This document shows positions 1 through 64,000 of a stretch of 64,000 bases of DNA, piece by piece. The DNA is taken from positions 2,797,501-2,861,500 of the forward strand of contig NZ_CP029176.1 in the NCBI RefSeq assembly GCF_003352165.1. Direction: 5' to 3'. How positions within the stretch are numbered: position 1 is the stretch's first letter; every line of letters begins with the position of its first letter. Both the position numbers and the translations under genes were made by a program. The stretch is from Acidibrevibacterium fodinaquatile (GTDB lineage Bacteria; Pseudomonadota; Alphaproteobacteria; Acetobacterales; Acetobacteraceae). The notes under the pieces are model-generated. The model saw only the letters and a list, made by a program, of their open reading frames with translations, searched no databases and was not told the DNA's origin.

Positions 1-35
1 GTTTAATCGGGATGCCCGGCGGCGTCAACACCCTT

Positions 36-1034
36 TTATGACCCTTTTGTGCGATTTTTTTTGCGGGTCGTTTGCCAGTCCCGAAACCAGGCGAGAAAGC
101 GAGGGATTCCCTCGTCCAGCGGCGTTTTCGGGGCGTAGCCGGTGAGCGCCGCGAGGGCGTCGATCGCGGCGAAGGTCTCGGCGACGTCGGCACGCGGCGT
201 CGGCGCCAGGCGAATGATCGCGCGTCGGCCGAGCCCGGCCTCGAGCAGCGCGATCAGCCGCGTCACCGCCTCGCTGCGGTGATTGCCGATGTTGAAAAGG
301 CGCGGTGGCGCGCCGGCCGGCGGCGGGCGATCGAGACAGCCGAGCACGCCGGCGACGATATCGTCGATATAGGTGAAGTCGCGCTTGAGCCGCCCGTCGC
401 CATAGACGGTGATCGGCTCGCCAGCGGCGATCGCCTCGGCGAAGGCGAAATACGCCATGTCCGGCCGCCCCCACGGGCCATAGACGGTGAAAAACCGGAG
501 GCCGCTCTGCGGCAAGCCGAAGAGATGGCCATAGGCCGCGCTCATCAGCTCGTCGGCGCGCTTGGTCGCGGCATAAAGCGAGGTCGGCTGATCGACGCGA
601 TCGCTCTCGGTGAACGGCAACGCCTGATTGGCGCCATAGACCGAGGACGAGCTGGCATAGACCAGGTGATCGAGTCGCGAAAGCCGCCTTGCGATCTCCA
701 AGATCACGAGATGGCCCATCACATTGGCGCTGACATAGGCGTAAGGATCGACGAGCGAATGCCGCACCCCGGCCTGCGCCGCGAGATGGACGATGCGGCT
801 GATCGCGGGAAACGCCGCGACCAGGTCCGCTATCGCCACGCGATCGGCGATGTCGAGGCGGCGAAACGTGAACCCGTCCCGCGCGAGCAGCCGCGCCAGC
901 CGCGCCTCCTTGAGCCCGACATCGTAGTAGGGGTTGAGATCATCGACCCCTACCACCCGCTCGCCGCGCGCGAGCAGCGCCTCGGCGACGTGATAGCCGA
1001 TGAAGCCGGCAGCCCCCGTGAGCAGAACCGTCAC
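36..1034 (-). CDS. NAD-dependent epimerase, UDP-glucuronate 4-epimerase type
   Basis: A 332-residue extended-SDR nucleotide-sugar epimerase, probably acting on UDP-glucuronate or a related UDP-sugar for LPS or capsule precursors. The N-terminus has the Rossmann signature TGAAGFIGYHVAE. SSSSVYGANQ and YAATK supply the catalytic Ser/Tyr/Lys, and VDDLNPYYDV is typical of the UDP-glucuronate epimerase subgroup. I start at the GTG whose last two bases overlap the gmhA TGA stop (GTGA), because upstream in-frame codons lie inside gmhA and have no homology-like sequence. It is coupled to gmhA, which fits surface-polysaccharide synthesis. Exact sugar specificity cannot be read from sequence; another GalE-like specificity is possible. 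Confidence 0.85.
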   Translation of the reverse strand: MTVLLTGAAGFIGYHVAEALLARGERVVGVDDLNPYYDVGLKEARLARLLARDGFTFRRLDIADRVAIADLVAAFPAISRIVHLAAQAGVRHSLVDPYAYVSANVMGHLVILEIARRLSRLDHLVYASSSSVYGANQALPFTESDRVDQPTSLYAATKRADELMSAAYGHLFGLPQSGLRFFTVYGPWGRPDMAYFAFAEAIAAGEPITVYGDGRLKRDFTYIDDIVAGVLGCLDRPPPAGAPPRLFNIGNHRSEAVTRLIALLEAGLGRRAIIRLAPTPRADVAETFAAIDALAALTGYAPKTPLDEGIPRFLAWFRDWQTTRKKNRTKGS

Positions 1035-1633
1035 GCCGGCACCGCGAGCGGGCGCGCCACCAGCCGATCCTCGAGCAATTCCAAAAGCGCATGACCGAGC
1101 GCGATATGGCATTCCTGAATCCGCGCGGTCTCGCTATCGGGCACCAGCAGGACATGATCGCAGAGCTCGCGCGCCGGCAGCCCAGCCCCCCCAAGCAGCC
1201 CGACGGTGACGATCCCCATCTCACGCGCAGCCGAAAGCGCGCGGCAGACATTTTCCGACCGCCCCGACGTGGTGATGCCAAACAGCACGTCGCCGCGCCG
1301 GCCGAGGCCGCGCAGCGGCCGCTCGAACACCTGCGCGAAGCCGTAATCATTCCCCCCCGCGGTCAGCGCCGCCGGATCGAGCGTCAGCGCCAGCGCCGGA
1401 ATCGATGGCCGCTCCACCTTGGGGCGCAGGCGGATCAGCATCTCGGTCGCGAGATGCTGGCTGTCGGCAGCCGAGCCGCCATTGCCGCAGAACATCAGCT
1501 TGCCGCCGCCGCGGAGCGACGCTTCTGCCGCATTCACCACCGCGACCACCGAAGCCGCCATCTCGTCGGCTATCCTGAGCTTGAGCGCCGCCGAGCGCCG
1601 CAGCATCGCCGTAAATCGTGCCTGATCGTCCAT
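1031..1633 (-). CDS. gmhA: Phosphoheptose isomerase (sedoheptulose 7-phosphate isomerase)
   Basis: A 200-residue single-SIS-domain protein. GmhA converts sedoheptulose 7-phosphate to D-glycero-D-manno-heptose 7-phosphate, the first step of ADP-heptose synthesis for LPS core, in the cytoplasm. The family motif FCGNGGSAADSQHLA is near residue 50, TTSGRSENV near 120, and the C-terminal ECHIALGHALLE helix carries the conserved metal/active-site His. Length matches the family (about 195 residues). It overlaps the downstream epimerase gene by 4 nt, so the two are probably translationally coupled. Confidence 0.88.
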   Translation of the reverse strand: MDDQARFTAMLRRSAALKLRIADEMAASVVAVVNAAEASLRGGGKLMFCGNGGSAADSQHLATEMLIRLRPKVERPSIPALALTLDPAALTAGGNDYGFAQVFERPLRGLGRRGDVLFGITTSGRSENVCRALSAAREMGIVTVGLLGGAGLPARELCDHVLLVPDSETARIQECHIALGHALLELLEDRLVARPLAVPA

Positions 1634-1743
1634 GTTTCGTCGCCTCTCGCGTTTCGACGTTAAGGGGTCAGCCTTGACAATTCCTTGATTGCACGGCGCC
1701 GCCGTCCAAGGTAGTGGCCTTTCTCCCCATCGAGACCCGCATC

Positions 1744-3129
1744 ATGCGTCATTTTCCGATCTTTCTCGATCTTGCCGGGCGTCGGGCGCTGGTCCTCGGC
1801 GAGGGCGCGGCCGCCGCGCGCAAGGCCGACGCCTTGGCCGAAGCCGGCGCCGCGGTGACGCGAGTGGCCCGCTTCGCGCCGACCCGCTCCGCCCACGATT
1901 GTCTCGCCGGCGTTGCGATCGCGATCGGCGCCGAGGCGCCGGAAGCCGATCTCCATGCTTTGTCCGAGGCGGCGCAGGCGCTCGGCATTCCGGTCAACAT
2001 CGTCGATCGTCCGGCGCTTTCGAGCTTCATCATGCCGGCACTCGTCGATCGCGACCCGCTGACCATCGCCATCGCCTCCGGCGGCGCGGCACCGGTGCTC
2101 GCGCGCCAGCTCCGCGCCAAGATCGAGGCGCTGATCCCGCCGGCCTATGGCCGTCTCGCGGCGTTTCTCGGGCGGGCGCAAGGCGAACTCCGCCGCCGCT
2201 TCCCCGATCTCGCGCAGCGCCGCCGGCTGATCGAGCGTCTGCTTGGCGGCCGGGTTGCGGCGCTGGTCTTCGCCGGGCGCGAGGCCGAGGCCGAAGCCGC
2301 GCTCGCCGCCGAACTCGCCGCGAGCGACAGCGGCGCGGGCGCCGACGGCGCGGACGGTGCCGGCGCAGGGATGGTGTTCCTGGTCGGCGCCGGGCCGGGG
2401 GCGGCCGATCTCCTCACGCTCCGCGCCCAGCGCCTGCTCGGCGAGGCCGATGTCATCGTCCATGACCGCTTGGTCGGCGATGCGGTGCTCGCGCTCGCCC
2501 GGCGCGATGCGACGCGGATCTTCGTCGGCAAGGCGCGCGCGCATCACTGCCTGCCACAGTCTGAGATCAATGCCTTGCTCGTCCGCCTGGCGCGGGAGGG
2601 GAAAAAAGTGGTGCGGCTCAAGGGTGGCGATCCTTTCATCTTCGGCCGCGGCGGCGAAGAGGCGGAAGCGCTGGCGGAAGCCGGCATCGCCTGCGAGATC
2701 GTCCCCGGCGTTACCGCCGCCTTGGCCTGCGCCGCCGCCGCCGGCATCCCACTCACGCATCGCGACGCCGCGCGCTCGGTGACGCTGCTCACCGGCCATG
2801 GCAAGGAGGGGGTGATCGATCTCGATTTCGCGGCCCTCGTCCGCCTCGGTGGCACGCTCGCGATCTATATGGCGATCACCGCGCTCCCGCGCCTCGCCGC
2901 CGGCTTCGCCGCCGCCGGCCTCGCGCCGGAAACCCCGGCGGCGCTGATCGAGCGCGGCGGCACACCGGCCGAGCGCCGGCTTTTCGCGCCCCTTCCCGAA
3001 CTCGCCGCGCGTGCCCCGGCCTGGTCGAGCGGCGGGCCGGCGCTGCTGCTGATCGGCCCCGCCGTCGCCCGCACCGGCACGGCGACGCGCGCTGCGGCAC
3101 CCGCGGATCTCACCACGATGCTCGCGTGA
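1744..3129 (+). CDS. cysG: Siroheme synthase (precorrin-2 dehydrogenase/ferrochelatase + uroporphyrinogen-III methyltransferase)
   Basis: A 461-residue fusion that makes siroheme from uroporphyrinogen III for sulfite and nitrite reductases. Residues 1 to about 200 are the Met8-like half (FPIFLDLAGRRALVLGEG NAD site, then NIVDRPALSSFIMPA). Residues about 215-455 are the SAM-dependent methyltransferase (VFLVGAGPGAADLLTL, VRLKGGDPFIFGRGGEE, GVTAALACAAAAGIPLTHRD). The ATG at 1744 is chosen over an upstream in-frame start at 1714 because MRHFPIFLDL matches the family N-terminus. It is divergent from gmhA with about 110 bp between. A TTGACA lies at 1674-1679 but no convincing -10 follows it. No sulfate-assimilation genes are adjacent. 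Confidence 0.92.
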   Translation: MRHFPIFLDLAGRRALVLGEGAAAARKADALAEAGAAVTRVARFAPTRSAHDCLAGVAIAIGAEAPEADLHALSEAAQALGIPVNIVDRPALSSFIMPALVDRDPLTIAIASGGAAPVLARQLRAKIEALIPPAYGRLAAFLGRAQGELRRRFPDLAQRRRLIERLLGGRVAALVFAGREAEAEAALAAELAASDSGAGADGADGAGAGMVFLVGAGPGAADLLTLRAQRLLGEADVIVHDRLVGDAVLALARRDATRIFVGKARAHHCLPQSEINALLVRLAREGKKVVRLKGGDPFIFGRGGEEAEALAEAGIACEIVPGVTAALACAAAAGIPLTHRDAARSVTLLTGHGKEGVIDLDFAALVRLGGTLAIYMAITALPRLAAGFAAAGLAPETPAALIERGGTPAERRLFAPLPELAARAPAWSSGGPALLLIGPAVARTGTATRAAAPADLTTMLA

Positions 3130-3210
3130 ACTTGACTAACGCCCGGTCTCGCAACCACCCCATATCGCGTTAGACTTTGTTGATCCCCTCACGCAGACGG
3201 AAACTTGCTC

Positions 3211-4380
3211 ATGGATGCTGGCCCGATCCCCTCCTCCCCCGCGCCACGCAGCCGCTGGCGGCCGGAAGGATGCGATCAGATCGCCCTCGTGCTGCAAGGC
3301 GGCGGTGCCCTCGGTGCCTATCAGGCCGGGGTCTATCAAGCGCTGCACGAAGCCGGGCTGGAGCCCGACTGGATCGCCGGCGTCTCCATCGGCAGCATCA
3401 ACGGCATCATCATCGCCGGCAATCCGCCCGAGCGGCGGTTGGAGCGGCTCGAGGAATTCTGGGACACCATCACCGCGCGCCCAGTGGTGCCATTTCTCGA
3501 CCATCGCCTGCTCGATGGCGATTTGCCGCGCCGCGCTTTCCATGGCCTCTCCTCCAGCCTCGCGATGACGCTCGGCCAGCCCGGTTTTTTCACCCCACGC
3601 GTGCCCAATCCCTGGCTTGCGCCCCGCGGCTCACGCGGCGCGACCAGTATTTATGACACTGCGCCACTTCGCGCGACGCTGGAGCGCTTGGTCGATTTCG
3701 ATCTCTTGAACAGCCGCGCCGTGCGCTATGCCGCCGGCGCGGTTAATGTCGCAACCGGCAATTTCTATTTCTTTGATAGCGCCCATCAGGAAATCGGCCC
3801 CGAGCACGCGATGGCGAGCGGCGCGCTGCCGCCGGCGCTGCCCATGGTGCGGATCGGCACCGATTTCTATTGGGATGGCGGCGTGGTCTCGAACACCCCG
3901 CTGCAGCATCTCCTCGACCATGCCGGCAGCAGCAATCTCCTGGTGTTCCAGGTCGATCTGTTTGGCGCCCGCGGCCCGGTGCCGCGCGATATGTATGACG
4001 TCCTCGCGCGCCAAAAAGACATCCAATATTCCAGCCGCACCCGCATGGTGACCGATATGTTCATGCGGCTGCATCGCGATAAAATGACGATGCGTCAGCT
4101 TATGGCCAAAATCCCTGAAGAAAAACTCGACGAGTCAGAAAAAAAGCTCAAGAAGGAGCTTTCCAACCTGCCGGAAATCGCCATCCTGCACCTGATCTAC
4201 CAGCAAAAGGCGCATGAATGCGAAAACAAGGATTATGATTTCAGCGCGTCCTCGATGCGCGATCACTGGAAATCCGGCTACCGCGACACCCGCGCCACCC
4301 TCCAGCACGAGGATTGGCTGCAAATGCCGAGCGAGGAACAGGGCATGGTGATGCACGACGTGCATCGGGCCATGGATTGA
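3211..4380 (+). CDS. Patatin-like phospholipase with C-terminal DUF3734 region
   Basis: A 389-residue predicted serine acyl hydrolase. It has the glycine-rich oxyanion motif LQGGGALGAYQAG (about residues 28-40), the nucleophile elbow G57-V-S59-I-G61, and the catalytic Asp222 in DGG, which together form the Ser-Asp dyad of patatins. The C-terminal 120 residues, rich in charged helix (around EKKLKKELSNLPE), match the DUF3734 extension of bacterial patatins. There is no signal peptide, so it is cytosolic or peripheral to membrane. I use the ATG at 3211; a TTG two codons upstream is possible. Substrate is unknown; lipid or polyhydroxyalkanoate-related roles have been discussed for the family. Confidence 0.85.
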   Translation: MDAGPIPSSPAPRSRWRPEGCDQIALVLQGGGALGAYQAGVYQALHEAGLEPDWIAGVSIGSINGIIIAGNPPERRLERLEEFWDTITARPVVPFLDHRLLDGDLPRRAFHGLSSSLAMTLGQPGFFTPRVPNPWLAPRGSRGATSIYDTAPLRATLERLVDFDLLNSRAVRYAAGAVNVATGNFYFFDSAHQEIGPEHAMASGALPPALPMVRIGTDFYWDGGVVSNTPLQHLLDHAGSSNLLVFQVDLFGARGPVPRDMYDVLARQKDIQYSSRTRMVTDMFMRLHRDKMTMRQLMAKIPEEKLDESEKKLKKELSNLPEIAILHLIYQQKAHECENKDYDFSASSMRDHWKSGYRDTRATLQHEDWLQMPSEEQGMVMHDVHRAMD

Positions 4381-4393
4381 CCTTCTTTTCTGA

Positions 4394-4969
4394 ATGATCG
4401 GAAGAAGACGCCGCGGCATTGCCTTTTGGCTGCTGCTGCTGGCTTGGCCCGGCTTTGTCGTTGTCGCTCGGGCGGCGCCGCGGACCATCGCGGTCTCGCC
4501 GGACAACACCGATATCGGCTTTCGCCTTTATCTTTTCGGCTTCGTCCCCCTCGATGGGCATTTCACCCGCTTTGTCGGCAGTCTCACGGTCGATCCCGCG
4601 GATTCCGGCCATTGCAGCGTCACCGTCCGGGTTGACACCGCGAGCCTCGTCATGCCGAACAAAGAGGCGCTCAAGATCGCGCTCGGCGCCGATTTCCTTG
4701 ATGCCGTCGATTTCCCAACCCTCGCTTATGACGGCGCCTGCCGCGCGATCCAAGGCGCGCCGCCTCGGCTCGAGGGGGTGCTCGTGATGCGCGGGCGCAC
4801 CGGACCGCTTGCGTTCTCACTGCAGCCGGGCGCCGCCGCCTTCGTGGTCAGCGCCGTTCTCCACCGCGCCGCCTGGGGCATGGGCGCCCATCCGCTGCTT
4901 GCCGGCGACACGATCCGGCTTCGTGTCACGACCCGGCTTTTACCCTCGGCCCGGGAAGCCGCGCATTAA
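4394..4969 (+). CDS. YceI-family periplasmic lipocalin-like protein
   Basis: A 191-residue exported protein. Residues 1-28 are a Sec signal peptide (basic RRRR, hydrophobic core FWLLLLAWPGFVVV, cleavage near ARA-AP). The mature part has YceI features: a beta-rich fold, FGFVPLDGHFTRFVGSLTVD, a DFLDAVDFPTLAYDG stretch, and a terminal segment with alternating hydrophobic residues. The family binds isoprenoid-like lipids in the periplasm. It starts 13 nt after the patatin gene, so the two probably share a transcript. The ligand cannot be inferred. Confidence 0.85.
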   Translation: MIGRRRRGIAFWLLLLAWPGFVVVARAAPRTIAVSPDNTDIGFRLYLFGFVPLDGHFTRFVGSLTVDPADSGHCSVTVRVDTASLVMPNKEALKIALGADFLDAVDFPTLAYDGACRAIQGAPPRLEGVLVMRGRTGPLAFSLQPGAAAFVVSAVLHRAAWGMGAHPLLAGDTIRLRVTTRLLPSAREAAH

Positions 4970-5057
4970 CCATCGCGATTATCGCCGATCTGGACACGAC
5001 TCGCCGGCAAGGGATAGAGAGTGTCCGGCATCATAATAGAGAATCGAGAGGAAGAGT

Positions 5058-5164
5058 CTTCTTTTTCTGAAGAAAAAGAAGCAAAAAGACTTTTATCCGC
5101 TGAGCATTGCCCACTCCAGGCAAACGGGACGAAAGTTTTTTGGTTCTTTTTTTCAAAAAAGAAC
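5058..5164. repeat. Nested palindromic intergenic element, copy A
   Basis: This copy has a left hairpin at 5058-5081 (10-bp arms CTTCTTTTTC/GAAAAAGAAG, loop TGAA), then GCAAAAAGACTTTT, a degenerate GC-rich centre, and a right hairpin at 5143-5164 (arms GTTCTTTTTT/AAAAAAGAAC) preceded by AAAGTTTTTTG. The left and right thirds are imperfect inverted copies of each other. It lies between the yceI-like gene and parE, both plus strand, ending 47 nt before the parE ATG. Five further copies occur in this window. Confidence 0.9.
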
Positions 5165-5211
5165 GCCTTTCTTGCCTTTTTACCTCGTGACGACAGAAAC
5201 CGGAACGCAGC

Positions 5212-7230
5212 ATGAGTGATCTCTTCTCGGCCCTTCCTCCTTCGCCGCGCAAGCCCACGGCCGCGAAGGCGACCGACGAGGCCGCCGATTACTCGGCGCG
5301 CGACATCGAGGTCTTGGAGGGGCTGGAGCCGGTGCGGCGTCGCCCTGGCATGTATATCGGCGGCACCGATGACGTGGCACTGCACCATCTCGCCGCCGAA
5401 ATCCTCGACAACGCCATGGATGAAGCCGTTGCCGGCCATGCCAGCGCCATCGATGTGACACTGGCCGCCGGCAATTTCCTCACCATTCGTGACAATGGCC
5501 GCGGCATCCCGGTCGATCCGCACCCGAAATTCCCGCGCCTCAGCGCGCTCGAGGTCATCCTCACCACGCTTCATTCCGGTGGAAAATTCAACGGCAAGGC
5601 GTACGCGACGGCCGGCGGGCTGCATGGCGTCGGGAGTTCCGTCGTCAACGCGCTGTCGGCGGAGTTCGAGGTCGAAGTGGCGCGCGAGCGCACGCTTTGG
5701 AAGCAGCGCTATGCCCGCGGCAAGCCACAGACGCCGCTCGAAAATGCTGGCCCCGTGCAAAATCGCCGCGGCACTTTGATCCGCTTCCGCCCGGATCCGG
5801 AGATTTTCGGCGCCCTCGCCTTCAGCCCGGCCCGGCTTTACCGGCTTTGCCGCTCGAAAGCCTATCTCTTCCGCGGCGTCTATCTGCGCTGGCGCTGTGA
5901 CCCAAACCTGCTCACCGGCGAGGCTGCCGAAGTTCCGGCGGAGGCCGAACTGCATTTCCCCGGTGGCCTGCGCGACAGCTTGGAGGCCGAACTCGGCGCC
6001 ACGGCTTTGGCCTCGCAAATCTTCGCCGGTGAGGCCCAACTCCCCCCCCATCTCCCGGGCGTGCGCGGCGGCCGGCTGGAATGGGCACTCGCCTGGCGTG
6101 ACGACGAGGACGGCTTTCTCCATTCTTACTGCAACACCATCCCGACGCCGCAAGGCGGCACGCATGAGGCCGGGTTTCGCGCCGCCCTCCTCAAGGGTCT
6201 TCGCACCTGGGGCGAGCAGCGCGGCAACCGCCGTGCCGCCCAAATCACCGCCGACGATATTCTCGCCCCGCTCTGCGCGAAATTCTCCCTTTTCCTCGCC
6301 GAGCCGCAATTTCAGGGCCAGACCAAGGAGAAACTAACCACCTCCGAGGCAGCGCGTCTGGTCGAGACCGGACTGCGCGATCATTTCGACCATTTCCTCG
6401 CCGGCGATCCGGCGCAGGCCGATCTCCTGCTCGGCCATCTCATCGAGCGCGCCGAAGAGCGGCTCCGCCGCCGCGAGGCCCGCGAGACGCCACGCAAAAC
6501 CGCGACCCGGCGGCTGCGTCTCCCCGGCAAGCTCACCGATTGCGCGCGCGAATCCGCCGCCGACACCGAAATCTTCCTCGTCGAAGGCGACAGTGCCGGC
6601 GGCTCCGCGAAACAGGCGCGTGACCGCGAGACCCAAGCGGTGCTGCCGCTGCGTGGCAAGATCCTCAATGTCGCCAGCGCGTCCGCCGATAAGCTACGCC
6701 AAAACCAGGAATTGCGTGATCTCATCGAGGCGCTCGGCTGCGGCGCCGGGTCACGCTTCGATGCCGCCAAGCTGCGTTATGGCCGCGTCATCATCATGAC
6801 CGACGCCGATGTCGACGGCGCCCACATCGCCTCGCTGCTGATGACGTTTTTCTATCGCGAAATCCCCGAACTGATCCGCCGCGGCCATCTCTTCCTCGCC
6901 CAGCCGCCGCTCTATCGCCTGACGCAGGGCGGCGTCTCGCTTTACGCGATGGATGATGGCGAACGCGACAAGCTCCTCAAAACCGCGTTCAAACCCGCGA
7001 GCAAAGTGGAAATCAGCCGCTTCAAAGGGCTCGGCGAGATGCCCGCGAACATTCTCCGCCAAACCACGATGGACCCCAAGCGCCGCACGCTGCTCAAAGT
7101 CACCATCCCCGATGGCGCCGCCGCCGCCACCGAGGATCTCGTCGAACAACTCATGGGCCGCAAGCCGGAACTGCGTTTTCAGTTCATCCAGACCCACGCC
7201 CATGCCGTCGAAGCGCTGGACATCGATTAG
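5212..7230 (+). CDS. parE: DNA topoisomerase IV subunit B
   Basis: A 672-residue GHKL ATPase subunit of topoisomerase IV, which decatenates daughter chromosomes with ParC. N-terminal ATPase motifs: LEGLEPVRRRPGMYIGG, EILDNAMDEAV, DNGRGIPVD, GGLHGVGSSVVNALS. TOPRIM motifs: LVEGDSAGGSAKQARDR, RGKILNV, IIMTDADVDGAHIASLL. C-terminal RFKGLGEMP follows. Length and the lack of the extra GyrB insert favour ParE over GyrB; the FQFIQTHAH ending also fits alphaproteobacterial ParE. Repeat copy A lies just upstream and must be part of its leader or promoter region. Confidence 0.95.
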   Translation: MSDLFSALPPSPRKPTAAKATDEAADYSARDIEVLEGLEPVRRRPGMYIGGTDDVALHHLAAEILDNAMDEAVAGHASAIDVTLAAGNFLTIRDNGRGIPVDPHPKFPRLSALEVILTTLHSGGKFNGKAYATAGGLHGVGSSVVNALSAEFEVEVARERTLWKQRYARGKPQTPLENAGPVQNRRGTLIRFRPDPEIFGALAFSPARLYRLCRSKAYLFRGVYLRWRCDPNLLTGEAAEVPAEAELHFPGGLRDSLEAELGATALASQIFAGEAQLPPHLPGVRGGRLEWALAWRDDEDGFLHSYCNTIPTPQGGTHEAGFRAALLKGLRTWGEQRGNRRAAQITADDILAPLCAKFSLFLAEPQFQGQTKEKLTTSEAARLVETGLRDHFDHFLAGDPAQADLLLGHLIERAEERLRRREARETPRKTATRRLRLPGKLTDCARESAADTEIFLVEGDSAGGSAKQARDRETQAVLPLRGKILNVASASADKLRQNQELRDLIEALGCGAGSRFDAAKLRYGRVIIMTDADVDGAHIASLLMTFFYREIPELIRRGHLFLAQPPLYRLTQGGVSLYAMDDGERDKLLKTAFKPASKVEISRFKGLGEMPANILRQTTMDPKRRTLLKVTIPDGAAAATEDLVEQLMGRKPELRFQFIQTHAHAVEALDID

Positions 7231-7263
7231 TCTCCCGCCGAAAGGGCCGCCCCCTTCCGCCCG

Positions 7264-8025
7264 CTATTTCGGTGCCATGCGGATGGCGCCGTCGAGGCGG
7301 ATGGTCTCGCCGTTCAGCATCGGGTTGGCGATGATGTGCATAGCGAGCGCCGCGAATTCTTCCGGCTGGCCGAGGCGGCGCGGGAAGGGAATGCTGGCGG
7401 CGAGGCTGTCTTGGACCTCTTGCGGTAGGCCGCGCAGCATCGGCGTTGCGAAAATCCCTGGCGCGATGGTGCAGACGCGGATCCCCGAACGTGCCAGGTC
7501 GCGCGCGATCGGCAGCGTCATGCCGACGATCCCGCCCTTCGACGCCGAATAGGCGGCCTGGCCGATCTGGCCATCGAACGCCGCGACCGACGCGGTGTTG
7601 ACGATGACGCCGCGCGCGCCGTCGGCGAGCGGCGGCAGGGTCTCGGCGTCCGCCGCCATCAAGCGGATCAGGTTGAACGAGCCGATCAGATTGACCTCGA
7701 TCACGCGACGGAAATCCTCGAGCGGCATCGGCCCGGCCTTGCCGACGACGCGCCCCGATTTGCCGATCCCGGCGCAGTTGATGAGAATCCGCGCCGCACC
7801 ATGCTGGGCGCGGGCCTCGGCCACCGCCGCCTCGGCGCTTTCGGCGCTGGCGACGTTGCAAGCGAGCGCGATGCCGCCGATCTCGCTCGCGACCTCGGCC
7901 GCGCGCGCCGCGTTCATATCGAGAAGGGCGACCTTGGCGCCGGCCGCGGCCAGCGCCCTGGCCGTTGCCTCGCCAAGGCCGGAAGCGCCACCGGTGACCA
8001 GCGCCGCGGTGTTTTCGAGATCCAT
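7264..8025 (-). CDS. SDR oxidoreductase, 3-hydroxyacyl-CoA dehydrogenase type II-like
   Basis: A 253-residue classical short-chain dehydrogenase. It has the cofactor motif VTGGASGLGEATA near the N-terminus, an acidic residue after beta-2 (LLDMN) suggesting NAD(H), CAGIGKSG, NTASVAAFDG with the active Ser, and YSASK with catalytic Tyr/Lys. SVAAFDGQIGQAAYSASKGG and the C-terminal LNGETIRLDGAIRM match the HSD17B10-like 3-hydroxyacyl-CoA dehydrogenase subgroup. The start is fixed by a GGAGGAAATC Shine-Dalgarno just ahead of the ATG at 8025. It converges with parE and is divergent from dcd. The substrate is inferred only. Confidence 0.85.
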   Translation of the reverse strand: MDLENTAALVTGGASGLGEATARALAAAGAKVALLDMNAARAAEVASEIGGIALACNVASAESAEAAVAEARAQHGAARILINCAGIGKSGRVVGKAGPMPLEDFRRVIEVNLIGSFNLIRLMAADAETLPPLADGARGVIVNTASVAAFDGQIGQAAYSASKGGIVGMTLPIARDLARSGIRVCTIAPGIFATPMLRGLPQEVQDSLAASIPFPRRLGQPEEFAALAMHIIANPMLNGETIRLDGAIRMAPK

Positions 8026-8164
8026 GATTTCCTCCGTGGTTCGTTGTCGGGGAGTCCGTGGCACGCGCTCCGGCGGCGGTCAATTGCCGTGCTGACACGG
8101 CTGGGCTAGACCGCGTGGCGTGCAACGCGCCCCGTTTCGAGGCCCCGTTTCGAGGAATGTCGCC

Positions 8165-8719
8165 ATGGCCGTGATGCCCGATCACTGGATCCGCGAGATG
8201 GCGGAAACCACCCGCATGATCGATCCCTTCGTCGAAACCCAGCGCCGCGACGGGGTGATCAGCTTCGGGCTTTCGTCTTACGGCTATGACGCCCGCGTCG
8301 CCCGCGCCTTCAAGATTTTCACCAATGTCGACTCCGCCGTCGTCGATCCCAAAGCCTTCAGTCCGCAAAGCTTCGTCGATCGTGACAGCGACGTCTGCAT
8401 CATTCCGCCCAACAGCTTCGCGCTCGCCCATACGGTGGAATATTTCCGCATCCCGCGCGATGTCGTCGTCATCTGCCTCGGCAAATCGACCTATGCCCGC
8501 TGCGGCATCATCGTCAACGTGACGCCGCTGGAACCGGAATGGGAGGGGCAGGTGACGATCGAGATCAGCAACACGACGCCGCTGCCCGCCAAAATCTATG
8601 CCGGCGAGGGCATTTGCCAGTTCCTGTTCCTCAAGGGCGATAGCCCCTGCGAAGTGAGCTATGCCGACAAAGCGGGAAAATATATGGGCCAGCGCGGCGT
8701 CGCGCTGCCCAAGCTCTAG
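8165..8719 (+). CDS. dcd: dCTP deaminase
   Basis: A 184-residue trimeric deaminase that converts dCTP to dUTP for thymidylate synthesis. Diagnostic segments are [15 protein letters not shown], the [11 protein letters not shown] region, [20 protein letters not shown] (with the catalytic Glu), and [14 protein letters not shown]. Length equals the family norm of 184-194. I use the ATG at 8165 because [13 protein letters not shown] matches the family N-terminus; an upstream in-frame start at 8120 adds unconserved residues. It is followed by repeat copy B and then murA. Confidence 0.95.
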
Positions 8720-8749
8720 AGGATTAGGATGGATTTCACGATGACGAAT

Positions 8750-8861
8750 CTTCTTTTTCTGAAGAAAAAGAAGCAAAAAGACTTTTGTCCGGTTTTCTCC
8801 GGGGGGCAGTGCCGCAGGCACCGCGCAACCGGGGAAAAAGTTCTTTTTTTCAAAAAAGAAC
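8750..8861. repeat. Nested palindromic intergenic element, copy B
   Basis: The left hairpin is at 8750-8773 (CTTCTTTTTC/GAAAAAGAAG, loop TGAA), followed by GCAAAAAGACTTTT. The central GGGCAGTGCC at 8804-8813 has a damaged partner arm (GGCACCGC). The right hairpin is at 8840-8861 (GTTCTTTTTT/AAAAAAGAAC). It fills most of the dcd-murA gap and ends 7 nt before the murA start codon. Confidence 0.9.
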
Positions 8862-8868
8862 CCCTGTC

Positions 8869-10125
8869 ATGGACCGCATCCTGATCCGCGGCGGCCGGCC
8901 GCTCACCGGCCGGCTTGCCATCGGCGGCGCCAAGAACGCGGCGCTGCCGCTGATGGCGGCGGGGCTTTTGACCGAGGAGCGGCTGGTGCTGGAGAATATC
9001 CCAGAGCTTGCCGATATCGATACCATGGCGAGCCTGCTTCTCGAAGCCGGCCTCACTCTCGAGCGCCAGGGCCGGCGTTGTGCGATCGGCGGGCGCATCA
9101 CCCGCACCGAGGCGCCCTATGACATTGTGCGGCGAATGCGCGCCTCCGTCCTTGTGCTCGGGCCACTGCTCGCGCGCTGTGGGGAGGCGCGCGTGTCGCT
9201 CCCCGGCGGTTGCGCGATCGGGACGCGCCCGGTCGATCTCCACCTCAAGGGATTGGCGCAAATGGGCGCCGACATCCGGCTCGAAGGCGGTTATATCGAT
9301 GCCCGGGTTGCGGGCCGGCTGCATGGCGCCGAAATCGTGCTGCCGTTTCCCTCGGTCGGCGCGACCGAGAATCTCTTGATGGCGGCGACGCTGGCCGAGG
9401 GTGAGACAATCATCGCCAATGCCGCGCGCGAGCCGGAAATCGGCGATCTCGCCGCCTGCCTCAACGCCATGGGGGCGGAGATCAGCGGGATCGGCAGCGA
9501 CCGCCTGACGATCACCGGGGTTGCGCGCCTCCATGGCGCGACCCACGCGATCCTTCCCGATCGGATCGAGACCGGCACCTATCTCTGCGCGGTTGGCGTG
9601 AGCGGCGGTGAAATCCTGCTCGAAGGTGGGCAAGCAACCCATCTCGCCGCCCTCATCCGGGCTCTTGGCGAGGCCGGGGTCATGGTCGAGGAGACGGCGG
9701 CAGGGCTTTTCGCCCGGCGGATGGGGAAGCTCGTCGGCGTCGATGTCATGACCGAGCCCTATCCCGGCTTTCCGACCGACATGCAGGCGCAGTTCATGGC
9801 GCTGATGGCGGTTGCCGAGGGGGCGGCGATGATCACCGAGACGATTTTCGAGAACCGCTTCATGCACGTCCCCGAGCTCAATCGCATGGGGGCGCGGATC
9901 AACGTCCATGGCGCCTCGGCGATCGTGCGCGGGGTCGGCGGCGCGCTCTCCGGCGCGCCGGTGATGGCGACCGATCTTCGCGCCTCGGTCTCGCTGGTGC
10001 TCGCCGGCCTTGCCGCGCGCGGTGAGACCATCGTCAACCGCGTCTATCACCTCGATCGCGGCTATGAGGCGCTGGTCGAGAAACTCACCGGCTGCGGCGC
10101 CGCGATCGAGCGGCTCAAAGGGTGA
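8869..10125 (+). CDS. murA: UDP-N-acetylglucosamine 1-carboxyvinyltransferase
   Basis: A 418-residue cytoplasmic enzyme for the first committed step of peptidoglycan synthesis, transferring enolpyruvate from PEP to UDP-GlcNAc. It has the [11 protein letters not shown] motif with Lys22/Asn23 and the catalytic loop [11 protein letters not shown] with Cys115, the residue attacked by fosfomycin. The end ([20 protein letters not shown]) and length fit MurA. The frame stays open upstream through repeat copy B, but MDRILIRGG at 8869 is the family N-terminus. There is no recognisable Shine-Dalgarno: the preceding bases are the right hairpin of the repeat. Confidence 0.95.
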
Positions 10126-11135
10126 CCCCGGCGATGGGGCCGCATAGCTTCTTTTGTCTCGACGGCCATACCTGCGGCAATCCGGTGCGCCTCGTCGCCG
10201 GCGGCGCGCCGAGGCTCGCCGGTGCGACGATGAGCGAGCGGCGCGCCGACTTCATCGCCCGTTTCGACTGGATCCGCCGCGCCCTGATGTTCGAGCCGCG
10301 CGGGCATGACGTGATGTCGGGCGCCATCCTTTATCCCCCGCTCCGCGCCGATTGCGATGCCGCGATCCTGTTCATCGAAGTTTCCGGCGCCTTGCCGATG
10401 TGCGGCCACGGCACCATCGGGACGGTGACCATGGCGCTCGAACACGGCCTCATCACGCCAGCGCGCGAGGGCGAGGTGGCGCTCGACGCCCCCGCCGGGC
10501 GGGTCGTCGCCCATTATCGGCGCGAGGGGCGGTTCATCGAGGAGGTGCGGCTCTATAACGTTCCCGCGTTCCTCGCCGCCGCCGATCTTCGCGTCACCTG
10601 CCCGGGTCTGGGCGACATCACCGTCGATATCGCCTATGGCGGCAATTTCTACGCGATCGTCGAGAAGCAGCCGGGCTATGACGGGCTCGAATCGCTCTCG
10701 GCTGACGCTATCCTCCGCCTAAGCCCGGGGCTGCGCGACGCCGTCAACCGCGCGATCGCCGTCACCCACCCCGAGGACGAGACGATCCGCGGGGTTTCCC
10801 ACATTCTCTGGGCCGGCGCGCCGCGCGATCCGCGAGCCAGCGCGCGGAACGCCGTCTTCTACGGCGCCCGCGCCATCGACCGCTCGCCTTGCGGCACCGG
10901 CACCTCGGCGCGCATGGCGCAGCTCGTCGCGCGCGGGCGGCTTCGGGTCGGCGACGAATTCATCCACGAAAGCATCATCGGCTCGCTGTTCGAAGGCCGT
11001 GTCGAAAGCGCCGCAACGGTCGGCGGCAAGCCCGCGATCCGCCCCAGCATCGCCGGCTGGGCACGCCTGCACGGGCTCAACACCATCCTCGTCGATCCGC
11101 GTGATCCGTTCTGGGCCGGGTTTCAGGTGGGGTGA
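10122..11135 (+). CDS. Proline racemase family, probable 4-hydroxyproline 2-epimerase
   Basis: A 337-residue member of the proline racemase superfamily. Both catalytic cysteines are present: Cys94 in MCGHGTIG and Cys257 in [12 protein letters not shown]. This points to an epimerase (trans-4-hydroxy-L-proline to cis-4-hydroxy-D-proline) rather than the Cys-to-Thr hydroxyproline dehydratases. The GTG start at 10122 overlaps the murA TGA stop (GTGA); an in-frame ATG at 10134 also fits the family alignment. No other hydroxyproline catabolism genes lie nearby, so the physiological role is uncertain. It is followed by repeat copy C. Confidence 0.82.
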
Positions 11136-11157
11136 GAAGAAGAAAAACAAGAAAAAT

Positions 11158-11293
11158 GTTCTTTTTTGAAAAAAAGAACCAAAAAACTTTTGCCTGTTGG
11201 GCAGTGCCGTAGGCACTGCCCGTGTCGCGGCGTTGGCCGCGCCAAGAAACCGGGACAGAAGTCTTTTTGCTTCTTTTTCTGGAGAAAAAGAAG
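11158..11293. repeat. Nested palindromic intergenic element, copy C (inverted)
   Basis: This copy is in the opposite orientation to copies A, B and D. The GTTCTTTTTT/AAAAAAGAAC hairpin is at 11158-11179, followed by CAAAAAACTTTTG. A perfect central palindrome GGGCAGTGCC-GTA-GGCACTGCCC lies at 11199-11221, then AAGTCTTTTTGC, and the CTTCTTTTTC/GAAAAAGAAG hairpin (loop TGGA) at 11270-11293. It sits between the epimerase gene and the P450 gene, both plus strand. Confidence 0.9.
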
Positions 11294-11363
11294 GAATTTA
11301 CTGACTGATTTAATTGTTATATCATAATTTGACTTGAGACCGGACACAGGCGAGGAGGGTCGG

Positions 11364-12719
11364 ATGTCTGAACCATCGTCTCTGGCGGTGCCGGTGGCAC
11401 CAAGCCAGTCGCTTTCTTGGCGTGGTGTCTTGCGTGCGGCCCGCAATAACCCGCTCCAGCTCTGGACCGATAGCGCCTATGAGCAGGACGTCGAAAGGCA
11501 GAGTTTTCTCGGCAAGCCGCGCCTTCTCCTCAACGCGCCCGATGCCATCCAGCACGTGCTCATTCGCGAGGCGAACCATTTCCGCCGCACGGCCCCCTCC
11601 ATCCGGCTGCTTCGCCCCTTCGTTGGACGCGGGCTTTTGCTCAGCGAGGGCGAACTCTGGCGCCGCCAGCGGCGGGTGATCGGGCCGACCCTCGCGCCGC
11701 GCGCCCTGCCGCCGCTAATGGGCGAGGCGGCGCGGGCGATCGCCGCCGCCCTGCCGGCGCTCGACGCCGCCGCCGCGGCCGGGACGCCGGTCGATCTCCT
11801 GGCGGCGATGCAGGCTCTCGCCCTCGACATCGCCGGACGCTCGATGTTCTCGGTGGCGATGGAGATGTTCGGCGTCGAAATGCGGCAAATGTTCAACACG
11901 GCGTCGCGAGACATCTCACGGCCGGATTTTTTTGACCTGGTGTTGCCGATCGGCATCCCGAGCCCGCGCGATGTCCGTCGCTGGTGGTTTCAGCGCCGCT
12001 GGATGGGCTTGATCAGCCGCATCATCGCCGCGCGCGAGGCCGCCGAGGGAACGGCCGGCGCCGATCTCTTCGACCTCCTGCGCGCCGCCTGCGCCGACGA
12101 TGGCGCGGCGGGCCGCCGTCAGCTCCGCGACGAAGTGGCAACGATGATCATCGCCGGGCATGAAACCACGGCGCTGACACTATTCTGGTCGGCGATTCTC
12201 CTCGCCACCGCGCCGGAGGTGCAGGCGCGCATCGCCGCCGAGGCGGACGGTCTCGATCTCGGGCCGGAGGGCGCACCGGCGGCACAGGAGCGTCTCTCCT
12301 ACACCCGCGCCGTGGTTAGCGAGGCGCTCCGCCTCTATCCCCCGGCGGCGGTGATCGTGCGCGAGGCGACGGCGGAGACACGCTGCGGCGCGCTCACCAT
12401 CCCGCGCGGGACGCTGGTGTTCATCTCGCCCTGGGTGCTGCACCGCCATCGCAAGCTCTGGGCCGCGCCGGAGCATTTCGACCCCGAGCGCTTTCTCCCC
12501 GGCGCGCCGCCGGTCGCGCGCTTCGCCTATCTCCCCTTCGGCGCCGGCCCCCGGGTTTGCGTCGGCGCCCAGTTCGCGCTCGCGGAAGCGACACTGGTGC
12601 TGGCGACGCTCGCGCGACGCTTCGTGATCGAACGGCTGGACGCGGCGCCGGTGATGCCGGTCAGCGTGGTGACGACACAGCCCGACCGCGCGCCGCCATT
12701 TCGGCTTCATGCGCGATGA
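11364..12719 (+). CDS. Cytochrome P450
   Basis: A 451-residue P450 monooxygenase without membrane anchor, so probably soluble. The I-helix has AGHETTALTLFW, the K-helix ExxR lies in EALRLYPP, and the haem-ligand loop FGAGPRVCVGAQFA places the axial cysteine at Cys399. The C-terminal half resembles fatty-acid or alkane hydroxylating P450s (CYP4/CYP102-like EALRLYPPA), but the substrate cannot be assigned. The start is set by GGAGG at 11353-11357 ahead of the ATG. Its stop overlaps the start of the PAP2 gene (ATGA), so the two are co-expressed. No ferredoxin partner gene is adjacent. Confidence 0.88.
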   Translation: MSEPSSLAVPVAPSQSLSWRGVLRAARNNPLQLWTDSAYEQDVERQSFLGKPRLLLNAPDAIQHVLIREANHFRRTAPSIRLLRPFVGRGLLLSEGELWRRQRRVIGPTLAPRALPPLMGEAARAIAAALPALDAAAAAGTPVDLLAAMQALALDIAGRSMFSVAMEMFGVEMRQMFNTASRDISRPDFFDLVLPIGIPSPRDVRRWWFQRRWMGLISRIIAAREAAEGTAGADLFDLLRAACADDGAAGRRQLRDEVATMIIAGHETTALTLFWSAILLATAPEVQARIAAEADGLDLGPEGAPAAQERLSYTRAVVSEALRLYPPAAVIVREATAETRCGALTIPRGTLVFISPWVLHRHRKLWAAPEHFDPERFLPGAPPVARFAYLPFGAGPRVCVGAQFALAEATLVLATLARRFVIERLDAAPVMPVSVVTTQPDRAPPFRLHAR

Positions 12720-13354
12720 GTCTGCGGTTCGGCTGGCGTTGGAGCGCGGCGGGCCTGGCCCTCCTCCTGCTGATCGCCGCCGAGGCATCGCGGCCCTGGC
12801 TGCCGGGTGATCCCGCGCTGGCACGCCTGGTGCAGGCGACGCTGCCGGCGTCGCCGGGATGGGCCGAAGCCGTCTCCGCGCTCGGCGGTTTCCCGGCGGT
12901 GTGGCTTTTGCTGGTCGCAACCGCCGCCGGCGCCGCCTGGCTGCGCGGCGGGCGCGGGGTGGTCGCCGTCGCGCTCAGCTTCGCCGGTATGGTGCTGCTC
13001 GACCGGTTGTTGCGCCACCTCGTTTTCCAGCCGCGGCCGGAGCCGGGGCTCATTCGCGTCGTTGGCCATCCGCCCGGGTCGGCCTTCCCCTCCACTTTCG
13101 CCCTGTTGTTTGGTGCGACGATCGGGTGTTTCCTGTTCTGTGCGGCGTCGCGGCGGCGCTGGCTCTTGGTCGTTGCCGCTGTTCTCGCGCTCGTGCTCGG
13201 CTTCGCGGCACGGATCGCGCTTGGCGCCCACTGGCCAAGCGATGTGTTGGTCAGCTATTTCGCGGCGCTGCTGTGGAGCGGCGCGGTCTTGCGCAGCATG
13301 AAGAGCGCGGCGAGCGCGGAGAGGCACAGCCCGGCGGAGACGAGAAGCGCATAA
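12716..13354 (+). CDS. PAP2-family membrane phosphatase-like protein with altered motifs
   Basis: A 212-residue polytopic membrane protein with about six predicted helices. The PAP2 architecture is recognisable. Motif 1 is R100-x6-R107-P108 (normally Lys first). Motif 3 is R166-x5-H172-x3-D176, intact. Motif 2, normally PSGH, reads P125-S-T-F128, so the general-acid histidine is missing. Activity is therefore doubtful or modified. The ATG overlaps the P450 stop (ATGA). The last 100 bp overlap, on the opposite strand, the end of the MFS gene. It could be a lipid-phosphate-binding or degenerate phosphatase. Confidence 0.78.
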   Translation: MSLRFGWRWSAAGLALLLLIAAEASRPWLPGDPALARLVQATLPASPGWAEAVSALGGFPAVWLLLVATAAGAAWLRGGRGVVAVALSFAGMVLLDRLLRHLVFQPRPEPGLIRVVGHPPGSAFPSTFALLFGATIGCFLFCAASRRRWLLVVAAVLALVLGFAARIALGAHWPSDVLVSYFAALLWSGAVLRSMKSAASAERHSPAETRSA

Positions 13355-14427
13355 AGCCCGAGCCGGTCGAGGATCAGGCCGAACAGTAAGGGCGCCAACG
13401 CCTGCGCCGCGCGCGCCGGGGCGCCGAGCCAGCCGGTGCGCGCGCCATAGCCCTCGGGGCCGAAAATCGCCAGCGGCAAGGTGCCGCGCGCGATCGTTAG
13501 AATGCCGTTGCCGGCGCCATAAAGCAGCGAAAACGCGACCGCGAGCGGCGCCCCCCACAGCGCCAGCAGCGCCGCGCCCAACGGGTGCAGCGCGGTCGCG
13601 ATCCGCGCCGGGATCAGCGGATGGGTGCGGCGGAGAAACAGGAATTCGACGATCCGCGCCATCACCTGCGCCGGGCCGACCAGCGCCGCCGCGCCGATCG
13701 CCGCCGCCGGGCTCGCCCCCGCCATCTCGAGAAGCTGCGGCAAATGTGTCGCCATCGCGCCGGTGACGAACCAGGCGCTGGCGAAAACATAGGCAAGCAA
13801 GACCATCTCGCGGCGCTGATCGCGGGGCTCCCCCTCATCGGGCTTGGGCGCTGGCGGTGGCGCACGCGGCACCAGAAACGCGTTTAGCGGCAAGCCGAGC
13901 ACGAGATGCAGCCCGGCCCAGGCGAGGCAGGCGCCGCGCCAGCCGAAATGCGCGGCGAGCACGGCACTGAGCGGCCAGCCGATGGTGGAGGCGAAGCCGG
14001 CGAACAAGGTGATCCCGGTGATCGGCCCGCGCGCGGCATTGCCGTAAAGCCCGGCAAGCGTCGCGAAGGCCGAATCATAAAGCCCGAGCGCCATCCCGAC
14101 GCCGACCACAGCCCAAGCGGCAAACAGCGCAACCGGCCCATGCGCCAAGGAAAGCGCGCTCAATCCGACGATGAAGACGAGATTGGAGGCGATCAAGATC
14201 GGCCGCCCGCCGCGGGCATCGATGGCCCGACCCACCGCCGGCCCGCTCACCGCCGCGATCAAAAGCGAGGCGGAGACCGCGGCGAATACTGCCGTCCGGG
14301 TGGTTCCCGTTCCCTGCGCCATCGGTCCGGCAAGGATCGCCGGCAGATAATAGCTCGACGCCCAAGCCAGCGTTTGCGTGGTGCCGAGCGCGAAAATCAC
14401 CTGCCCGGTGCGACGGCGCGCACTCAC
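13255..14427 (-). CDS. Major facilitator superfamily transporter
   Basis: A 390-residue transporter with about 12 hydrophobic segments. The N-terminal half has the characteristic VGRAIDARGGRP loop between helices 2 and 3 (the MFS G-x3-D-x2-GR-R loop). The middle has a hydrophilic linker (PPPAPKPDEGEPRDQRRE), and the start is VIFALGTTQTLAWASSYYLPAI. The GTG start at 14427 overlaps the amidase stop (GTGA), so it is in an operon with the amidase and may move its substrate or product. The frame runs further upstream inside the amidase but without transporter character. The C-terminal helix is encoded in DNA shared with the convergent PAP2 gene. Confidence 0.85.
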   Translation of the reverse strand: MSARRRTGQVIFALGTTQTLAWASSYYLPAILAGPMAQGTGTTRTAVFAAVSASLLIAAVSGPAVGRAIDARGGRPILIASNLVFIVGLSALSLAHGPVALFAAWAVVGVGMALGLYDSAFATLAGLYGNAARGPITGITLFAGFASTIGWPLSAVLAAHFGWRGACLAWAGLHLVLGLPLNAFLVPRAPPPAPKPDEGEPRDQRREMVLLAYVFASAWFVTGAMATHLPQLLEMAGASPAAAIGAAALVGPAQVMARIVEFLFLRRTHPLIPARIATALHPLGAALLALWGAPLAVAFSLLYGAGNGILTIARGTLPLAIFGPEGYGARTGWLGAPARAAQALAPLLFGLILDRLGLYALLVSAGLCLSALAALFMLRKTAPLHSSAAK

Positions 14428-15770
14428 CCGCCCGCGAGCGCCGCTTCCACGCCGGCGGCGATGGCAAATAGCCGGGCGTCCCCCATCGTCTCGCCGACCA
14501 GCATCAGCCCCGCCGGTGCCTCGCCGGGGGTGTGACAAGGGAGGCTGATCGCGCAGCGGTCGAGGAAATTGAACAGCGAGGTGTTGCGCAGCGTCTGCAG
14601 ATTGACGCGCTGATAGGCGTCGTCATCGGCGACATCGGCGATGCGTGGCGGCGCGATCGGCACCGTCGGCAGGATCAGGGCATCGAAGCCAGCGGTTTCG
14701 GCATCCATCGCCGCGATGATGCGCGCCCGCGCCACCATAAGATCAACATAGTCGGCGGCACGTGGTTCGGCGCCGCGCAAAATGCGGGCGGCGACACGCT
14801 GGTCATAGAGCGCGGCATGCTCGGCGAGCAGCTGACGATGCCACGCATAGGCTTCCGGGGCGCTGAACCCGCCCAAGCGGTTCGCTGCTGGAATGTCTTC
14901 GAGCGGGGGGAAAACGCGGCTCTCGATCCGTGCCCCGCGATCGCGCAAAATCGAACAAGCGCGCTCGAACGCGTGGGCGATCGCCGGGTCGAGACCCGCC
15001 ATCGCGTGCCCTTCCGGGATCGCGAAGCGTCGTCCGCTGACCGGGAGCGGCGCTGGCGGCTTGGCGGTGATCGCCCCCGCCATGATGGCATCGAGAATGG
15101 CGCAGCAAGCAACGCGCGGCGCCAGCGGCCCGACCGAATCGAGGGTTTCCGAAAGCGGCAAGACGCCGTCGCGCGGGATCCGCCGTGCCGTCGGCTTATA
15201 GCCGGTGATGCCGCAAAATGCCGCCGGAATGCGACAGGAGCCACCGGTATCGGTGCCGATCGCGGCAGCCACCATGCCATCCGCGACGGCAACCGCCGAG
15301 CCCGAGGAGCTGCCGCCCGGGACATGCCCGATCTCCCGCCGCCAGGGGCTGCGCGGCGTGCCGTAATGCGGGTTGAGGCCGAGGCCGGAATAGGCGAACT
15401 CGGTCATGTTGGCGCGGCCCACGGGGATGAAGCCTGCGGCGATCAGGCGCGCAACAATACTCGCATGGGCCGCAGCCGGCGGCGCCGCGGCGAGCACGCG
15501 CGAGCCCGCCGGGGTCGGCTCGCCGGCGATATCGAACAGATCCTTGAGCGCGATCGGAATGCCGGCGAAGGCCGAGGGCGCCCTTCCCGCCGCGCGCAGC
15601 CGGTCGATCGCCTCGGCGCTGGCGCGCGCGGCCTCGGCATGGACCTTGATAAAGGTCTGCGCCCCTTCGCCGGCGGGGTCTCCGATGCGCGCGAGCGAAC
15701 GTTCAACGAGCGCGCGCGCGGTGAGCGTGCCATCGGCGAGGCCGGCGGCGATGTCGAGCAACGTTTCCAT
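14424..15770 (-). CDS. Amidase signature family hydrolase (GatA-like)
   Basis: A 448-residue amidase-signature enzyme. The Ser-cisSer-Lys triad is visible: Lys76 in IALKDLFD, cis-Ser154 in GGSSSGSAVAV, and nucleophile Ser178 in TDTGGSCRIP. Members hydrolyse small amides, including indoleacetamide, malonamide and urea derivatives. It is unlikely to be the tRNA amidotransferase GatA itself because no gatB or gatC is adjacent and the C-terminal half is divergent. It is coupled to the downstream MFS transporter gene by GTGA overlap, suggesting uptake or export linked to amide hydrolysis. The substrate is unknown. Confidence 0.85.
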   Translation of the reverse strand: METLLDIAAGLADGTLTARALVERSLARIGDPAGEGAQTFIKVHAEAARASAEAIDRLRAAGRAPSAFAGIPIALKDLFDIAGEPTPAGSRVLAAAPPAAAHASIVARLIAAGFIPVGRANMTEFAYSGLGLNPHYGTPRSPWRREIGHVPGGSSSGSAVAVADGMVAAAIGTDTGGSCRIPAAFCGITGYKPTARRIPRDGVLPLSETLDSVGPLAPRVACCAILDAIMAGAITAKPPAPLPVSGRRFAIPEGHAMAGLDPAIAHAFERACSILRDRGARIESRVFPPLEDIPAANRLGGFSAPEAYAWHRQLLAEHAALYDQRVAARILRGAEPRAADYVDLMVARARIIAAMDAETAGFDALILPTVPIAPPRIADVADDDAYQRVNLQTLRNTSLFNFLDRCAISLPCHTPGEAPAGLMLVGETMGDARLFAIAAGVEAALAGG

Positions 15771-15833
15771 GGCCGAAATCCTGCCCCGCCCCCATCGGCG
15801 CGTAAAGGGGGTGTTGCGGAAGGGCGATGGTGT

Positions 15834-16286
15834 TCAGTCGGCGGTTCTGGCCTGCAAAAGGTCGCGGATTTCGCCGAGCAAGGTCTCGGTCCTGCTCGGC
15901 CCGGTGGCCGGCGGCGCGCTATGCAGCCGGAGCCGGGTCAGCGCCTTGATCACCCAGAAGATCGCGAAGCTGACGATCAGGAACTGGATGATGGCGTTGA
16001 TGAAGAGGCCGAAATTGATCGTCGCCGCGCCGGCCGCCTGGGCTTGGGTGAGCGAAGCATAATGCTTCCCATCGAGGGGGAGGAAGACATTGGAAAAGTC
16101 GATCCCACCGATGAGCGCGCCGAGCAGCGGGTTGAAGATGTCTTTCACCAGGCTGTTGACGACGCCGGTGAAAGCCGCGCCGATCACGATGCCTACCGCG
16201 AGATCGACCACGCTCCCGCGCATGATGAAGGCTTTGAATTCCGCGAGCCAGGAGGGCGAGCGAAGGTGGGGAAGACTGGTGGCCAT
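15834..16286 (-). CDS. mscL: Large-conductance mechanosensitive channel
   Basis: A 150-residue inner-membrane channel that opens on hypo-osmotic shock. Features are FKAFIMRGSVVDLAVGIVIGAAFTGVVNSLVKD (helix 1, pore-lining), the conserved NPLLG-IGGIDFSN loop, a second helix (FINAIIQFLIVSFAIFWVIK), and the C-terminal bundle ending LLGEIRDLLQ. The start at 16286 is supported by GGAGGACCCC immediately upstream. Length is normal for the family. It lies downstream of pimD on the same strand but is probably independent. Confidence 0.95.
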   Translation of the reverse strand: MATSLPHLRSPSWLAEFKAFIMRGSVVDLAVGIVIGAAFTGVVNSLVKDIFNPLLGALIGGIDFSNVFLPLDGKHYASLTQAQAAGAATINFGLFINAIIQFLIVSFAIFWVIKALTRLRLHSAPPATGPSRTETLLGEIRDLLQARTAD

Positions 16287-16379
16287 GGGGTCCTCCGGTG
16301 GCGCCAAGGCCGGCATACTTGCCGGCCAGCCATGCCCAGCATAGCGGCGTCGGGCGCATCATGAAAGCGTGATGAGAGG

Positions 16380-17519
16380 TCAGACGGCGATGAGCCCTCC
16401 GGCCGCCGCGAGTTCGGCGAGGTGGTGGTCGGCATCGCCGAACAGAAGCTCGATCATCGTCATGCGTTTGAAATAATGGCCGACCTTGTATTCCATCGTC
16501 ATGCCGATGCCGCCATGGAGCTGGATCGCCTCCTGGCCGACTTTATGGCCCGAACGCCCGATCTGGATTTTCGCCGCCGCCATCGCCCGCCGGCGCTCGG
16601 TGGCGTCCGCCTCTCCGGCCATCATCGTCGCGAACATCGCCATGCTGCGCGCCTGCTCGATCGCGACCAGCATATCGACGGCGCGGTGCTGCAACACCTG
16701 GAATTGTCCGATGGCACGGCCGAATTGCTTGCGGGTGCGGAGATAATCGAGCGTCACTTCGTGCATCGCCGCCATCACCCCGACCGCCTCGGCGCAGAGC
16801 GCCGCGATCGCCTCATCCACCACCCGCGCGATGACGGGAAACGCCTCGCCCGGCACGCCGAGCGGTATCGCTTGCGTGTCGCTCAACGAAATTTCCGCGG
16901 CCCGCGTGGCATCCTGCAAGGCATAGCCGCGCCGCGAGACGCCCGGCGCTTTGGCATCGACGAGAAAAAGCCCGATCCCTTCATGCGCGCGCTGCGCGCC
17001 GGAAACACGCGCGCTGACGATCAGCCGATCCGCATGTTCGCCAGCGAGGACAAGGGATTTCTCGCCGCTGACGCGCCAGACGCCGGCGCTTTCGCGCGCA
17101 CGCGTGGTGACATCGGCGAGATCGTAACGCGCCTGCCGTTCCGCGTGCGCGAACGCCAGGCGGAGCGTGCCGGCGGCGATCGCCGGGATCAGCTCGGCGC
17201 GCTGCGCCGGGCTCGCCGCGTGGCGCAAGAGGCCGCCGGCGAGCACCACGGTCGCGAAATAGGGCTCGAGCACGAGGCCGCGCCCGAACGCCTCCATGAC
17301 GATCATGGTCTCGACCGCGCCGCCGCCGAACCCGCCATCGGCCTCGGCGAACGGCAAGCCGAGAAGCCCCATTTCGGCATATCGTGCCCAGAGATCGGGC
17401 GAAAACCCCTCGGACGTTTTGAGATATTTCTTCCGCTGCTCGAAATCGTAATTTTGGAGGATGAGCTTTTCGACGCTATCCTTGAGCAGCGATTGTTCTT
17501 CGCTAAGATCGAAATCCAT
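16380..17519 (-). CDS. pimD: Acyl-CoA dehydrogenase, PimD-like small subunit
   Basis: A 379-residue FAD-dependent acyl-CoA dehydrogenase. MDFDLSEEQSLLKDSV, YAEMGLLGLPFAEADGGFGG and MIVMEAFGRGLVLEPYFATVV match the small subunit of the pimeloyl-CoA dehydrogenase described in Rhodopseudomonas palustris. LHGGIGMTMEYKVGHYFKR near the C-terminus is the conserved ACAD tail. It is separated from pimC by 7 nt and is the last gene of the pimFABCD-like operon. The predicted role is alpha,beta-dehydrogenation of medium-chain dicarboxylyl- or acyl-CoA as a heteromer with PimC. The symbol is assigned by gene order plus sequence. Confidence 0.8.
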   Translation of the reverse strand: MDFDLSEEQSLLKDSVEKLILQNYDFEQRKKYLKTSEGFSPDLWARYAEMGLLGLPFAEADGGFGGGAVETMIVMEAFGRGLVLEPYFATVVLAGGLLRHAASPAQRAELIPAIAAGTLRLAFAHAERQARYDLADVTTRARESAGVWRVSGEKSLVLAGEHADRLIVSARVSGAQRAHEGIGLFLVDAKAPGVSRRGYALQDATRAAEISLSDTQAIPLGVPGEAFPVIARVVDEAIAALCAEAVGVMAAMHEVTLDYLRTRKQFGRAIGQFQVLQHRAVDMLVAIEQARSMAMFATMMAGEADATERRRAMAAAKIQIGRSGHKVGQEAIQLHGGIGMTMEYKVGHYFKRMTMIELLFGDADHHLAELAAAGGLIAV

Positions 17520-17526
17520 GTTTCCC

Positions 17527-18726
17527 TCAGAGCCCGAGAATCGCCTTGGCGATGATGTTGCGCTGGATCTCGTTCGAGCCGCCATAGATCGAGATCTTAC
17601 GCCAGTTGAAGTAGGTGGGGGCGGCGGGGGCGGCATAATCCGGGCCGATCGGCGGCTCGTTCCAGCCTTCTTCGAATTGCGGCTGATAGGGCATGGCGTA
17701 AGGACCAACCACGTCCATGAGCAATTCCGTCGTCGCCTGCTGGATTTCCGAGCCCTTGATCTTGAGGATCGAGGAGGCGGGATCGGGCTTGCCGCGGGCG
17801 CCGCGCCGCTCATTGGCAACGACGCGCAACTGCGTCAGCTCCAGCGCTTTCAATTCGACCTCGACGGCGGCCAGCTTTTCGCGAAACCGCGGATTATCGA
17901 TCACCCGTTGCTCGCCGACGCGCTCGAGAGCCGCGAGTTCCTTGATACGCCGGATGCGTTCTTTCGAGGTGCCGACGCGGGCAATGCCGGTGCGCTCGTT
18001 GCCGAGCAGGAATTTCGCGTAATCCCAACCCTTGTTTTCTTCTCCGACGAGGTTTTCGAGCGGCACCTTGACATCATCGAAGAACACCTCGTTGACCTCA
18101 TGCCCGCCATCGATGGTCTGGATCGGACGCACCGTGATGCCGGGCGATCGCATGTCAATGAGCAGGAATGAAATGCCTTCCTGCGGCTTGGCAGAAGGAT
18201 CGGTGCGCACGAGACAGAAGATCCAATCCGCATATTGCGCGAGCGTGGTCCAGGTTTTCTGGCCATTGACGACGTAATGATCGCCATCGCGTTTCGCACT
18301 GGTGCGCAGACTCGCAAGATCGGAGCCCGAGCCCGGCTCGGAAAATCCCTGGCAAAACCAGATATCGATATTGGCGATCTTGGGCAGGAACTCGTGTTTT
18401 TGCCGCTCATTGCCAAACGTTGCGATGACCGGCCCGACCATGCTGACATTGAACGGCAGCGGCGGCGGCACGTTCGCCTGCTGCATCTCATCCTGATAGA
18501 AATAGGTCTGGATCGGGCTCCAGTCGCGCCCGCCCCATGCCTTGGGCCAATGCGGGACAGCAAGCCCGCGCGCGTTCAGAAAGCGCTGCGAGACAACCAT
18601 CTCATCACGTGAAAGATGGCGTCCCTCGCTCGCTTTGCGCCGGATCGCCTCGGGAAACTCGTTGCGAAAGAAATGCCGCATTTCGTCGCGAAAAGCGATC
18701 TCTTCCTTGGTGAACGCGAGGTCCAT
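17527..18726 (-). CDS. pimC: Acyl-CoA dehydrogenase, PimC-like large subunit
   Basis: A 399-residue acyl-CoA dehydrogenase. MDLAFTKEEIAFRDEMR, GFSEPGSGSDLASLRT (FAD/substrate region), NGQKTWTTLAQYADWIF, IQTIDGGHEVNEVFFDDV and the C-terminal ISIYGGSNEIQRNIIAKAIL are strongly ACAD and match the PimC large subunit. It precedes pimD by 7 nt and follows pimB with repeat copy D between. The predicted electron acceptor is ETF, not encoded here. The physiological substrate is inferred from operon context. Confidence 0.82.
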   Translation of the reverse strand: MDLAFTKEEIAFRDEMRHFFRNEFPEAIRRKASEGRHLSRDEMVVSQRFLNARGLAVPHWPKAWGGRDWSPIQTYFYQDEMQQANVPPPLPFNVSMVGPVIATFGNERQKHEFLPKIANIDIWFCQGFSEPGSGSDLASLRTSAKRDGDHYVVNGQKTWTTLAQYADWIFCLVRTDPSAKPQEGISFLLIDMRSPGITVRPIQTIDGGHEVNEVFFDDVKVPLENLVGEENKGWDYAKFLLGNERTGIARVGTSKERIRRIKELAALERVGEQRVIDNPRFREKLAAVEVELKALELTQLRVVANERRGARGKPDPASSILKIKGSEIQQATTELLMDVVGPYAMPYQPQFEEGWNEPPIGPDYAAPAAPTYFNWRKISIYGGSNEIQRNIIAKAILGL

Positions 18727-18763
18727 GAGCGAAACTCCCAGATGAGAAAAGGCAAGAGAGACT

Positions 18764-18882
18764 CTTCTTTTTCTGAAGAAAAAGAAGCAAAAAGACTTCT
18801 ATCCTTTGGGCAGTGCCTGCGGCACTGCCCGTTTCGTAAAGATGGGACAAAAGTTTTTTGGTTCTTTTTTTCAAAAAAGAAC
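18764..18882. repeat. Nested palindromic intergenic element, copy D
   Basis: This is the most complete copy. The left hairpin is at 18764-18787 (CTTCTTTTTC/GAAAAAGAAG, loop TGAA), followed by GCAAAAAGACTT. A perfect central palindrome GGGCAGTGCC-TGC-GGCACTGCCC lies at 18808-18830, then AAAGTTTTTTG, and the right hairpin GTTCTTTTTT/AAAAAAGAAC at 18861-18882. It lies inside the minus-strand pim cluster, between pimB (6 nt away) and pimC (37 nt away). Confidence 0.92.
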
Positions 18883-18888
18883 TCTCCC

Positions 18889-20070
18889 TCAGAAAATCTC
18901 GAACAACCCGGCCGCCCCCATGCCGCCGCCGATGCACATGGTGATGACGGCGCGCTTGGCGCCACGCCGGCGGCCCTCGATCAGCGCGTGCCCAGTCATA
19001 CGCGAGCCGCTCATGCCGTAGGGGTGGCCGATGGCAATCGAGCCGCCATCGACATTGAGGATATCGCTGGGAATGCCGAGCCGGTCGCGGCAATAGAGCA
19101 CCTGGCTCGCGAAGGCCTCGTTCAGTTCCCAAAGATCGATATCGTCCATCTTCAGCCCCTGACGCTGGAGCAGGCGGGGGACGGCGAAGACCGGGCCGAT
19201 GCCCATCTCGTCAGGCTCGCAGCCAGCGACGGTGAGACCACGAAAGGCACCGAGCGGCGTCAAGCCACGGCGCGACGCTTCGCGGTCTGACATCACGACG
19301 CAGACACTGGCGCCGTCGGAGAGCTGGCTCGCGTTGCCGGCGGTGATGAAATGCTCCGGCCCGCGCACCGGCTTCAACGCGGCGAGCCCGGCGAGCGTCG
19401 TCTCCGGCCGATTGCCCTCATCCTGCTCAAGGGTGACCGGATGGTGGGAGACGGCACCGGTTTCCTTATCGACGACGGCTTTTACCGTACTCATCGCGAC
19501 GATCTCCTCGGCGAGCCTGCCTTCCCGCTGCGCCGCGGCGATGCGTTGCTGGCTTTGCAACGCGTATTCATCCTGCGCCTCGCGCGAGACTTTATAGCGC
19601 GCGGCGACGATATCGGCGGTTTCGATCATCGGCATGTAGATCGCCGGCTTGTGCGCCTCTAGCCACTCATTGCGGGCATGATGGCGATTGGCGTGGTCTT
19701 GCACCAGGCTGATTGATTCGAGCCCGCCGGCGACCGCGACCGGCACGCCATCGACGATGACGCGCTGAGCGGCGATCGCGATCGCTTGCAGACCCGAAGA
19801 GCAAAAGCGATTAACCGTCATCGCCGAGACGCTAACCGGGAGCCCGGCGCGCAACGCCGCCTGGCGCGCGATATTGCCGCCGGTCGCCCCTTCCGGCATG
19901 GCGCAGCCGAGCACCACTTCCTCGACGTCACCGGGCTCGATCCCGGCGCGGCTCACCGCGTGGCGGATGACATGGCCGCCGAGATCGGCGCCATGCGTGA
20001 GATTGAAGGCGCCGCGGCCGGCTTTGCCAATCGGCGTGCGGGCAGTGGCGACGATGACGGCTTCGACCAT
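18889..20070 (-). CDS. pimB: Acetyl-CoA acyltransferase (thiolase), PimB-like
   Basis: A 393-residue thiolase that cleaves 3-ketoacyl-CoA in the last step of beta-oxidation. The nucleophile is Cys90 in [10 protein letters not shown]; the catalytic His lies in [11 protein letters not shown] and the second Cys in [15 protein letters not shown]. Length is typical for a degradative thiolase tetramer. It lies 13 nt downstream of the CoA-ligase gene and is followed by repeat copy D then pimC and pimD, reproducing pimFABCD order. Specificity for dicarboxylyl-CoA is inferred from the operon. Confidence 0.85.
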
Positions 20071-20083
20071 GGTGGGCTCCTCT

Positions 20084-21763
20084 CTATGACGCCGGCGCGG
20101 GCGCGCCGGGGGTGTGTTGGCTCGCTTCTTGCTCGATCAGATCCCGTTTGGAAAGCTTGCCGACCGGCGTGCGCGGCAGGCTGGCCCGAAATTCGAGCGC
20201 GGTCGGCAATTCGTGGCGCCCGAGCTTGTCGGCGAGAAAGGCGCGCAATTCCTCGAGCGTGAACGGCTCCGCGCCCTCTCGCAGGGTGACGAACGCTTTC
20301 GCCGCCTGGCCGCGATAGGGATCGGGCACGCCGATCACGATGACCTCGGCAACCGAAGGGTGCTCATAGATCGCGTTTTCGATCATCGTCGGATAGACGT
20401 TGAAGCCGCCCGAGATGATCATATCCTTCTTGCGATCGACGAGGAAGAATTGCCCTTTTTCGTCCATATAGCCGATATCGCCGGTCAGGAGCCAGCCATC
20501 GACGAAAGCGCTCTCGGTTTCTTCCGGCCGTTTCCAATAGGCTTTGGTGACATTCGGTCCCTTGATGCGGATTTCACCGCGCTCACCGGGAGGAAGAACG
20601 CGGCGCGGATCATCGAGGGCGACGATGTCCATCTCGATCCCCGGCAATGGCACGCCGATCAGCCCCGCGGTATAGATCTGGCCGGGCATCAGCGAGGTAC
20701 CGGCGGGTGCGGTTTCGGTCATCCCCCAGCCGCCGCCGAGGCGATGGCCGGTAAGCTTCTCCAGCCGCTCAGCCACCTCTTGCGGCAACGGCGCGCCGCC
20801 GGAACCGATCGAGCGCAGCGAAGACAAATCATATTTCTCGATATCGGGATGATTGGCGAGCGCGATCCACATCGTCGGCACGCCAGGGAAATTCGTCGCG
20901 CGCTTTTCGCTGATATCGCGGAGCGTGGTTTCCGCATCAAAGCGAATCCTCAACAACTGCTCGACGCCGTTCCTGATGCCAAGCAAAAGCACATTGGTCA
21001 GCGCATAGATATGAAAATAGGGCAACACGCCGATGATTTTATCGTCCGGCCGCGATGCCCGCCCATTGCCAGCAAGCCAAGCATTATAAATCGCGACGGC
21101 GCTGGTGAAATTGCCATGCGTCAGCATCGCCGCGCGCGGCAGACCGGTGGTGCCGCCGGTATATTGCAAAACGGCGACGTCATCGGGCGTCAGAGACGGC
21201 CATGCAAGCGGCATCGGCGTCTCGCCCAAGGTTGCGAAGTCGATCGCGCCTTCGGGAAGCGGCGAAAGCGGAACCGGGATTGCCCCCCAGGCGTCGGCGG
21301 CGCCGACCACGAGATGCGCCGCAACCCCGTCCCGCGCCAACGTGGCTGCGTTTGTCAATAAGTTCGCGAGATTGGCGGTGATCAGAATGCGCGACTCGCT
21401 ATCCTCCATCTTATAGCGGAGCGCGCGCAGCGGATCGAGGGGCGAGAGATGGACGACACGCGCGCCCGTGCGGAGCACCGCGAAAAACGCGATCGGATGA
21501 TAGGGGAGATTGGCAAGATAAAGCGCAACCGAGCGTCCTGGCCCGGCGCCCAAGCGCGCAAGGCCGGCGGCGGCGCGCGCGACGGCGGCGCCAAATTCCG
21601 CGAAGCTCATGCGATGGCCATTGAATTCGAAAGCCGGCCGGTCGCCATAGGCGGCGACCGCGTCATCGAGCATGTCCGTGAGCGTGCCGGCCGCGATCTT
21701 CGTCCCCCAGTCGAGGCCCGGCGGATAGATCGCTTCCCAGGGATGCGGACGTGAGCCGCTCAT
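20084..21763 (-). CDS. pimA: Acid-CoA ligase (FadD/PimA-like, AMP-forming)
   Basis: A 559-residue ANL-superfamily ligase that activates an acid to its acyl-CoA via an acyl-adenylate. Motifs: [20 protein letters not shown] (AMP binding, about residue 200), [25 protein letters not shown], and the hinge [16 protein letters not shown]. The C-terminal adenylation Lys lies in [13 protein letters not shown]. It sits between pimF and pimB with gaps of 16 and 13 nt. In the pim operon this enzyme accepts C6-C12 dicarboxylic acids and fatty acids; a general long-chain fatty acid ligase is the alternative. Confidence 0.83.
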
Positions 21764-21779
21764 CGCTGCGCCCCTTTCG

Positions 21780-23894
<2,115 letters not shown>

Positions 23895-23921
23895 GATCAT
23901 TTCCTCCGCCGTTCGATCTTG

Positions 23922-24626
23922 TCACACTTCTAGCCATTCCTGGCGAATTTTCGCATTCGCCGAAAATTCCGCCGCCGTGCCCTCAAACACGATGCTGCCA
24001 TGACCCATGATATAGAGCCGTTGCGCGAGTTCGAGGGCGATCGCGAGTTTCTGTTCGACGAGCAGGATCGTCACCCCGCGGCGCGCCACCTCGGCGAGGA
24101 GATCGCGCACCCGCGCGACCATCATCGGCGCCAGCCCCTCGGTCGGTTCATCGACCATGATCAGGCGCGGATTGCCCATCAGGGTGCGGCAGATGGTAAG
24201 CATCTGCTGCTCGCCGCCCGAAAGCGCGCCGGCCGGCGCCGCCGCGCGCTCGCCAAGGCGCGGGAACAAAGCATAGGCGTCGGCCAGCGCAAAGGCCGCT
24301 TGGCCTCGATGCACGCCGCGCTTCTCGCCGAGCAGCAGGTTTTCGGCGACCGTGAGATCGGGGAAAATGGCGCGATCCTCGGGGACATAGCCGAGCCCGC
24401 GGCGGGCGATCTCATGGGGCGCGAGGGTGCTGATGTCCTCGCCCTTGAAGCGGATCGCGCCGGCGCGCGTAACCCCGCCCATGATCGCCTTCAGCGTCGT
24501 CGAGCGGCCGGCACCATTGCGCCCGAGCAGGGCGACGATCTCGCCCTCGCCGATCGCAAGCGTAACCCCGCGCAGAACCTGGCTCTTGCCGTACCAGGCG
24601 TCGAGGTCGCGGATCTCGAGCATCAT
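23922..24626 (-). CDS. livF: Liv-type ABC transporter ATP-binding protein (LivF)
   Basis: A 234-residue cytoplasmic ATPase of a branched-chain-amino-acid-type importer. The Walker A reads GRNGAGRSTT, with Arg in place of the usual Lys. The signature is LSGGEQQML, the Walker B is LIMVDEPTEGLAP, and the switch region LLVEQKLAIALELAQRLYI is typical of LivF. Its ATG overlaps the livG stop (ATGA). The adjacent pim operon suggests the importer may take up an organic or aromatic acid rather than amino acids; this is inference. Confidence 0.88.
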   Translation of the reverse strand: MMLEIRDLDAWYGKSQVLRGVTLAIGEGEIVALLGRNGAGRSTTLKAIMGGVTRAGAIRFKGEDISTLAPHEIARRGLGYVPEDRAIFPDLTVAENLLLGEKRGVHRGQAAFALADAYALFPRLGERAAAPAGALSGGEQQMLTICRTLMGNPRLIMVDEPTEGLAPMMVARVRDLLAEVARRGVTILLVEQKLAIALELAQRLYIMGHGSIVFEGTAAEFSANAKIRQEWLEV

Positions 24627-25384
24627 GTCAGAACCTCCGCCGCGGCGCCAAGATAGGCGGCGCGCACCCGCGCATCGCCGCGCACCGTCTCCGGCGGGCC
24701 GGAGGCGATCACCCCGCCATCGGCGAGCACGGTGATGGCATCGGCGAGGTCGAACACGACGGAGAGATCATGCTCGATCATCACCAGCGTGCGCCCGGCG
24801 GAAAGCCGGCGCAGCAGCGCGACGGCGCGTTCGGTTTCGGCGCGGCTCATGCCGGCGGTCGGCTCGTCGAGCAGGATGGTATGCGCGCCGCCGACGAGGG
24901 CGAGGCCGATCTCGAGCGCCCGCTGCTCGGCGTAGGCGAGCGCGCCGGCGGCAACGTCGCGCCGCGGGCCGAGATCGAGAAGCGCCAGCATCTCCTCGAT
25001 GCGCGCGGTAAGGTCGGCGAACCCGTCGATCCGGCGCCAGAAGGCATGGCCGCAGCCGGAGACGCGCATGCCGGCGATGCGCAGATTCTCGAACACCGAA
25101 AGCCGCGGAAACAGGCTCGTCACCTGAAAACTGCGGGCAAGGCCGCGGCGGAAAATCGCGTGCGGCGAAAGCCCGGTGATGTCCTCGCCCGCGAGCCAAA
25201 CGCTGCCGCGATCGAGCCGGAGGCGGCCAGTGATGAGATGAAATAGCGTCGATTTGCCGGCACCGTTGGGGCCGATGATGGCATGGCGGGTGCCGGCCGG
25301 AATGTCGAGCGAGACATCGCGCAGGATCGAGGTCGCGCCAAAGCTTTTATAAAGCCCGCGGAGCGAGAGGGCGGGCTCGCTCAT
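24623..25384 (-). CDS. livG: Liv-type ABC transporter ATP-binding protein (LivG)
   Basis: A 253-residue ATPase partner of LivF. The Walker A is canonical (GPNGAGKSTLFH). LARSFQVTSLFPRLSVFENL is the LivG Q-loop region. The ABC signature region is atypical (AGALAYAEQRALEIGLAL, in place of LSYGEQR), with Walker B TILLDEPTAGMS and H-loop MIEHDLSVVFDLAD. It starts at the ATG overlapping the livM stop (ATGA at 25381-25384). A longer upstream frame lies wholly inside livM and is ignored. It is part of the livKHMGF operon transcribed leftward. Confidence 0.9.
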   Translation of the reverse strand: MSEPALSLRGLYKSFGATSILRDVSLDIPAGTRHAIIGPNGAGKSTLFHLITGRLRLDRGSVWLAGEDITGLSPHAIFRRGLARSFQVTSLFPRLSVFENLRIAGMRVSGCGHAFWRRIDGFADLTARIEEMLALLDLGPRRDVAAGALAYAEQRALEIGLALVGGAHTILLDEPTAGMSRAETERAVALLRRLSAGRTLVMIEHDLSVVFDLADAITVLADGGVIASGPPETVRGDARVRAAYLGAAAEVLT

Positions 25385-26676
25385 GAAACGCCCCTCGCCG
25401 CGTGCGCCGCCGCCTCCTGCCAGGCGGCGCGCGCCGGCGGCGCAAGGCGGCGGAGAAGAACGGCGCCGAGGAGGAACAGAGCCAGCGGGATCAGCCATTG
25501 CGCGGGTTCCGTCGGCTGAATGGCGAGGCCGAACAGGCGCCCGGCCTTGGCCCCGCCGCGCACGGCTTGCAACCGGTAGGCGAGTTCGGCAAGCCCCACC
25601 ACCCCCGCAAGCGTCAGCGCCATCGCCGGCAATAGCGCGAGATAAGGGCCGAGCAACCGCGCACCAACGCCGGCACGCAGGATCGGCGCATGGCTTTGGA
25701 TGATCCCGGAAATCCCCCCCGGCGCCCAGAGCACCATGGTAACGAAGATCAGCCCGGAATAGAGCTGCCAGGCGTCCGTCACGGTGCCGAGCGCGACCTG
25801 CAGCAGCGTCACCACCACGGCGCCGATCACCGGCCCAGAAAATGTTCCGACGCCGCCGATATAGGTCATCAGCAAGACCGCCCCCGAGGCCGCCGAGCCG
25901 ATATTGGAGACGGTCATGATCTCGTCGTTCAGCGCCTGCATCCCGCCCGCGACCCCGGCGAAGATCCCGGCGAGGAGAAAGGTTAGAAACCGGATGCGCG
26001 CCGGGTCGTAGCCGAGAAAATCGACCCTGAGCGGATTGTCGCGAACGGCATTGGCGAGCCGCCCGAGCGGCGTCCTCGTCACCCCCCACATCAGCGCCGC
26101 GGCGATCACGGCCCAAGCCGCGAGCACGTAGTAGATCTGCAAGGCCGAGCCGAAATCAAAGCCGAACAGCGCCGGGCCGCCGGAGCGATCGCCGGAAACC
26201 CCCTCCTCGCCGCCAAACCATTGCGGGATCATCACCACCAGGGCGACGGCGAGTTCGGCGATGCCGAGCGTGATCATCGCAAACGAGGTGCCTTCGCGGC
26301 GTGTCGCGAGCCAGCCGGCGGGAAGTGCTGCGAGCCCGCCGCCAATAGCGCCAGCGAGCGGCAAAAACACCACCGGGAGCGCCAAGCCACCATCGACCAG
26401 CTTCAAGAGATGCAGGCTCGCAAAGCCGCCCAGGCCGAAAAACACCGCATGCCCGAAATCGAGCATCCCCGCCTGGCCGAGCAACATGTTGAAGGAGAGC
26501 GCGAAAACGATGGCGATCGCCATGCGGTTGAGGAGCGAGAGGCCAAACCCACTGGTGAGCAGATGCGGCGCGACCAGGGCGATCACGATCGCCGCGCCCC
26601 AGAACAGGGCGGCGCCGCGCACGCCGCGGCGCATCCCGCTCTTGCCGGCGCTGGCGATGGCGAGAGGGTCCGCCAT
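25381..26676 (-). CDS. livM: Liv-type ABC transporter permease (LivM)
   Basis: A 431-residue inner-membrane permease with roughly ten hydrophobic segments. AIVFALSFNMLLGQAGMLDFGHAVFFGLGGF is the LivM family N-terminal signature. GRLANAVRDNPLRVDFLGYDP is the cytoplasmic coupling loop that contacts LivG/LivF. It has a C-terminal extension of about 80 residues beyond the usual end, containing two more hydrophobic stretches and a basic tail. It overlaps livG by 4 nt and starts 1 nt after livH ends. Confidence 0.9.
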   Translation of the reverse strand: MADPLAIASAGKSGMRRGVRGAALFWGAAIVIALVAPHLLTSGFGLSLLNRMAIAIVFALSFNMLLGQAGMLDFGHAVFFGLGGFASLHLLKLVDGGLALPVVFLPLAGAIGGGLAALPAGWLATRREGTSFAMITLGIAELAVALVVMIPQWFGGEEGVSGDRSGGPALFGFDFGSALQIYYVLAAWAVIAAALMWGVTRTPLGRLANAVRDNPLRVDFLGYDPARIRFLTFLLAGIFAGVAGGMQALNDEIMTVSNIGSAASGAVLLMTYIGGVGTFSGPVIGAVVVTLLQVALGTVTDAWQLYSGLIFVTMVLWAPGGISGIIQSHAPILRAGVGARLLGPYLALLPAMALTLAGVVGLAELAYRLQAVRGGAKAGRLFGLAIQPTEPAQWLIPLALFLLGAVLLRRLAPPARAAWQEAAAHAARGVS

Positions 26677-26677
26677 C

Positions 26678-27616
26678 TCAATCCGCCCGCGCGCCCATCA
26701 ACCCACGCGGATTGAGCGCAAGCAGAAGGACCAGCATGAGATAGGGCACCGCCGGCGCGGCATGGGCGATGGTGAGCTGACCGAGCGCGCCATGCGGGTC
26801 GAGCGGCAAGCCGATATGACCGAGCACCGTGCCGAGCGGCGCATCAAGCGTCACTGACGCGGTCTGGACGAACCCGATCGCGAGCGAGGCGATCAAGGCG
26901 CCGGGAATCGAACCGAGCCCGCCCATGATGACGACGGCGAAGACGATCGGGCCGAGAGCGTCGGCCATGCCCGGCGTCGTCGTGAAGACATTGCCGCCGA
27001 TGACGCCGGCGAGCCCGGCGAGCGCGCAGCCGGCGCCGAACACCAACGTAAACACACGCGGCACGTTATGGCCGAGCATCGCCACCATGTCGGGATGGGT
27101 CAAGGCGGCGCGGATGACGAGGCCGAGCCGGGTGCGCGCGAGCGCGGCATAGAGCCCGGCAAAGATCGCGACGGAAACCGCCATCATGAACAGCCGATAG
27201 GCCTGATACTGAATGCCACCGAGGGTGAAAGCGGGGAAATCGAGCGCCGCCGGCACGCGATAGGGCGCCGCCGTCCGCCCCCAGATCAGCGGCACGATCT
27301 CGCCGATGATGAACGCAAGCCCGACGGTGAACAAAAGCTCGGCGAGCTTGCCATGACGATGCACGGCGCGGAGACCATAGCGCTCGACCACGACGCCAAG
27401 GACACCGACGAGAAGCGGCGCGATCACCAGCCCCGGCCAGAAGCCGAGCCCGACGCTGATCGTATAGGCGAAATAGGCGCCAAGCATGTAAAAGCTGGCA
27501 TGGGCGAAGTTCAGGACACCCATCATGCCGACGATCAACGTGAGCCCGCTCGACAGCATGAACAAGAGCAGCCCATACACCAGGCCGTTGAGCAGAACGA
27601 GAAGCGTTTCCTGCAT
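26678..27616 (-). CDS. livH: Liv-type ABC transporter permease (LivH)
   Basis: A 312-residue permease forming the channel with LivM. LNGLVYGLLLFMLSSGLTLIVGMMGVLNFAHASFYMLGAY is the LivH signature region. The coupling loop RAALTHPDMVAMLGHNVPRVF and IVFAVVIMGGLGSIPGALIAS also match. The start is ATG at 27616; the codon before it is TTG. It lies 29 bp downstream of the binding-protein gene livK. Confidence 0.9.
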   Translation of the reverse strand: MQETLLVLLNGLVYGLLLFMLSSGLTLIVGMMGVLNFAHASFYMLGAYFAYTISVGLGFWPGLVIAPLLVGVLGVVVERYGLRAVHRHGKLAELLFTVGLAFIIGEIVPLIWGRTAAPYRVPAALDFPAFTLGGIQYQAYRLFMMAVSVAIFAGLYAALARTRLGLVIRAALTHPDMVAMLGHNVPRVFTLVFGAGCALAGLAGVIGGNVFTTTPGMADALGPIVFAVVIMGGLGSIPGALIASLAIGFVQTASVTLDAPLGTVLGHIGLPLDPHGALGQLTIAHAAPAVPYLMLVLLLALNPRGLMGARAD

Positions 27617-27645
27617 CAAAACTGGCCTTGTTCCCGCAGCCGCGC

Positions 27646-28881
27646 TCAGCCCGGCGCCTTCATCGCGCAGGTGGTCGGCAGGCGCGTCTCCTCGGCGTCG
27701 AAGCGCTTGATGGTCTTAAAGCCGAGCGGCACGCCGGGGAACATATGCGGCATGTCCGGCGCCAGGATCGAGACATACATCGGCTGCAGCAATTGATGAT
27801 TGTCGGCGCGGATCTCTTCGGGGCCGAGCGGTGTGTCGAACTTCATCCCGGACAAGACTTTTCCGACCTTGAGCGGGTCGGAACTGTCGGCCTTCTTCAT
27901 CGCCGCCGCCAGCGTGTCGATCATGTCGACGACCCGCCAGTAATAGAAATTCTCGTTGTATTTGGCTTTGAACTCGGCCGCCATGCGGTCGATCGCGGGG
28001 GCATCGACATTCTCATGCCACTCGCTGATCTGGGCGTCGCCCTTGCCGGCCATGCCGACCGCTTGCACGGTTTCGCGAGCGCCGAGATAATAGGTAAAGA
28101 AAGTCGCGGGAAAGCCGGTATCGGCGGCGGCTTTGACGAGCAGCGTGAGATCGGCGCCCCAGGCGCCGGTGACCACCGCATCGGCGCCGGCGGCACGCAT
28201 CTTGGCGATATAAGGGGTGAAATCGGTCACTTTGCCGAGCGGCACGCGTTCGGTGCCGACAATCGCAAGATCGGCACGTTTGCCGCCGATCATCGCGACC
28301 GCCGCTTTTTCCACCGATTGCCCGAAGGAATAATCCTGATTGAAAACATAGACTTTATGGATGTTGGGGCTCGCGACGATATAGTCGGCAAGCGCCTTCA
28401 TCTTCATGTCACTGTCGGCATCGAAGCGGAAATGCCACCAATTGCATTTCTCGTTGGTGAGCGCGGGATCGACGGCGGCATAGTTGAGATAGAGCACGGC
28501 ATGCTCGGGATCGCGGCGGTTGTTTTTCGCGGTGGCGTCCGACAACGCGAAGGCGACCGAGGAGCCATTGCCCTGAGTGATGTAGTGGATGCCGTCATCG
28601 ACCGCCTTGCGGAACATGGTCAGCGACTTTTCCGGGCTCACCTCGTTATCCATCACCACCAATTCGAAGGTGCGGTTGCCGGCGGCGTGGGCGGCATTCA
28701 CCCGGTCGATGGCGAAGCGGAAATGCTGCTCGCCGAGCCGGCCGGTGGAGGCGAACGGGCCGCTCATCGGGTCGATATAGGCGATCCGCACCACCTCATC
28801 GGCGCGCGCGGTCACGGCCGGCCCGGCGAGCAGGGCCCCTGCCGCGACGGTGCCGAGCACAACGGCTTTGGTAAACTTCAT
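27646..28881 (-). CDS. livK: Periplasmic substrate-binding protein of Liv-type ABC transporter
   Basis: A 411-residue periplasmic-binding-fold type I protein. Residues 1-27 are a signal peptide (MKFTKAVVLGTVAAGALLAG, cleavage after ARA). The mature start VVRIAYIDPMSGPFASTGRLGEQHFRFA is typical of LivK/UrtA/HbaE relatives. A strong GGGAGGGCGGAG lies before the ATG. It heads the livKHMGF operon. The closest look-alikes include binding proteins for aromatic and dicarboxylic acids as well as amino acids, so with pim genes downstream a carboxylic acid ligand is plausible. The ligand is not determinable from sequence alone. Confidence 0.88.
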   Translation of the reverse strand: MKFTKAVVLGTVAAGALLAGPAVTARADEVVRIAYIDPMSGPFASTGRLGEQHFRFAIDRVNAAHAAGNRTFELVVMDNEVSPEKSLTMFRKAVDDGIHYITQGNGSSVAFALSDATAKNNRRDPEHAVLYLNYAAVDPALTNEKCNWWHFRFDADSDMKMKALADYIVASPNIHKVYVFNQDYSFGQSVEKAAVAMIGGKRADLAIVGTERVPLGKVTDFTPYIAKMRAAGADAVVTGAWGADLTLLVKAAADTGFPATFFTYYLGARETVQAVGMAGKGDAQISEWHENVDAPAIDRMAAEFKAKYNENFYYWRVVDMIDTLAAAMKKADSSDPLKVGKVLSGMKFDTPLGPEEIRADNHQLLQPMYVSILAPDMPHMFPGVPLGFKTIKRFDAEETRLPTTCAMKAPG

Positions 28882-29094
28882 CTCCGCCCTCCCTCGTCAT
28901 TTCTGTTCGTTCGTTGTTTTCAGCCGGTCGCTCGTCGATCGGCCTTGCCAATGAAGCGTCAGCGATCTTCTATGGGGGGACTTTGTCACCGGCCAAGGAG
29001 GCCTGTCAATGAACGCCTCTTCACTTATAGGGAAGGAAGATAACGTGATGCACAAAACGTTGCCGCGGCGCGTGGCGAAAGCGGATGCCCGCCG

Positions 29095-30054
29095 ATGAGT
29101 TTGCCCCCTTCCCTCGCGGCGCCGCTCGCGCTGCCGGCGATCGCCGCGCCACTCTTCATCATCTCCAATCCCGATCTCGTCATCGCGCAGTGCAAATCCG
29201 GTGTCATCGGTGCCTTTCCCTCGCTCAATGCCCGCCCGGCAGAAAAGCTCGGGGAATGGCTCACCCGGATCAAGGCCGAGCTTGCCGCGCATGACGCAAT
29301 GCTGCCGGAGGTGCGAGCGGCGCCGTTTGCGGTCAATCTCATCGTGCATCGCTCCAATGACCGGCTCGCGCATGATCTCGCGGTCTGTGTCGAGCATCGT
29401 GTGCCCATCGTCATCACCTCGCTCGGGGCGCGCGAGGAGGTCAATGCCGCCATTCATTCCTATGGCGGCATCGTTTTGCACGATGTCATCACCAATGCGT
29501 TTGCCCGCAAGGCGATCGAGAAGGGGGCGGATGGCTTGATCGCGGTCGCCGCCGGTGCCGGCGGCCATGCCGGGCGCTTGTCACCCTTTGCCTTGGTGCA
29601 GGAAATCCGCGCCTGGTTTTCCGGCCCGCTCGCGCTTTCGGGGGCGATCGCGACCGGGGCCGGCGTGCTTGGCGCGCAAGCAATGGGCGCCGATTTCGCC
29701 TATATCGGCTCGGCGTTCATCGCGACCGAGGAGGCCAATGCCGCCGAGGCCTATAAAGCGGCGATCGTCGCCGGCGCCGCCGAGGATATCGTCTATACCA
29801 ATCTCTTCACCGGCGTGCATGGCAATTACCTCCGCGCCAGCATCAGCAATGCCGGGCTCGATCCCGACCATCTGCCCGAATCCGATCCCTCGAAGATGAA
29901 TTTCGCCTCCGACCGCACCAAAGCGTGGCGGGACATCTGGGGTTCCGGCCAGGGGATCGGGGCGGTGCATGCGGTGGTGCCGGCGGCGGCGTTGATCGCG
30001 CGTTTGCGGCGCGAATACGAAGCGGCGCGGGCGCGCCTTTGCCAACATTCTTGA
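29095..30054 (+). CDS. Nitronate monooxygenase (2-nitropropane dioxygenase family)
   Basis: A 319-residue FMN-dependent TIM-barrel enzyme that oxidises alkyl nitronates, protecting against propionate 3-nitronate, or acts as a related flavin oxidase. Seen: LPAIAAPLFIISNPDLVIAQ (N-terminal FMN strand), NLIVHRSNDRL, AVAAGAGGHAGRLSPFALVQEI with the GGHAG flavin-phosphate loop, and ALSGAIATGAGVLGAQAMGADFAYIGSAF. The start at 29095 gives the family N-terminus. It is divergent from livK with about 210 bp between, in which I see no further gene. Class II NMO relatives are the alternative. Confidence 0.87.
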   Translation: MSLPPSLAAPLALPAIAAPLFIISNPDLVIAQCKSGVIGAFPSLNARPAEKLGEWLTRIKAELAAHDAMLPEVRAAPFAVNLIVHRSNDRLAHDLAVCVEHRVPIVITSLGAREEVNAAIHSYGGIVLHDVITNAFARKAIEKGADGLIAVAAGAGGHAGRLSPFALVQEIRAWFSGPLALSGAIATGAGVLGAQAMGADFAYIGSAFIATEEANAAEAYKAAIVAGAAEDIVYTNLFTGVHGNYLRASISNAGLDPDHLPESDPSKMNFASDRTKAWRDIWGSGQGIGAVHAVVPAAALIARLRREYEAARARLCQHS

Positions 30055-30064
30055 GGGATGATTT

Positions 30065-30108
30065 GCAAAGGCATTGCCTTTGCTGGGGGTGTAGGGGGCG
30101 AAGCCCCC
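30065..30108. terminator. Tandem hairpins between convergent genes, probable bidirectional terminator
   Basis: There are two consecutive perfect hairpins. The first is at 30065-30083 with arms GCAAAGGCA/TGCCTTTGC around one T. The second is at 30094-30108 with arms GGGGGC/GCCCCC around GAA. They occupy the 72-bp gap between the nitronate monooxygenase gene and the convergent glycosylase gene. No long T tract follows, so terminator function is inferred from position and fold. Confidence 0.6.
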
Positions 30109-30126
30109 TGCGTTCCTCGTCTTTGC

Positions 30127-30813
30127 TCAGCTGGCCTCGGCGAGCCGGTTCGCGAGCGTTTCGACGACGTTCGCGAACATGGCGCTGGTCAGCCGGCCGG
30201 TTGAGGTATTGTATCGCGAGACGTGGTAGCTGTTGGCGAGCATGAGCCCGTCTGGCAAAGCGTGGATCGCGCCGTGGCGGAATCGGTAGCGCGCCAGCGG
30301 CACACCACAGGCTTTGAGGACGGCGGTGTGAGCGACGACGCCGAGCGCCAGCACCGCCTCCAGCCGCATCATGTTTTTCAACTCCGCGACCAGGAATGGG
30401 TTGCAGGCGTTGATTTCCGCTGGCTGCGGCAGATTGGCGGGCGGGGCGCAGCGCACGGCGTTGACGATGCGGCAATCGCGGAGTTGAAGCCCGTCATCGG
30501 CGCGCGCGTCATAGCGACCTTCGGCGAAGCCGAAGCGGAGCAGCGTCTCATAGAGCAAGATTCCGGCGTAATCGCCGGTGAAGGGACGCCCGGTGCGGTT
30601 GGCGCCGCGCAGGCCGGGCGCGAGCCCGACCACGAGCAGTCTCGCATCGCGCGACCCAAAACCGGGGACCGGTGCGTTGAACCAAGCGGGTTCGGCGTCG
30701 CGGTTGGCGAGGCGATAGGCGACGAGGCGCGGGCAAAGCGGGCAGTCGCGCCCGGGCTCGGCATCGTCGTCATCGGCCAGCGCTGCCCGGCGCTCGGGCT
30801 CAGACATCGTCAT
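30127..30813 (-). CDS. Family 5 uracil-DNA glycosylase (UDGb type)
   Basis: A 228-residue DNA repair glycosylase that removes uracil and other deaminated bases. It has an N-terminal CPLCPRL cysteine pair of the 4Fe-4S cluster. Motif A is GLAPGLRGANRTGRPFTGD, lacking the usual catalytic acid as in family 5. INAVRCAPPANLPQP and the C-terminal motif SYHVSRYNTSTGRLT complete the UDGb pattern. I take the ATG at 30813, with a second ATG at 30807 possible; either overlaps the 3' end of the NYN gene. The two are probably co-expressed. UDGb is common in high-GC and thermophilic bacteria. Confidence 0.87.
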   Translation of the reverse strand: MTMSEPERRAALADDDDAEPGRDCPLCPRLVAYRLANRDAEPAWFNAPVPGFGSRDARLLVVGLAPGLRGANRTGRPFTGDYAGILLYETLLRFGFAEGRYDARADDGLQLRDCRIVNAVRCAPPANLPQPAEINACNPFLVAELKNMMRLEAVLALGVVAHTAVLKACGVPLARYRFRHGAIHALPDGLMLANSYHVSRYNTSTGRLTSAMFANVVETLANRLAEAS

Positions 30814-31396
30814 GCGGCGCGCCGTCGATGCCGCCATGGCGCCCGGCCGGGCGGGGACGGGGCTCGGTTTGGCGGCGGGTGAATTCCGGCGCGATATCGG
30901 CGATTTCGATGAACTGATCGGCCTGGCGGCGAAGCTCATCGGCCACCATTGGCGGGCTGGTGCGGATCGAAGACACCACCGAGACGCGCACCCCGCGGCG
31001 CTGCACCGCTTCCACCAGGCGGCGGAAATCGGCATCGCCGCTGAAGAGAACGGCGTGATCGATGCGCGGGCTCAGCTCCAGCATGTCGATCGCAAGCTCG
31101 ATATCCATGTTGCCCTTGACGCGGCGGCGGCCAGAGGCGTCGGTGAATTCCTTGGCGGGCTTGGTGACCAGGGTATAGCCGTTATAGGCGAGCCAGTCGG
31201 TCAGCGGCTTGAGGGGGGAATATTCCTCGGTCTCGAGCAGCGCCGAATAGTAATAGGCGCGGATCATATGCGAGCGGGTGCGGAAGAATTCCAGCAGGCT
31301 GCGATAATCGACGTCGAACCCGAGATTGCGCGACACCGAATAGAGGCTGGCGCCGTCGATGAACAGGGCGAGACGCTCGGAGGCGACGAAATCCAT
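30800..31396 (-). CDS. NYN-domain (LabA/DUF88) predicted nuclease
   Basis: A 198-residue PIN-like NYN domain protein. The acidic active-site residues are visible: LFIDGASLY (first Asp), KGNMDIELAIDML (second pair), and LFSGDADFRRLVE (third). The C-terminal 30 residues are basic and low complexity (RRQTEPRPRPAGRHGG). The family is predicted to cleave RNA; LabA-type members have regulatory roles. The start is ATG at 31396 preceded by GGAAAGGA. It overlaps the start of the uracil-DNA glycosylase gene by 14 nt and is divergent from folK. Confidence 0.83.
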   Translation of the reverse strand: MDFVASERLALFIDGASLYSVSRNLGFDVDYRSLLEFFRTRSHMIRAYYYSALLETEEYSPLKPLTDWLAYNGYTLVTKPAKEFTDASGRRRVKGNMDIELAIDMLELSPRIDHAVLFSGDADFRRLVEAVQRRGVRVSVVSSIRTSPPMVADELRRQADQFIEIADIAPEFTRRQTEPRPRPAGRHGGIDGAPHDDV

Positions 31397-31522
31397 GACT
31401 TCAAATCCTTTCCGCACTACAATAGGGTATCCCGCCTCGCGGGAGACGATCCGGCTGAATACGATACGCCTTACCGCCCCAAGGGAAAAGAGCGCGCATG
31501 CGAATGAGACAAGGGGGTGGCG

Positions 31523-32074
31523 ATGATTTTGGTCGCGATCGGGGCTAATCTGCCGGGTCCGGGCGGCATGGCGCCGCGGCAAACCTGTGAACGCGCGCTC
31601 GCCGAGGTTGCGCGGCTGCCGGGATTGACGCTGGTCGCGGCGTCGCCCTGGTATGAGACCGCGCCGGTGCCGCCTTCCGGCCAGCCGCCTTATATCAACG
31701 GCGTCGCCCGCCTCGCCGGCGTTATTGCGCCGGAGGCGCTGCTGGCTGCGTTGCAGGCGATCGAGGCGCGGTTCGGGCGTGTCCGCGGCGTCGCCAACGC
31801 GGCGCGCACCCTTGATCTCGACATCATCGATCTTGACGGTTTGCGCCGCGCCGCGCCCGACCCGATCTTGCCGCACCCACGCGCCCATGAACGCGGTTTC
31901 GTGCTTGCCCCGCTCGCCGATATCGCCCCGGACTGGCGGCACCCGGTTCTTGGCGAGAGTGCGTCGGCGCTGTTGGCGGCCTTGCCGGCGCAGGCGATAC
32001 GAAGATTGTCGCCGCCGGAAGCCGCGACGAGCATGGCCGCCCCAGGCTTTCGCGGGCACCGGGGCGAGGCCTGA
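31523..32074 (+). CDS. folK: 2-amino-4-hydroxy-6-hydroxymethyldihydropteridine pyrophosphokinase
   Basis: A 183-residue enzyme that transfers pyrophosphate from ATP to the pterin in folate synthesis. Seen: VAIGANLPGPGG (N-terminal strand), SPWYETAPVPPSGQPPYINGV, ARTLDLDIIDLDG with the Mg-binding Asp pair, and PHPRAHERGFVLAPLADIAP. The ATG at 31523 follows AAGGGGG at good spacing; a GTG two codons upstream is less likely. No folB or folP is adjacent. It abuts the convergent flaF stop with zero intergenic bases. Confidence 0.92.
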   Translation: MILVAIGANLPGPGGMAPRQTCERALAEVARLPGLTLVAASPWYETAPVPPSGQPPYINGVARLAGVIAPEALLAALQAIEARFGRVRGVANAARTLDLDIIDLDGLRRAAPDPILPHPRAHERGFVLAPLADIAPDWRHPVLGESASALLAALPAQAIRRLSPPEAATSMAAPGFRGHRGEA

Positions 32075-32494
32075 TCAGACGGCGCTCTGGACGAGGCCGG
32101 CGCTCGCCAGATCGCCACGTGGCGGCAGCGGCGGCGGTGCGGCGGCGCGCTGGGCTTGCAGCCCTTCAATCATGTCGCGATTGACGGCGATCAGCGGATC
32201 GAGCGACAAATCCTCGCCCATCGCGCGGGTGCTGTATTGCATCGCCCAGATGCCGAGGTCGGTGAGATTTTGCTTGAGCTCCGCGGGAAGCTGATTGGTT
32301 TCCAGCGCCAGATCCTTGACGATCGCAGACCACAGCCGCTGGTTGTGGAACAGCGCGCTGATGCGGGTCTTCGCGTCCGCGGTCTTGGCGTTGGCGAGCA
32401 TCGCGTTGGCGTTCGAAAAAATCAGGATTTCGTTATCCTGGGGGGTCGCGGTGAAGCGGCGGGCGGTTTCGTACTGCGCGAGATTACGGTTCAT
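32075..32494 (-). CDS. flaF: Flagellar biosynthesis regulator FlaF
   Basis: A 139-residue FlaF protein. The family pattern is seen in the N-terminal YETARRFTATPQDNEILIFS-type start, the NQRLWSAIVKDLALETNQLP core, and AMQYSTRAMG. FlaF is needed for flagellin assembly in alphaproteobacteria, opposite FlbT. It lies immediately downstream of the flagellin gene, with a strong hairpin between. The proline-rich C-terminus (AAAPPPLPPRG) is unconserved. No flbT is in the window. Confidence 0.87.
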   Translation of the reverse strand: MNRNLAQYETARRFTATPQDNEILIFSNANAMLANAKTADAKTRISALFHNQRLWSAIVKDLALETNQLPAELKQNLTDLGIWAMQYSTRAMGEDLSLDPLIAVNRDMIEGLQAQRAAAPPPLPPRGDLASAGLVQSAV

Positions 32495-32532
32495 GATGGG
32501 TTTCCGTCTTCCATTCTGGAACGCGCCAAGAA

Positions 32533-32555
32533 CGGCCGGGCCCTGGGCCCGGCCG
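32533..32555 (-). terminator. GC-rich hairpin after the flagellin gene
   Basis: A perfect inverted repeat has 11-bp arms CGGCCGGGCCC/GGGCCCGGCCG around one base, 17 nt after the flagellin stop and before flaF. On the minus strand it is followed by TTCTT, a short U-rich run. It probably terminates or attenuates most flagellin transcripts, or protects their 3' ends, with read-through into flaF. Confidence 0.65.
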
Positions 32556-32571
32556 CTTGTTCAGGCGTTGG

Positions 32572-33807
32572 TTACTGGAACAAGTTCAAGAGAACCTGCG
32601 GTTGAGCGTTGGCGATCGAGAGCGTGCGGATGGCGAGCTGCTGTTTGGTCTGCAGCGAGTTCAACTGCGCGCTTTCGGAGGCCATGTTGGCATCGATCAA
32701 AGCCCCGGAGCCGGTGGTGAGCGAGGTCGAAAGCGAGGAGGAGAAGTTCATCATCCCCGTGACTTCCTGTTGCGTCGCACCAATCTTCGCGGCGATGCCA
32801 TTCATCGTGCCAATGGCATTCTGGACGATGGTGATCGCCGCCGAGCCGCCGGAGAGGGCGGTTTGGGTGACCCCGGCCTCGTTGGTGCTCGAGCCCGAAC
32901 TGTAGGCGGTGCTGGCCTTTTCCCAAGCCGAGCCGGTGCTGGAGACGTTATTGCCGGCGATCGTGAGATTGCCGTTGTTGCTGAGCGAGGCAGCGAAGCC
33001 GCTCTGCTGGAGCGAGTTGATCAAGGCGCCCACCGCCGCCATCGGCGAGGTGCTGGTGCCCATGATCACGTTGGTCAGATAGTTGGTGCCGCCGCCAGCG
33101 TTCGCGCCGAGCGTGTAGCCGCTGGGGGCGGCGCTCGGCGTGGAACCCGTGGTTTGGAACTCGAAGACCCAGTTATTGGTGCCGTTGGAGAGCTGGAGAT
33201 AATCTCCCGCGGCCGGCGCATAGCTGCTGTTGAAGCTGTACTGAAGCCCACCCGACGTGGAGGAAAGGTTGGTGAGCCCGAGCGCCTGCGTCATCGCGGT
33301 ACTGCCGCCGAGCTGGTTGCCCACCGTGAGCTGCCCACCGGCATTGATCGTATCCTGGATCACCATGGTGTCCGTGGTGACGCCGGTGGTGCCGGTGGCG
33401 GCTAGCAGATTGACCCCGTTGAAGGTCGCGTTGTTAGCGAAATTGTCGATATTCTTGAGGATGTTGTTGATCTGGGTGTTCATCGTCGACGTCGAGATGC
33501 CGGTCTGCTGCGCTTGCGTCACGGTATTCTGCAGCGTCGCGAGCTGGCTCGAGATCTGCGAGCCGGCGGCGGCGGCGACCCCGAGCACGGAGTTGCCGAA
33601 GGAAAGATTGTCTTGAACCGCAGTCAAGCCGGCGATATTCGCCTGCATGGTCTGCGAGATCGAGTAGACGGCGGGATTGTCGCTCGCGCTGCCGACGAGA
33701 AGGCCGCTCGCGATGACGTTCTGCGTGTTGTTCAGGGATTGCTGCGTCGAATCGAGCGATTGCAACGCCGCCAGGGCACCGACATTGGTGTTGATGGAAA
33801 ACGACAT
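32572..33807 (-). CDS. fliC: Flagellin
   Basis: A 411-residue filament subunit. The N-terminal D0/D1 (MSFSINTNVGALAALQSLDS, then SASDNPAVYSISQTMQANI) and C-terminal D1/D0 (ALIDANMASESAQLNSLQTK, ending QPQVLLNLFQ) match flagellins. The centre is a Ser/Thr/Gly-rich variable region. It is exported by the flagellar type III system without a signal peptide. ATG at 33807 is preceded by AAGGAGACACACC. Upstream on the minus strand, TAAA and GCCGATCC resemble a sigma-28 promoter, but spacing is 19 rather than 15 nt. flaF follows and a DUF1217 gene is divergent. Confidence 0.93.
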   Translation of the reverse strand: MSFSINTNVGALAALQSLDSTQQSLNNTQNVIASGLLVGSASDNPAVYSISQTMQANIAGLTAVQDNLSFGNSVLGVAAAAGSQISSQLATLQNTVTQAQQTGISTSTMNTQINNILKNIDNFANNATFNGVNLLAATGTTGVTTDTMVIQDTINAGGQLTVGNQLGGSTAMTQALGLTNLSSTSGGLQYSFNSSYAPAAGDYLQLSNGTNNWVFEFQTTGSTPSAAPSGYTLGANAGGGTNYLTNVIMGTSTSPMAAVGALINSLQQSGFAASLSNNGNLTIAGNNVSSTGSAWEKASTAYSSGSSTNEAGVTQTALSGGSAAITIVQNAIGTMNGIAAKIGATQQEVTGMMNFSSSLSTSLTTGSGALIDANMASESAQLNSLQTKQQLAIRTLSIANAQPQVLLNLFQ

Positions 33808-34020
33808 GGGTGTGTCTCCTTTTTGTGAGCTACCCCGGAAGGATCGGCGAAAATGCTTAAGGGAATGTTTATAAAAACGAGGCATTATCCCGCGACATGA
33901 GGCACGGTTCGAAAAATCGGCGTCGCGTCGGCGCCAGGCGTGATGTCAGCCCGCCCCGGCCGGGCCGCGGGCGGCGCCCGATCAGGGCGGGCGAGACGCG
34001 AGCGGGGAAGGACTGAACGC

Positions 34021-34803
34021 ATGTCGGGAATTTCCGGGCTGCCGATCATCCCGATGTATGAAACCTACATCAAGAACGAAACGAAATACGCGGACGCCGC
34101 CGCCAAGGCCAATCCGGCGACCCAGTCGGCGGTGAGCTATTTCCAAAGCGTCGCCTCGACCCTGACCACGCCGCAGGCGCTGCTCAAGAATTACCGCGCG
34201 CTGCAAGTGGTGCTCGGCGCGTTCGGGATGAGCGGCTTGATCAACGAACAGGGTATCCTCAAGCAATTGCTGACCCAGAACCCGACGGCGAAAAATTCCC
34301 TGGTGCAGCAGATGGCGAACCCCGCCTATCTGCAATTCGCCAATGTCATGGCGAACTGGAATCCGCCGCCGCTCTCCAACGCCAAAACCGTCGCGAGCAT
34401 CGTTCAGAATTACGTCACCAACCAGTTCGAGGTCGGCGCCAATCAGCAAATGCCGGGGATGCAAGCGGCGCTCTATTTCACCCGCAATATCGGTTCGGTG
34501 ACGACGATCCCGGAGCTGATGTCCGACAACACCCTGCTCGGCGTGGTGCAGACCGCGCTCGGCCTGCCGATGCAATTCGGCCTGCTCAACTATAACCAGC
34601 AGGTCAGCATCCTGAGCCAGCAGGTGGACCTGAAAAAATTCCAGAACCCGAGCTACGTCAACCAGTTCGTGCAGAAGTACCTGGTCCTGAACCAGGAGAA
34701 CAGCGCAAGCAGCGGCACCTCCAATCCCCTCGTCAACCTCATCGGCGGCACCAGCGCGTTCAGCAGCGGCACCAGCAACCCGCTCGTCAACCTCATCGCC
34801 TGA
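34021..34803 (+). CDS. DUF1217 flagellar-associated protein
   Basis: A 260-residue protein with the DUF1217 domain found next to flagellar genes in alphaproteobacteria (YFQSVASTLTTPQALLKNYR, VLGAFGMSGLINEQGILKQLL, YVNQFVQKYLVLN). Several related proteins carry tandem DUF1217 units; here there is one. There is no signal peptide. The last 33 residues contain a duplicated segment SSGTSNPLVNLI, whose copies are encoded at about 34710-34745 and 34764-34799. ATG at 34021 follows GGGGAAGGACTG. Divergent from fliC with 213 bp between. Molecular function is unknown. Confidence 0.78.
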   Translation: MSGISGLPIIPMYETYIKNETKYADAAAKANPATQSAVSYFQSVASTLTTPQALLKNYRALQVVLGAFGMSGLINEQGILKQLLTQNPTAKNSLVQQMANPAYLQFANVMANWNPPPLSNAKTVASIVQNYVTNQFEVGANQQMPGMQAALYFTRNIGSVTTIPELMSDNTLLGVVQTALGLPMQFGLLNYNQQVSILSQQVDLKKFQNPSYVNQFVQKYLVLNQENSASSGTSNPLVNLIGGTSAFSSGTSNPLVNLIA

Positions 34804-34813
34804 GGCGGCGCGA

Positions 34814-35698
34814 TCAGGCGCCGAGAACCCGCCCGGCCACCGCGTCGAGCTTCGCCATCAAGGCCGGATCGCGTGCCTCGGGCGCGGTGATCAGCGCGTG
34901 ATCGAGAGCGTGGCCGCAGCCGGCCGGACAAGGCGGGCGCGCCGCCCCGAGCGCCGGGACCAGCGCCGAAACCAGCCCCCGCGCGTGCTCGGCGTTCTCC
35001 AAAAGCACCCGCACCACCGCCTCCACCGTCACGTGATCATGCTCGGGATGCCAGCAATCATAGTCAGTGACCATGGCAACGGTCGCGTAACACATCTCCG
35101 CCTCGCGGGCGAGCTTCGCCTCCGGCATGTTGGTCATGCCGATCACGCTCGCACCCCATTGGCGATAGAGGGCGCTCTCGGCCTTGGTAGAAAATTGCGG
35201 GCCTTCCATCACCAGATAGGTGCCGCCGCGCGTGACCGGCAGCCTGAGATCGCGCGCGGCCGCAAGAAGGGCATCGCCGAGCCGCGAACAGACCGGATGC
35301 GCCATCGAAACATGGGCGACACAGCCCTCGCCGAAAAAACTCTTCTCGCGCGCGAAACTGCGGTCGATGAACTGATCGACGATGACGAAATGCCCAGGCG
35401 GCAAATCCTCGCGCAAACTGCCGACGGCGGAGAGCGAAATCACATCGGTGCAGCCGGCGCGCTTCAAAGCATCGATATTGGCGCGGTAATTGAGATGGCT
35501 CGGCGACAGGCGATGGCCGCGGCCATGGCGCGGCAAAAACACGCAACGCACACCCGCAAGGCGGCCGAATAATAGCTCATCCGAGGGCGCGCCCCACGGC
35601 GTCTCGATCTTGCGCCAGTGCCGCTCGGCAAGCCCGGCGATGTCATATAACCCAGAGCCGCCAATGATGCCGATCACCGGTTCCACAGATGCCGTCAT
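34814..35698 (-). CDS. mtnP: S-methyl-5'-thioadenosine phosphorylase
   Basis: A 294-residue purine-nucleoside-phosphorylase-fold enzyme of methionine salvage that converts methylthioadenosine and phosphate to adenine and methylthioribose 1-phosphate. Motifs: IGIIGGSGLYDI, PRHGRGHRLSPSHLNYRANI (phosphate and substrate loop), VMEGPQFSTKAES, and GMTNMPEAKLAREAEMCYA. The ATG at 35698 is supported by GAGGAGAAAGAATCCC upstream. No other mtn genes are adjacent. Divergent from tpiA; repeat copy E lies between. Confidence 0.92.
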   Translation of the reverse strand: MTASVEPVIGIIGGSGLYDIAGLAERHWRKIETPWGAPSDELLFGRLAGVRCVFLPRHGRGHRLSPSHLNYRANIDALKRAGCTDVISLSAVGSLREDLPPGHFVIVDQFIDRSFAREKSFFGEGCVAHVSMAHPVCSRLGDALLAAARDLRLPVTRGGTYLVMEGPQFSTKAESALYRQWGASVIGMTNMPEAKLAREAEMCYATVAMVTDYDCWHPEHDHVTVEAVVRVLLENAEHARGLVSALVPALGAARPPCPAGCGHALDHALITAPEARDPALMAKLDAVAGRVLGA

Positions 35699-35803
35699 GG
35701 GATTCTTTCTCCTCGCGTCAGTCGCGTTTTCGCCCGAACCGCCGATCGCGGTCAAATCGCCTGGTTTGTTTTCGGGCATGGCTTGAGCTAGAAAGGGAAA
35801 AAT

Positions 35804-35897
35804 GTTCTTTTTTGAAAAAAAGAACCAAAAAACTTTTGTCCGTTGGGCAGTGCCTGCGCCGAGAAAACGGGAAAAAAAGTCTTTTTGCTTCTTTTTC
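35804..35897. repeat. Nested palindromic intergenic element, copy E (inverted, right end degenerate)
   Basis: The GTTCTTTTTT/AAAAAAGAAC hairpin is at 35804-35825, followed by CAAAAAACTTTTG. The centre keeps GGGCAGTGCCTGC but lost the partner arm, then AAGTCTTTTTGC. CTTCTTTTTC at 35888-35897 is not followed by its complement (GGAAGTTAAAATA instead). It is located in the divergent promoter region of mtnP and tpiA, 40 nt before the tpiA ATG. Confidence 0.88.
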
Positions 35898-35937
35898 GGA
35901 AGTTAAAATAAGGTTTTACAACGATTCTGGAGTGATT

Positions 35938-36711
35938 ATGCGGCAGATCATCATCGGCAACTGGAAAATGAATGGCACCAAGGCGCTGGTCGAGACGATG
36001 GCGCGGGAAGTCTCCTCCCGCGCCGCATCACTCGCCTGCGATCTCGTGCTCTGCCCGCCGGCGACGCTGATCGTGCCGCTCGTTGCGGCCCTTGGGGGCG
36101 CGCCGGCCAAGGTTGGCGGGCAGGATTGTGATGCGCGGGCGAGTGGCGCCCATACCGGCGATATCGCCGCCACGATGCTGCGCGAGGTGGGGGCGAGCCA
36201 CGTCATTCTCGGCCATTCCGAACGCCGCGCCGATCATGGCGAGAGCGATGCGCTGATATGCGCCAAGGTTGCCGCGGCGCGGGCGGCGGGGCTCACGCCG
36301 ATCGTCTGCGTCGGCGAGGATGAGGCGGCGCGCCAGGCGGGGCGAGCCGAGGCGGTGGTGATGGGCCAGCTCGCAGCCTCGCTCCCCGCGGATTTTGCCG
36401 ACCCGCCCGCCGGGCTGGTCGCTTACGAGCCGATTTGGGCGATCGGCAGCGGGCGGACACCGACCACAGACGATATCGCCGCAATGCACGGCGCCATCCG
36501 CGCCGCGCTCCGCGACCGTTTTGGCGCGGCCGGCGGCGCGATCGCCATTCTCTACGGCGGCTCGGTCAAACCCGGCAATGCCGCAGCCCTCCTCGCCCTC
36601 GCCGAGGTCGGCGGCGCCCTGGTCGGCGGCGCAAGTCTCGTGCCCGGCGATTTCCTCGCGATCGCCGCCGCCGCCGCGCCGGCGCTTGGCAGGGCGCCCG
36701 GCGCGAGCTAG
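35938..36711 (+). CDS. tpiA: Triosephosphate isomerase
   Basis: A 257-residue TIM-barrel glycolytic enzyme. The catalytic residues are Lys10 (GNWKMNG), His93 (LGHSERR) and Glu164 (AYEPIWAIGSG). ILYGGSVKPGN and the phosphate-binding GGALVGGASL are also present. ATG at 35938 begins the conserved MRQIIIGNWKMN; the frame is open upstream through repeat copy E without homology. It is the first gene of the co-directional run tpiA-secG-pyrG-kdsA, a common alphaproteobacterial order. Confidence 0.96.
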   Translation: MRQIIIGNWKMNGTKALVETMAREVSSRAASLACDLVLCPPATLIVPLVAALGGAPAKVGGQDCDARASGAHTGDIAATMLREVGASHVILGHSERRADHGESDALICAKVAAARAAGLTPIVCVGEDEAARQAGRAEAVVMGQLAASLPADFADPPAGLVAYEPIWAIGSGRTPTTDDIAAMHGAIRAALRDRFGAAGGAIAILYGGSVKPGNAAALLALAEVGGALVGGASLVPGDFLAIAAAAAPALGRAPGAS

Positions 36712-36761
36712 AACCCGCCCGCCCGCACGAGGATCGCCCCGCGCGCGCGCGAGGATCGCCC

Positions 36762-37160
36762 ATGACCAACGTTCTGATCATTTTCCATTTGTTCGTCACC
36801 ATCGCCCTGATCGGCATCGTGCTGATCCAGCGGAGCGAGGGCGGCGGGCTCGGCATCGGCTCCTCGCAGGGCATGGGCGGGCTGATGAGCGGGCGCGGCA
36901 CCGCCAATCTGCTCACCCGCGCGACCGCCGTTCTCGCGACATTGTTCATGGGGATCGCCCTCGTGCTCGCGCTGCTCGACCGCGGCGCCGGCAGCAGCGG
37001 CCGCGGTTTGCTCGACCTCTCGCCACCGCCGGCGGCGACCGTGCTCCCCGGCCCGCCGGCAAAAGGCGTCACGCTGCCGGCCGCGCCGGCGCCAGCCACC
37101 CCGGCGCCGGGCGCGAGTACGCCCGCCAAACCGGCCGCGCCACCGGTGCCGACCAACTGA
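36762..37160 (+). CDS. secG: Preprotein translocase subunit SecG
   Basis: A 132-residue inner-membrane auxiliary subunit of SecYEG. Helix 1 is VLIIFHLFVTIALIGIVLIQ, followed by the conserved RSEGGGLGIGSSQGMGGLMSGRGTANLLTR cytoplasmic loop, then helix 2 (AVLATLFMGIALVLALL). The C-terminal 50 residues form a Pro/Ala-rich tail, common in alphaproteobacterial SecG. It lies 50 bp after tpiA; a 12-bp sequence CGAGGATCGCCC occurs twice in that gap (the second copy just ahead of the ATG). Confidence 0.93.
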   Translation: MTNVLIIFHLFVTIALIGIVLIQRSEGGGLGIGSSQGMGGLMSGRGTANLLTRATAVLATLFMGIALVLALLDRGAGSSGRGLLDLSPPPAATVLPGPPAKGVTLPAAPAPATPAPGASTPAKPAAPPVPTN

Positions 37161-37216
37161 GACCGCGGCGCATGTCGAAACCGGTTTCCATCCGCCGCGC
37201 GGATGGTCTAGACTGA

Positions 37217-38854
<1,638 letters not shown>

Positions 38855-38864
38855 GAGGGGCGCG

Positions 38865-39734
38865 ATGGCCGAAAACAGCGTTACCGTCGGCCCGGTTACC
38901 GTCGGCAACCACCTCCCCTTCGCGCTGATCGCCGGCCCCTGTCAGATCGAGAGCCGGGCGCACGCGACCGAGGTCGCCGACGCGCTCGTCGCGATGACCG
39001 GCGCGCTCGGCATTCCCTTGATCTACAAAAGCAGCTTCGACAAGGCCAACCGCACCAGCCTGGCTGCGGCGCGCGGCGTCGGGATGGCGGCGGGGCTCGA
39101 GATCCTCGCCGAGGTGCGGGCGCGGTTCGGCATTCCGGTGCTCACCGATGTCCATGATGCCGGCCAGTGCGCGAGGGTGGCGGCGGCGGTCGATGTCCTG
39201 CAAATTCCCGCCTTTCTCTGCCGTCAGACCGATCTTCTGCTCGCCGCCGGCGAAACGGGTGCGGCGATCAACGTGAAAAAAGGCCAGTTCCTCGCTCCTT
39301 GGGATATGGCGCATGTCGCCGCCAAGATCGCGAGCACCGGCAACCACCGCATCCTGCTCACCGAGCGCGGCGCGAGCTTCGGCTATAATATGCTGGTGAG
39401 CGATTTCCGGTCGCTCCCGATCATGGCCGAAACCGGCTATCCGGTGGTGTTCGATGCGACGCACTCGGTGCAGTTGCCGGGCGGCGCCGGCACCGCCTCG
39501 GGCGGCGAGCGCCGTTTCGCGCCGGTGCTCGCCCGCGCCGCACTCGCGGTCGGAGTCGCGGCGGTTTTCATCGAAACCCACCCCGATCCCGATCACGCCC
39601 CGAGCGACGGGCCGAACATGATCCCGCTCGCCGCCATGCCGGCCCTGCTCGCGCGGCTCAAGGCATTCGACGAACTCGCGAAATCATCCGCAGCAGTGCT
39701 TACGGCCGCTCAGGACGATTCGAAAAAGGCTTAG
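38865..39734 (+). CDS. kdsA: 3-deoxy-8-phosphooctulonate synthase (KDO-8-P synthase)
   Basis: A 289-residue TIM-barrel enzyme condensing PEP with arabinose 5-phosphate for lipid A-core Kdo. Seen: [56 protein letters not shown] and [16 protein letters not shown]. The pyrG-kdsA order, 10 nt apart, is conserved in many proteobacteria. Its stop overlaps by 4 nt the convergent PEP-CTERM gene, leaving no intergenic terminator. Confidence 0.96.
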
Positions 39735-40462
39735 CGGGGGCGGTGTGAGCCACGGCGGCGGACGATAGCGAGAGCGAAGAGGGCGCTGCCGAGCAACACC
39801 ATCGTGGCGGGCTCGGGAACATTGCTGTTGCCGGGGACACCGGCGGTGTTAGCCACGACCACGCCGGTGATGCCGTTACCGCAACTGCCGTTCGAGACCC
39901 CGAGGCAGACATCGGCGCCGAAATAATTACCATTCCCATTCGGGATAAAATCGCTGAGGGCGACGTTGTCGATGGTGAAGCTGAGCGGCCCGGTATAGGG
40001 GCTGTTGCCGCCATGTCCGCACGTCGATGTGCTGCAATCGATGGCGTAATCCCAGGTGCCGCCGCCGCTGGCGCTCAACCCCCCGGCAGACGAAGAGACC
40101 AGGGAAAACCCAGGGGTTATGGAATTCGCCGGCACGGTTATGGATGGCGCATTGGCCAAATCCCAGGTCAGCGAGTAGCCGGCGCCGCTGTTGACGAAGC
40201 CGACCCCCGAGGCCAAAGACACGGTGACCGTGACGTCAGGGCCGCCATTGTCGTTCAAGGCGACGGTGCCATAGGGCGACGCCAAGGAAGACGTGCCGCT
40301 TCCGACATAGTCGTTCAGAGTGTAATCCACCGTGCCCGCCATGGCGGGCGCCGCCGCGACGCCAAGACCGCCTACCGCGAGCAGAAGAAAGGCCGCCGCA
40401 AGCTTGCCGCGCCCGCCAACACGCCTCTCGTTACGCGTTATCTTAAAGATCGGCCGCCTCAT
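39731..40462 (-). CDS. PEP-CTERM sorting-signal exported protein
   Basis: A 243-residue exported protein. An N-terminal signal peptide ([20 protein letters not shown], cleavage after AMA) is followed by a Ser/Gly/Thr-rich beta-sandwich-like body with Cys pairs. The C-terminus is a textbook PEP-CTERM tail: [20 protein letters not shown] then RRR. Such proteins are processed by an exosortase of the EpsH family, not found in this window, and are linked to exopolysaccharide or biofilm. I use ATG at 40462, preceded by GAGGAGCAGATGGA. It overlaps kdsA at its end. Function of the body is unknown. Confidence 0.85.
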
Positions 40463-40664
40463 TCCATCTGCTCCTCTGGCTTCCCTGCCTGCGCACCTCG
40501 TTGCGTCAGCGTGCGCCTCGACTTTTTCCTCGCGCATGGCGGCGGCAAACGTTAATTATCCGCTAATAAACCGGTAACGCATGCCACGTCAATCTCATTT
40601 TTCATATGTTGCCATGGAGTCACGGTCCCAGGGCAGGTCGTGCCGGATCTCGGCCAAGCTCTGC

Positions 40665-40889
40665 TCAATCCGGCACGAACAGCATCAGCGCGTCGCCCTC
40701 ACCCACCAAATCGGTCTCGCGCACCAAAATTGCCGCGACCCGCCCCGCTGCCGGCGCCGCCAGCGGAATTTCCATTTTCATCGATTCGAGGAGCAACAAG
40801 GTCTCGCCAGCCGCGACCCTGTCGCCTTCGGCGACGGTGATGCGAAAAACCATGGCATTGAGGTCAGAATAAAGTTTGATCGCGGCCAT
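40665..40889 (-). CDS. Stand-alone biotinyl/lipoyl carrier domain protein
   Basis: A 74-residue protein consisting only of a biotinyl domain. The attachment motif ESMKME places the modified lysine at Lys38, and the flanking V-x-E-G-D-x-V-x-A-G and G-D-A-L turns are present. This is typical of small carrier proteins of biotin-dependent carboxylases, but no carboxylase or biotin carboxylase gene is adjacent. It sits 46 bp downstream of nothing else on its strand except the PEP-CTERM region. It may serve a carboxylase encoded elsewhere, or be a free-standing acyl carrier of unknown role. Confidence 0.82.
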   Translation of the reverse strand: MAAIKLYSDLNAMVFRITVAEGDRVAAGETLLLLESMKMEIPLAAPAAGRVAAILVRETDLVGEGDALMLFVPD

Positions 40890-40935
40890 GCCGAAGCCCC
40901 TCTCACGAGACGTTTAATTCTTACAAAATAACCTT

Positions 40936-41664
40936 TTATTCCAACATCCGAACGACCGCGAGGAGGCGAGCGAGGGTGCCGGAATCGGCTTGGCCGGTGA
41001 TCGCCTCGGGGCGCCAATGGCGCTGAAAGGCGCGCAACACGGTCGACAGCGCGGGATCGAGCGCGCCTTCCGGGGCGACGCGATAGCCGATCTCGGCGAG
41101 CGCGGCGCGGACATCGCGCAGGCTTTCGGCATCCCGCACCACGCCGCCGGTGCCGAGATCGGGGACACCCTCGGGCCAGAGCCCGACGCCATTCTGCGCC
41201 AGCCCCTGCCAGTCGAATTTCTCGCCCGGATCGCGCTTGCGTTCCGGCGCGATATCGGAATGCCCGACGATGTTGCGCGCCGGCACCGCGTGGCGGGAGA
41301 GAATATCGAGGCAGAGATCGCAGACCACGGCGAGTTGCAGCACCGGGAACGGCGGATAGAGCGCGTCGTGCCCGGGGTTGACGATTTCGATGCCGATCGC
41401 GCGGGCGTTGATATCGGTCGCGCCGCGCCAATAGGCGATGCCGGCGTGCCAGGCGCGGCGCGCCTCGGGCACCATGCGCCAGATCCGCCCGTCCTCGGCG
41501 ACGACGTAATGGGCCGAGACCTCGGCCGCCGGATCGGCGAGCCGCGCCAACGCCGCCTCGGCGCTCGCCATCCCGGTATAGTGAAGCACGATCATGTCGA
41601 TCGCGGTCGCTTGCGGGCGGGCGTCGTGATTGGGGCTCGGGCGATCCTCGATCCAGAGGCTCAC
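40936..41664 (-). CDS. N-acetylmuramoyl-L-alanine amidase (AmpD/AmiD type) with C-terminal peptidoglycan-binding domain
   Basis: A 242-residue Zn amidase that cleaves the MurNAc-L-Ala bond. The Amidase_2 domain (about residues 15-160) has Zn ligands in MIVLHYTGM (His), VGHSDIAP (His) and KRDPGEKFDW (Asp), plus HYVVAEDGRIWRMVPE. The C-terminal 65 residues resemble a PG_binding_1 unit (LRAFQRHW, TLARLLAVVRML). There is no clear signal peptide, suggesting a cytoplasmic AmpD-like recycling role, although AmiD-like export by other means cannot be excluded. The GTG start at 41664 overlaps the djlA-like stop (GTGA). Confidence 0.87.
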   Translation of the reverse strand: MSLWIEDRPSPNHDARPQATAIDMIVLHYTGMASAEAALARLADPAAEVSAHYVVAEDGRIWRMVPEARRAWHAGIAYWRGATDINARAIGIEIVNPGHDALYPPFPVLQLAVVCDLCLDILSRHAVPARNIVGHSDIAPERKRDPGEKFDWQGLAQNGVGLWPEGVPDLGTGGVVRDAESLRDVRAALAEIGYRVAPEGALDPALSTVLRAFQRHWRPEAITGQADSGTLARLLAVVRMLE

Positions 41665-42464
41665 AGGCCACGCTCGCGCTTGATGCGGTCCCAGGCGGCG
41701 TTGATACGGCTCGCTTTCTCGCTCGCGCGCGCGATGAATTCCGCTGGCACACCGCGCGCGGCGAGCGTGTCGGGATGATTTTCGCGCATCAAGCGGCGCC
41801 AGGCGAGATGGACCTCCTGGTCGCTGGCGCTGGCATCGATGCCGAGGATCGCGTAGGGGTCGTCCGCGTCGCCCTCCGGGGGGCGGGTGGCGCGGCCGCC
41901 GGCGATGCCGGTCGCGCGCTCCCAAGCGGCGCGGCCGAGGCCGAATCCCTGATGCACGCGGGCAAGAAACTCGGTCTCCGCCATGTTGATCGGGCGGTCG
42001 GCGCGGGCGATGGCGAAGAGCGCGACGAGCACGTCCTCGAGCACGCCGCGATGGCCGGCGAAACTCTCGCCGAGCTGGTCGGCATAGGGCTCGAAACCCT
42101 CGGGGCTGTCACGCGCTTGGTCGAAGAGGCGGCCGATATCGCGCACCGAGGCGGGCGGGATGCGGAAATGCTGGCGGAAAGCGTCGATCTCGGCGCGGAC
42201 CACCGGGCCATCGCATTTCGCGAGCTTGGCGGCGAGGACGACGACGGTGATCGCGAAAAGCTGCTCGCGCCGGCCGAGCAAGGCGGCAACACGGGCCGGG
42301 TTGAGCGGGTTGAAGCCGCCGCGCGCCGCTTTGAGGCCATTGACGCCCTGCCCGATCGCGCCCGTATCGGCGGCATGGCCGAGGGCCGCCCCGACCACCG
42401 CGCCAAACGGGCCGCCCATGGCGAACCCGGCGACCCCGCCGATGATCTTGCCCCAATATCCCAT
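41661..42464 (-). CDS. djlA: DjlA-like membrane-anchored J-domain co-chaperone
   Basis: A 267-residue protein starting MGYWGKIIGG, as in DjlA. It has an N-terminal Gly/Ala-rich transmembrane segment (about residues 8-32), a TerB-like helical domain (about 60-170), and a C-terminal J domain with YAILGI and the HPD motif in RENHPDTLAARG. It stimulates DnaK ATPase at the membrane and is linked to envelope stress. ATG at 42464 is chosen over an ATG six codons upstream on family similarity. It is coupled to the amidase by GTGA overlap. Confidence 0.87.
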   Translation of the reverse strand: MGYWGKIIGGVAGFAMGGPFGAVVGAALGHAADTGAIGQGVNGLKAARGGFNPLNPARVAALLGRREQLFAITVVVLAAKLAKCDGPVVRAEIDAFRQHFRIPPASVRDIGRLFDQARDSPEGFEPYADQLGESFAGHRGVLEDVLVALFAIARADRPINMAETEFLARVHQGFGLGRAAWERATGIAGGRATRPPEGDADDPYAILGIDASASDQEVHLAWRRLMRENHPDTLAARGVPAEFIARASEKASRINAAWDRIKRERGL

Positions 42465-42723
42465 ACTTCGGCCCTCTAGCATGGCCGCCGTGCGCGGCGC
42501 AAAATGGCTTCATCCCGCGCCCGCCCCACGCGGATGTGACCAAGCTGCCGCGTCGCCCGCCCTGGAACGCATTGCCTTCGCCATCTTTTCAAGGGTATCG
42601 CGGGGCGTGCCGGGGTTGCCTCGGTCCGGCGAACTTCCTAGGGTTCGCACGCCTCTCTTCGCGCCCGCCGGCGTTTTCCTCGGCGCGTCGTTCATTGGCC
42701 ACAACAAGGATAGGGAATTTCGC

Positions 42724-43404
42724 ATGTTCAAGAGTTTTCGGCTCACCGCGCTGACCGCGCTCGGTGTTCTCGCGCTCGCCGGATGCAGTGCGTTCGGCGG
42801 CGGCGAATCCTCGAAACCAGGCGTGAGCGACGAGCAGAGTCTGGTGGATAGCGCGACCCATACCGTCGGCGTGATGAAGACGGCGGCGGCGGCGAAGGTG
42901 ACGCCGCTGTTGCAGAAAGCCAAGGCGGTGGTCATTTTTCCCGACATGATCAAGGGCGGGATTGGCATTGGCGCTTCGCACGGCAAGGGTGTCCTGCTCG
43001 CGCGGACCGGTGGCTGGAGCGATCCGGCGTTTTATGATTCGACCTCGATCTCGCTCGGCGTGCAGATCGGCATGGAGGAAAGCGCGGTCGTGATGTTCGT
43101 CATGACCGACAAAGCCTATAATAGCATGCTGCAGACCAGCACCTTCACGATGAAGGCGCAGGGCGGGCTCGCGCTCGCCGATCTGAACACGGCGACGCAG
43201 GATCAGCTCACTGGCGCCGATGTCGTGATCTGGTCGAAGTCAGAAGGTGCGTTCGGCGGCCTAGCACTGGCTGGCTCGGACGTGTCCCAGAGCCTGGATT
43301 ATGACAAGGCCTATTACGGCAAGGCGGTGACGGCGAAGGAAATCATCGCCGGCCAAGTGAAGAACGACAAGGCCGATGCCCTGATCAAGGCGCTCGGCAA
43401 CTGA
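42724..43404 (+). CDS. SYLF-domain (Ysc84-like) lipoprotein
   Basis: A 226-residue predicted lipoprotein. It has a signal peptide with lipobox LALAGC (about residues 18-23) and a Ser/Gly linker. The SYLF lipid-binding domain starts with KAKAVVIFPDMIKGGIGIGASHGKGVL and ends with GLALAGSDVSQSLDYDKAYYGK. It probably acts in the outer or inner membrane leaflet; eukaryotic relatives bind phosphoinositides and actin, bacterial function is unclear. The 259 bp before it hold no recognisable gene. Followed by repeat copy F and convergent lepA. Confidence 0.86.
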   Translation: MFKSFRLTALTALGVLALAGCSAFGGGESSKPGVSDEQSLVDSATHTVGVMKTAAAAKVTPLLQKAKAVVIFPDMIKGGIGIGASHGKGVLLARTGGWSDPAFYDSTSISLGVQIGMEESAVVMFVMTDKAYNSMLQTSTFTMKAQGGLALADLNTATQDQLTGADVVIWSKSEGAFGGLALAGSDVSQSLDYDKAYYGKAVTAKEIIAGQVKNDKADALIKALGN

Positions 43405-43415
43405 TATTCGGGGGC

Positions 43416-43479
43416 GGCAGTGCCATCGGCACTGCCGCAACGGCCGAACGTTTTTTGGTTCTTTTTTTCAAAAAAGAAC
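43416..43479. repeat. Nested palindromic intergenic element, copy F (partial)
   Basis: This copy has only the central GC palindrome GGCAGTGCC-ATC-GGCACTGCC at 43416-43436 and the right hairpin GTTCTTTTTT/AAAAAAGAAC at 43458-43479, preceded by CGTTTTTTG. The left A/T-rich hairpin is missing. It lies between the convergent SYLF and lepA genes, where both hairpins could act as a bidirectional terminator. Confidence 0.85.
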
Positions 43480-43515
43480 CTCCTTGACTTAACCTTACTC
43501 GCGCCGCGCGGGTAG

Positions 43516-45330
43516 CTAATTCGTCTTGAGCGCGGCGAGGAAAGCGGATTGCGGGATCTCCACCTTGCCGAACTGGCGCATCCGCTTCTTGCCTTCCTTT
43601 TGTTTCTCGAGAAGCTTGCGCTTGCGCGAGATATCGCCGCCATAGCATTTCGCGGTGACGTCCTTGGCGAGCGCGCCGATGGTCTCGCGCGCGATCACCC
43701 GGGCGCCGATCGCCGCCTGCACCGCGATTTTGAACAATTGTTTCGGGATCAGCTCCTTGAGCCGGAGGCAGATCGCCCGCCCGCGAGCCTCGGCGGCGGC
43801 GCGGTGGGCGATGAAGGCCAACGCATCGACCGGCTCACCATTCACCAGGATCGAGATCCGCACGAGATCGCTCTCAGCGTACCCGTCCATCTGGTAATCG
43901 AAGCTGGCATAGCCGCGTGAGACCGATTTCAGACGGTCATAGAAATCGAACACCACCTCGTTGAGCGGCAGGCGATAGACCGCCATCGCGCGGTTGCCGA
44001 CATAGGTGAGATCGACCTGCTGGCCGCGTCGCTCGTTGCAGAGGGTGAGGACAGCGCCGAGATACTCGTCCGGCACCATGATGGTTGCCTTGATCCAGGG
44101 CTCCTCGATATGGTCGATGACGCTACCGTCGGGCATGTCGGCCGGATTGTGCAGATCCTCGATGGTGCCATTGGTGCGATGGATGCGATAGACCACCGAG
44201 GGCGCGGTCGCGATGAGGTCGAGATCGAATTCCCGCGCGAGGCGTTCTTGCACGATCTCGAGATGCAAAAGCCCGAGGAAGCCGCAACGAAAGCCAAAAC
44301 CGAGCGCGGCCGAGGTCTCGGGCTCGTAATGGAAGCTCGCATCATTGAGGCGGAGCTTGCCGAGGCTATCGCGCAATTTCTCGAAATCGTCGGCGTCCAC
44401 CGGATAGAGCCCGCACCACACCACCGGCACCGAGGGTTTGAAGCCGGGCAGCGGCGTTTGTGCCGGGCGGCGATCATCGGTGAGCGTGTCGCCGACCCGG
44501 CAATCGGCGACCGTTTTGATGCCGGCGGTGATATAGCCGATTTCGCCCGGGCCGAGATCGGCGACCGGCTGCAGGCGGGGCGAGAAGATTCCGGTCTGCT
44601 CGATGACATGGACAGCGCCGGTCGCCATCATGCGGATGCGCTGGCCGCGCGCGAGCCGCCCGTCCTTGACCCGCACCAGGATGACGACGCCAAGATAAGG
44701 ATCGTACCAGCTATCGACGAGCAGCGCCTTGAGCGGCGCCGCGGCATCGCCCGAAGGCGGCGGCAAGCGGGTGACGAGGGCTTCGAGCACGCCCTCGATA
44801 TTGAGCCCGGTTTTGGCGCTGATCATCACCGCGTCCGCGGCGTCGAGCCCGATCACCTCCTCGATCTGGGCGCGCACGCGCTCGGGCTCGGCGGCGGGGA
44901 GGTCGATCTTGTTCAGAACCGGCACGATTTCGTGCCCGGCCTCGATCGCCTGATAGACATTGGCCAGGGTCTGCGCCTCCACCCCCTGGCTCGCATCGAC
45001 GACCAGGAGCGAGCCCTCGCACGCGGCGAGGCTGCGGCTCACCTCATAGGCGAAATCGACATGGCCGGGCGTGTCCATGAGATTGAGGACGTAGGTCTTG
45101 CCGTCATGCGCGCGATAGCTGAGGCGGACGGTCTGGGCCTTAATCGTGATGCCGCGTTCGCGCTCGATCTCCATGGTATCAAGCACTTGGGCCGTCATTT
45201 CCCGGTTGGAGAGCGCGCCGGTGGCCTCGATCAGGCGGTCGGCGAGGGTTGATTTGCCATGATCGATATGGGCGATGATGGCGAAGTTGCGGATCAGTTC
45301 GAGCGGTGTTTCGGTCATGGAGCGCGACAT
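43516..45330 (-). CDS. lepA: Elongation factor 4 (back-translocating GTPase LepA)
   Basis: A 604-residue translational GTPase. G1 is [15 protein letters not shown]2 includes [16 protein letters not shown]3 is [14 protein letters not shown]4 is [10 protein letters not shown]. The LepA-specific C-terminal domain follows, with [29 protein letters not shown]. Length is normal (about 600). Starts at 45330 (MSRSMTETP) or 45318 (MTETP) are equally possible and neither has a clear Shine-Dalgarno. It converges with the SYLF gene. Confidence 0.96.
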
Positions 45331-45358
45331 AAGCAGTTTTCGCGCCGCTGTCAGCCGT

Positions 45359-45400
45359 GATCTCGGGGGTGCGATCTCGGGGACGCGATCTCGGGGGCGT
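45359..45400. repeat. Three tandem 14-bp repeats upstream of lepA
   Basis: There are three head-to-tail 14-bp units, each beginning GATCTCGGGG, at 45359, 45373 and 45387, differing only in the last four bases. They sit 29 bp before the lepA start and about 110 bp before the phasin gene, in a divergent promoter region. They may be a binding-site array or simple slippage. Confidence 0.75.
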
Positions 45401-45510
45401 ATTTTCGATCCGGCCGCCTGCTCGCGCGAAATTTCATCTCGCGCCGGCTATGAAAACGCCTAGGATGAACGCCGCTTCCGATGACCCTTTCAGGTATAGA
45501 GGATAAAACC

Positions 45511-45948
45511 ATGGCCAATGCCAAAAAACCCGGCGAAGCCCCGTTCGGTGGCGTGTTCGGCGAGATGAAAATGCCGCAGATGCCGGATATGGAGGGGCTG
45601 CTCGGCGCCTATCGCCGCAATATCGAGGTTTTCACCATGGCCAACCGGATCGCGATGGAGGGGGCACAGGCGGTGGCGCGGCGCAACATGGAAATCCTGC
45701 AGCAGAACATGGCGGAGATGAGCGAGGCGGTGGCACTCCTCAGCACCCCTGAAAACCCCACCCAACGCGCCGCCAAACACGCCGAGCTGGTGCGCCGCGC
45801 CTATGAGCGGGCGGTAAGCAACGCCAAGGAGCTGAGCGAGCTTATTCAGCGCGCCAATGGCGAGGCGGTGGAGATCCTCAACCGCCGCTTCATGGAGGCC
45901 ATGGAGGAAATGCGCGCGGTGATGGAGAAAGCGGGCTCCGACCGCTGA
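45511..45948 (+). CDS. Phasin family protein
   Basis: A 145-residue mostly helical protein of the phasin family, coating polyhydroxyalkanoate granules. After a Met/Pro-rich N-terminus (EMKMPQMPDMEGL) comes a long amphipathic helix region (YRRNIEVFTMANRIAMEGAQ, ARRNMEILQQNMAEMSEAVA) and a coiled-coil tail ending in ALV-type heptads (NRRFMEAMEEMRAVMEKA). The start at 45511 is supported by AGAGGATAAAACC; an ATG at 45481 adds unconserved residues. No PHA synthase is in the window. Confidence 0.85.
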   Translation: MANAKKPGEAPFGGVFGEMKMPQMPDMEGLLGAYRRNIEVFTMANRIAMEGAQAVARRNMEILQQNMAEMSEAVALLSTPENPTQRAAKHAELVRRAYERAVSNAKELSELIQRANGEAVEILNRRFMEAMEEMRAVMEKAGSDR

Positions 45949-46069
45949 GCGTTGGTGCGGCCCGCGCGCCGCGGCCATTCTCCCCTTGACGGCGGGGCAG
46001 GCTTGCCCAGAGAGTGCGCCCGCATCGATCCCCTGAGATCGAGCGGTTGCGATCGGGAGGAAGTGATCC

Positions 46070-47098
46070 ATGACGCCGTGCTTGACCCGCCGCCGCGCCC
46101 TCGGCGCGGCCATTCTCGCGATGCCGGCAGTGTTGCGCCACGCCCGGGCAGACGCCGCGATCCGGCTCCGCTGCTCGCTCGACACCGCGCCCTCGCACGG
46201 GCGCAACAAATCGCTCGCCGATTATCTCAAAAAGCTCGATGCCGCGTCAGAAGGCCGGATCAAAACCGAATTATTCCAAAGCGGGCAGCTTTTCTCTGAT
46301 CTCGATGTCTCGAAAGCGCTGATCCAGGGGCAAGTGGAAATGGCCTGCCCCGGCACCTGGACGATGACCGGCTTCATTCCCGATTGCGATCTCTTCCAAC
46401 TCCCCGCCCTTTATGGTCAGCCCTTTTCGGTCACCCACAAGGTGGTCGATGGCCGCGCCGGCGCCATGGTGAATGGCGAGATCGACAAGCGCTTGCGCGG
46501 TCATGTTCTCGGCCCCTGGCTCGATCTCGGCTATCAGAATTGGTACGCGGCGTCCCATAAGCTCACCGCATTCGAAGATTTGCGCGGCCTTAAGATCCGC
46601 AACTCCGGCGGCGCCGGCCAAGCCTGGCGGGCGCGCTTCTTCGGCGCCATCCCCAATACCACCGCCTGGCCGAACGTGCCCTTGGCCCTCTCGCAGGGCA
46701 CCTTCGATGGCCTCGTCAGCACCGATGAAAGCGTCGCCAGCGCCCAGCTCTGGGAAGCGGGGGTGAAATACGTCCTCGCCGATCATCAATTCGTCGGCGA
46801 ATATATCCCGATCGTCGCCAATAGCTTCTGGAGCGGCCTTGCGCCTGATCTGCAGAAACTGATGACCGATCTTTGGGCCGCGAACATCCCGACCTACCGC
46901 GCCAATATGCAGGCCGATCAGGACGCCGCGCGCGAAAAATTGATCGCCCATGGCGTGACCTACACCGTCCCGCCCGCCGATCAGGTCGCCGCCGAGCGCA
47001 AGAAGATGCTGGCCGAGCAGGACAAAGTCGCGCGCGAGATCAAGGTATCGCCGGACATGGTCCGTCTGGTCAGCGAAGATGTCGGCACCGCCGCCTGA
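46070..47098 (+). CDS. dctP: TRAP transporter substrate-binding protein (DctP family)
   Basis: A 342-residue periplasmic binding protein. The leader contains TRRRALGAAIL, a twin-arginine-like motif, with cleavage near ARADA, so export may be by Tat. The DctP fold is indicated by LFQSGQLFSDLDVSKALIQGQVEMACPG, LRGLKIRNSGGAGQAW (with the conserved carboxylate-binding Arg in KIR) and FDGLVSTDESVASAQLWE. It works with the next two genes to import a carboxylate by Na+/H+ gradient. It overlaps dctQ by 20 nt. The ligand is unknown. Confidence 0.88.
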   Translation: MTPCLTRRRALGAAILAMPAVLRHARADAAIRLRCSLDTAPSHGRNKSLADYLKKLDAASEGRIKTELFQSGQLFSDLDVSKALIQGQVEMACPGTWTMTGFIPDCDLFQLPALYGQPFSVTHKVVDGRAGAMVNGEIDKRLRGHVLGPWLDLGYQNWYAASHKLTAFEDLRGLKIRNSGGAGQAWRARFFGAIPNTTAWPNVPLALSQGTFDGLVSTDESVASAQLWEAGVKYVLADHQFVGEYIPIVANSFWSGLAPDLQKLMTDLWAANIPTYRANMQADQDAAREKLIAHGVTYTVPPADQVAAERKKMLAEQDKVAREIKVSPDMVRLVSEDVGTAA

Positions 47099-47621
47099 GC
47101 GCGGCGCGCGCGCGCTCTGGTCGCGGGCCGAACGCGTCATCGTCGGGTTGCTCGGGCTCGCGGCGCTGCTTGCCGGCAGCGTCCAGGTGCTGGGCCGTTA
47201 TCTCGCGCCGGCGCACGCGATCTCCTGGGCCGAGGAGGTCATCGTCTATCTCCTGGTCTGGGCGGTGATGATCGTCGCCTCCGAACTCGCGCGGAGTGAT
47301 GGCCATGTCCGCCCCGATGTCGTCTTGCGGCTGCTTTCCCCCGCCGGCCAGCGCTGGCTCGAGATCGCCAACTCCTTGGTCGCGGTCGTTTTCTGCGCCG
47401 GTCTCGTCTATTATGGCTGGCAGATCGTCGCGACCGCCTGGCTGCTCGATGAGCGGAGTTCGACCGATCTGCAATTTCCGATGTGGCTCTATTATCTCGC
47501 CCTCCCGGTCGGCGGCGGGCTGATGGCGCTCCGCTATCTCGCGCGCCTCGGTCGCTATCTTTTCGCGTTCGATGCGCGCCGGATGACGATCGGCCGCAGC
47601 GACGTAACGCGCACCGAATAA
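47079..47621 (+). CDS. dctQ: TRAP transporter small permease (DctQ family)
   Basis: A 180-residue protein with four predicted helices (VIVGLLGLAALLAGSVQVLG, EEVIVYLLVWAVMIVASELA, LEIANSLVAVVFCAGLVYYG, LYYLALPVGGGLMALRYLA). AISWAEEVIVYLLVW and DGHVRPDVV are DctQ family signatures. ATG at 47079 lies inside dctP, a 20-nt overlap. It pairs with the large permease downstream. Confidence 0.88.
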   Translation: MSAPPPERGARALWSRAERVIVGLLGLAALLAGSVQVLGRYLAPAHAISWAEEVIVYLLVWAVMIVASELARSDGHVRPDVVLRLLSPAGQRWLEIANSLVAVVFCAGLVYYGWQIVATAWLLDERSSTDLQFPMWLYYLALPVGGGLMALRYLARLGRYLFAFDARRMTIGRSDVTRTE

Positions 47622-47637
47622 GCGCGTTTTTCGGGCG

Positions 47638-48915
47638 ATGACCGTTCTCCTCTTTCTCGTGCTGTTTTTCGGCCTGCTCGCCGTCGGGCTGCCGATTTTT
47701 CTGGTGCTCGGGGTGTGCGCCGCCATCCTCTATGCGGTCTCCGGCCAGCCTTTGGTCGGCGTTGCGCAGGTGATCATCGATCAGCTCAATTCGACGACGC
47801 TGATGGCGTTGCCGCTTTTCGTCATGGCCGCCGCCTTCATGCGCCGCGGCGGGGTTGCGCAGGCGCTGGTCGATCTCGCTGTTGCCTGGCTCGGCGGCGT
47901 GCGCGGCTCGCTCGGCCTCGTCACGGTTGTTGCCTGCACGCTGTTTGCCGCGATCTGCGGCTCGAGCGTCGCGACCGCGCTGGCGATGGGCACCATCCTC
48001 TTGCCGGCGATGCTAGCGCGCGGCTATCCGCGTTCCTTCGCGCTCGGCGTCATCGGCGCCTCGGGCACCATCGGCATCGTCGTGCCGCCTTCGATCGCGC
48101 TCATTCTCTATGGCATCGTCGCCGAGCAATCGGTGCCGCGCCTGTTTCTTGCCGGCATCCTGCCGGGCCTCTTACAGGCGGCGGCGTTTTTCGGCTGGGT
48201 GTGGTACACGGCGCGGCGCAATCATTTCCCAATCGAGCCGTCCCTGCCCTGGCGCCGCCGCCTCGCCGTCACCTGGGCGGCGCTGCCCGCACTCGCGGTG
48301 CCGGCGGTGGTTTTGGTCGGGATCTATGGCGGGCTGGTGACGGTGACCGAGGCGGCGGCGGTCGCGGCGGTGGTGGCCCTCTTCGTCAGCCTGGTCTTTT
48401 ACCGCGGCTTTCACCCCGCGGAGACCTTGGCGGTGGTCGCCGATGGGTTGCGCAGCGCCGGCGCGATCATGCTGATCGTCGCCTCGGCGCTCGCTTTCGG
48501 CCATTGGATGACGCAATCGGGCATTCCCGCCGCGCTTGTCCATTTCACCGTCGCGCACGGGTTTCGCACCTGGCAATTCCTGCTCGCGATCAATGTTTTG
48601 TTACTCGTGCTCGGCTGCTTTCTGGAGGTGACGGCAACGCTCCTCCTGGTGCTGCCGGTGCTGGCGCCGGCCTTGGTGCCGCTCGGCGTCGATCCCGTGC
48701 ATTTCGCCATCATTTTCACCCACAACATGGAAATCGGCCTCGTCCATCCACCGGTCGGGCTCAATCTCTTCGTGCTGTCGACGATCTCAAACGCGCCCAT
48801 CGGCGAGGTGATCCGTGGCATCCTGCCGTTTCTGATCCTGCTCTTGGTCGTGCTCGGGATCATCACCTATGTGCCGATCCTCACCCTCTGGCTGCCCCAT
48901 CTCGTGTTCCATTGA
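47638..48915 (+). CDS. dctM: TRAP transporter large permease (DctM family)
   Basis: A 425-residue integral membrane protein with about 12 helices. Diagnostic are the GSSVATALAMGTILLPAMLARGYPRSFALGVIGASGTIGIVVPPSIALILYG region and [23 protein letters not shown] near the C-terminus, both conserved in DctM. It starts 16 nt after dctQ. Its last 129 bp overlap the convergent MprF-like frame; the DctM end ([20 protein letters not shown]) looks complete, so the overlap is at the expense of the other gene. Confidence 0.92.
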   Translation: MTVLLFLVLFFGLLAVGLPIFLVLGVCAAILYAVSGQPLVGVAQVIIDQLNSTTLMALPLFVMAAAFMRRGGVAQALVDLAVAWLGGVRGSLGLVTVVACTLFAAICGSSVATALAMGTILLPAMLARGYPRSFALGVIGASGTIGIVVPPSIALILYGIVAEQSVPRLFLAGILPGLLQAAAFFGWVWYTARRNHFPIEPSLPWRRRLAVTWAALPALAVPAVVLVGIYGGLVTVTEAAAVAAVVALFVSLVFYRGFHPAETLAVVADGLRSAGAIMLIVASALAFGHWMTQSGIPAALVHFTVAHGFRTWQFLLAINVLLLVLGCFLEVTATLLLVLPVLAPALVPLGVDPVHFAIIFTHNMEIGLVHPPVGLNLFVLSTISNAPIGEVIRGILPFLILLLVVLGIITYVPILTLWLPHLVFH

Positions 48916-50892
48916 GGCGAGCAAAAGCGTGAGATCGCGCTCGGTGCGGCAAAGCGCGTAGTGTCCCGCCTCACCGGGGGCCGGAACCGCGGAGAGGCCG
49001 ATATCGGCATAGACCCCGAGCAGGGCTTCGCCGCCTTGCCAGACCGCCGGCGTCGCCCCTTCCTGGGTCGCGAGATCGCGCAGCCGCCAGATCGCCGAAA
49101 CCCGATCGGCGACCGCGCCGACGGGGTCACCGAGCCCGACAACGAGATGGCCGAACCGCCGCACCGGCAGCGCCGCGTCACCCGCTTCCCCCCAGAGCAG
49201 GCCATCGGCCGCCGGAGGCGGCGTGCCGCCGAGCGCTTGGAACCGCCGCCGCGCGTCACTGCTCCAGGGATCGAGCCGCACCTGCCCCGGGCGCAGCAAT
49301 TGCCAGATCGCGAGGATCCCCAAGCCGACCGCGAGCGCGAGGCTGAGCCGGAGCCCATTGGGCGCTTGCGGCGAGGCGACCACCTCCCACCAGCTCTGAT
49401 CGGCGAGGCCGCGGACATGATGCTCGAAAGCGGAAAGGGTGATGACGCAGAGCACCAGCGCGAGCAGCGGCAGCGATGCGGCGAGATCGAACGGGTCGGA
49501 GGTGAGATGGACATGGCGGTAAAACGCCCGCCGGAACGGCGCGATCAGCGCCGTCGCCGCGAGCAGCATGGTCGGCACCCACCAGCGCACGCCTTCGACG
49601 AAGGTCACCGCGGCGGCGACCAAAAGCAGCACCACCACCGCCCCCCAGGCCAGGGTGACACGCCGCGAGAGCCCGAAGGCAAGGGCGAGCAGCCCGGCGC
49701 CGAGCAGCGAGGGGATGAATTGTCCCGAGGGCGTGCTCAACTCGGCAAGATCGGCATCGACCCACGACATGTCCGGCATCGGCCCGACGACGCCGAGCAA
49801 AAGCAGCATGGCGCCGCAGATCGTCACCGCCCCGGTCGCGATCGCGACCGCGAAATCCGGCTCGCTCCAGCTGCCGAGACCGGCGATCCAGCCCGGCGCC
49901 GTCGCCCCGCCCGGCAGGATCTCGCGCCCGCGCAAGAGAATTTCGTTGCCGGCGAACAGGCCGCCGGCGAGGAACAGCGGAATGATCGAATAATAGAGCC
50001 GAAAGACGATGATCGCGCCGGCAATCTGCGGCGCACCGAGATAGGGCGAGAGGCCGAGCAGGACGAGGCTGTCGAAGACGCCGATCCCCCCCGGCAGGCT
50101 CGCGAGCAGGCCGGCGCTGGTCGCGACGACATAGACCGCAAGGCACCGCAGATAGCTGAGCCCCGGCGCCGGCGGCAAAAGCGCATAGAGGATCAGGGAG
50201 GTCACGGCGACGTCGGCGGCGGCGATCATCACCTGCAAAACCGCCATCCGGCTGTCGGGCAGCGCGATGTCATGGCCGAACAGGCGAAGATGGCCGAGGC
50301 TGCGGGCAATCCAGAGATAGCCGAGCACCAGTGCCCAAAGGCCAGCGCCGGCGACGGCGGGAAGATAAGGCGGCAGCTTGTCGCCGAACAAAGGCACCGC
50401 GCCGGGCTCGACGAACAGGATCGCACCGCCCAACACCATGCCGCCAAGGCCGAAGGTGAGGCTGCAAAAGGCGATCACCTTGCCGATCTGCACCGGCGTG
50501 AGGCCCCAATGGGCATAGAGGCGAAACCGCACCGCCGCCCCGGACACCGCGGCGAAACCAAGATTATGCGAGAGCGCATAGGCGCAGAACGAAGCGAACG
50601 CGGTTCGCCAATAGGAAACCCGCGCCCCGGCATAAATGATCGCAAGCCGGTCATAGAATGTCAGCACACCATAAGCGAGCAGGGTAAAGCCAAAGGCGCT
50701 CGCCAGCGCGCGCTCGGGGATGGCGTCGAGTGCGGCGATGATGTCCTCGAGCCGGAGCGAGCGGAATTCGCGCTGGACCACGAACACCGCCGCAATCAGC
50801 AGGACGAGCCCGAGCAGCGGCGGCACATGGCGCAGCGAAAAAACCGCCCGCCGGACCGGCTTGGCAGAGAGTGCTGGCGCCTCAGGCGGCAT
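48787..50892 (-). CDS. MprF-like flippase with C-terminally truncated transferase domain
   Basis: A 701-codon frame. Residues about 20-545 form the polytopic MprF/UPF0104 flippase region ([45 protein letters not shown] are typical). From about 565 the DUF2156 aminoacyl-PG synthase domain begins ([42 protein letters not shown]) but is lost after about 85 residues. The last 43 codons are antisense to dctM, giving hydrophilic nonsense-like sequence ([18 protein letters not shown]). MprF proteins are usually about 850 residues, so roughly 200 residues of the catalytic domain are missing. The flippase may still work. It overlaps lysS by 11 nt. Confidence 0.78.
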
Positions 50893-52492
50893 CGGCGGGG
50901 CGCGCGAGCGCCGCCTCGATCAGCGCGATGGTTTCCGGAATGCCATAGATCGCGACGAAATTGCCGAAACGCGGCCCCTCCGCCTGACCGAGCAGCACCT
51001 GATAGAGGGTGCCGAACCAGGCGCGAAGATCGGGAAACGGATGGCGCTTGCCGATGTCGTAAAGCAGGGTCTGGATCGCCGTCTCATCGGCACCTTGCGC
51101 GAGATGCGGAAGTTCCGCGGCCAGTTCCGCGAGGGCCGTGCGCTCGAGGTCATCGGGGGCGCGATGGCGCTTCGCCGGGCGGATGAAATCGCGATAATAG
51201 ATGAGCGCGTGCTCGACGAGGCGGGCGAGCAGCGGATTGCCCTCCGGGGTTGCCGCCGGCGCATAGCGGCGGATGAAGCTCCAGAGAATATCGGCGCGTT
51301 CGGCATTGACCACGGCGGCGAGGTTGAGCAGCAGCGTGAACGAGAGCGGCACATCCTCGACGGGGATGGCGCCGCCGCCGATATGCCAGACCGGGTTCGC
51401 CATCAGCGCCGCCCCATCCTGGGCGTGGGCGCGCTCGAGATTGCCGAGATATTCATCGACGGCGCGCGGGATCACGTCGAAATAGAGCCGCTTGGCGCGT
51501 TGCGGCGCGTTGTACATGAATTGCGCGAGCGACTCGGGCGGCGCGTAACGCAGCCAATCCTCGACGGAGAGCCCGTTGCCCTTCGATTTGCTGATTTTCT
51601 GGCCGTTTTCGTCGAGGAACAATTCGTAGGTGTAGGCCTCGGGCGGCATACTGCCGAGGATGCGGCAGATTTTTCCCGAAAGCCGCACGCTGTCGATCAG
51701 ATCCTTGCCCGACATTTCGTAATCGACGCCGAGCGCATGCCAGCGCATCGCCCAGTCCGCCTTCCATTGCAGTTTGCAATGCCCGCCGGTTACCGGGGTT
51801 TCGTAGGATTTGCCGCTCTCGGGATCGCGCCAAGCGACGGTTCCGGCGTCGCGGTCGATGTTCGTGAGGGCGACCTGCATGACGATGCCGGTTTCGGGAT
51901 GGATCGGCAGAACCGGCGCATAGGTCGCCCGGCGTTCGGGGCCGAGGGTCGGGAGAATGACCGCCATCACCTCGTCATAGACTTCGAGCAGGCGCAGTAA
52001 GGCGTCATCGAACCGCCCGGCGGTGTAATAATCGGTCGCCGAGGCAAACTGATAATCGAAGCCAAAGGTGTCGAGAAACCCTTGCAGACGGGCATTGTTA
52101 TGGGCGCCGAAGCTTTCATGCGTGCCGAACGGATCGGGGATCCGGGTGAGCGGCTTGCCGAGATGGCTCTCCAGCATTGCGCGGTTGGGCACATTGTCCG
52201 GCACCTTGCGCAGACCATCCATGTCGTCGCTGAAAGCGATGAGCCGAGACGGCATGCCGGTGAGCACGCCAAACGCATGGCGCACCCAGGAGGTGCGGGC
52301 GACCTCGCCGAACGTGCCGATATGGGGAAGGCCGGAAGGGCCGTAGCCGGTCGCAAACAGCGCCCGCTGCGCGCCGGTTTTGGCGAGCCGCGCGGCGAGT
52401 TTGGCGGCCTCCTCGAACGGCCACGCCTTGGGCAGGTCAGCGAGCAGCGATTGCGGGGAGGGTGGCGCCATGTTGCGAAATGTGTCCGTCAT
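50882..52492 (-). CDS. lysS: Lysyl-tRNA synthetase, class I
   Basis: A 536-residue class I LysRS, the form used by archaea, spirochaetes and many alphaproteobacteria. The HIGH-type motif lies in [16 protein letters not shown], the KMSKS-type motif in KISKSKGNG, and the C-terminal helical anticodon-binding domain is typical. It charges tRNA-Lys in the cytoplasm. A -35/-10 pair places the predicted transcription start at or next to the ATG at 52492, implying a leaderless mRNA; an internal ATG at 52471 is less likely. The MprF-like gene follows with an 11-nt overlap, matching the Lys-tRNA requirement of lysyl-PG synthases. Confidence 0.94.
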
Positions 52493-52498
52493 GAACGC

Positions 52499-52527
52499 AA
52501 GCTAGAAACCACCCCGATCTTGGTCAA
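52499..52527 (-). promoter_or_regulatory. Predicted lysS promoter (leaderless)
   Basis: On the minus strand TTGACC (52522-52527) is followed after 17 nt by TAGCTT (52499-52504). The expected start is about 7 nt further, at the first base of the lysS ATG (52492). No Shine-Dalgarno precedes that ATG. Its -35 overlaps that of the divergent helicase promoter. Confidence 0.5.
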
Positions 52528-52547
52528 TGTGCAAGACGCCTTATAAT
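52520..52547 (+). promoter_or_regulatory. Predicted helicase promoter with consensus TATAAT (leaderless)
   Basis: TTGGTC (52520-52525), a 16-nt spacer, then a perfect TATAAT (52542-52547). The predicted start falls at about 52553-52554, coinciding with the ATG of the helicase gene, so the transcript would have no 5' leader. A perfect -10 is notable in such GC-rich DNA. Confidence 0.6.
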
Positions 52548-52553
52548 TCGGCA

Positions 52554-55415
52554 ATGTCACAATCATCCCCGCCGCCCCGCGCCTCGTCCCCGCGGCAATC
52601 CCCCGCTCTGGTCGCCGTCGAGGGGCGGGCAGCGCTTTTGACCCCGGCGGGCGAGATCATCGCCGGGCCACCTGCCGCCATCACCGGCCCCCTCGCCGCT
52701 TTGCCGCCGCCGCTCCTCGTACATGCCCCGGCGGTATGGCGACGGCTCGGCATCCGGCCGCGGCCGGCGCTCGATCTTCTCGAGCTCTTCGCCTTCGTCC
52801 ATCCGGCGCGGGCGCTGGTGCCGACGCCGCGCGGGCTCGCCGGATTTTTCGATCAGCCGACGCCCGGCGCCGATCCCGCCGAGCAGGTCGGCCAGCTCGC
52901 GGGGTTTGCCGCGTCCCTGCTTGCCGACCTCGCCCGCGCCCGCCGGCTGCCGCAAAACCGCGACGCGGCAGCGCTTGCCGCGGGGCTTGGGCGCGCCGGC
53001 TGGGGTTGGGCCGAGGCGGTGCTGGCGGCGCTCGACGAGCCGGCGGCGCTGCCGTCGGCGGAGGCGCTCGCGGTCTGGCGGCGTTTGCCGGAATGGCCGG
53101 AGACGGCGCCATTGCCGCCGCCTTCGGCGCATCCCGTCGGCGCCGCCGAGGCAAGGCGGCGGCTCGCGGAGATCCTCGGCGCCAAGGCCGAGGCGCGGCC
53201 CGGCCAATCCGACTATGCCGCCGCCGCGACCGAAGCCTTCGCCCCGCGCGCCGAACGCGGCGCGCCGCATCTCGTGCTCGCCGAGGCCGGCACCGGCACC
53301 GGCAAGACGCTGGGCTATCTCGCCCCGGCCAGTCTCTGGGCGCAGCGCAATCAGGGCCCGGTTTGGATCAGCACCTTTACGCGGCATTTGCAGCGCCAGA
53401 TCGAGGGCGAACTCGCCCGCCTCTATCCCGATCCGGCGGCGCGGCGGCAGCTTTCGGTGGTGCGCAAAGGGCGGGAGAATTATCTCTGCTTGCTCAATTT
53501 CCAGGACGCGGCGCAGGGTATGGGGCTTACCGTCCCGCCGCTCGCGCTCGGGCTCATCGCGCGCTGGGCGCTCGCGACCCAAGACGGCGACATCCAGGGC
53601 GGCGATCTTCCCGGCTGGTTCGCCGAACTTTTTGGCCAGGGCGCGATCCTGGCGCTCGCTGACCGGCGCGGCGAATGCATCCACGCCGCCTGCGCGCATT
53701 GGCGGCGCTGCTTCGTCGAGCACGCCATCCGCCGCGCCGAGAGCGCTGAACTGGTCATCGCCAATCACGCCTTGGTGATGAATCAGGCGGCGCATTTCTG
53801 GAACTGGGGCGAGGGCGCGGAGGAGAGCGCGGTGCCGACCCGCTATGTTTTCGACGAGGGGCACCACCTGTTCGACGCCGCCGATGCCGCTTTCGCCGCC
53901 GTGCTGTCGGGGGTGGAGGCCGCGGAATTGCGCCGCTGGCTGCTCGGGGCCGAGGGGTCGCGCTCGCGCGCCCGCGGCCTGCGCGCCCGGGTCGGCGAAT
54001 TGGTCGCGGGGCTCGCGCCGCTCGAGGCCGCGCTGGAAGCGGCGCTGATCGCAGCGCGGGCCTTGCCGGCACCCGGCTGGGCGGGCCGGCTCGCGGGCGG
54101 CGAGGGGCCAGAAAGCGGCGATCTCGCCGGTGATCCGATTGGCCCGGCGAACCCAGCGGAGGCGTTTTTCCACGCCCTCAACCGCCAAATCCTCGCGCGC
54201 ACGCCCGGCGCCGAACGCCCGCCAGAGAGCGCGGGGATGCCGCGCGAGGTCGATCTCCACCCGCTCGACCCGGCCGTCATCGCCGCCGCCGCGGCGCTGG
54301 AGCGGGCGCTTGCGCGGCTCGCGGCCCCGCTGGCGGCGCTGCGCACGCGGCTCCAGGCGCGGCTCGAGGATGCGGCGGAGACGCTCGACAGCGCGACCCG
54401 CAACCGCATCGCCGCCGCCTGCCGCACCCTTGGCCGGCGCGCTTTGGAGCGACTTACGGCGTGGCGCGAGATGCTGGCCGCCCTCGCCGAACCGCCGCCC
54501 GCGCCCGGCACGCGGCCGCGTTTCATAACCTTCCTGCGCCGCGAGACGCTGCCTGGCGGCGGGATCGAAGTTGGCCTCCACCGCCATTGGCTCGATCCGA
54601 CCGAACCTTTCGCAGCCACCCTCGCCGCACCGGCGCACGGCGTTCTGATCACGTCGGCGACCCTCCGCGACGAGGGGGCGGGCGATCCCGTTGCCGCTTG
54701 GGAAGCCGCCGAGGCGCGGGTCGGGGCGGGGTATCTGCCGCGCCCGGCGGTGCGCGCGGCACTCCCCAGCCCATTCGACTACGCAGCGCAAACCCGGGTC
54801 TTTATCGTCGACGACATCGCCGGCGGCGACATCGCCGCCCTCGCCGGCGCCTTTCGCGCCCTGTTTCTCGCCGCGCGCGGCGGCGCGCTCGGGCTTTTCA
54901 CCGCGATCGGTCGGCTTCGCGCGGTTCATGCCCGGCTTGCCCCGGCGCTCGCCGCGGCTGGCATTCCGCTTTACGCCCAGCATGTCGATGCCATGCACAA
55001 CGCAACATTGGTCGATATTTTCCGCGCCGAGGAGGAAAGCTGTCTTTTGGGGACCGATGCGATGCGCGATGGCGTCGATGTGCCCGGCCGCGCGTTACGC
55101 CTCGTGGTGTTCGAGCGCGTGCCGTGGCCGCGCCCCGATATCCTGCACCGCGAACGGCGGATCCATCTCTCCGGCGGCGCGCCCGGGGCTTATGACGACC
55201 GGCTGGCGCGGCTTCGCCTGCGCCAAGCGTTCGGACGGCTGATCCGGAGTGATGGTGATCGCGGGGTGTTCGTGCTGCTCGACCGGCGTCTGCCGACCCG
55301 GCTTTACCCGGCGTTTCCCGAGGGGGTTCCGATCCAGCGGACGGGCCTCGCCGCCGCGGTCGCGGCGACGGCGGCGTTTCTCAGCGAGGGCGTCGCCGAG
55401 GCGGCGAAAAAATGA
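52554..55415 (+). CDS. DinG/XPD-type Fe-S ATP-dependent DNA helicase
   Basis: A 953-residue superfamily 2 helicase. The Walker A is AEAGTGTGKT with Lys251; Walker B/motif II is FDEGHH with Asp434. Four cysteines, C312, C375, C380 and C386, fit a 4Fe-4S cluster; the last three have the same spacing (5 and 6) as in E. coli DinG. C-terminal motifs VLITSATLRDEG, LLGTDAMRDGVDVPG and LRLRQAFGRLIRSDGDRG are motifs IV-VI. The first 200 residues are an Ala/Pro-rich region, possibly a degenerate nuclease-like domain. ATG at 52554 is chosen because the -10 box ends 6 nt before it; the ATG at 52527 lies inside the promoter. The role is 5'-3' unwinding of R-loops or damaged DNA. Confidence 0.88.
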   Translation: MSQSSPPPRASSPRQSPALVAVEGRAALLTPAGEIIAGPPAAITGPLAALPPPLLVHAPAVWRRLGIRPRPALDLLELFAFVHPARALVPTPRGLAGFFDQPTPGADPAEQVGQLAGFAASLLADLARARRLPQNRDAAALAAGLGRAGWGWAEAVLAALDEPAALPSAEALAVWRRLPEWPETAPLPPPSAHPVGAAEARRRLAEILGAKAEARPGQSDYAAAATEAFAPRAERGAPHLVLAEAGTGTGKTLGYLAPASLWAQRNQGPVWISTFTRHLQRQIEGELARLYPDPAARRQLSVVRKGRENYLCLLNFQDAAQGMGLTVPPLALGLIARWALATQDGDIQGGDLPGWFAELFGQGAILALADRRGECIHAACAHWRRCFVEHAIRRAESAELVIANHALVMNQAAHFWNWGEGAEESAVPTRYVFDEGHHLFDAADAAFAAVLSGVEAAELRRWLLGAEGSRSRARGLRARVGELVAGLAPLEAALEAALIAARALPAPGWAGRLAGGEGPESGDLAGDPIGPANPAEAFFHALNRQILARTPGAERPPESAGMPREVDLHPLDPAVIAAAAALERALARLAAPLAALRTRLQARLEDAAETLDSATRNRIAAACRTLGRRALERLTAWREMLAALAEPPPAPGTRPRFITFLRRETLPGGGIEVGLHRHWLDPTEPFAATLAAPAHGVLITSATLRDEGAGDPVAAWEAAEARVGAGYLPRPAVRAALPSPFDYAAQTRVFIVDDIAGGDIAALAGAFRALFLAARGGALGLFTAIGRLRAVHARLAPALAAAGIPLYAQHVDAMHNATLVDIFRAEEESCLLGTDAMRDGVDVPGRALRLVVFERVPWPRPDILHRERRIHLSGGAPGAYDDRLARLRLRQAFGRLIRSDGDRGVFVLLDRRLPTRLYPAFPEGVPIQRTGLAAAVAATAAFLSEGVAEAAKK

Positions 55416-55425
55416 TCGCCGCCGC

Positions 55426-55719
55426 TCAGTCGCAGGCGCAGCCCGGCGTCGGGCCGGGATCGTCGCGGATGACGTGATGGTCGATCCATTCCGCGACCAG
55501 GCGGCGCGCTTCGCTCAGCGACGCCTCCGGATGATGGATGCGATAGAGCGTGGTGCAGCTGCGGAACGCGTCGGGATCGGGGGTGCCAAAGCTACGCAGC
55601 TCGCGATAGGCGGTGACCACGGCGCGTTCGCAGCGCCGGCTGATCGGCCGATCGTGGCCGGAGAAGAGGTTGGCCTGGGCCATGGCTTGGGTCGCCTTCC
55701 GAGCAAAGTTGCGAATCAT
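55426..55719 (-). CDS. Small hypothetical protein
   Basis: A 97-residue basic protein I do not recognise. It begins MIRNFARKATQAMAQANLF and contains RRCERAVVTAYRELRSFG, LYRIHHPEASLSEARRLVAEW and a C-terminal CACD. The Arg/Glu periodicity suggests helices. A possible promoter TTGCGA-18-TATATC lies at 55738-55767 on the minus strand. It converges with the helicase gene with 10 nt between. Codon use looks like its neighbours, so I consider it a real gene of unknown function. Confidence 0.65.
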   Translation of the reverse strand: MIRNFARKATQAMAQANLFSGHDRPISRRCERAVVTAYRELRSFGTPDPDAFRSCTTLYRIHHPEASLSEARRLVAEWIDHHVIRDDPGPTPGCACD

Positions 55720-55772
55720 TCGCAAATTACTAGCTTAGATATAGCGTGTCCGGCAGTTGTTTCGCAACCTCC

Positions 55773-56660
55773 TTACGGCGCCAGCATGCCGGTCGCGGAG
55801 CGGCCGAGGGCGCGCGGGTCGCGCGTCGGCCAACGTCCGGCATCGACCTGGGCGAGGAAATCGCCGACGATGCGGTTGAACTGATCGGGATCCTCGAGAT
55901 TGATGGTGTGGCCGCAATTCGGCATCACCGCGAGTGCGGCGGTCGGGATGGTGCGCTTCATCAGGAGGGCGGGGTTGAGGCAGGGCCAGTCTTCATCGCC
56001 GGTCAGGATCAGGGTCGGCACGTCGAGCCGCGCCATCTCGTGCGTCAGATCATAGAGCGAGGGGCGGGCGCGCTGCACGCCGAGCTGGGTATTGGCCGAA
56101 CCCAGCGCCGAATGCTCGGCGAGCATCGCGCGGAACTGCGCAAATCCGCGCGGATCCTTGTTCGCAAACTGCACGCGGGTCGGCCCGTCGCCATATTTGG
56201 CGGCGAAATCGGCCATCGCTTCGCGTTGGAGATAGGCCGCCGTCGCCTCTGCCTCGGCCTGGAACGCCGCCCGCCCCTCCGGCTCGGCGCCATAGCCGCA
56301 CCCGGCAACCGTGAGCGAGCGCGCGCGCGAGGGATGCGTCAGCCCGAAATGGAGGGTCGCGAAGCCGCCCATCGAGAGGCCGACGATATGCGCCCGCACG
56401 ATACCGAGATGATCGAGCACGGCGACGATGTCGGCAACCGCGCGGGCTTGGGAATACTGCGTCGGGTCAGCCGGCACGTCCGACGGCGGATAGCCGCGCG
56501 CGTTATAGGCGATGGCGTGGTAGCGCTGGCCGAAATGGCGGAGCTGCGGCTCCCAGGCGCGGCAATCGCCAGCGAATTCATGAACGAAGACGATCGGCGT
56601 GCCGCGGCCGGTTTCCTCGTAATGCAGGTTGACGCCATCGTCGGTCCGGGCATGCGGCAT
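55773..56660 (-). CDS. Alpha/beta-hydrolase fold protein
   Basis: A 295-residue single-domain alpha/beta hydrolase. Strand/oxyanion motif IVFVHEFAGDCRAWEPQL, the nucleophile elbow GLSMGG, an acid in LILTGDEDWPCL and the catalytic His in NCGHTINLEDP are present. There is no signal peptide, so it is cytoplasmic. The start is fixed by GGAGGAAACC before the ATG at 56660. It lies 65 bp downstream of the enamidase-like gene on the same strand and may take a later step of the same pathway (deformylase, esterase or lactonase are possibilities). The substrate is unknown. Confidence 0.85.
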   Translation of the reverse strand: MPHARTDDGVNLHYEETGRGTPIVFVHEFAGDCRAWEPQLRHFGQRYHAIAYNARGYPPSDVPADPTQYSQARAVADIVAVLDHLGIVRAHIVGLSMGGFATLHFGLTHPSRARSLTVAGCGYGAEPEGRAAFQAEAEATAAYLQREAMADFAAKYGDGPTRVQFANKDPRGFAQFRAMLAEHSALGSANTQLGVQRARPSLYDLTHEMARLDVPTLILTGDEDWPCLNPALLMKRTIPTAALAVMPNCGHTINLEDPDQFNRIVGDFLAQVDAGRWPTRDPRALGRSATGMLAP

Positions 56661-56725
56661 GGTTTCCTCCTCGCGGCCTCGCTCTTTGCGCCACTCTAGC
56701 GCCGGCACCGGAAAATGCCGAGAGA

Positions 56726-57919
56726 TCAGGCGACGATCACCGGAATGCGTTCAGCCGGCGGGGTGTTGCGGCTGCGCCCGGCGCGGACGATGCCATCGAT
56801 CACCACCATGCCGATGCCGGGGAGATCGCCCAAGCGCACGCTTTCCAGGAGATCCTTTCCCGAACTGTGCTGGGCGCGGTCCATCAGCACGAAATCGGCC
56901 GCCCGGCCGACCTCGATCAGGCCGCCATCGAGGGCGCGGAGCCGCGCCGTGTTCCCGGTCGCAAAGCAGAACGCCGTCTCGGCCGGGACTTCGCCGAAGC
57001 TCGCAAGAAAAGCGATCAAGCGCAGGATGCCGAGCGGCTGCACGCCGGAGCCGGCCGGGCTGTCGGTGCCGAGAATGACGCGCGCAAGCTGGCCGAGTTC
57101 GCGCGCGAAGCGGAGCGCGCTGAGGCCGGCGAGTTCGTTGCCGTTATGGACGATCTCGATGCCGCGCCCGCAGCCCTCGCAGAGACAGCGGATTTGCCGG
57201 AGTGGCAAGGCGGTGTGGCCGCCATTAATGTGGCCGATGATGTCGGCATCAGCTTCGAGCACGGTATCGGCATCGATATAGCCCGAGCCCGGCACGCTCG
57301 GCCCGCCGGTATGGATGGTGCTCTGGATGCCGTATTTGCGCGCGAACGCCACCATCTCCTTGGCCTCATAGCCGGCTTTGACGGTGCCGAGCCCGACCTC
57401 GCCGAGCAGCTTCACGCCGGCGGCGGCGAGTTCGGCGAAATCGCTCTCCACCATGCCACGCTCGAGCACCGGCGCGCCGGCGCGGACCTTGACGCCGAGC
57501 GGGCGGAAATTGGTGAAAGCGCGCTCGGCGGTGATCGCCAGCGCCTTGATGCCGACGATGTCGCGCGGGCGGCCGGGGAGATGCACCTCGCCGGCGGAGA
57601 TCATGGTGGTGACGCCACCATGAAGGCAGCTTTCGATCCAGCCGAGCTGGCTCTGGCGCGGCGTCCAATCCCCGAACACGGGATGGACGTGGCTGTCGAT
57701 GAGGCCGGGGGCGAGCGCCGTCCCCTGCGCGTCGATCACCACCCGCGCGTCCCCGGTGTCGCAATCCTTCGCGCGCCCGAACGCGGTGATCCGGCCGCCC
57801 TCGGCGACGATGGTATCGGCGTCGAGGATGGGGGCTTCGAGCGCGCCCGAGAGCATCAGCCCGATATTGCGAATGACGAGCTTGCCGATTTGGGTTTCCG
57901 GTCCGGCGGCGAGTGCCAT
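56726..57919 (-). CDS. Amidohydrolase, enamidase-like
   Basis: A 397-residue metal-dependent amidohydrolase. After an N-terminal composite beta domain comes GLIDSHVHPVFGDWTPRQ with the HxH metal pair, then GHINGGHTALPLRQI, HNGNELAG and the terminal Asp in LGTDSPAGSG. The arrangement resembles enamidase, the enzyme hydrolysing 6-oxo-tetrahydronicotinate in nicotinate fermentation, but only general family assignment is safe. The start at 57919 has AAGGAGATC upstream. The 246 bp to the divergent small gene hold no other gene that I recognise. Confidence 0.78.
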   Translation of the reverse strand: MALAAGPETQIGKLVIRNIGLMLSGALEAPILDADTIVAEGGRITAFGRAKDCDTGDARVVIDAQGTALAPGLIDSHVHPVFGDWTPRQSQLGWIESCLHGGVTTMISAGEVHLPGRPRDIVGIKALAITAERAFTNFRPLGVKVRAGAPVLERGMVESDFAELAAAGVKLLGEVGLGTVKAGYEAKEMVAFARKYGIQSTIHTGGPSVPGSGYIDADTVLEADADIIGHINGGHTALPLRQIRCLCEGCGRGIEIVHNGNELAGLSALRFARELGQLARVILGTDSPAGSGVQPLGILRLIAFLASFGEVPAETAFCFATGNTARLRALDGGLIEVGRAADFVLMDRAQHSSGKDLLESVRLGDLPGIGMVVIDGIVRAGRSRNTPPAERIPVIVA

Positions 57920-58165
57920 GAGGGGGATCTCCTTGATCAAGGTCACTATTGAACGACGTTCTCTCGGATTGAAGCAAGCCGTCACATGCGTATCACGGCG
58001 CTTGGATGGTTCGCCTCCCTCCGTGCCAATGATGATGAGACATCGTCCTCCCGGAATTTCCGAAGGGGCGTATAAAAAACAGCGCAAGCCCGGCGCGTTG
58101 ACAGGGCGGCATCGCCGGTTCAGCCTCGCCACAAGGTCGAAAAGCCGTCCGCGTTGGAGGCTGAA

Positions 58166-58396
58166 ATGTGCAGCTTGTGTGCCGCCGGCTCAGCAGGTCA
58201 GGATAGGTTCCGACGCGCCCAGGTGCTCCAGCTTTTGTCTTTGGTGGAACATCCTGACGCTCTCCCGTTTGATGCCGCATTGCGTGTTGCCGGAGAACTG
58301 CTCGCGGCGACCGGATGGGAGCGATTGCCCTTTCGTTGTGATCCGGTCACACCTTCGAGCCCGCCGCGAGACTCTCTCGCGCAAGGAGAGACATGA
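58166..58396 (+). CDS. Small CxxC protein coupled to M20 hydrolase
   Basis: A 76-residue protein with no family I recognise. It begins MCSLC, a CxxC pair that could bind metal or form a disulfide, followed by a helical stretch (AQVLQLLSLVEHPDALPFDA) and a polar tail. GGAGG at 58156-58160 is well placed before the ATG, and its TGA overlaps the start codons of the M20 gene. Both facts argue for a genuine translated gene coupled to that hydrolase. It could be a regulator or metal-delivery partner; this is speculation. Confidence 0.6.
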   Translation: MCSLCAAGSAGQDRFRRAQVLQLLSLVEHPDALPFDAALRVAGELLAATGWERLPFRCDPVTPSSPPRDSLAQGET

Positions 58397-59688
58397 TGTC
58401 CATCGATGCCGTGAAAGCCCCGTTTGCATCGGCGCCACTGCCGGGGCCGACGGATGCGCTGCTCGCCGAACTCGAGGAAATTTATAAAGATCTCCATGCC
58501 AATCCCGAATTGTCCATGCAGGAGGAGCGAACCGCTGGCATCGCCGCGGCATGGCTTACGCGGCAGGGTTTCGAGGTTACGGAGAAAATCGGCGGAACCG
58601 GTGTCGTCGGGCTGCTTCGCAACGGGGATGGGCCGACGGTTATGCTGCGTGCCGACATGGATGCCTTGCCGATCCAGGAAAGCACTGGCCTCTCCTATGC
58701 CAGTCGGGCGCGCGGAACCGACCGCTTTGATCAGCCGACGGCGATTGCGCATTCCTGCGGCCACGATATGCACGTGGCCTGGCTGATGGGCGCGACACGG
58801 ATTCTTGCCGAAAATCGTAACGCCTGGGGCGGCACGGTGATGGCCGTGTTCCAGCCCGGAGAGGAGACCGCGCAGGGCGCCCGTGCGATGATCGCCGATG
58901 GCATGGTCAAGCGATTCCCCAAACCTGACGTAACGCTGGGGCAGCATGTGATGCCGCTGAGCGCGGGAGAGATAGGCTGGCGGACGGGGACGATGCTCTC
59001 GGCCGGAGATAGTTGGGAGGTAACCCTGTTCGGGCGTGGCGCACACGGCTCCATGCCCCAGAAAAGCATTGATCCCGTGGTCATGGCGGCGTCAGCCGTC
59101 ATGCGGCTCCAGACGGTTGTCTCACGCGAGGTGGCGATGACGGACAGCGCCGTCGTCACTGTCGGCACCTTGCGAGCGGGTATGAACGAGAATGTCATAC
59201 CGGATCACGCCCTGCTGCGGCTCAATGTCCGGACCTTCAAGGATCAGGTACGTGCGCGCGTACTTGCGGCGATCAAGCGGATCCTGGAGGCGGAGGCAGA
59301 AGCGTCAGGCGCGCCGAAACCTCCCAGCTTTTCTGTGCTCAGCGAGTATCCTGTCACTCGTAATGACGAGGCGGCGACGCACAGGGTCGTTTCGGCATTG
59401 GCGGCGCATTTTGGCACCGAGCGCGTGCACGAAGTACAACCTGCCACCGCCAGCGAGGATTTTGGCTTGTTCGGCGCGGCGTGGGATGTGCCGGCTGTCT
59501 TCTGGGTGGTTGGTGGCATCGATCCGGCGCGCTTTGCCGCGGCCGAGAAGGCCGGCAAAGTGGACGAGCTTCCCGCAAATCATGCGCCGGACTTCGCCCC
59601 TGTTATTCATCCGACACTGCGCACGGGTGTCGAAGCGATGCTGGCCGCCGCCGGTGCCTGGCTTGTTGCGAAAGCGCCAAGGTCCTGA
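58396..59688 (+). CDS. M20D-family amidohydrolase (hippurate/N-acyl amino acid hydrolase type)
   Basis: A 430-residue dimetal peptidase-family amidohydrolase. Metal-site motifs: SCGHDMHVAWLMG, PGEETAQGARAMI and GQHVMPL; the dimerisation insert has GRGAHGSMPQKSIDPVVMAA; a final SEDFGLFG supplies the last ligand region. Members cleave N-acyl amino acids such as hippurate, or IAA conjugates. AGGAG at 58384-58388 favours the second of two adjacent ATGs (58396) over 58393. Base composition is visibly less GC-rich than most neighbours, as is the next gene, hinting at acquisition. The substrate is unknown. Confidence 0.88.
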   Translation: MSIDAVKAPFASAPLPGPTDALLAELEEIYKDLHANPELSMQEERTAGIAAAWLTRQGFEVTEKIGGTGVVGLLRNGDGPTVMLRADMDALPIQESTGLSYASRARGTDRFDQPTAIAHSCGHDMHVAWLMGATRILAENRNAWGGTVMAVFQPGEETAQGARAMIADGMVKRFPKPDVTLGQHVMPLSAGEIGWRTGTMLSAGDSWEVTLFGRGAHGSMPQKSIDPVVMAASAVMRLQTVVSREVAMTDSAVVTVGTLRAGMNENVIPDHALLRLNVRTFKDQVRARVLAAIKRILEAEAEASGAPKPPSFSVLSEYPVTRNDEAATHRVVSALAAHFGTERVHEVQPATASEDFGLFGAAWDVPAVFWVVGGIDPARFAAAEKAGKVDELPANHAPDFAPVIHPTLRTGVEAMLAAAGAWLVAKAPRS

Positions 59689-59693
59689 CCGGG

Positions 59694-60344
59694 ATGAGTT
59701 CGGCCGCTTTGCTGGTCCGGGTGCTCGATTTGGTGGGCACTTTTGTCTTTGCGATCAGCGGCGCGGCATTAGGCGTCGAACGGGGAATGGATCTCTTTGG
59801 CGTGCTTGTGCTTGCCTTCGTAACCGCCGTCGCTGGGGGAATTGCCCGGGATGTTCTCATCGGCGCCGTTCCGCCTGAGTCGATTGCCAATTGGCACAAT
59901 CTGGCTCTCGCCGTTGTCGCCGGATTGCTGGTCTTTCGCTTCTTCAGGCTATTTTATCGCCTTCAGCAACCGGTTCAGTTTTTTGACGCGGCGGGACTGG
60001 GTGTTTTTGCGATTGCCGGAACGCAAAAAGCTTTGGATTATGGCGTTAACTGGCCGATGGCGGCGGTCCTTGGGATGATCAGTGGGATCGGCGGCGGCAT
60101 GGTGCGCGATGTCTTGACGGCACAGGTGCCGACAGTGTTGCGCGCGGATATCTATGCTGTCGCTGCGCTGGCCGGTGCGTTGGTGGTCGTCGCTGGGAGC
60201 GCGATCGGATTGCAGCCTGTCGCCGTAGGTTTGGTGGGTATCGCCTTATGCGTGTTCCTCCGTCTGATGGCGCTCTATCGCGGCTGGAAGTTACCGGTAG
60301 CGTCAGCAAAACCGTCGGGATCGGCCGGCAATCTGCCGCCCTAA
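59694..60344 (+). CDS. TRIC/UPF0126-family membrane channel protein
   Basis: A 216-residue protein with about seven hydrophobic helices in two similar halves, each with the family motif (AVAGGIARDVLIG and GIGGGMVRDVLTA). Bacterial TRIC homologues are trimeric monovalent cation channels of the inner membrane. The start at 59694 is 5 nt after the M20 stop, so it is co-transcribed. As with the M20 gene, base composition is lower in GC than average for the window. Confidence 0.86.
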   Translation: MSSAALLVRVLDLVGTFVFAISGAALGVERGMDLFGVLVLAFVTAVAGGIARDVLIGAVPPESIANWHNLALAVVAGLLVFRFFRLFYRLQQPVQFFDAAGLGVFAIAGTQKALDYGVNWPMAAVLGMISGIGGGMVRDVLTAQVPTVLRADIYAVAALAGALVVVAGSAIGLQPVAVGLVGIALCVFLRLMALYRGWKLPVASAKPSGSAGNLPP

Positions 60345-60411
60345 CATGGCATGGTTATCGCATGTTTCCCTGTCGCCCTCGTTCGGGGCGGCGTCTTTCG
60401 CACGGGGAAAT

Positions 60412-60428
60412 CTCGTCTCAGAGACGAG
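60412..60428. terminator. Hairpin downstream of the TRIC-like gene
   Basis: An inverted repeat has 8-bp arms CTCGTCTC/GAGACGAG around one base. It is 67 nt after the TRIC-like stop. No T tract follows, so a terminator role is tentative. Confidence 0.35.
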
Positions 60429-60487
60429 CGGCGATGGCGCAATGAGACATGGCGAGGCCGCGTCCGGCATGGTGGTCGATGCCTACG

Positions 60488-60592
60488 CGCCGCCTTGGCG
60501 TGCTTCGTCCAATCGGGCTTGAAGGCGATCTGCGGAACCTTGCGCTGATCGGCCCATTTGGCGGCGAGGAAGTCGCGGCAATCAGCGCCCCC
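60488..60592 (-). pseudogene. DUF2493-like gene remnant
   Basis: One minus-strand frame reads RDFLAAKWADQRKVPQIAF then KPDWTKHAKAA, which matches the C-terminal part of DUF2493 proteins that are common on alphaproteobacterial plasmids and islands. It has no start, is out of frame with the upstream piece, and ends in unrelated sequence. In intact relatives, as I recall them, RDFLAAK and the WAD..KVPQIAF segment are far apart, suggesting an internal deletion. The rest of the 430 bp between the TRIC-like gene and tRNA-Ser holds no intact gene. Confidence 0.5.
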
Positions 60593-60660
60593 TCGAGCAT
60601 GGTCTCAAGGAAACCGCGGATCCGTTCCCGCAGGCCCGCCTCGATCGGGTCGAACGCCAA
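60590..60660 (-). pseudogene. Possible IS256-type transposase N-terminal fragment
   Basis: A minus-strand frame reads LRERIRGFLETMLEGAL near its start. This resembles the N-terminal helix of IS256-family transposases (RERIRGFIE... type). About 24 codons survive before the frame runs into the DUF2493-like debris. No inverted repeats or target duplication were found. Assignment is tentative because the fragment is so short. Confidence 0.35.
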
Positions 60661-60774
60661 GGCACGAGGCCGATCGGGCGACGGATGAGGTCATCCGGGC
60701 ACACGCTATCGAGCAGCATGGCGGAGCCGGCTTGGCGCTCTTTGTCGGCTCTGCTAACGTCGTCTGCATCCTGA

Positions 60775-60864
<90 letters not shown>

Positions 60865-60912
60865 CGGCTAATGGATTGATATTACGTTATTTAGGCGCTT
60901 TCCCGCAACGCA

Positions 60913-61647
60913 ATGGATACTATCGACATGCAGTCTTCCCCCGGTTTGGCCCAAGCCCACAGCGCTGCGGCCACAGGGCGCGCGGCGCGCCCCAGCGCCG
61001 CCGATCTCGCCCCTGGCCGCTTCGTTGACAGCGACCATCCGGCGATCGTCGCTTTCGCGCGCGCCCATGCCGACGAGGAAGACACGCGGTTGCGGGCGGT
61101 TGCGCTCTATTATGCCGTGCGCGATGAGATCCGCTATGATCCTTATCGGATCGATCTCAGCGAGGACGGGCTCAAAGCCAGCCGCTCCCTCACCCTCGGC
61201 TACGGATTTTGCATCACCAAAGCCGCCCTGCTCGCCGCCGTCGCCCGCGCCGCCGGTATCCCCGCGCGGCTAGGCTTCGCGGACGTGAAAAACCACCTCA
61301 CCAGCGCTCGGCTGCGCGCCACGATGCAGACCGATGTCTTTGTTTTTCATGGCTATACAGAGATGTTTCTCGACGGGCGCTGGGTGAAGGCAACGCCTGC
61401 CTTCAACCGCTCACTCTGCGAGAAGGCCGGCATCCTGCCGCTCGAGTTCGATGGGCAGAAGGATTCCGTGTTCCATCCCTTTGATGCCAGCGGCCGGCGG
61501 CACATGGAATATGTCCGCACCCGCGGCAGCTTCAGCGATGTGCCGCGCGCCGAAATCCTCGCCGCCTTCGCCGAGGCTTATCCGGCAAGCGCGATCTGGA
61601 CTCAGGCGGAGGGGGATTTCGAGACCGAGGCGCGCGGCGGCGACTGA
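60913..61647 (+). CDS. Transglutaminase-like domain protein
   Basis: A 244-residue papain-fold transglutaminase-like protein. The catalytic Cys100 lies in LGYGFCITKAALLAAVARAAGIPARLGFADV, the typical Cys-helix, and His146 in VFHGYTEMFLDGRWVKATPA. The third residue, normally Asp in a DPT-like motif, is not obvious; this subfamily has KATPAFN there. No signal peptide is seen. The likely activity is thiol hydrolysis or peptide cross-linking, with unknown substrate. Start is ATG at 60913, with another in-frame ATG five codons on. Confidence 0.82.
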   Translation: MDTIDMQSSPGLAQAHSAAATGRAARPSAADLAPGRFVDSDHPAIVAFARAHADEEDTRLRAVALYYAVRDEIRYDPYRIDLSEDGLKASRSLTLGYGFCITKAALLAAVARAAGIPARLGFADVKNHLTSARLRATMQTDVFVFHGYTEMFLDGRWVKATPAFNRSLCEKAGILPLEFDGQKDSVFHPFDASGRRHMEYVRTRGSFSDVPRAEILAAFAEAYPASAIWTQAEGDFETEARGGD

Positions 61648-61742
61648 CGGCCGGAGACGCGCGGCTCTTATGGCGGGCCCACAATTACGCCGCCAAACCC
61701 GGGGCCAGCCGCGTCGCCAGATACCGGCGTGAAAACCCGCGA

Positions 61743-62555
61743 TTAATGATGCCAGTTCGGCTGATCGGGGTCGGGCAGCGGGATCGCGTCCAACAGCCGA
61801 CGCGTATAGTCATTCTGCGGTGCCGCGAAGATCTCGGCGGTTGGCGCCATTTCCACGATCTCGCCCCGATGCAACACCATCACGTTGTCGCAGAGCCGCC
61901 GGATGACGGAGAGATCGTGGCTGATGAAAGCCAATGTCAGCCCCAACTCCTTCACCAAATCCTCGAGCAGGTGGAGCACCTGCGCCTGGCTCGAGACATC
62001 GAGGCCGGAGACGATCTCATCGGCGAGGATGAATTCCGGCCGTAGCGCGATGGCACGCGCAATGCCGATACGCTGACGCTGGCCGCCCGAAAGCTCGTGC
62101 GGATACCGGCTGCGAAAGCTGCGCGGCAGGCCGACATGATCGAGCGCCTCGTCCACCCGGCGTTCAATCTCGTCGAGGCCATGAAGACGAAGCGGTGCGG
62201 CGATGATGCCACTCACGCGGCGGCGCGGATTGAGCGAGGATAGCGGATCCTGGAAAATCATCTGGAACCGGCGCCGCAGCGGCCGCAACGCCTCTTCGTC
62301 GAGATGGGTGATGTCGCGCCCATCGAAGACGATGCGCCCGTCGGTGGGCTCCAAAAGCCGGATCAGCGTGCGGGCGAGCGTCGATTTGCCGGAGCCCGAA
62401 CCGCCGACAATTCCAAGCACGCTGCCGCGCCGGATCTCGAACGCGAGGCCGCGGAGAATCTCAATCCGGGGCGCGGGCCGAAACAAAGGTTTCGCGGTCA
62501 GATCGGGCAAGGAAAGATGAAGGTTTTCGACCTCAAGCAGCGCCCGCTCAGACAT
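61743..62555 (-). CDS. Peptide/oligopeptide ABC transporter ATP-binding protein (OppF/DppF type)
   Basis: A 270-residue ATPase. Walker A is GGSGSGKSTLART, Q-loop FQDPLSSLNPRRRV is typical of Opp/Dpp ATPases, signature ELSGGQRQRIGIARAI, Walker B FILADEIVSGLDV and H-loop FISHDLSV. It starts with LLEVENLHLSLPDLTAKPLF. It overlaps the OppD-like gene by 8 nt and is the last gene of this leftward operon. Walker B has Ile-Val in place of the usual Pro-Thr after DE, seen in some OppF proteins. Confidence 0.88.
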   Translation of the reverse strand: MSERALLEVENLHLSLPDLTAKPLFRPAPRIEILRGLAFEIRRGSVLGIVGGSGSGKSTLARTLIRLLEPTDGRIVFDGRDITHLDEEALRPLRRRFQMIFQDPLSSLNPRRRVSGIIAAPLRLHGLDEIERRVDEALDHVGLPRSFRSRYPHELSGGQRQRIGIARAIALRPEFILADEIVSGLDVSSQAQVLHLLEDLVKELGLTLAFISHDLSVIRRLCDNVMVLHRGEIVEMAPTAEIFAAPQNDYTRRLLDAIPLPDPDQPNWHH

Positions 62556-63420
62556 GGCGCCACGCCTGGTCGGCCGCCGCTATCTCGGCCTGCACAGCGG
62601 CCAGCACCGCAGGTTTCACCGGCATCAAGCTTCGCTCCGGATCGGTATATTTTGGCGTTGCCGCCAGCAGCGCCGCGGAATAAGCGTGCTGCGGCGCGCG
62701 GAAGAAATCTGCGACGGGCGCGTCCTCGAGTATTTTGCCGGCATACAGCACGGATAGATTCTGGCAGATTTTCGAGACCACACCGAGATCGTGGGTGACG
62801 AATAAAAGCGCCGTGCCGTGACGGGCTTGCATGCCGGCGATGATTTTCAGGATCTGCTTTTGCACCGTGACATCCAGCGCCGTCGTCGGTTCGTCGGCGA
62901 TGATGAGGCCGGGCTCGGCCGCGAACGCCGAGGCGATCAGGATACGCTGACGCATACCACCCGAGAGTTCATGAGGATAGTTGCGCATCACCCGGGCGGG
63001 TTCGGGGATATGCACCTCGGCCAGCAGTTCGAGCGCGCGCGCCTCGGCCCGCGCGCGCGTCCAGCCGAGGATGTCAACCAGCCGGTCAGTGATCTGCGGC
63101 CCGATCCGATGCGAGGGGTTGAGCGCGGTCAGCGGATCCTGTGGGATCAACGCTGTCGTCTGGCCGATCCAATGGCGGCGTCGCGCGGCGGGCAGTGACA
63201 GAAGATCGACGCCTGCGAGAAGGATGCGCCCCTCGACTATTTCGGCTGCGCGCGGCAGAATGCCGAGAACAGCCTTGCCGATCATGCTTTTGCCAGCCCC
63301 GCTTTCGCCGACAAGGCCCCTCACCTCGCCCCTCTCCACCCGCAGCGAGACCGAACGCAAAAGCCGCGGGCCGTTTTTTAGGGCGACACTGAGATTGTCG
63401 ATTTCGAGAAACGCGCTCAC
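62548..63420 (-). CDS. Peptide/oligopeptide ABC transporter ATP-binding protein (OppD/DppD type)
   Basis: A 290-residue ATPase. Walker A is GESGAGKSMIGKAVLG, Q-loop IPQDPLTALNPSHRIG, signature ELSGGMRQRILIASAF, Walker B LIIADEPTTALDVT and H-loop FVTHDLGVVSKI. The C-terminal PQHAYSAALLAATPK is the usual Opp/Dpp tail. The GTG start at 63420 overlaps the permease stop (GTGA); the longer upstream frame lies in the permease gene and is not used. Confidence 0.88.
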   Translation of the reverse strand: MSAFLEIDNLSVALKNGPRLLRSVSLRVERGEVRGLVGESGAGKSMIGKAVLGILPRAAEIVEGRILLAGVDLLSLPAARRRHWIGQTTALIPQDPLTALNPSHRIGPQITDRLVDILGWTRARAEARALELLAEVHIPEPARVMRNYPHELSGGMRQRILIASAFAAEPGLIIADEPTTALDVTVQKQILKIIAGMQARHGTALLFVTHDLGVVSKICQNLSVLYAGKILEDAPVADFFRAPQHAYSAALLAATPKYTDPERSLMPVKPAVLAAVQAEIAAADQAWRHV

Positions 63421-64000
63421 CGCAGCACCGGATCGAAGCGATCTTTGAGGCCCTCGCCGAGCTGGCTGAAGCCGAGAACGGTGAAGAACAAGGTGATCAG
63501 CGGGAACACCAGCACCCACCACGCCTGATAAATCGTCGTGCGCCCCTCGGCGATCATGCCGCCCCAGCTCGGCGCATCCGTCGAAATAGAGAGGTTCACA
63601 AACGACAAAATCGCTTCGACAATGATGGCAATGCCCATTTCCAGTGACAGCAGGGCGACGATCGTCGGCAGGACGTTGGGCAGGATTTCCATGATCAGCG
63701 TGTGGCTGCGGGAAAATCCCGCGACATGCGCCGCCGCGACATAGTCCATCGCGCCCTGGTTCATCGTCTCGGCCCGGATCACCCGGGCAAAGCGGGTCCA
63801 ATCGATCACCACAATCGCAATGATGATCGCGCGCAGCCCGGGGCCGAGCACGGCAACCAGCAGGATCGCGAACAAGACTGGCGGAAACGCCATCCAGATA
63901 TCGATGAGACGCGAGATGACGCGGTCGCCCCAGCCCCGATAAAAACCGGCGACAAGCCCGAGAAAAGAGCCGACGATGGCGGTGAGTGTGCCGGCGACGA
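63417..64000 (-). CDS. Peptide ABC transporter permease (DppC/OppC type), 5' end beyond window
   Basis: A partial gene; the reading frame stays open to the window edge. Upstream of the first in-window Met it encodes GDRVISRLIDIWMAFPPVLF, and further on DYVAAAHVAGFSRSHTLIMEILPNV, the EAA-type coupling loop of DppC permeases. It ends with FSQLGEGLKDRFDPVLR, the normal C-terminus. Together with the two ATPases it forms a Dpp/Opp-type importer whose second permease and binding protein should lie just to the right. Confidence 0.9.
   Translation of the reverse strand, partial: VAGTLTAIVGSFLGLVAGFYRGWGDRVISRLIDIWMAFPPVLFAILLVAVLGPGLRAIIIAIVVIDWTRFARVIRAETMNQGAMDYVAAAHVAGFSRSHTLIMEILPNVLPTIVALLSLEMGIAIIVEAILSFVNLSISTDAPSWGGMIAEGRTTIYQAWWVLVFPLITLFFTVLGFSQLGEGLKDRFDPVLR

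Follow-up and report, generated by a model that had tools for sequence, protein, structure and literature searches.

The mprF gene that adjoins the lysyl-tRNA synthetase gene lysS in Acidibrevibacterium fodinaquatile is intact and encodes a naturally shortened MprF form, which is common to most of the Acetobacteraceae relatives examined. The protein is probably a family-wide MprF paralogue without synthase, acting as a flippase or scramblase that carries GNAT fold 1 as a docking domain.

Results

A short MprF beside lysS

The gene lies in the window, the whole stretch of 64,000 nucleotides that was analysed (contig NZ_CP029176.1, positions 2,797,501 to 2,861,500). Its parts and neighbours are given below in window positions; the names dctP, dctQ and dctM are those of an earlier reading made from the sequence alone (the sequence-only reading).

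46070..47098 (+): dctP
47079..47621 (+): dctQ
47638..48915 (+): dctM, large membrane subunit of a TRAP transporter, transcribed towards mprF
48787..50892 (-): short MprF paralogue, 701 aa, ATG start (open reading frame, Pfam/NCBIfam and homologue searches)
48787..48915 (-): genus-specific tail, codons 660-701 plus stop, antisense to the dctM end
48895..48966 (-): closing strand and helix, residues 643-666, putative equivalent of the far C-terminus of full-length MprF
48982..49272 (-): GNAT fold 1, residues about 541-637 (Pfam, model, structure and profile alignment)
49288..49860 (-): TMD2, residues about 345-535, borders approximate (model and structure alignment)
49903..50835 (-): TMD1, the flippase domain, residues about 20-330, borders approximate (PF03706 at 27-308, model and structure alignment)
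50882..52492 (-): lysS, class I lysyl-tRNA synthetase (NF001968, 827.8 bits, cut-off 648)

The mprF start overlaps lysS by 11 bp. The Pfam profile PF09924 (LPG_synthase_C) matches residues 567-636 only, equivalent to profile positions 26-96 of 298, and PF03706 is found at residues 27-308 with 26.3 bits, below its cut-off of 33.4 bits. With the NCBIfam profile for bifunctional MprF, NF033480, the protein scores 331.7 bits, below the cut-off of 600, and the full-length control L195 scores 869.7 bits. Of the features of bifunctional MprF, the protein has the two transmembrane domains and the gate residues, but not complete GNAT folds 1 and 2. The sequence-only reading had described an incomplete synthase domain, with about 85 residues of DUF2156 left, behind a complete flippase part. 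The Pfam match agrees with this description of the synthase, the compact domain of our structural model covering about residues 541-666, and the flippase part is borne out by alignment of the model with Pseudomonas aeruginosa MprF (9goe; 584 residues aligned, Z 31.4).

We rejected the idea that the missing synthase domain is encoded elsewhere, where the sequence-only reading had suggested searching for it: in a profile search of the organism's own genome, short mprF was the sole PF09924 match. Outside the window this genome also carries a TMD1-only PF03706 flippase gene (C1:2947528-2948394, + strand; 326-aa frame, 72.5 bits). Within the window Rfam yields one tRNA at gathering scores, and positions 48500-53000 contain two promoter-like matches (0.4 expected from shuffling) and six terminator-like matches (2.8 expected).

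Distribution of the short form

A homologue with an open frame is present in all six genomes of the genus. One of them, G003, has two mprF copies, each broken by a contig end. Two copies are likewise present in the metagenome-assembled genome FK3.bin79 (L106, L107), where one agrees with the window protein at 100% over residues 79-701 and the other at 84%; the bin perhaps combines two species. At E <= 1e-20, homologues occur in 276 of 299 family genomes and in 234 of the 250 of good quality, the family being Acetobacteraceae as judged from named records; in a sample of the order they occur in 148 of 150 genomes, all from the same family. Among the matches listed in the family search, identity to the short MprF outside the genus is 44-64%. 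The labels of the named relatives read Acetobacteraceae, Rhodopila, Acidisphaera, Rhodospirillales or something vaguer, and one reads Terriglobia.

From 80 named loci, 74 usable open reading frames (stop present and match beginning near the start; the other six have open ends or late starts) give estimated lengths of 622-709 residues. This is the pattern that the sequence-only reading itself had named as evidence against its proposal, many relatives of 650-700 residues sharing a conserved C-terminus. In five comparisons within the genus, the membrane domains have dN/dS values of 0.08-0.26, and GNAT 1 with its cap has 0.21-0.35. An open frame in 6/6 genus genomes and a dN/dS of 0.08-0.35 outside the tail are not what a pseudogene would present, and a sequencing error or one-genome artefact was rejected on the recurrence of the short form in all six genus genomes and throughout the family.

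Twenty of the 23 family genomes without a homologue are among those listed. Seven of these 20 have neither a strong class I LysRS match nor a class II match above the cut-off, and in these the assembly may not include the mprF locus. In the genera g54, g96 and g24, lysS is present without mprF at all six loci read, which come from genomes without a homologue. A search of open-licence papers found no title or abstract on the short form.

Relation to full-length MprF

PF09924 matches are present in 171 of 200 family genomes. Among the matches listed, 12 genomes show one that is full-length or nearly so, including G011, where it covers profile positions 8-282 in a 474-residue frame; all 12 carry a short PF09924 match alongside it. 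The short matches listed end at profile positions 93-111. In a tree of 41 proteins, built from an alignment cut before GNAT 2, the 20 short forms make up one side of a branch with support of 100/100, and eight full-length family copies (96/88) fall among other alphaproteobacterial MprFs. A recent derivation of the short form from the family's full-length MprF was therefore rejected, as the full-length copies group with other alphaproteobacterial ones and the short clade stands apart.

Outside the family, the frames of matches covering the two membrane domains measure 841-918 residues (22 matches listed, 289 genomes) and, in a second sample, 852-1217 residues (28 matches listed, two repeated from the first; 299 genomes); these frames run from stop to stop and are upper bounds on protein length. 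The remaining matches extend little past TMD1, in the first sample in frames of about 320-370 aa. No form of 650-760 residues with both membrane domains was seen in other lineages among the matches listed from the sampled genomes. In another alphaproteobacterial family, one gene (L204:5527-8103, - strand; G332) has a short and diverged synthase region in which PF09924 matches at 26-106 only and a C-terminal stretch aligns to the domain end of 4v34, possibly a separate erosion event.

The remaining GNAT domain

In an alignment-based AlphaFold2 model (75 sequences; mean pLDDT 82.1, pTM 0.76), residues 541-660 fold into a compact domain with blocks at pLDDT 86-96. In VIA-align, which reports just the end points of each alignment, model residues 544-669 match 5vrv_C 538..861 (Z 17.0, 2.0 A, 123 residues), 538-666 match 4v34 547..876 (Z 15.3) and 537-668 match 4v36_B 523..848 (Z 15.4). 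Residues 541-640 align with GNAT 1 by sequence (hhalign score 94.7), so the final strand and helix are expected to correspond to the domain's far C-terminus. On its own, the profile of the tail places best at columns 313-329 of 345, with a score of 15.7 and a weak hhalign probability of 1.15% (E 0.046); among 300 column shuffles of this profile, 3 scored as high, 34 landed at the same end and 1 did both. The model and the structure alignments suggest that the domain lost GNAT fold 2 from its interior, with the C-terminal strand and helix now closing GNAT fold 1.

In the closing motif, C648 is found in 74 and D653 in 71 of the 75 closer relatives, and in 15 and 16, respectively, of the 20 members of a diverse set. 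GNAT 1 is retained in this diverse set, and its GDP-G motif varies little or not at all. The mean frequency of the commonest residue is 0.74 for GNAT 1, 0.78 for TMD1 and 0.68 for TMD2. PMC8131360 places the proposed site for aminoacyl-tRNA in the cleft that GNAT 1 and GNAT 2 form together. In the short form the docking part is under constraint, whereas the remainder needed for a full aminoacyl-tRNA cleft is gone.

Conserved flippase and docking residues

We mapped residues to Rhizobium tropici MprF (RtMprF) via L195; their roles are taken from PMC8131360, and the assignment of contacts to residues is our own, from alignments. Of the gate and lipid residues, D227 (Rt D234) is present in 75/75 sequences, and all 20 members of the diverse set have D or E there. 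D274 (Rt E280; 74/75), R298 (Rt R304; 75/75) and Y301 (Rt Y307; 75/75) are likewise conserved. At the interface between GNAT 1 and the flippase, R459 (Arg456) is kept in 75/75, D606 (Glu611) in 73/75 and D630 (Asp635) in 68/75; the remaining four of the seven docking residues in RtMprF (Asp604, Arg639, Arg136 and Thr145) have been replaced in the short form.

Linkage to lysS

All 36 loci chosen for reading have lysS as the immediate upstream neighbour in the same orientation, no more than 129 nt from the aligned start at 35 of them. The same position was found at 6/6 further loci and at 77 of the 80 named loci, where contig ends truncate the remaining three; the three sets of loci overlap. Relatives with an intact 3' end next to lysS, which the sequence-only reading had suggested looking for, did not appear: no lysS match lies in the regions fetched for 19 longer MprF genes (8 from the family and 11 from elsewhere; L205, with no mprF match, was left out).

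Genus g68 (L211-L214; G072, G143, G225 and G189) retains TMD1 only, in frames of 334-402 aa that follow lysS at all four loci, and the two g68 proteins in the tree lie within the short clade. The TMD1-only form of g68 is a second shortening step inside this clade. A strong class I LysRS match was obtained in 33 of 40 genomes, and none of the 40 has a class II LysRS above the cut-off, so that lysS is probably an essential anchor.

The C-terminal tail

As the sequence-only reading had noted, the frame runs antisense to dctM for 129 bp (48787-48915, codons 660-701 plus stop; dctM ends at 48915). Family homology ends at about residue 660, where this overlap begins, and the genus therefore seems to have lost the native stop and gained about 42 residues. 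The TRAP operon with dctM is convergent downstream at four of five genus loci and at two named loci (in L037 the contig ends inside mprF); outside the genus, TRAP genes adjoin mprF at 0/31 loci. The tail is modelled with pLDDT of 44-75 by blocks, and its dN/dS is 0.10-0.78 over only 32-42 codons. Third-position changes in dctM number 3, 5, 13 and 8 of 42 codons in the overlap and 56, 69, 120 and 106 of 343 in the rest, one sequence being part of all four comparisons. The last ~42 residues in the genus are probably a by-product of the loss of the native stop beside convergent dctM. The 129-bp overlap is itself found at four of the five genus loci, and antisense effects on transcripts are possible.

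Discussion

How the synthase was lost, and what the remaining GNAT fold does, can be read in several ways. The sequence-only reading held that a rearrangement at the TRAP operon had removed the ~200 residues of synthase domain in this lineage. The frame does enter dctM, and the TRAP genes adjoin mprF within the genus and not beyond it, so that the proposed breakpoint holds for the last ~42 residues only. For the missing ~200 it is refuted, as the same domain loss is family-wide, including genomes without TRAP genes at the locus, and the conserved closing motif comes after the break; as an account of the short form, recent truncation is practically untenable. It is unlikely that the protein is a flippase only, with GNAT 1 a functionless remnant and the lysS link mere conserved gene order. 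The g68 proteins, which keep TMD1 alone after lysS, and an essential lysS as anchor would fit such a protein, but conservation of GNAT 1 is close to that of the membrane domains, and the diverse set retains it.

The replaced docking residues and the weak hhalign figures for the tail match weigh against our preferred explanation. So does the constant lysS neighbour, which would be odd for a protein without use for Lys-tRNA. This neighbour could instead mean that the single GNAT fold serves as a membrane arm of class I LysRS in Acetobacteraceae: it would bind Lys-tRNA or the synthetase, perhaps holding the latter at the membrane, and would attach lysine to a lipid without GNAT 2 or link flipping to the charging of lysine. 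The presence of lysS at every short-form locus with upstream sequence and beside none of the longer MprF genes points in this direction, as does the conservation of GNAT 1 with its GDP-G motif. We nevertheless consider such an arm very unlikely: GNAT 2, half of the aminoacyl-tRNA cleft as proposed in PMC8131360, is absent, the genome has no second PF09924 protein, and g68 has lost GNAT 1 yet keeps the gene order after lysS.

The explanation that we favour, a synthase-less flippase or scramblase, starts from what was observed, a short-form clade present in most family genomes and, at the loci that were read, placed after class I lysS. Without GNAT 2 there would be no aminoacyl-tRNA cleft and hence no lysyl- or alanyl-phosphatidylglycerol (PG) by the known route. 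The protein would then move lipids made elsewhere, and GNAT 1 may have been retained to dock onto or gate the flippase from the cytosol. In this sense the short MprF may act as a lipid flippase without a synthase of its own, as the sequence-only reading had supposed. According to PMC11980842, the lipids that P. aeruginosa MprF transports in vitro include PG, PE, PC and aminoacyl-PG. The cargo therefore need not be aminoacylated. The organism's own genome has two matches to PF13444, the family to which OlsB belongs and which an Escherichia coli control also matches; ornithine lipid as the cargo is only a guess.

The short form shares both membrane domains, GNAT fold 1 and the gate residues with bifunctional MprF/LpiA of R. 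tropici (6lvf, 7duw), R. etli (7f47) and P. aeruginosa (9goe). It differs from them in lacking GNAT fold 2, in scoring below the NF033480 cut-off and in its pairing with lysS (0/19 for longer MprF). The TMD1-only LPG_synthase_TM/UPF0104 proteins, such as P. aeruginosa GpgF (PMC12713373), are likewise predicted flippases without a fused synthase, but the short MprF has TMD2 and GNAT 1 in addition to what their frames of ~320-370 aa encode. Another natural half-MprF, Clostridium perfringens CpMprF1 (PMC11980842), is the mirror image, with the synthase kept and the flippase domain absent. Mycobacterial LysX (NF002821) is also an MprF relative tied to lysyl-tRNA synthetase; there LysRS is fused to an active synthase, whereas here two adjacent genes encode a class I LysRS and a protein without GNAT 2.

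In most genomes of the family, MprF thus occurs in a natural synthase-less form, the full-length protein being seen in 12 of 200 among the matches listed. Annotation is affected: the Acetobacter mprF genes labelled 'phosphatidylglycerol lysyltransferase' in a fly-colonisation study (PMC10269862) may be synthase-less. The pairing of LysRS with a protein from which the known Lys-tRNA site is missing is an unexplained link, and the role of the flippase in cells without synthase becomes testable in acetic acid bacteria.
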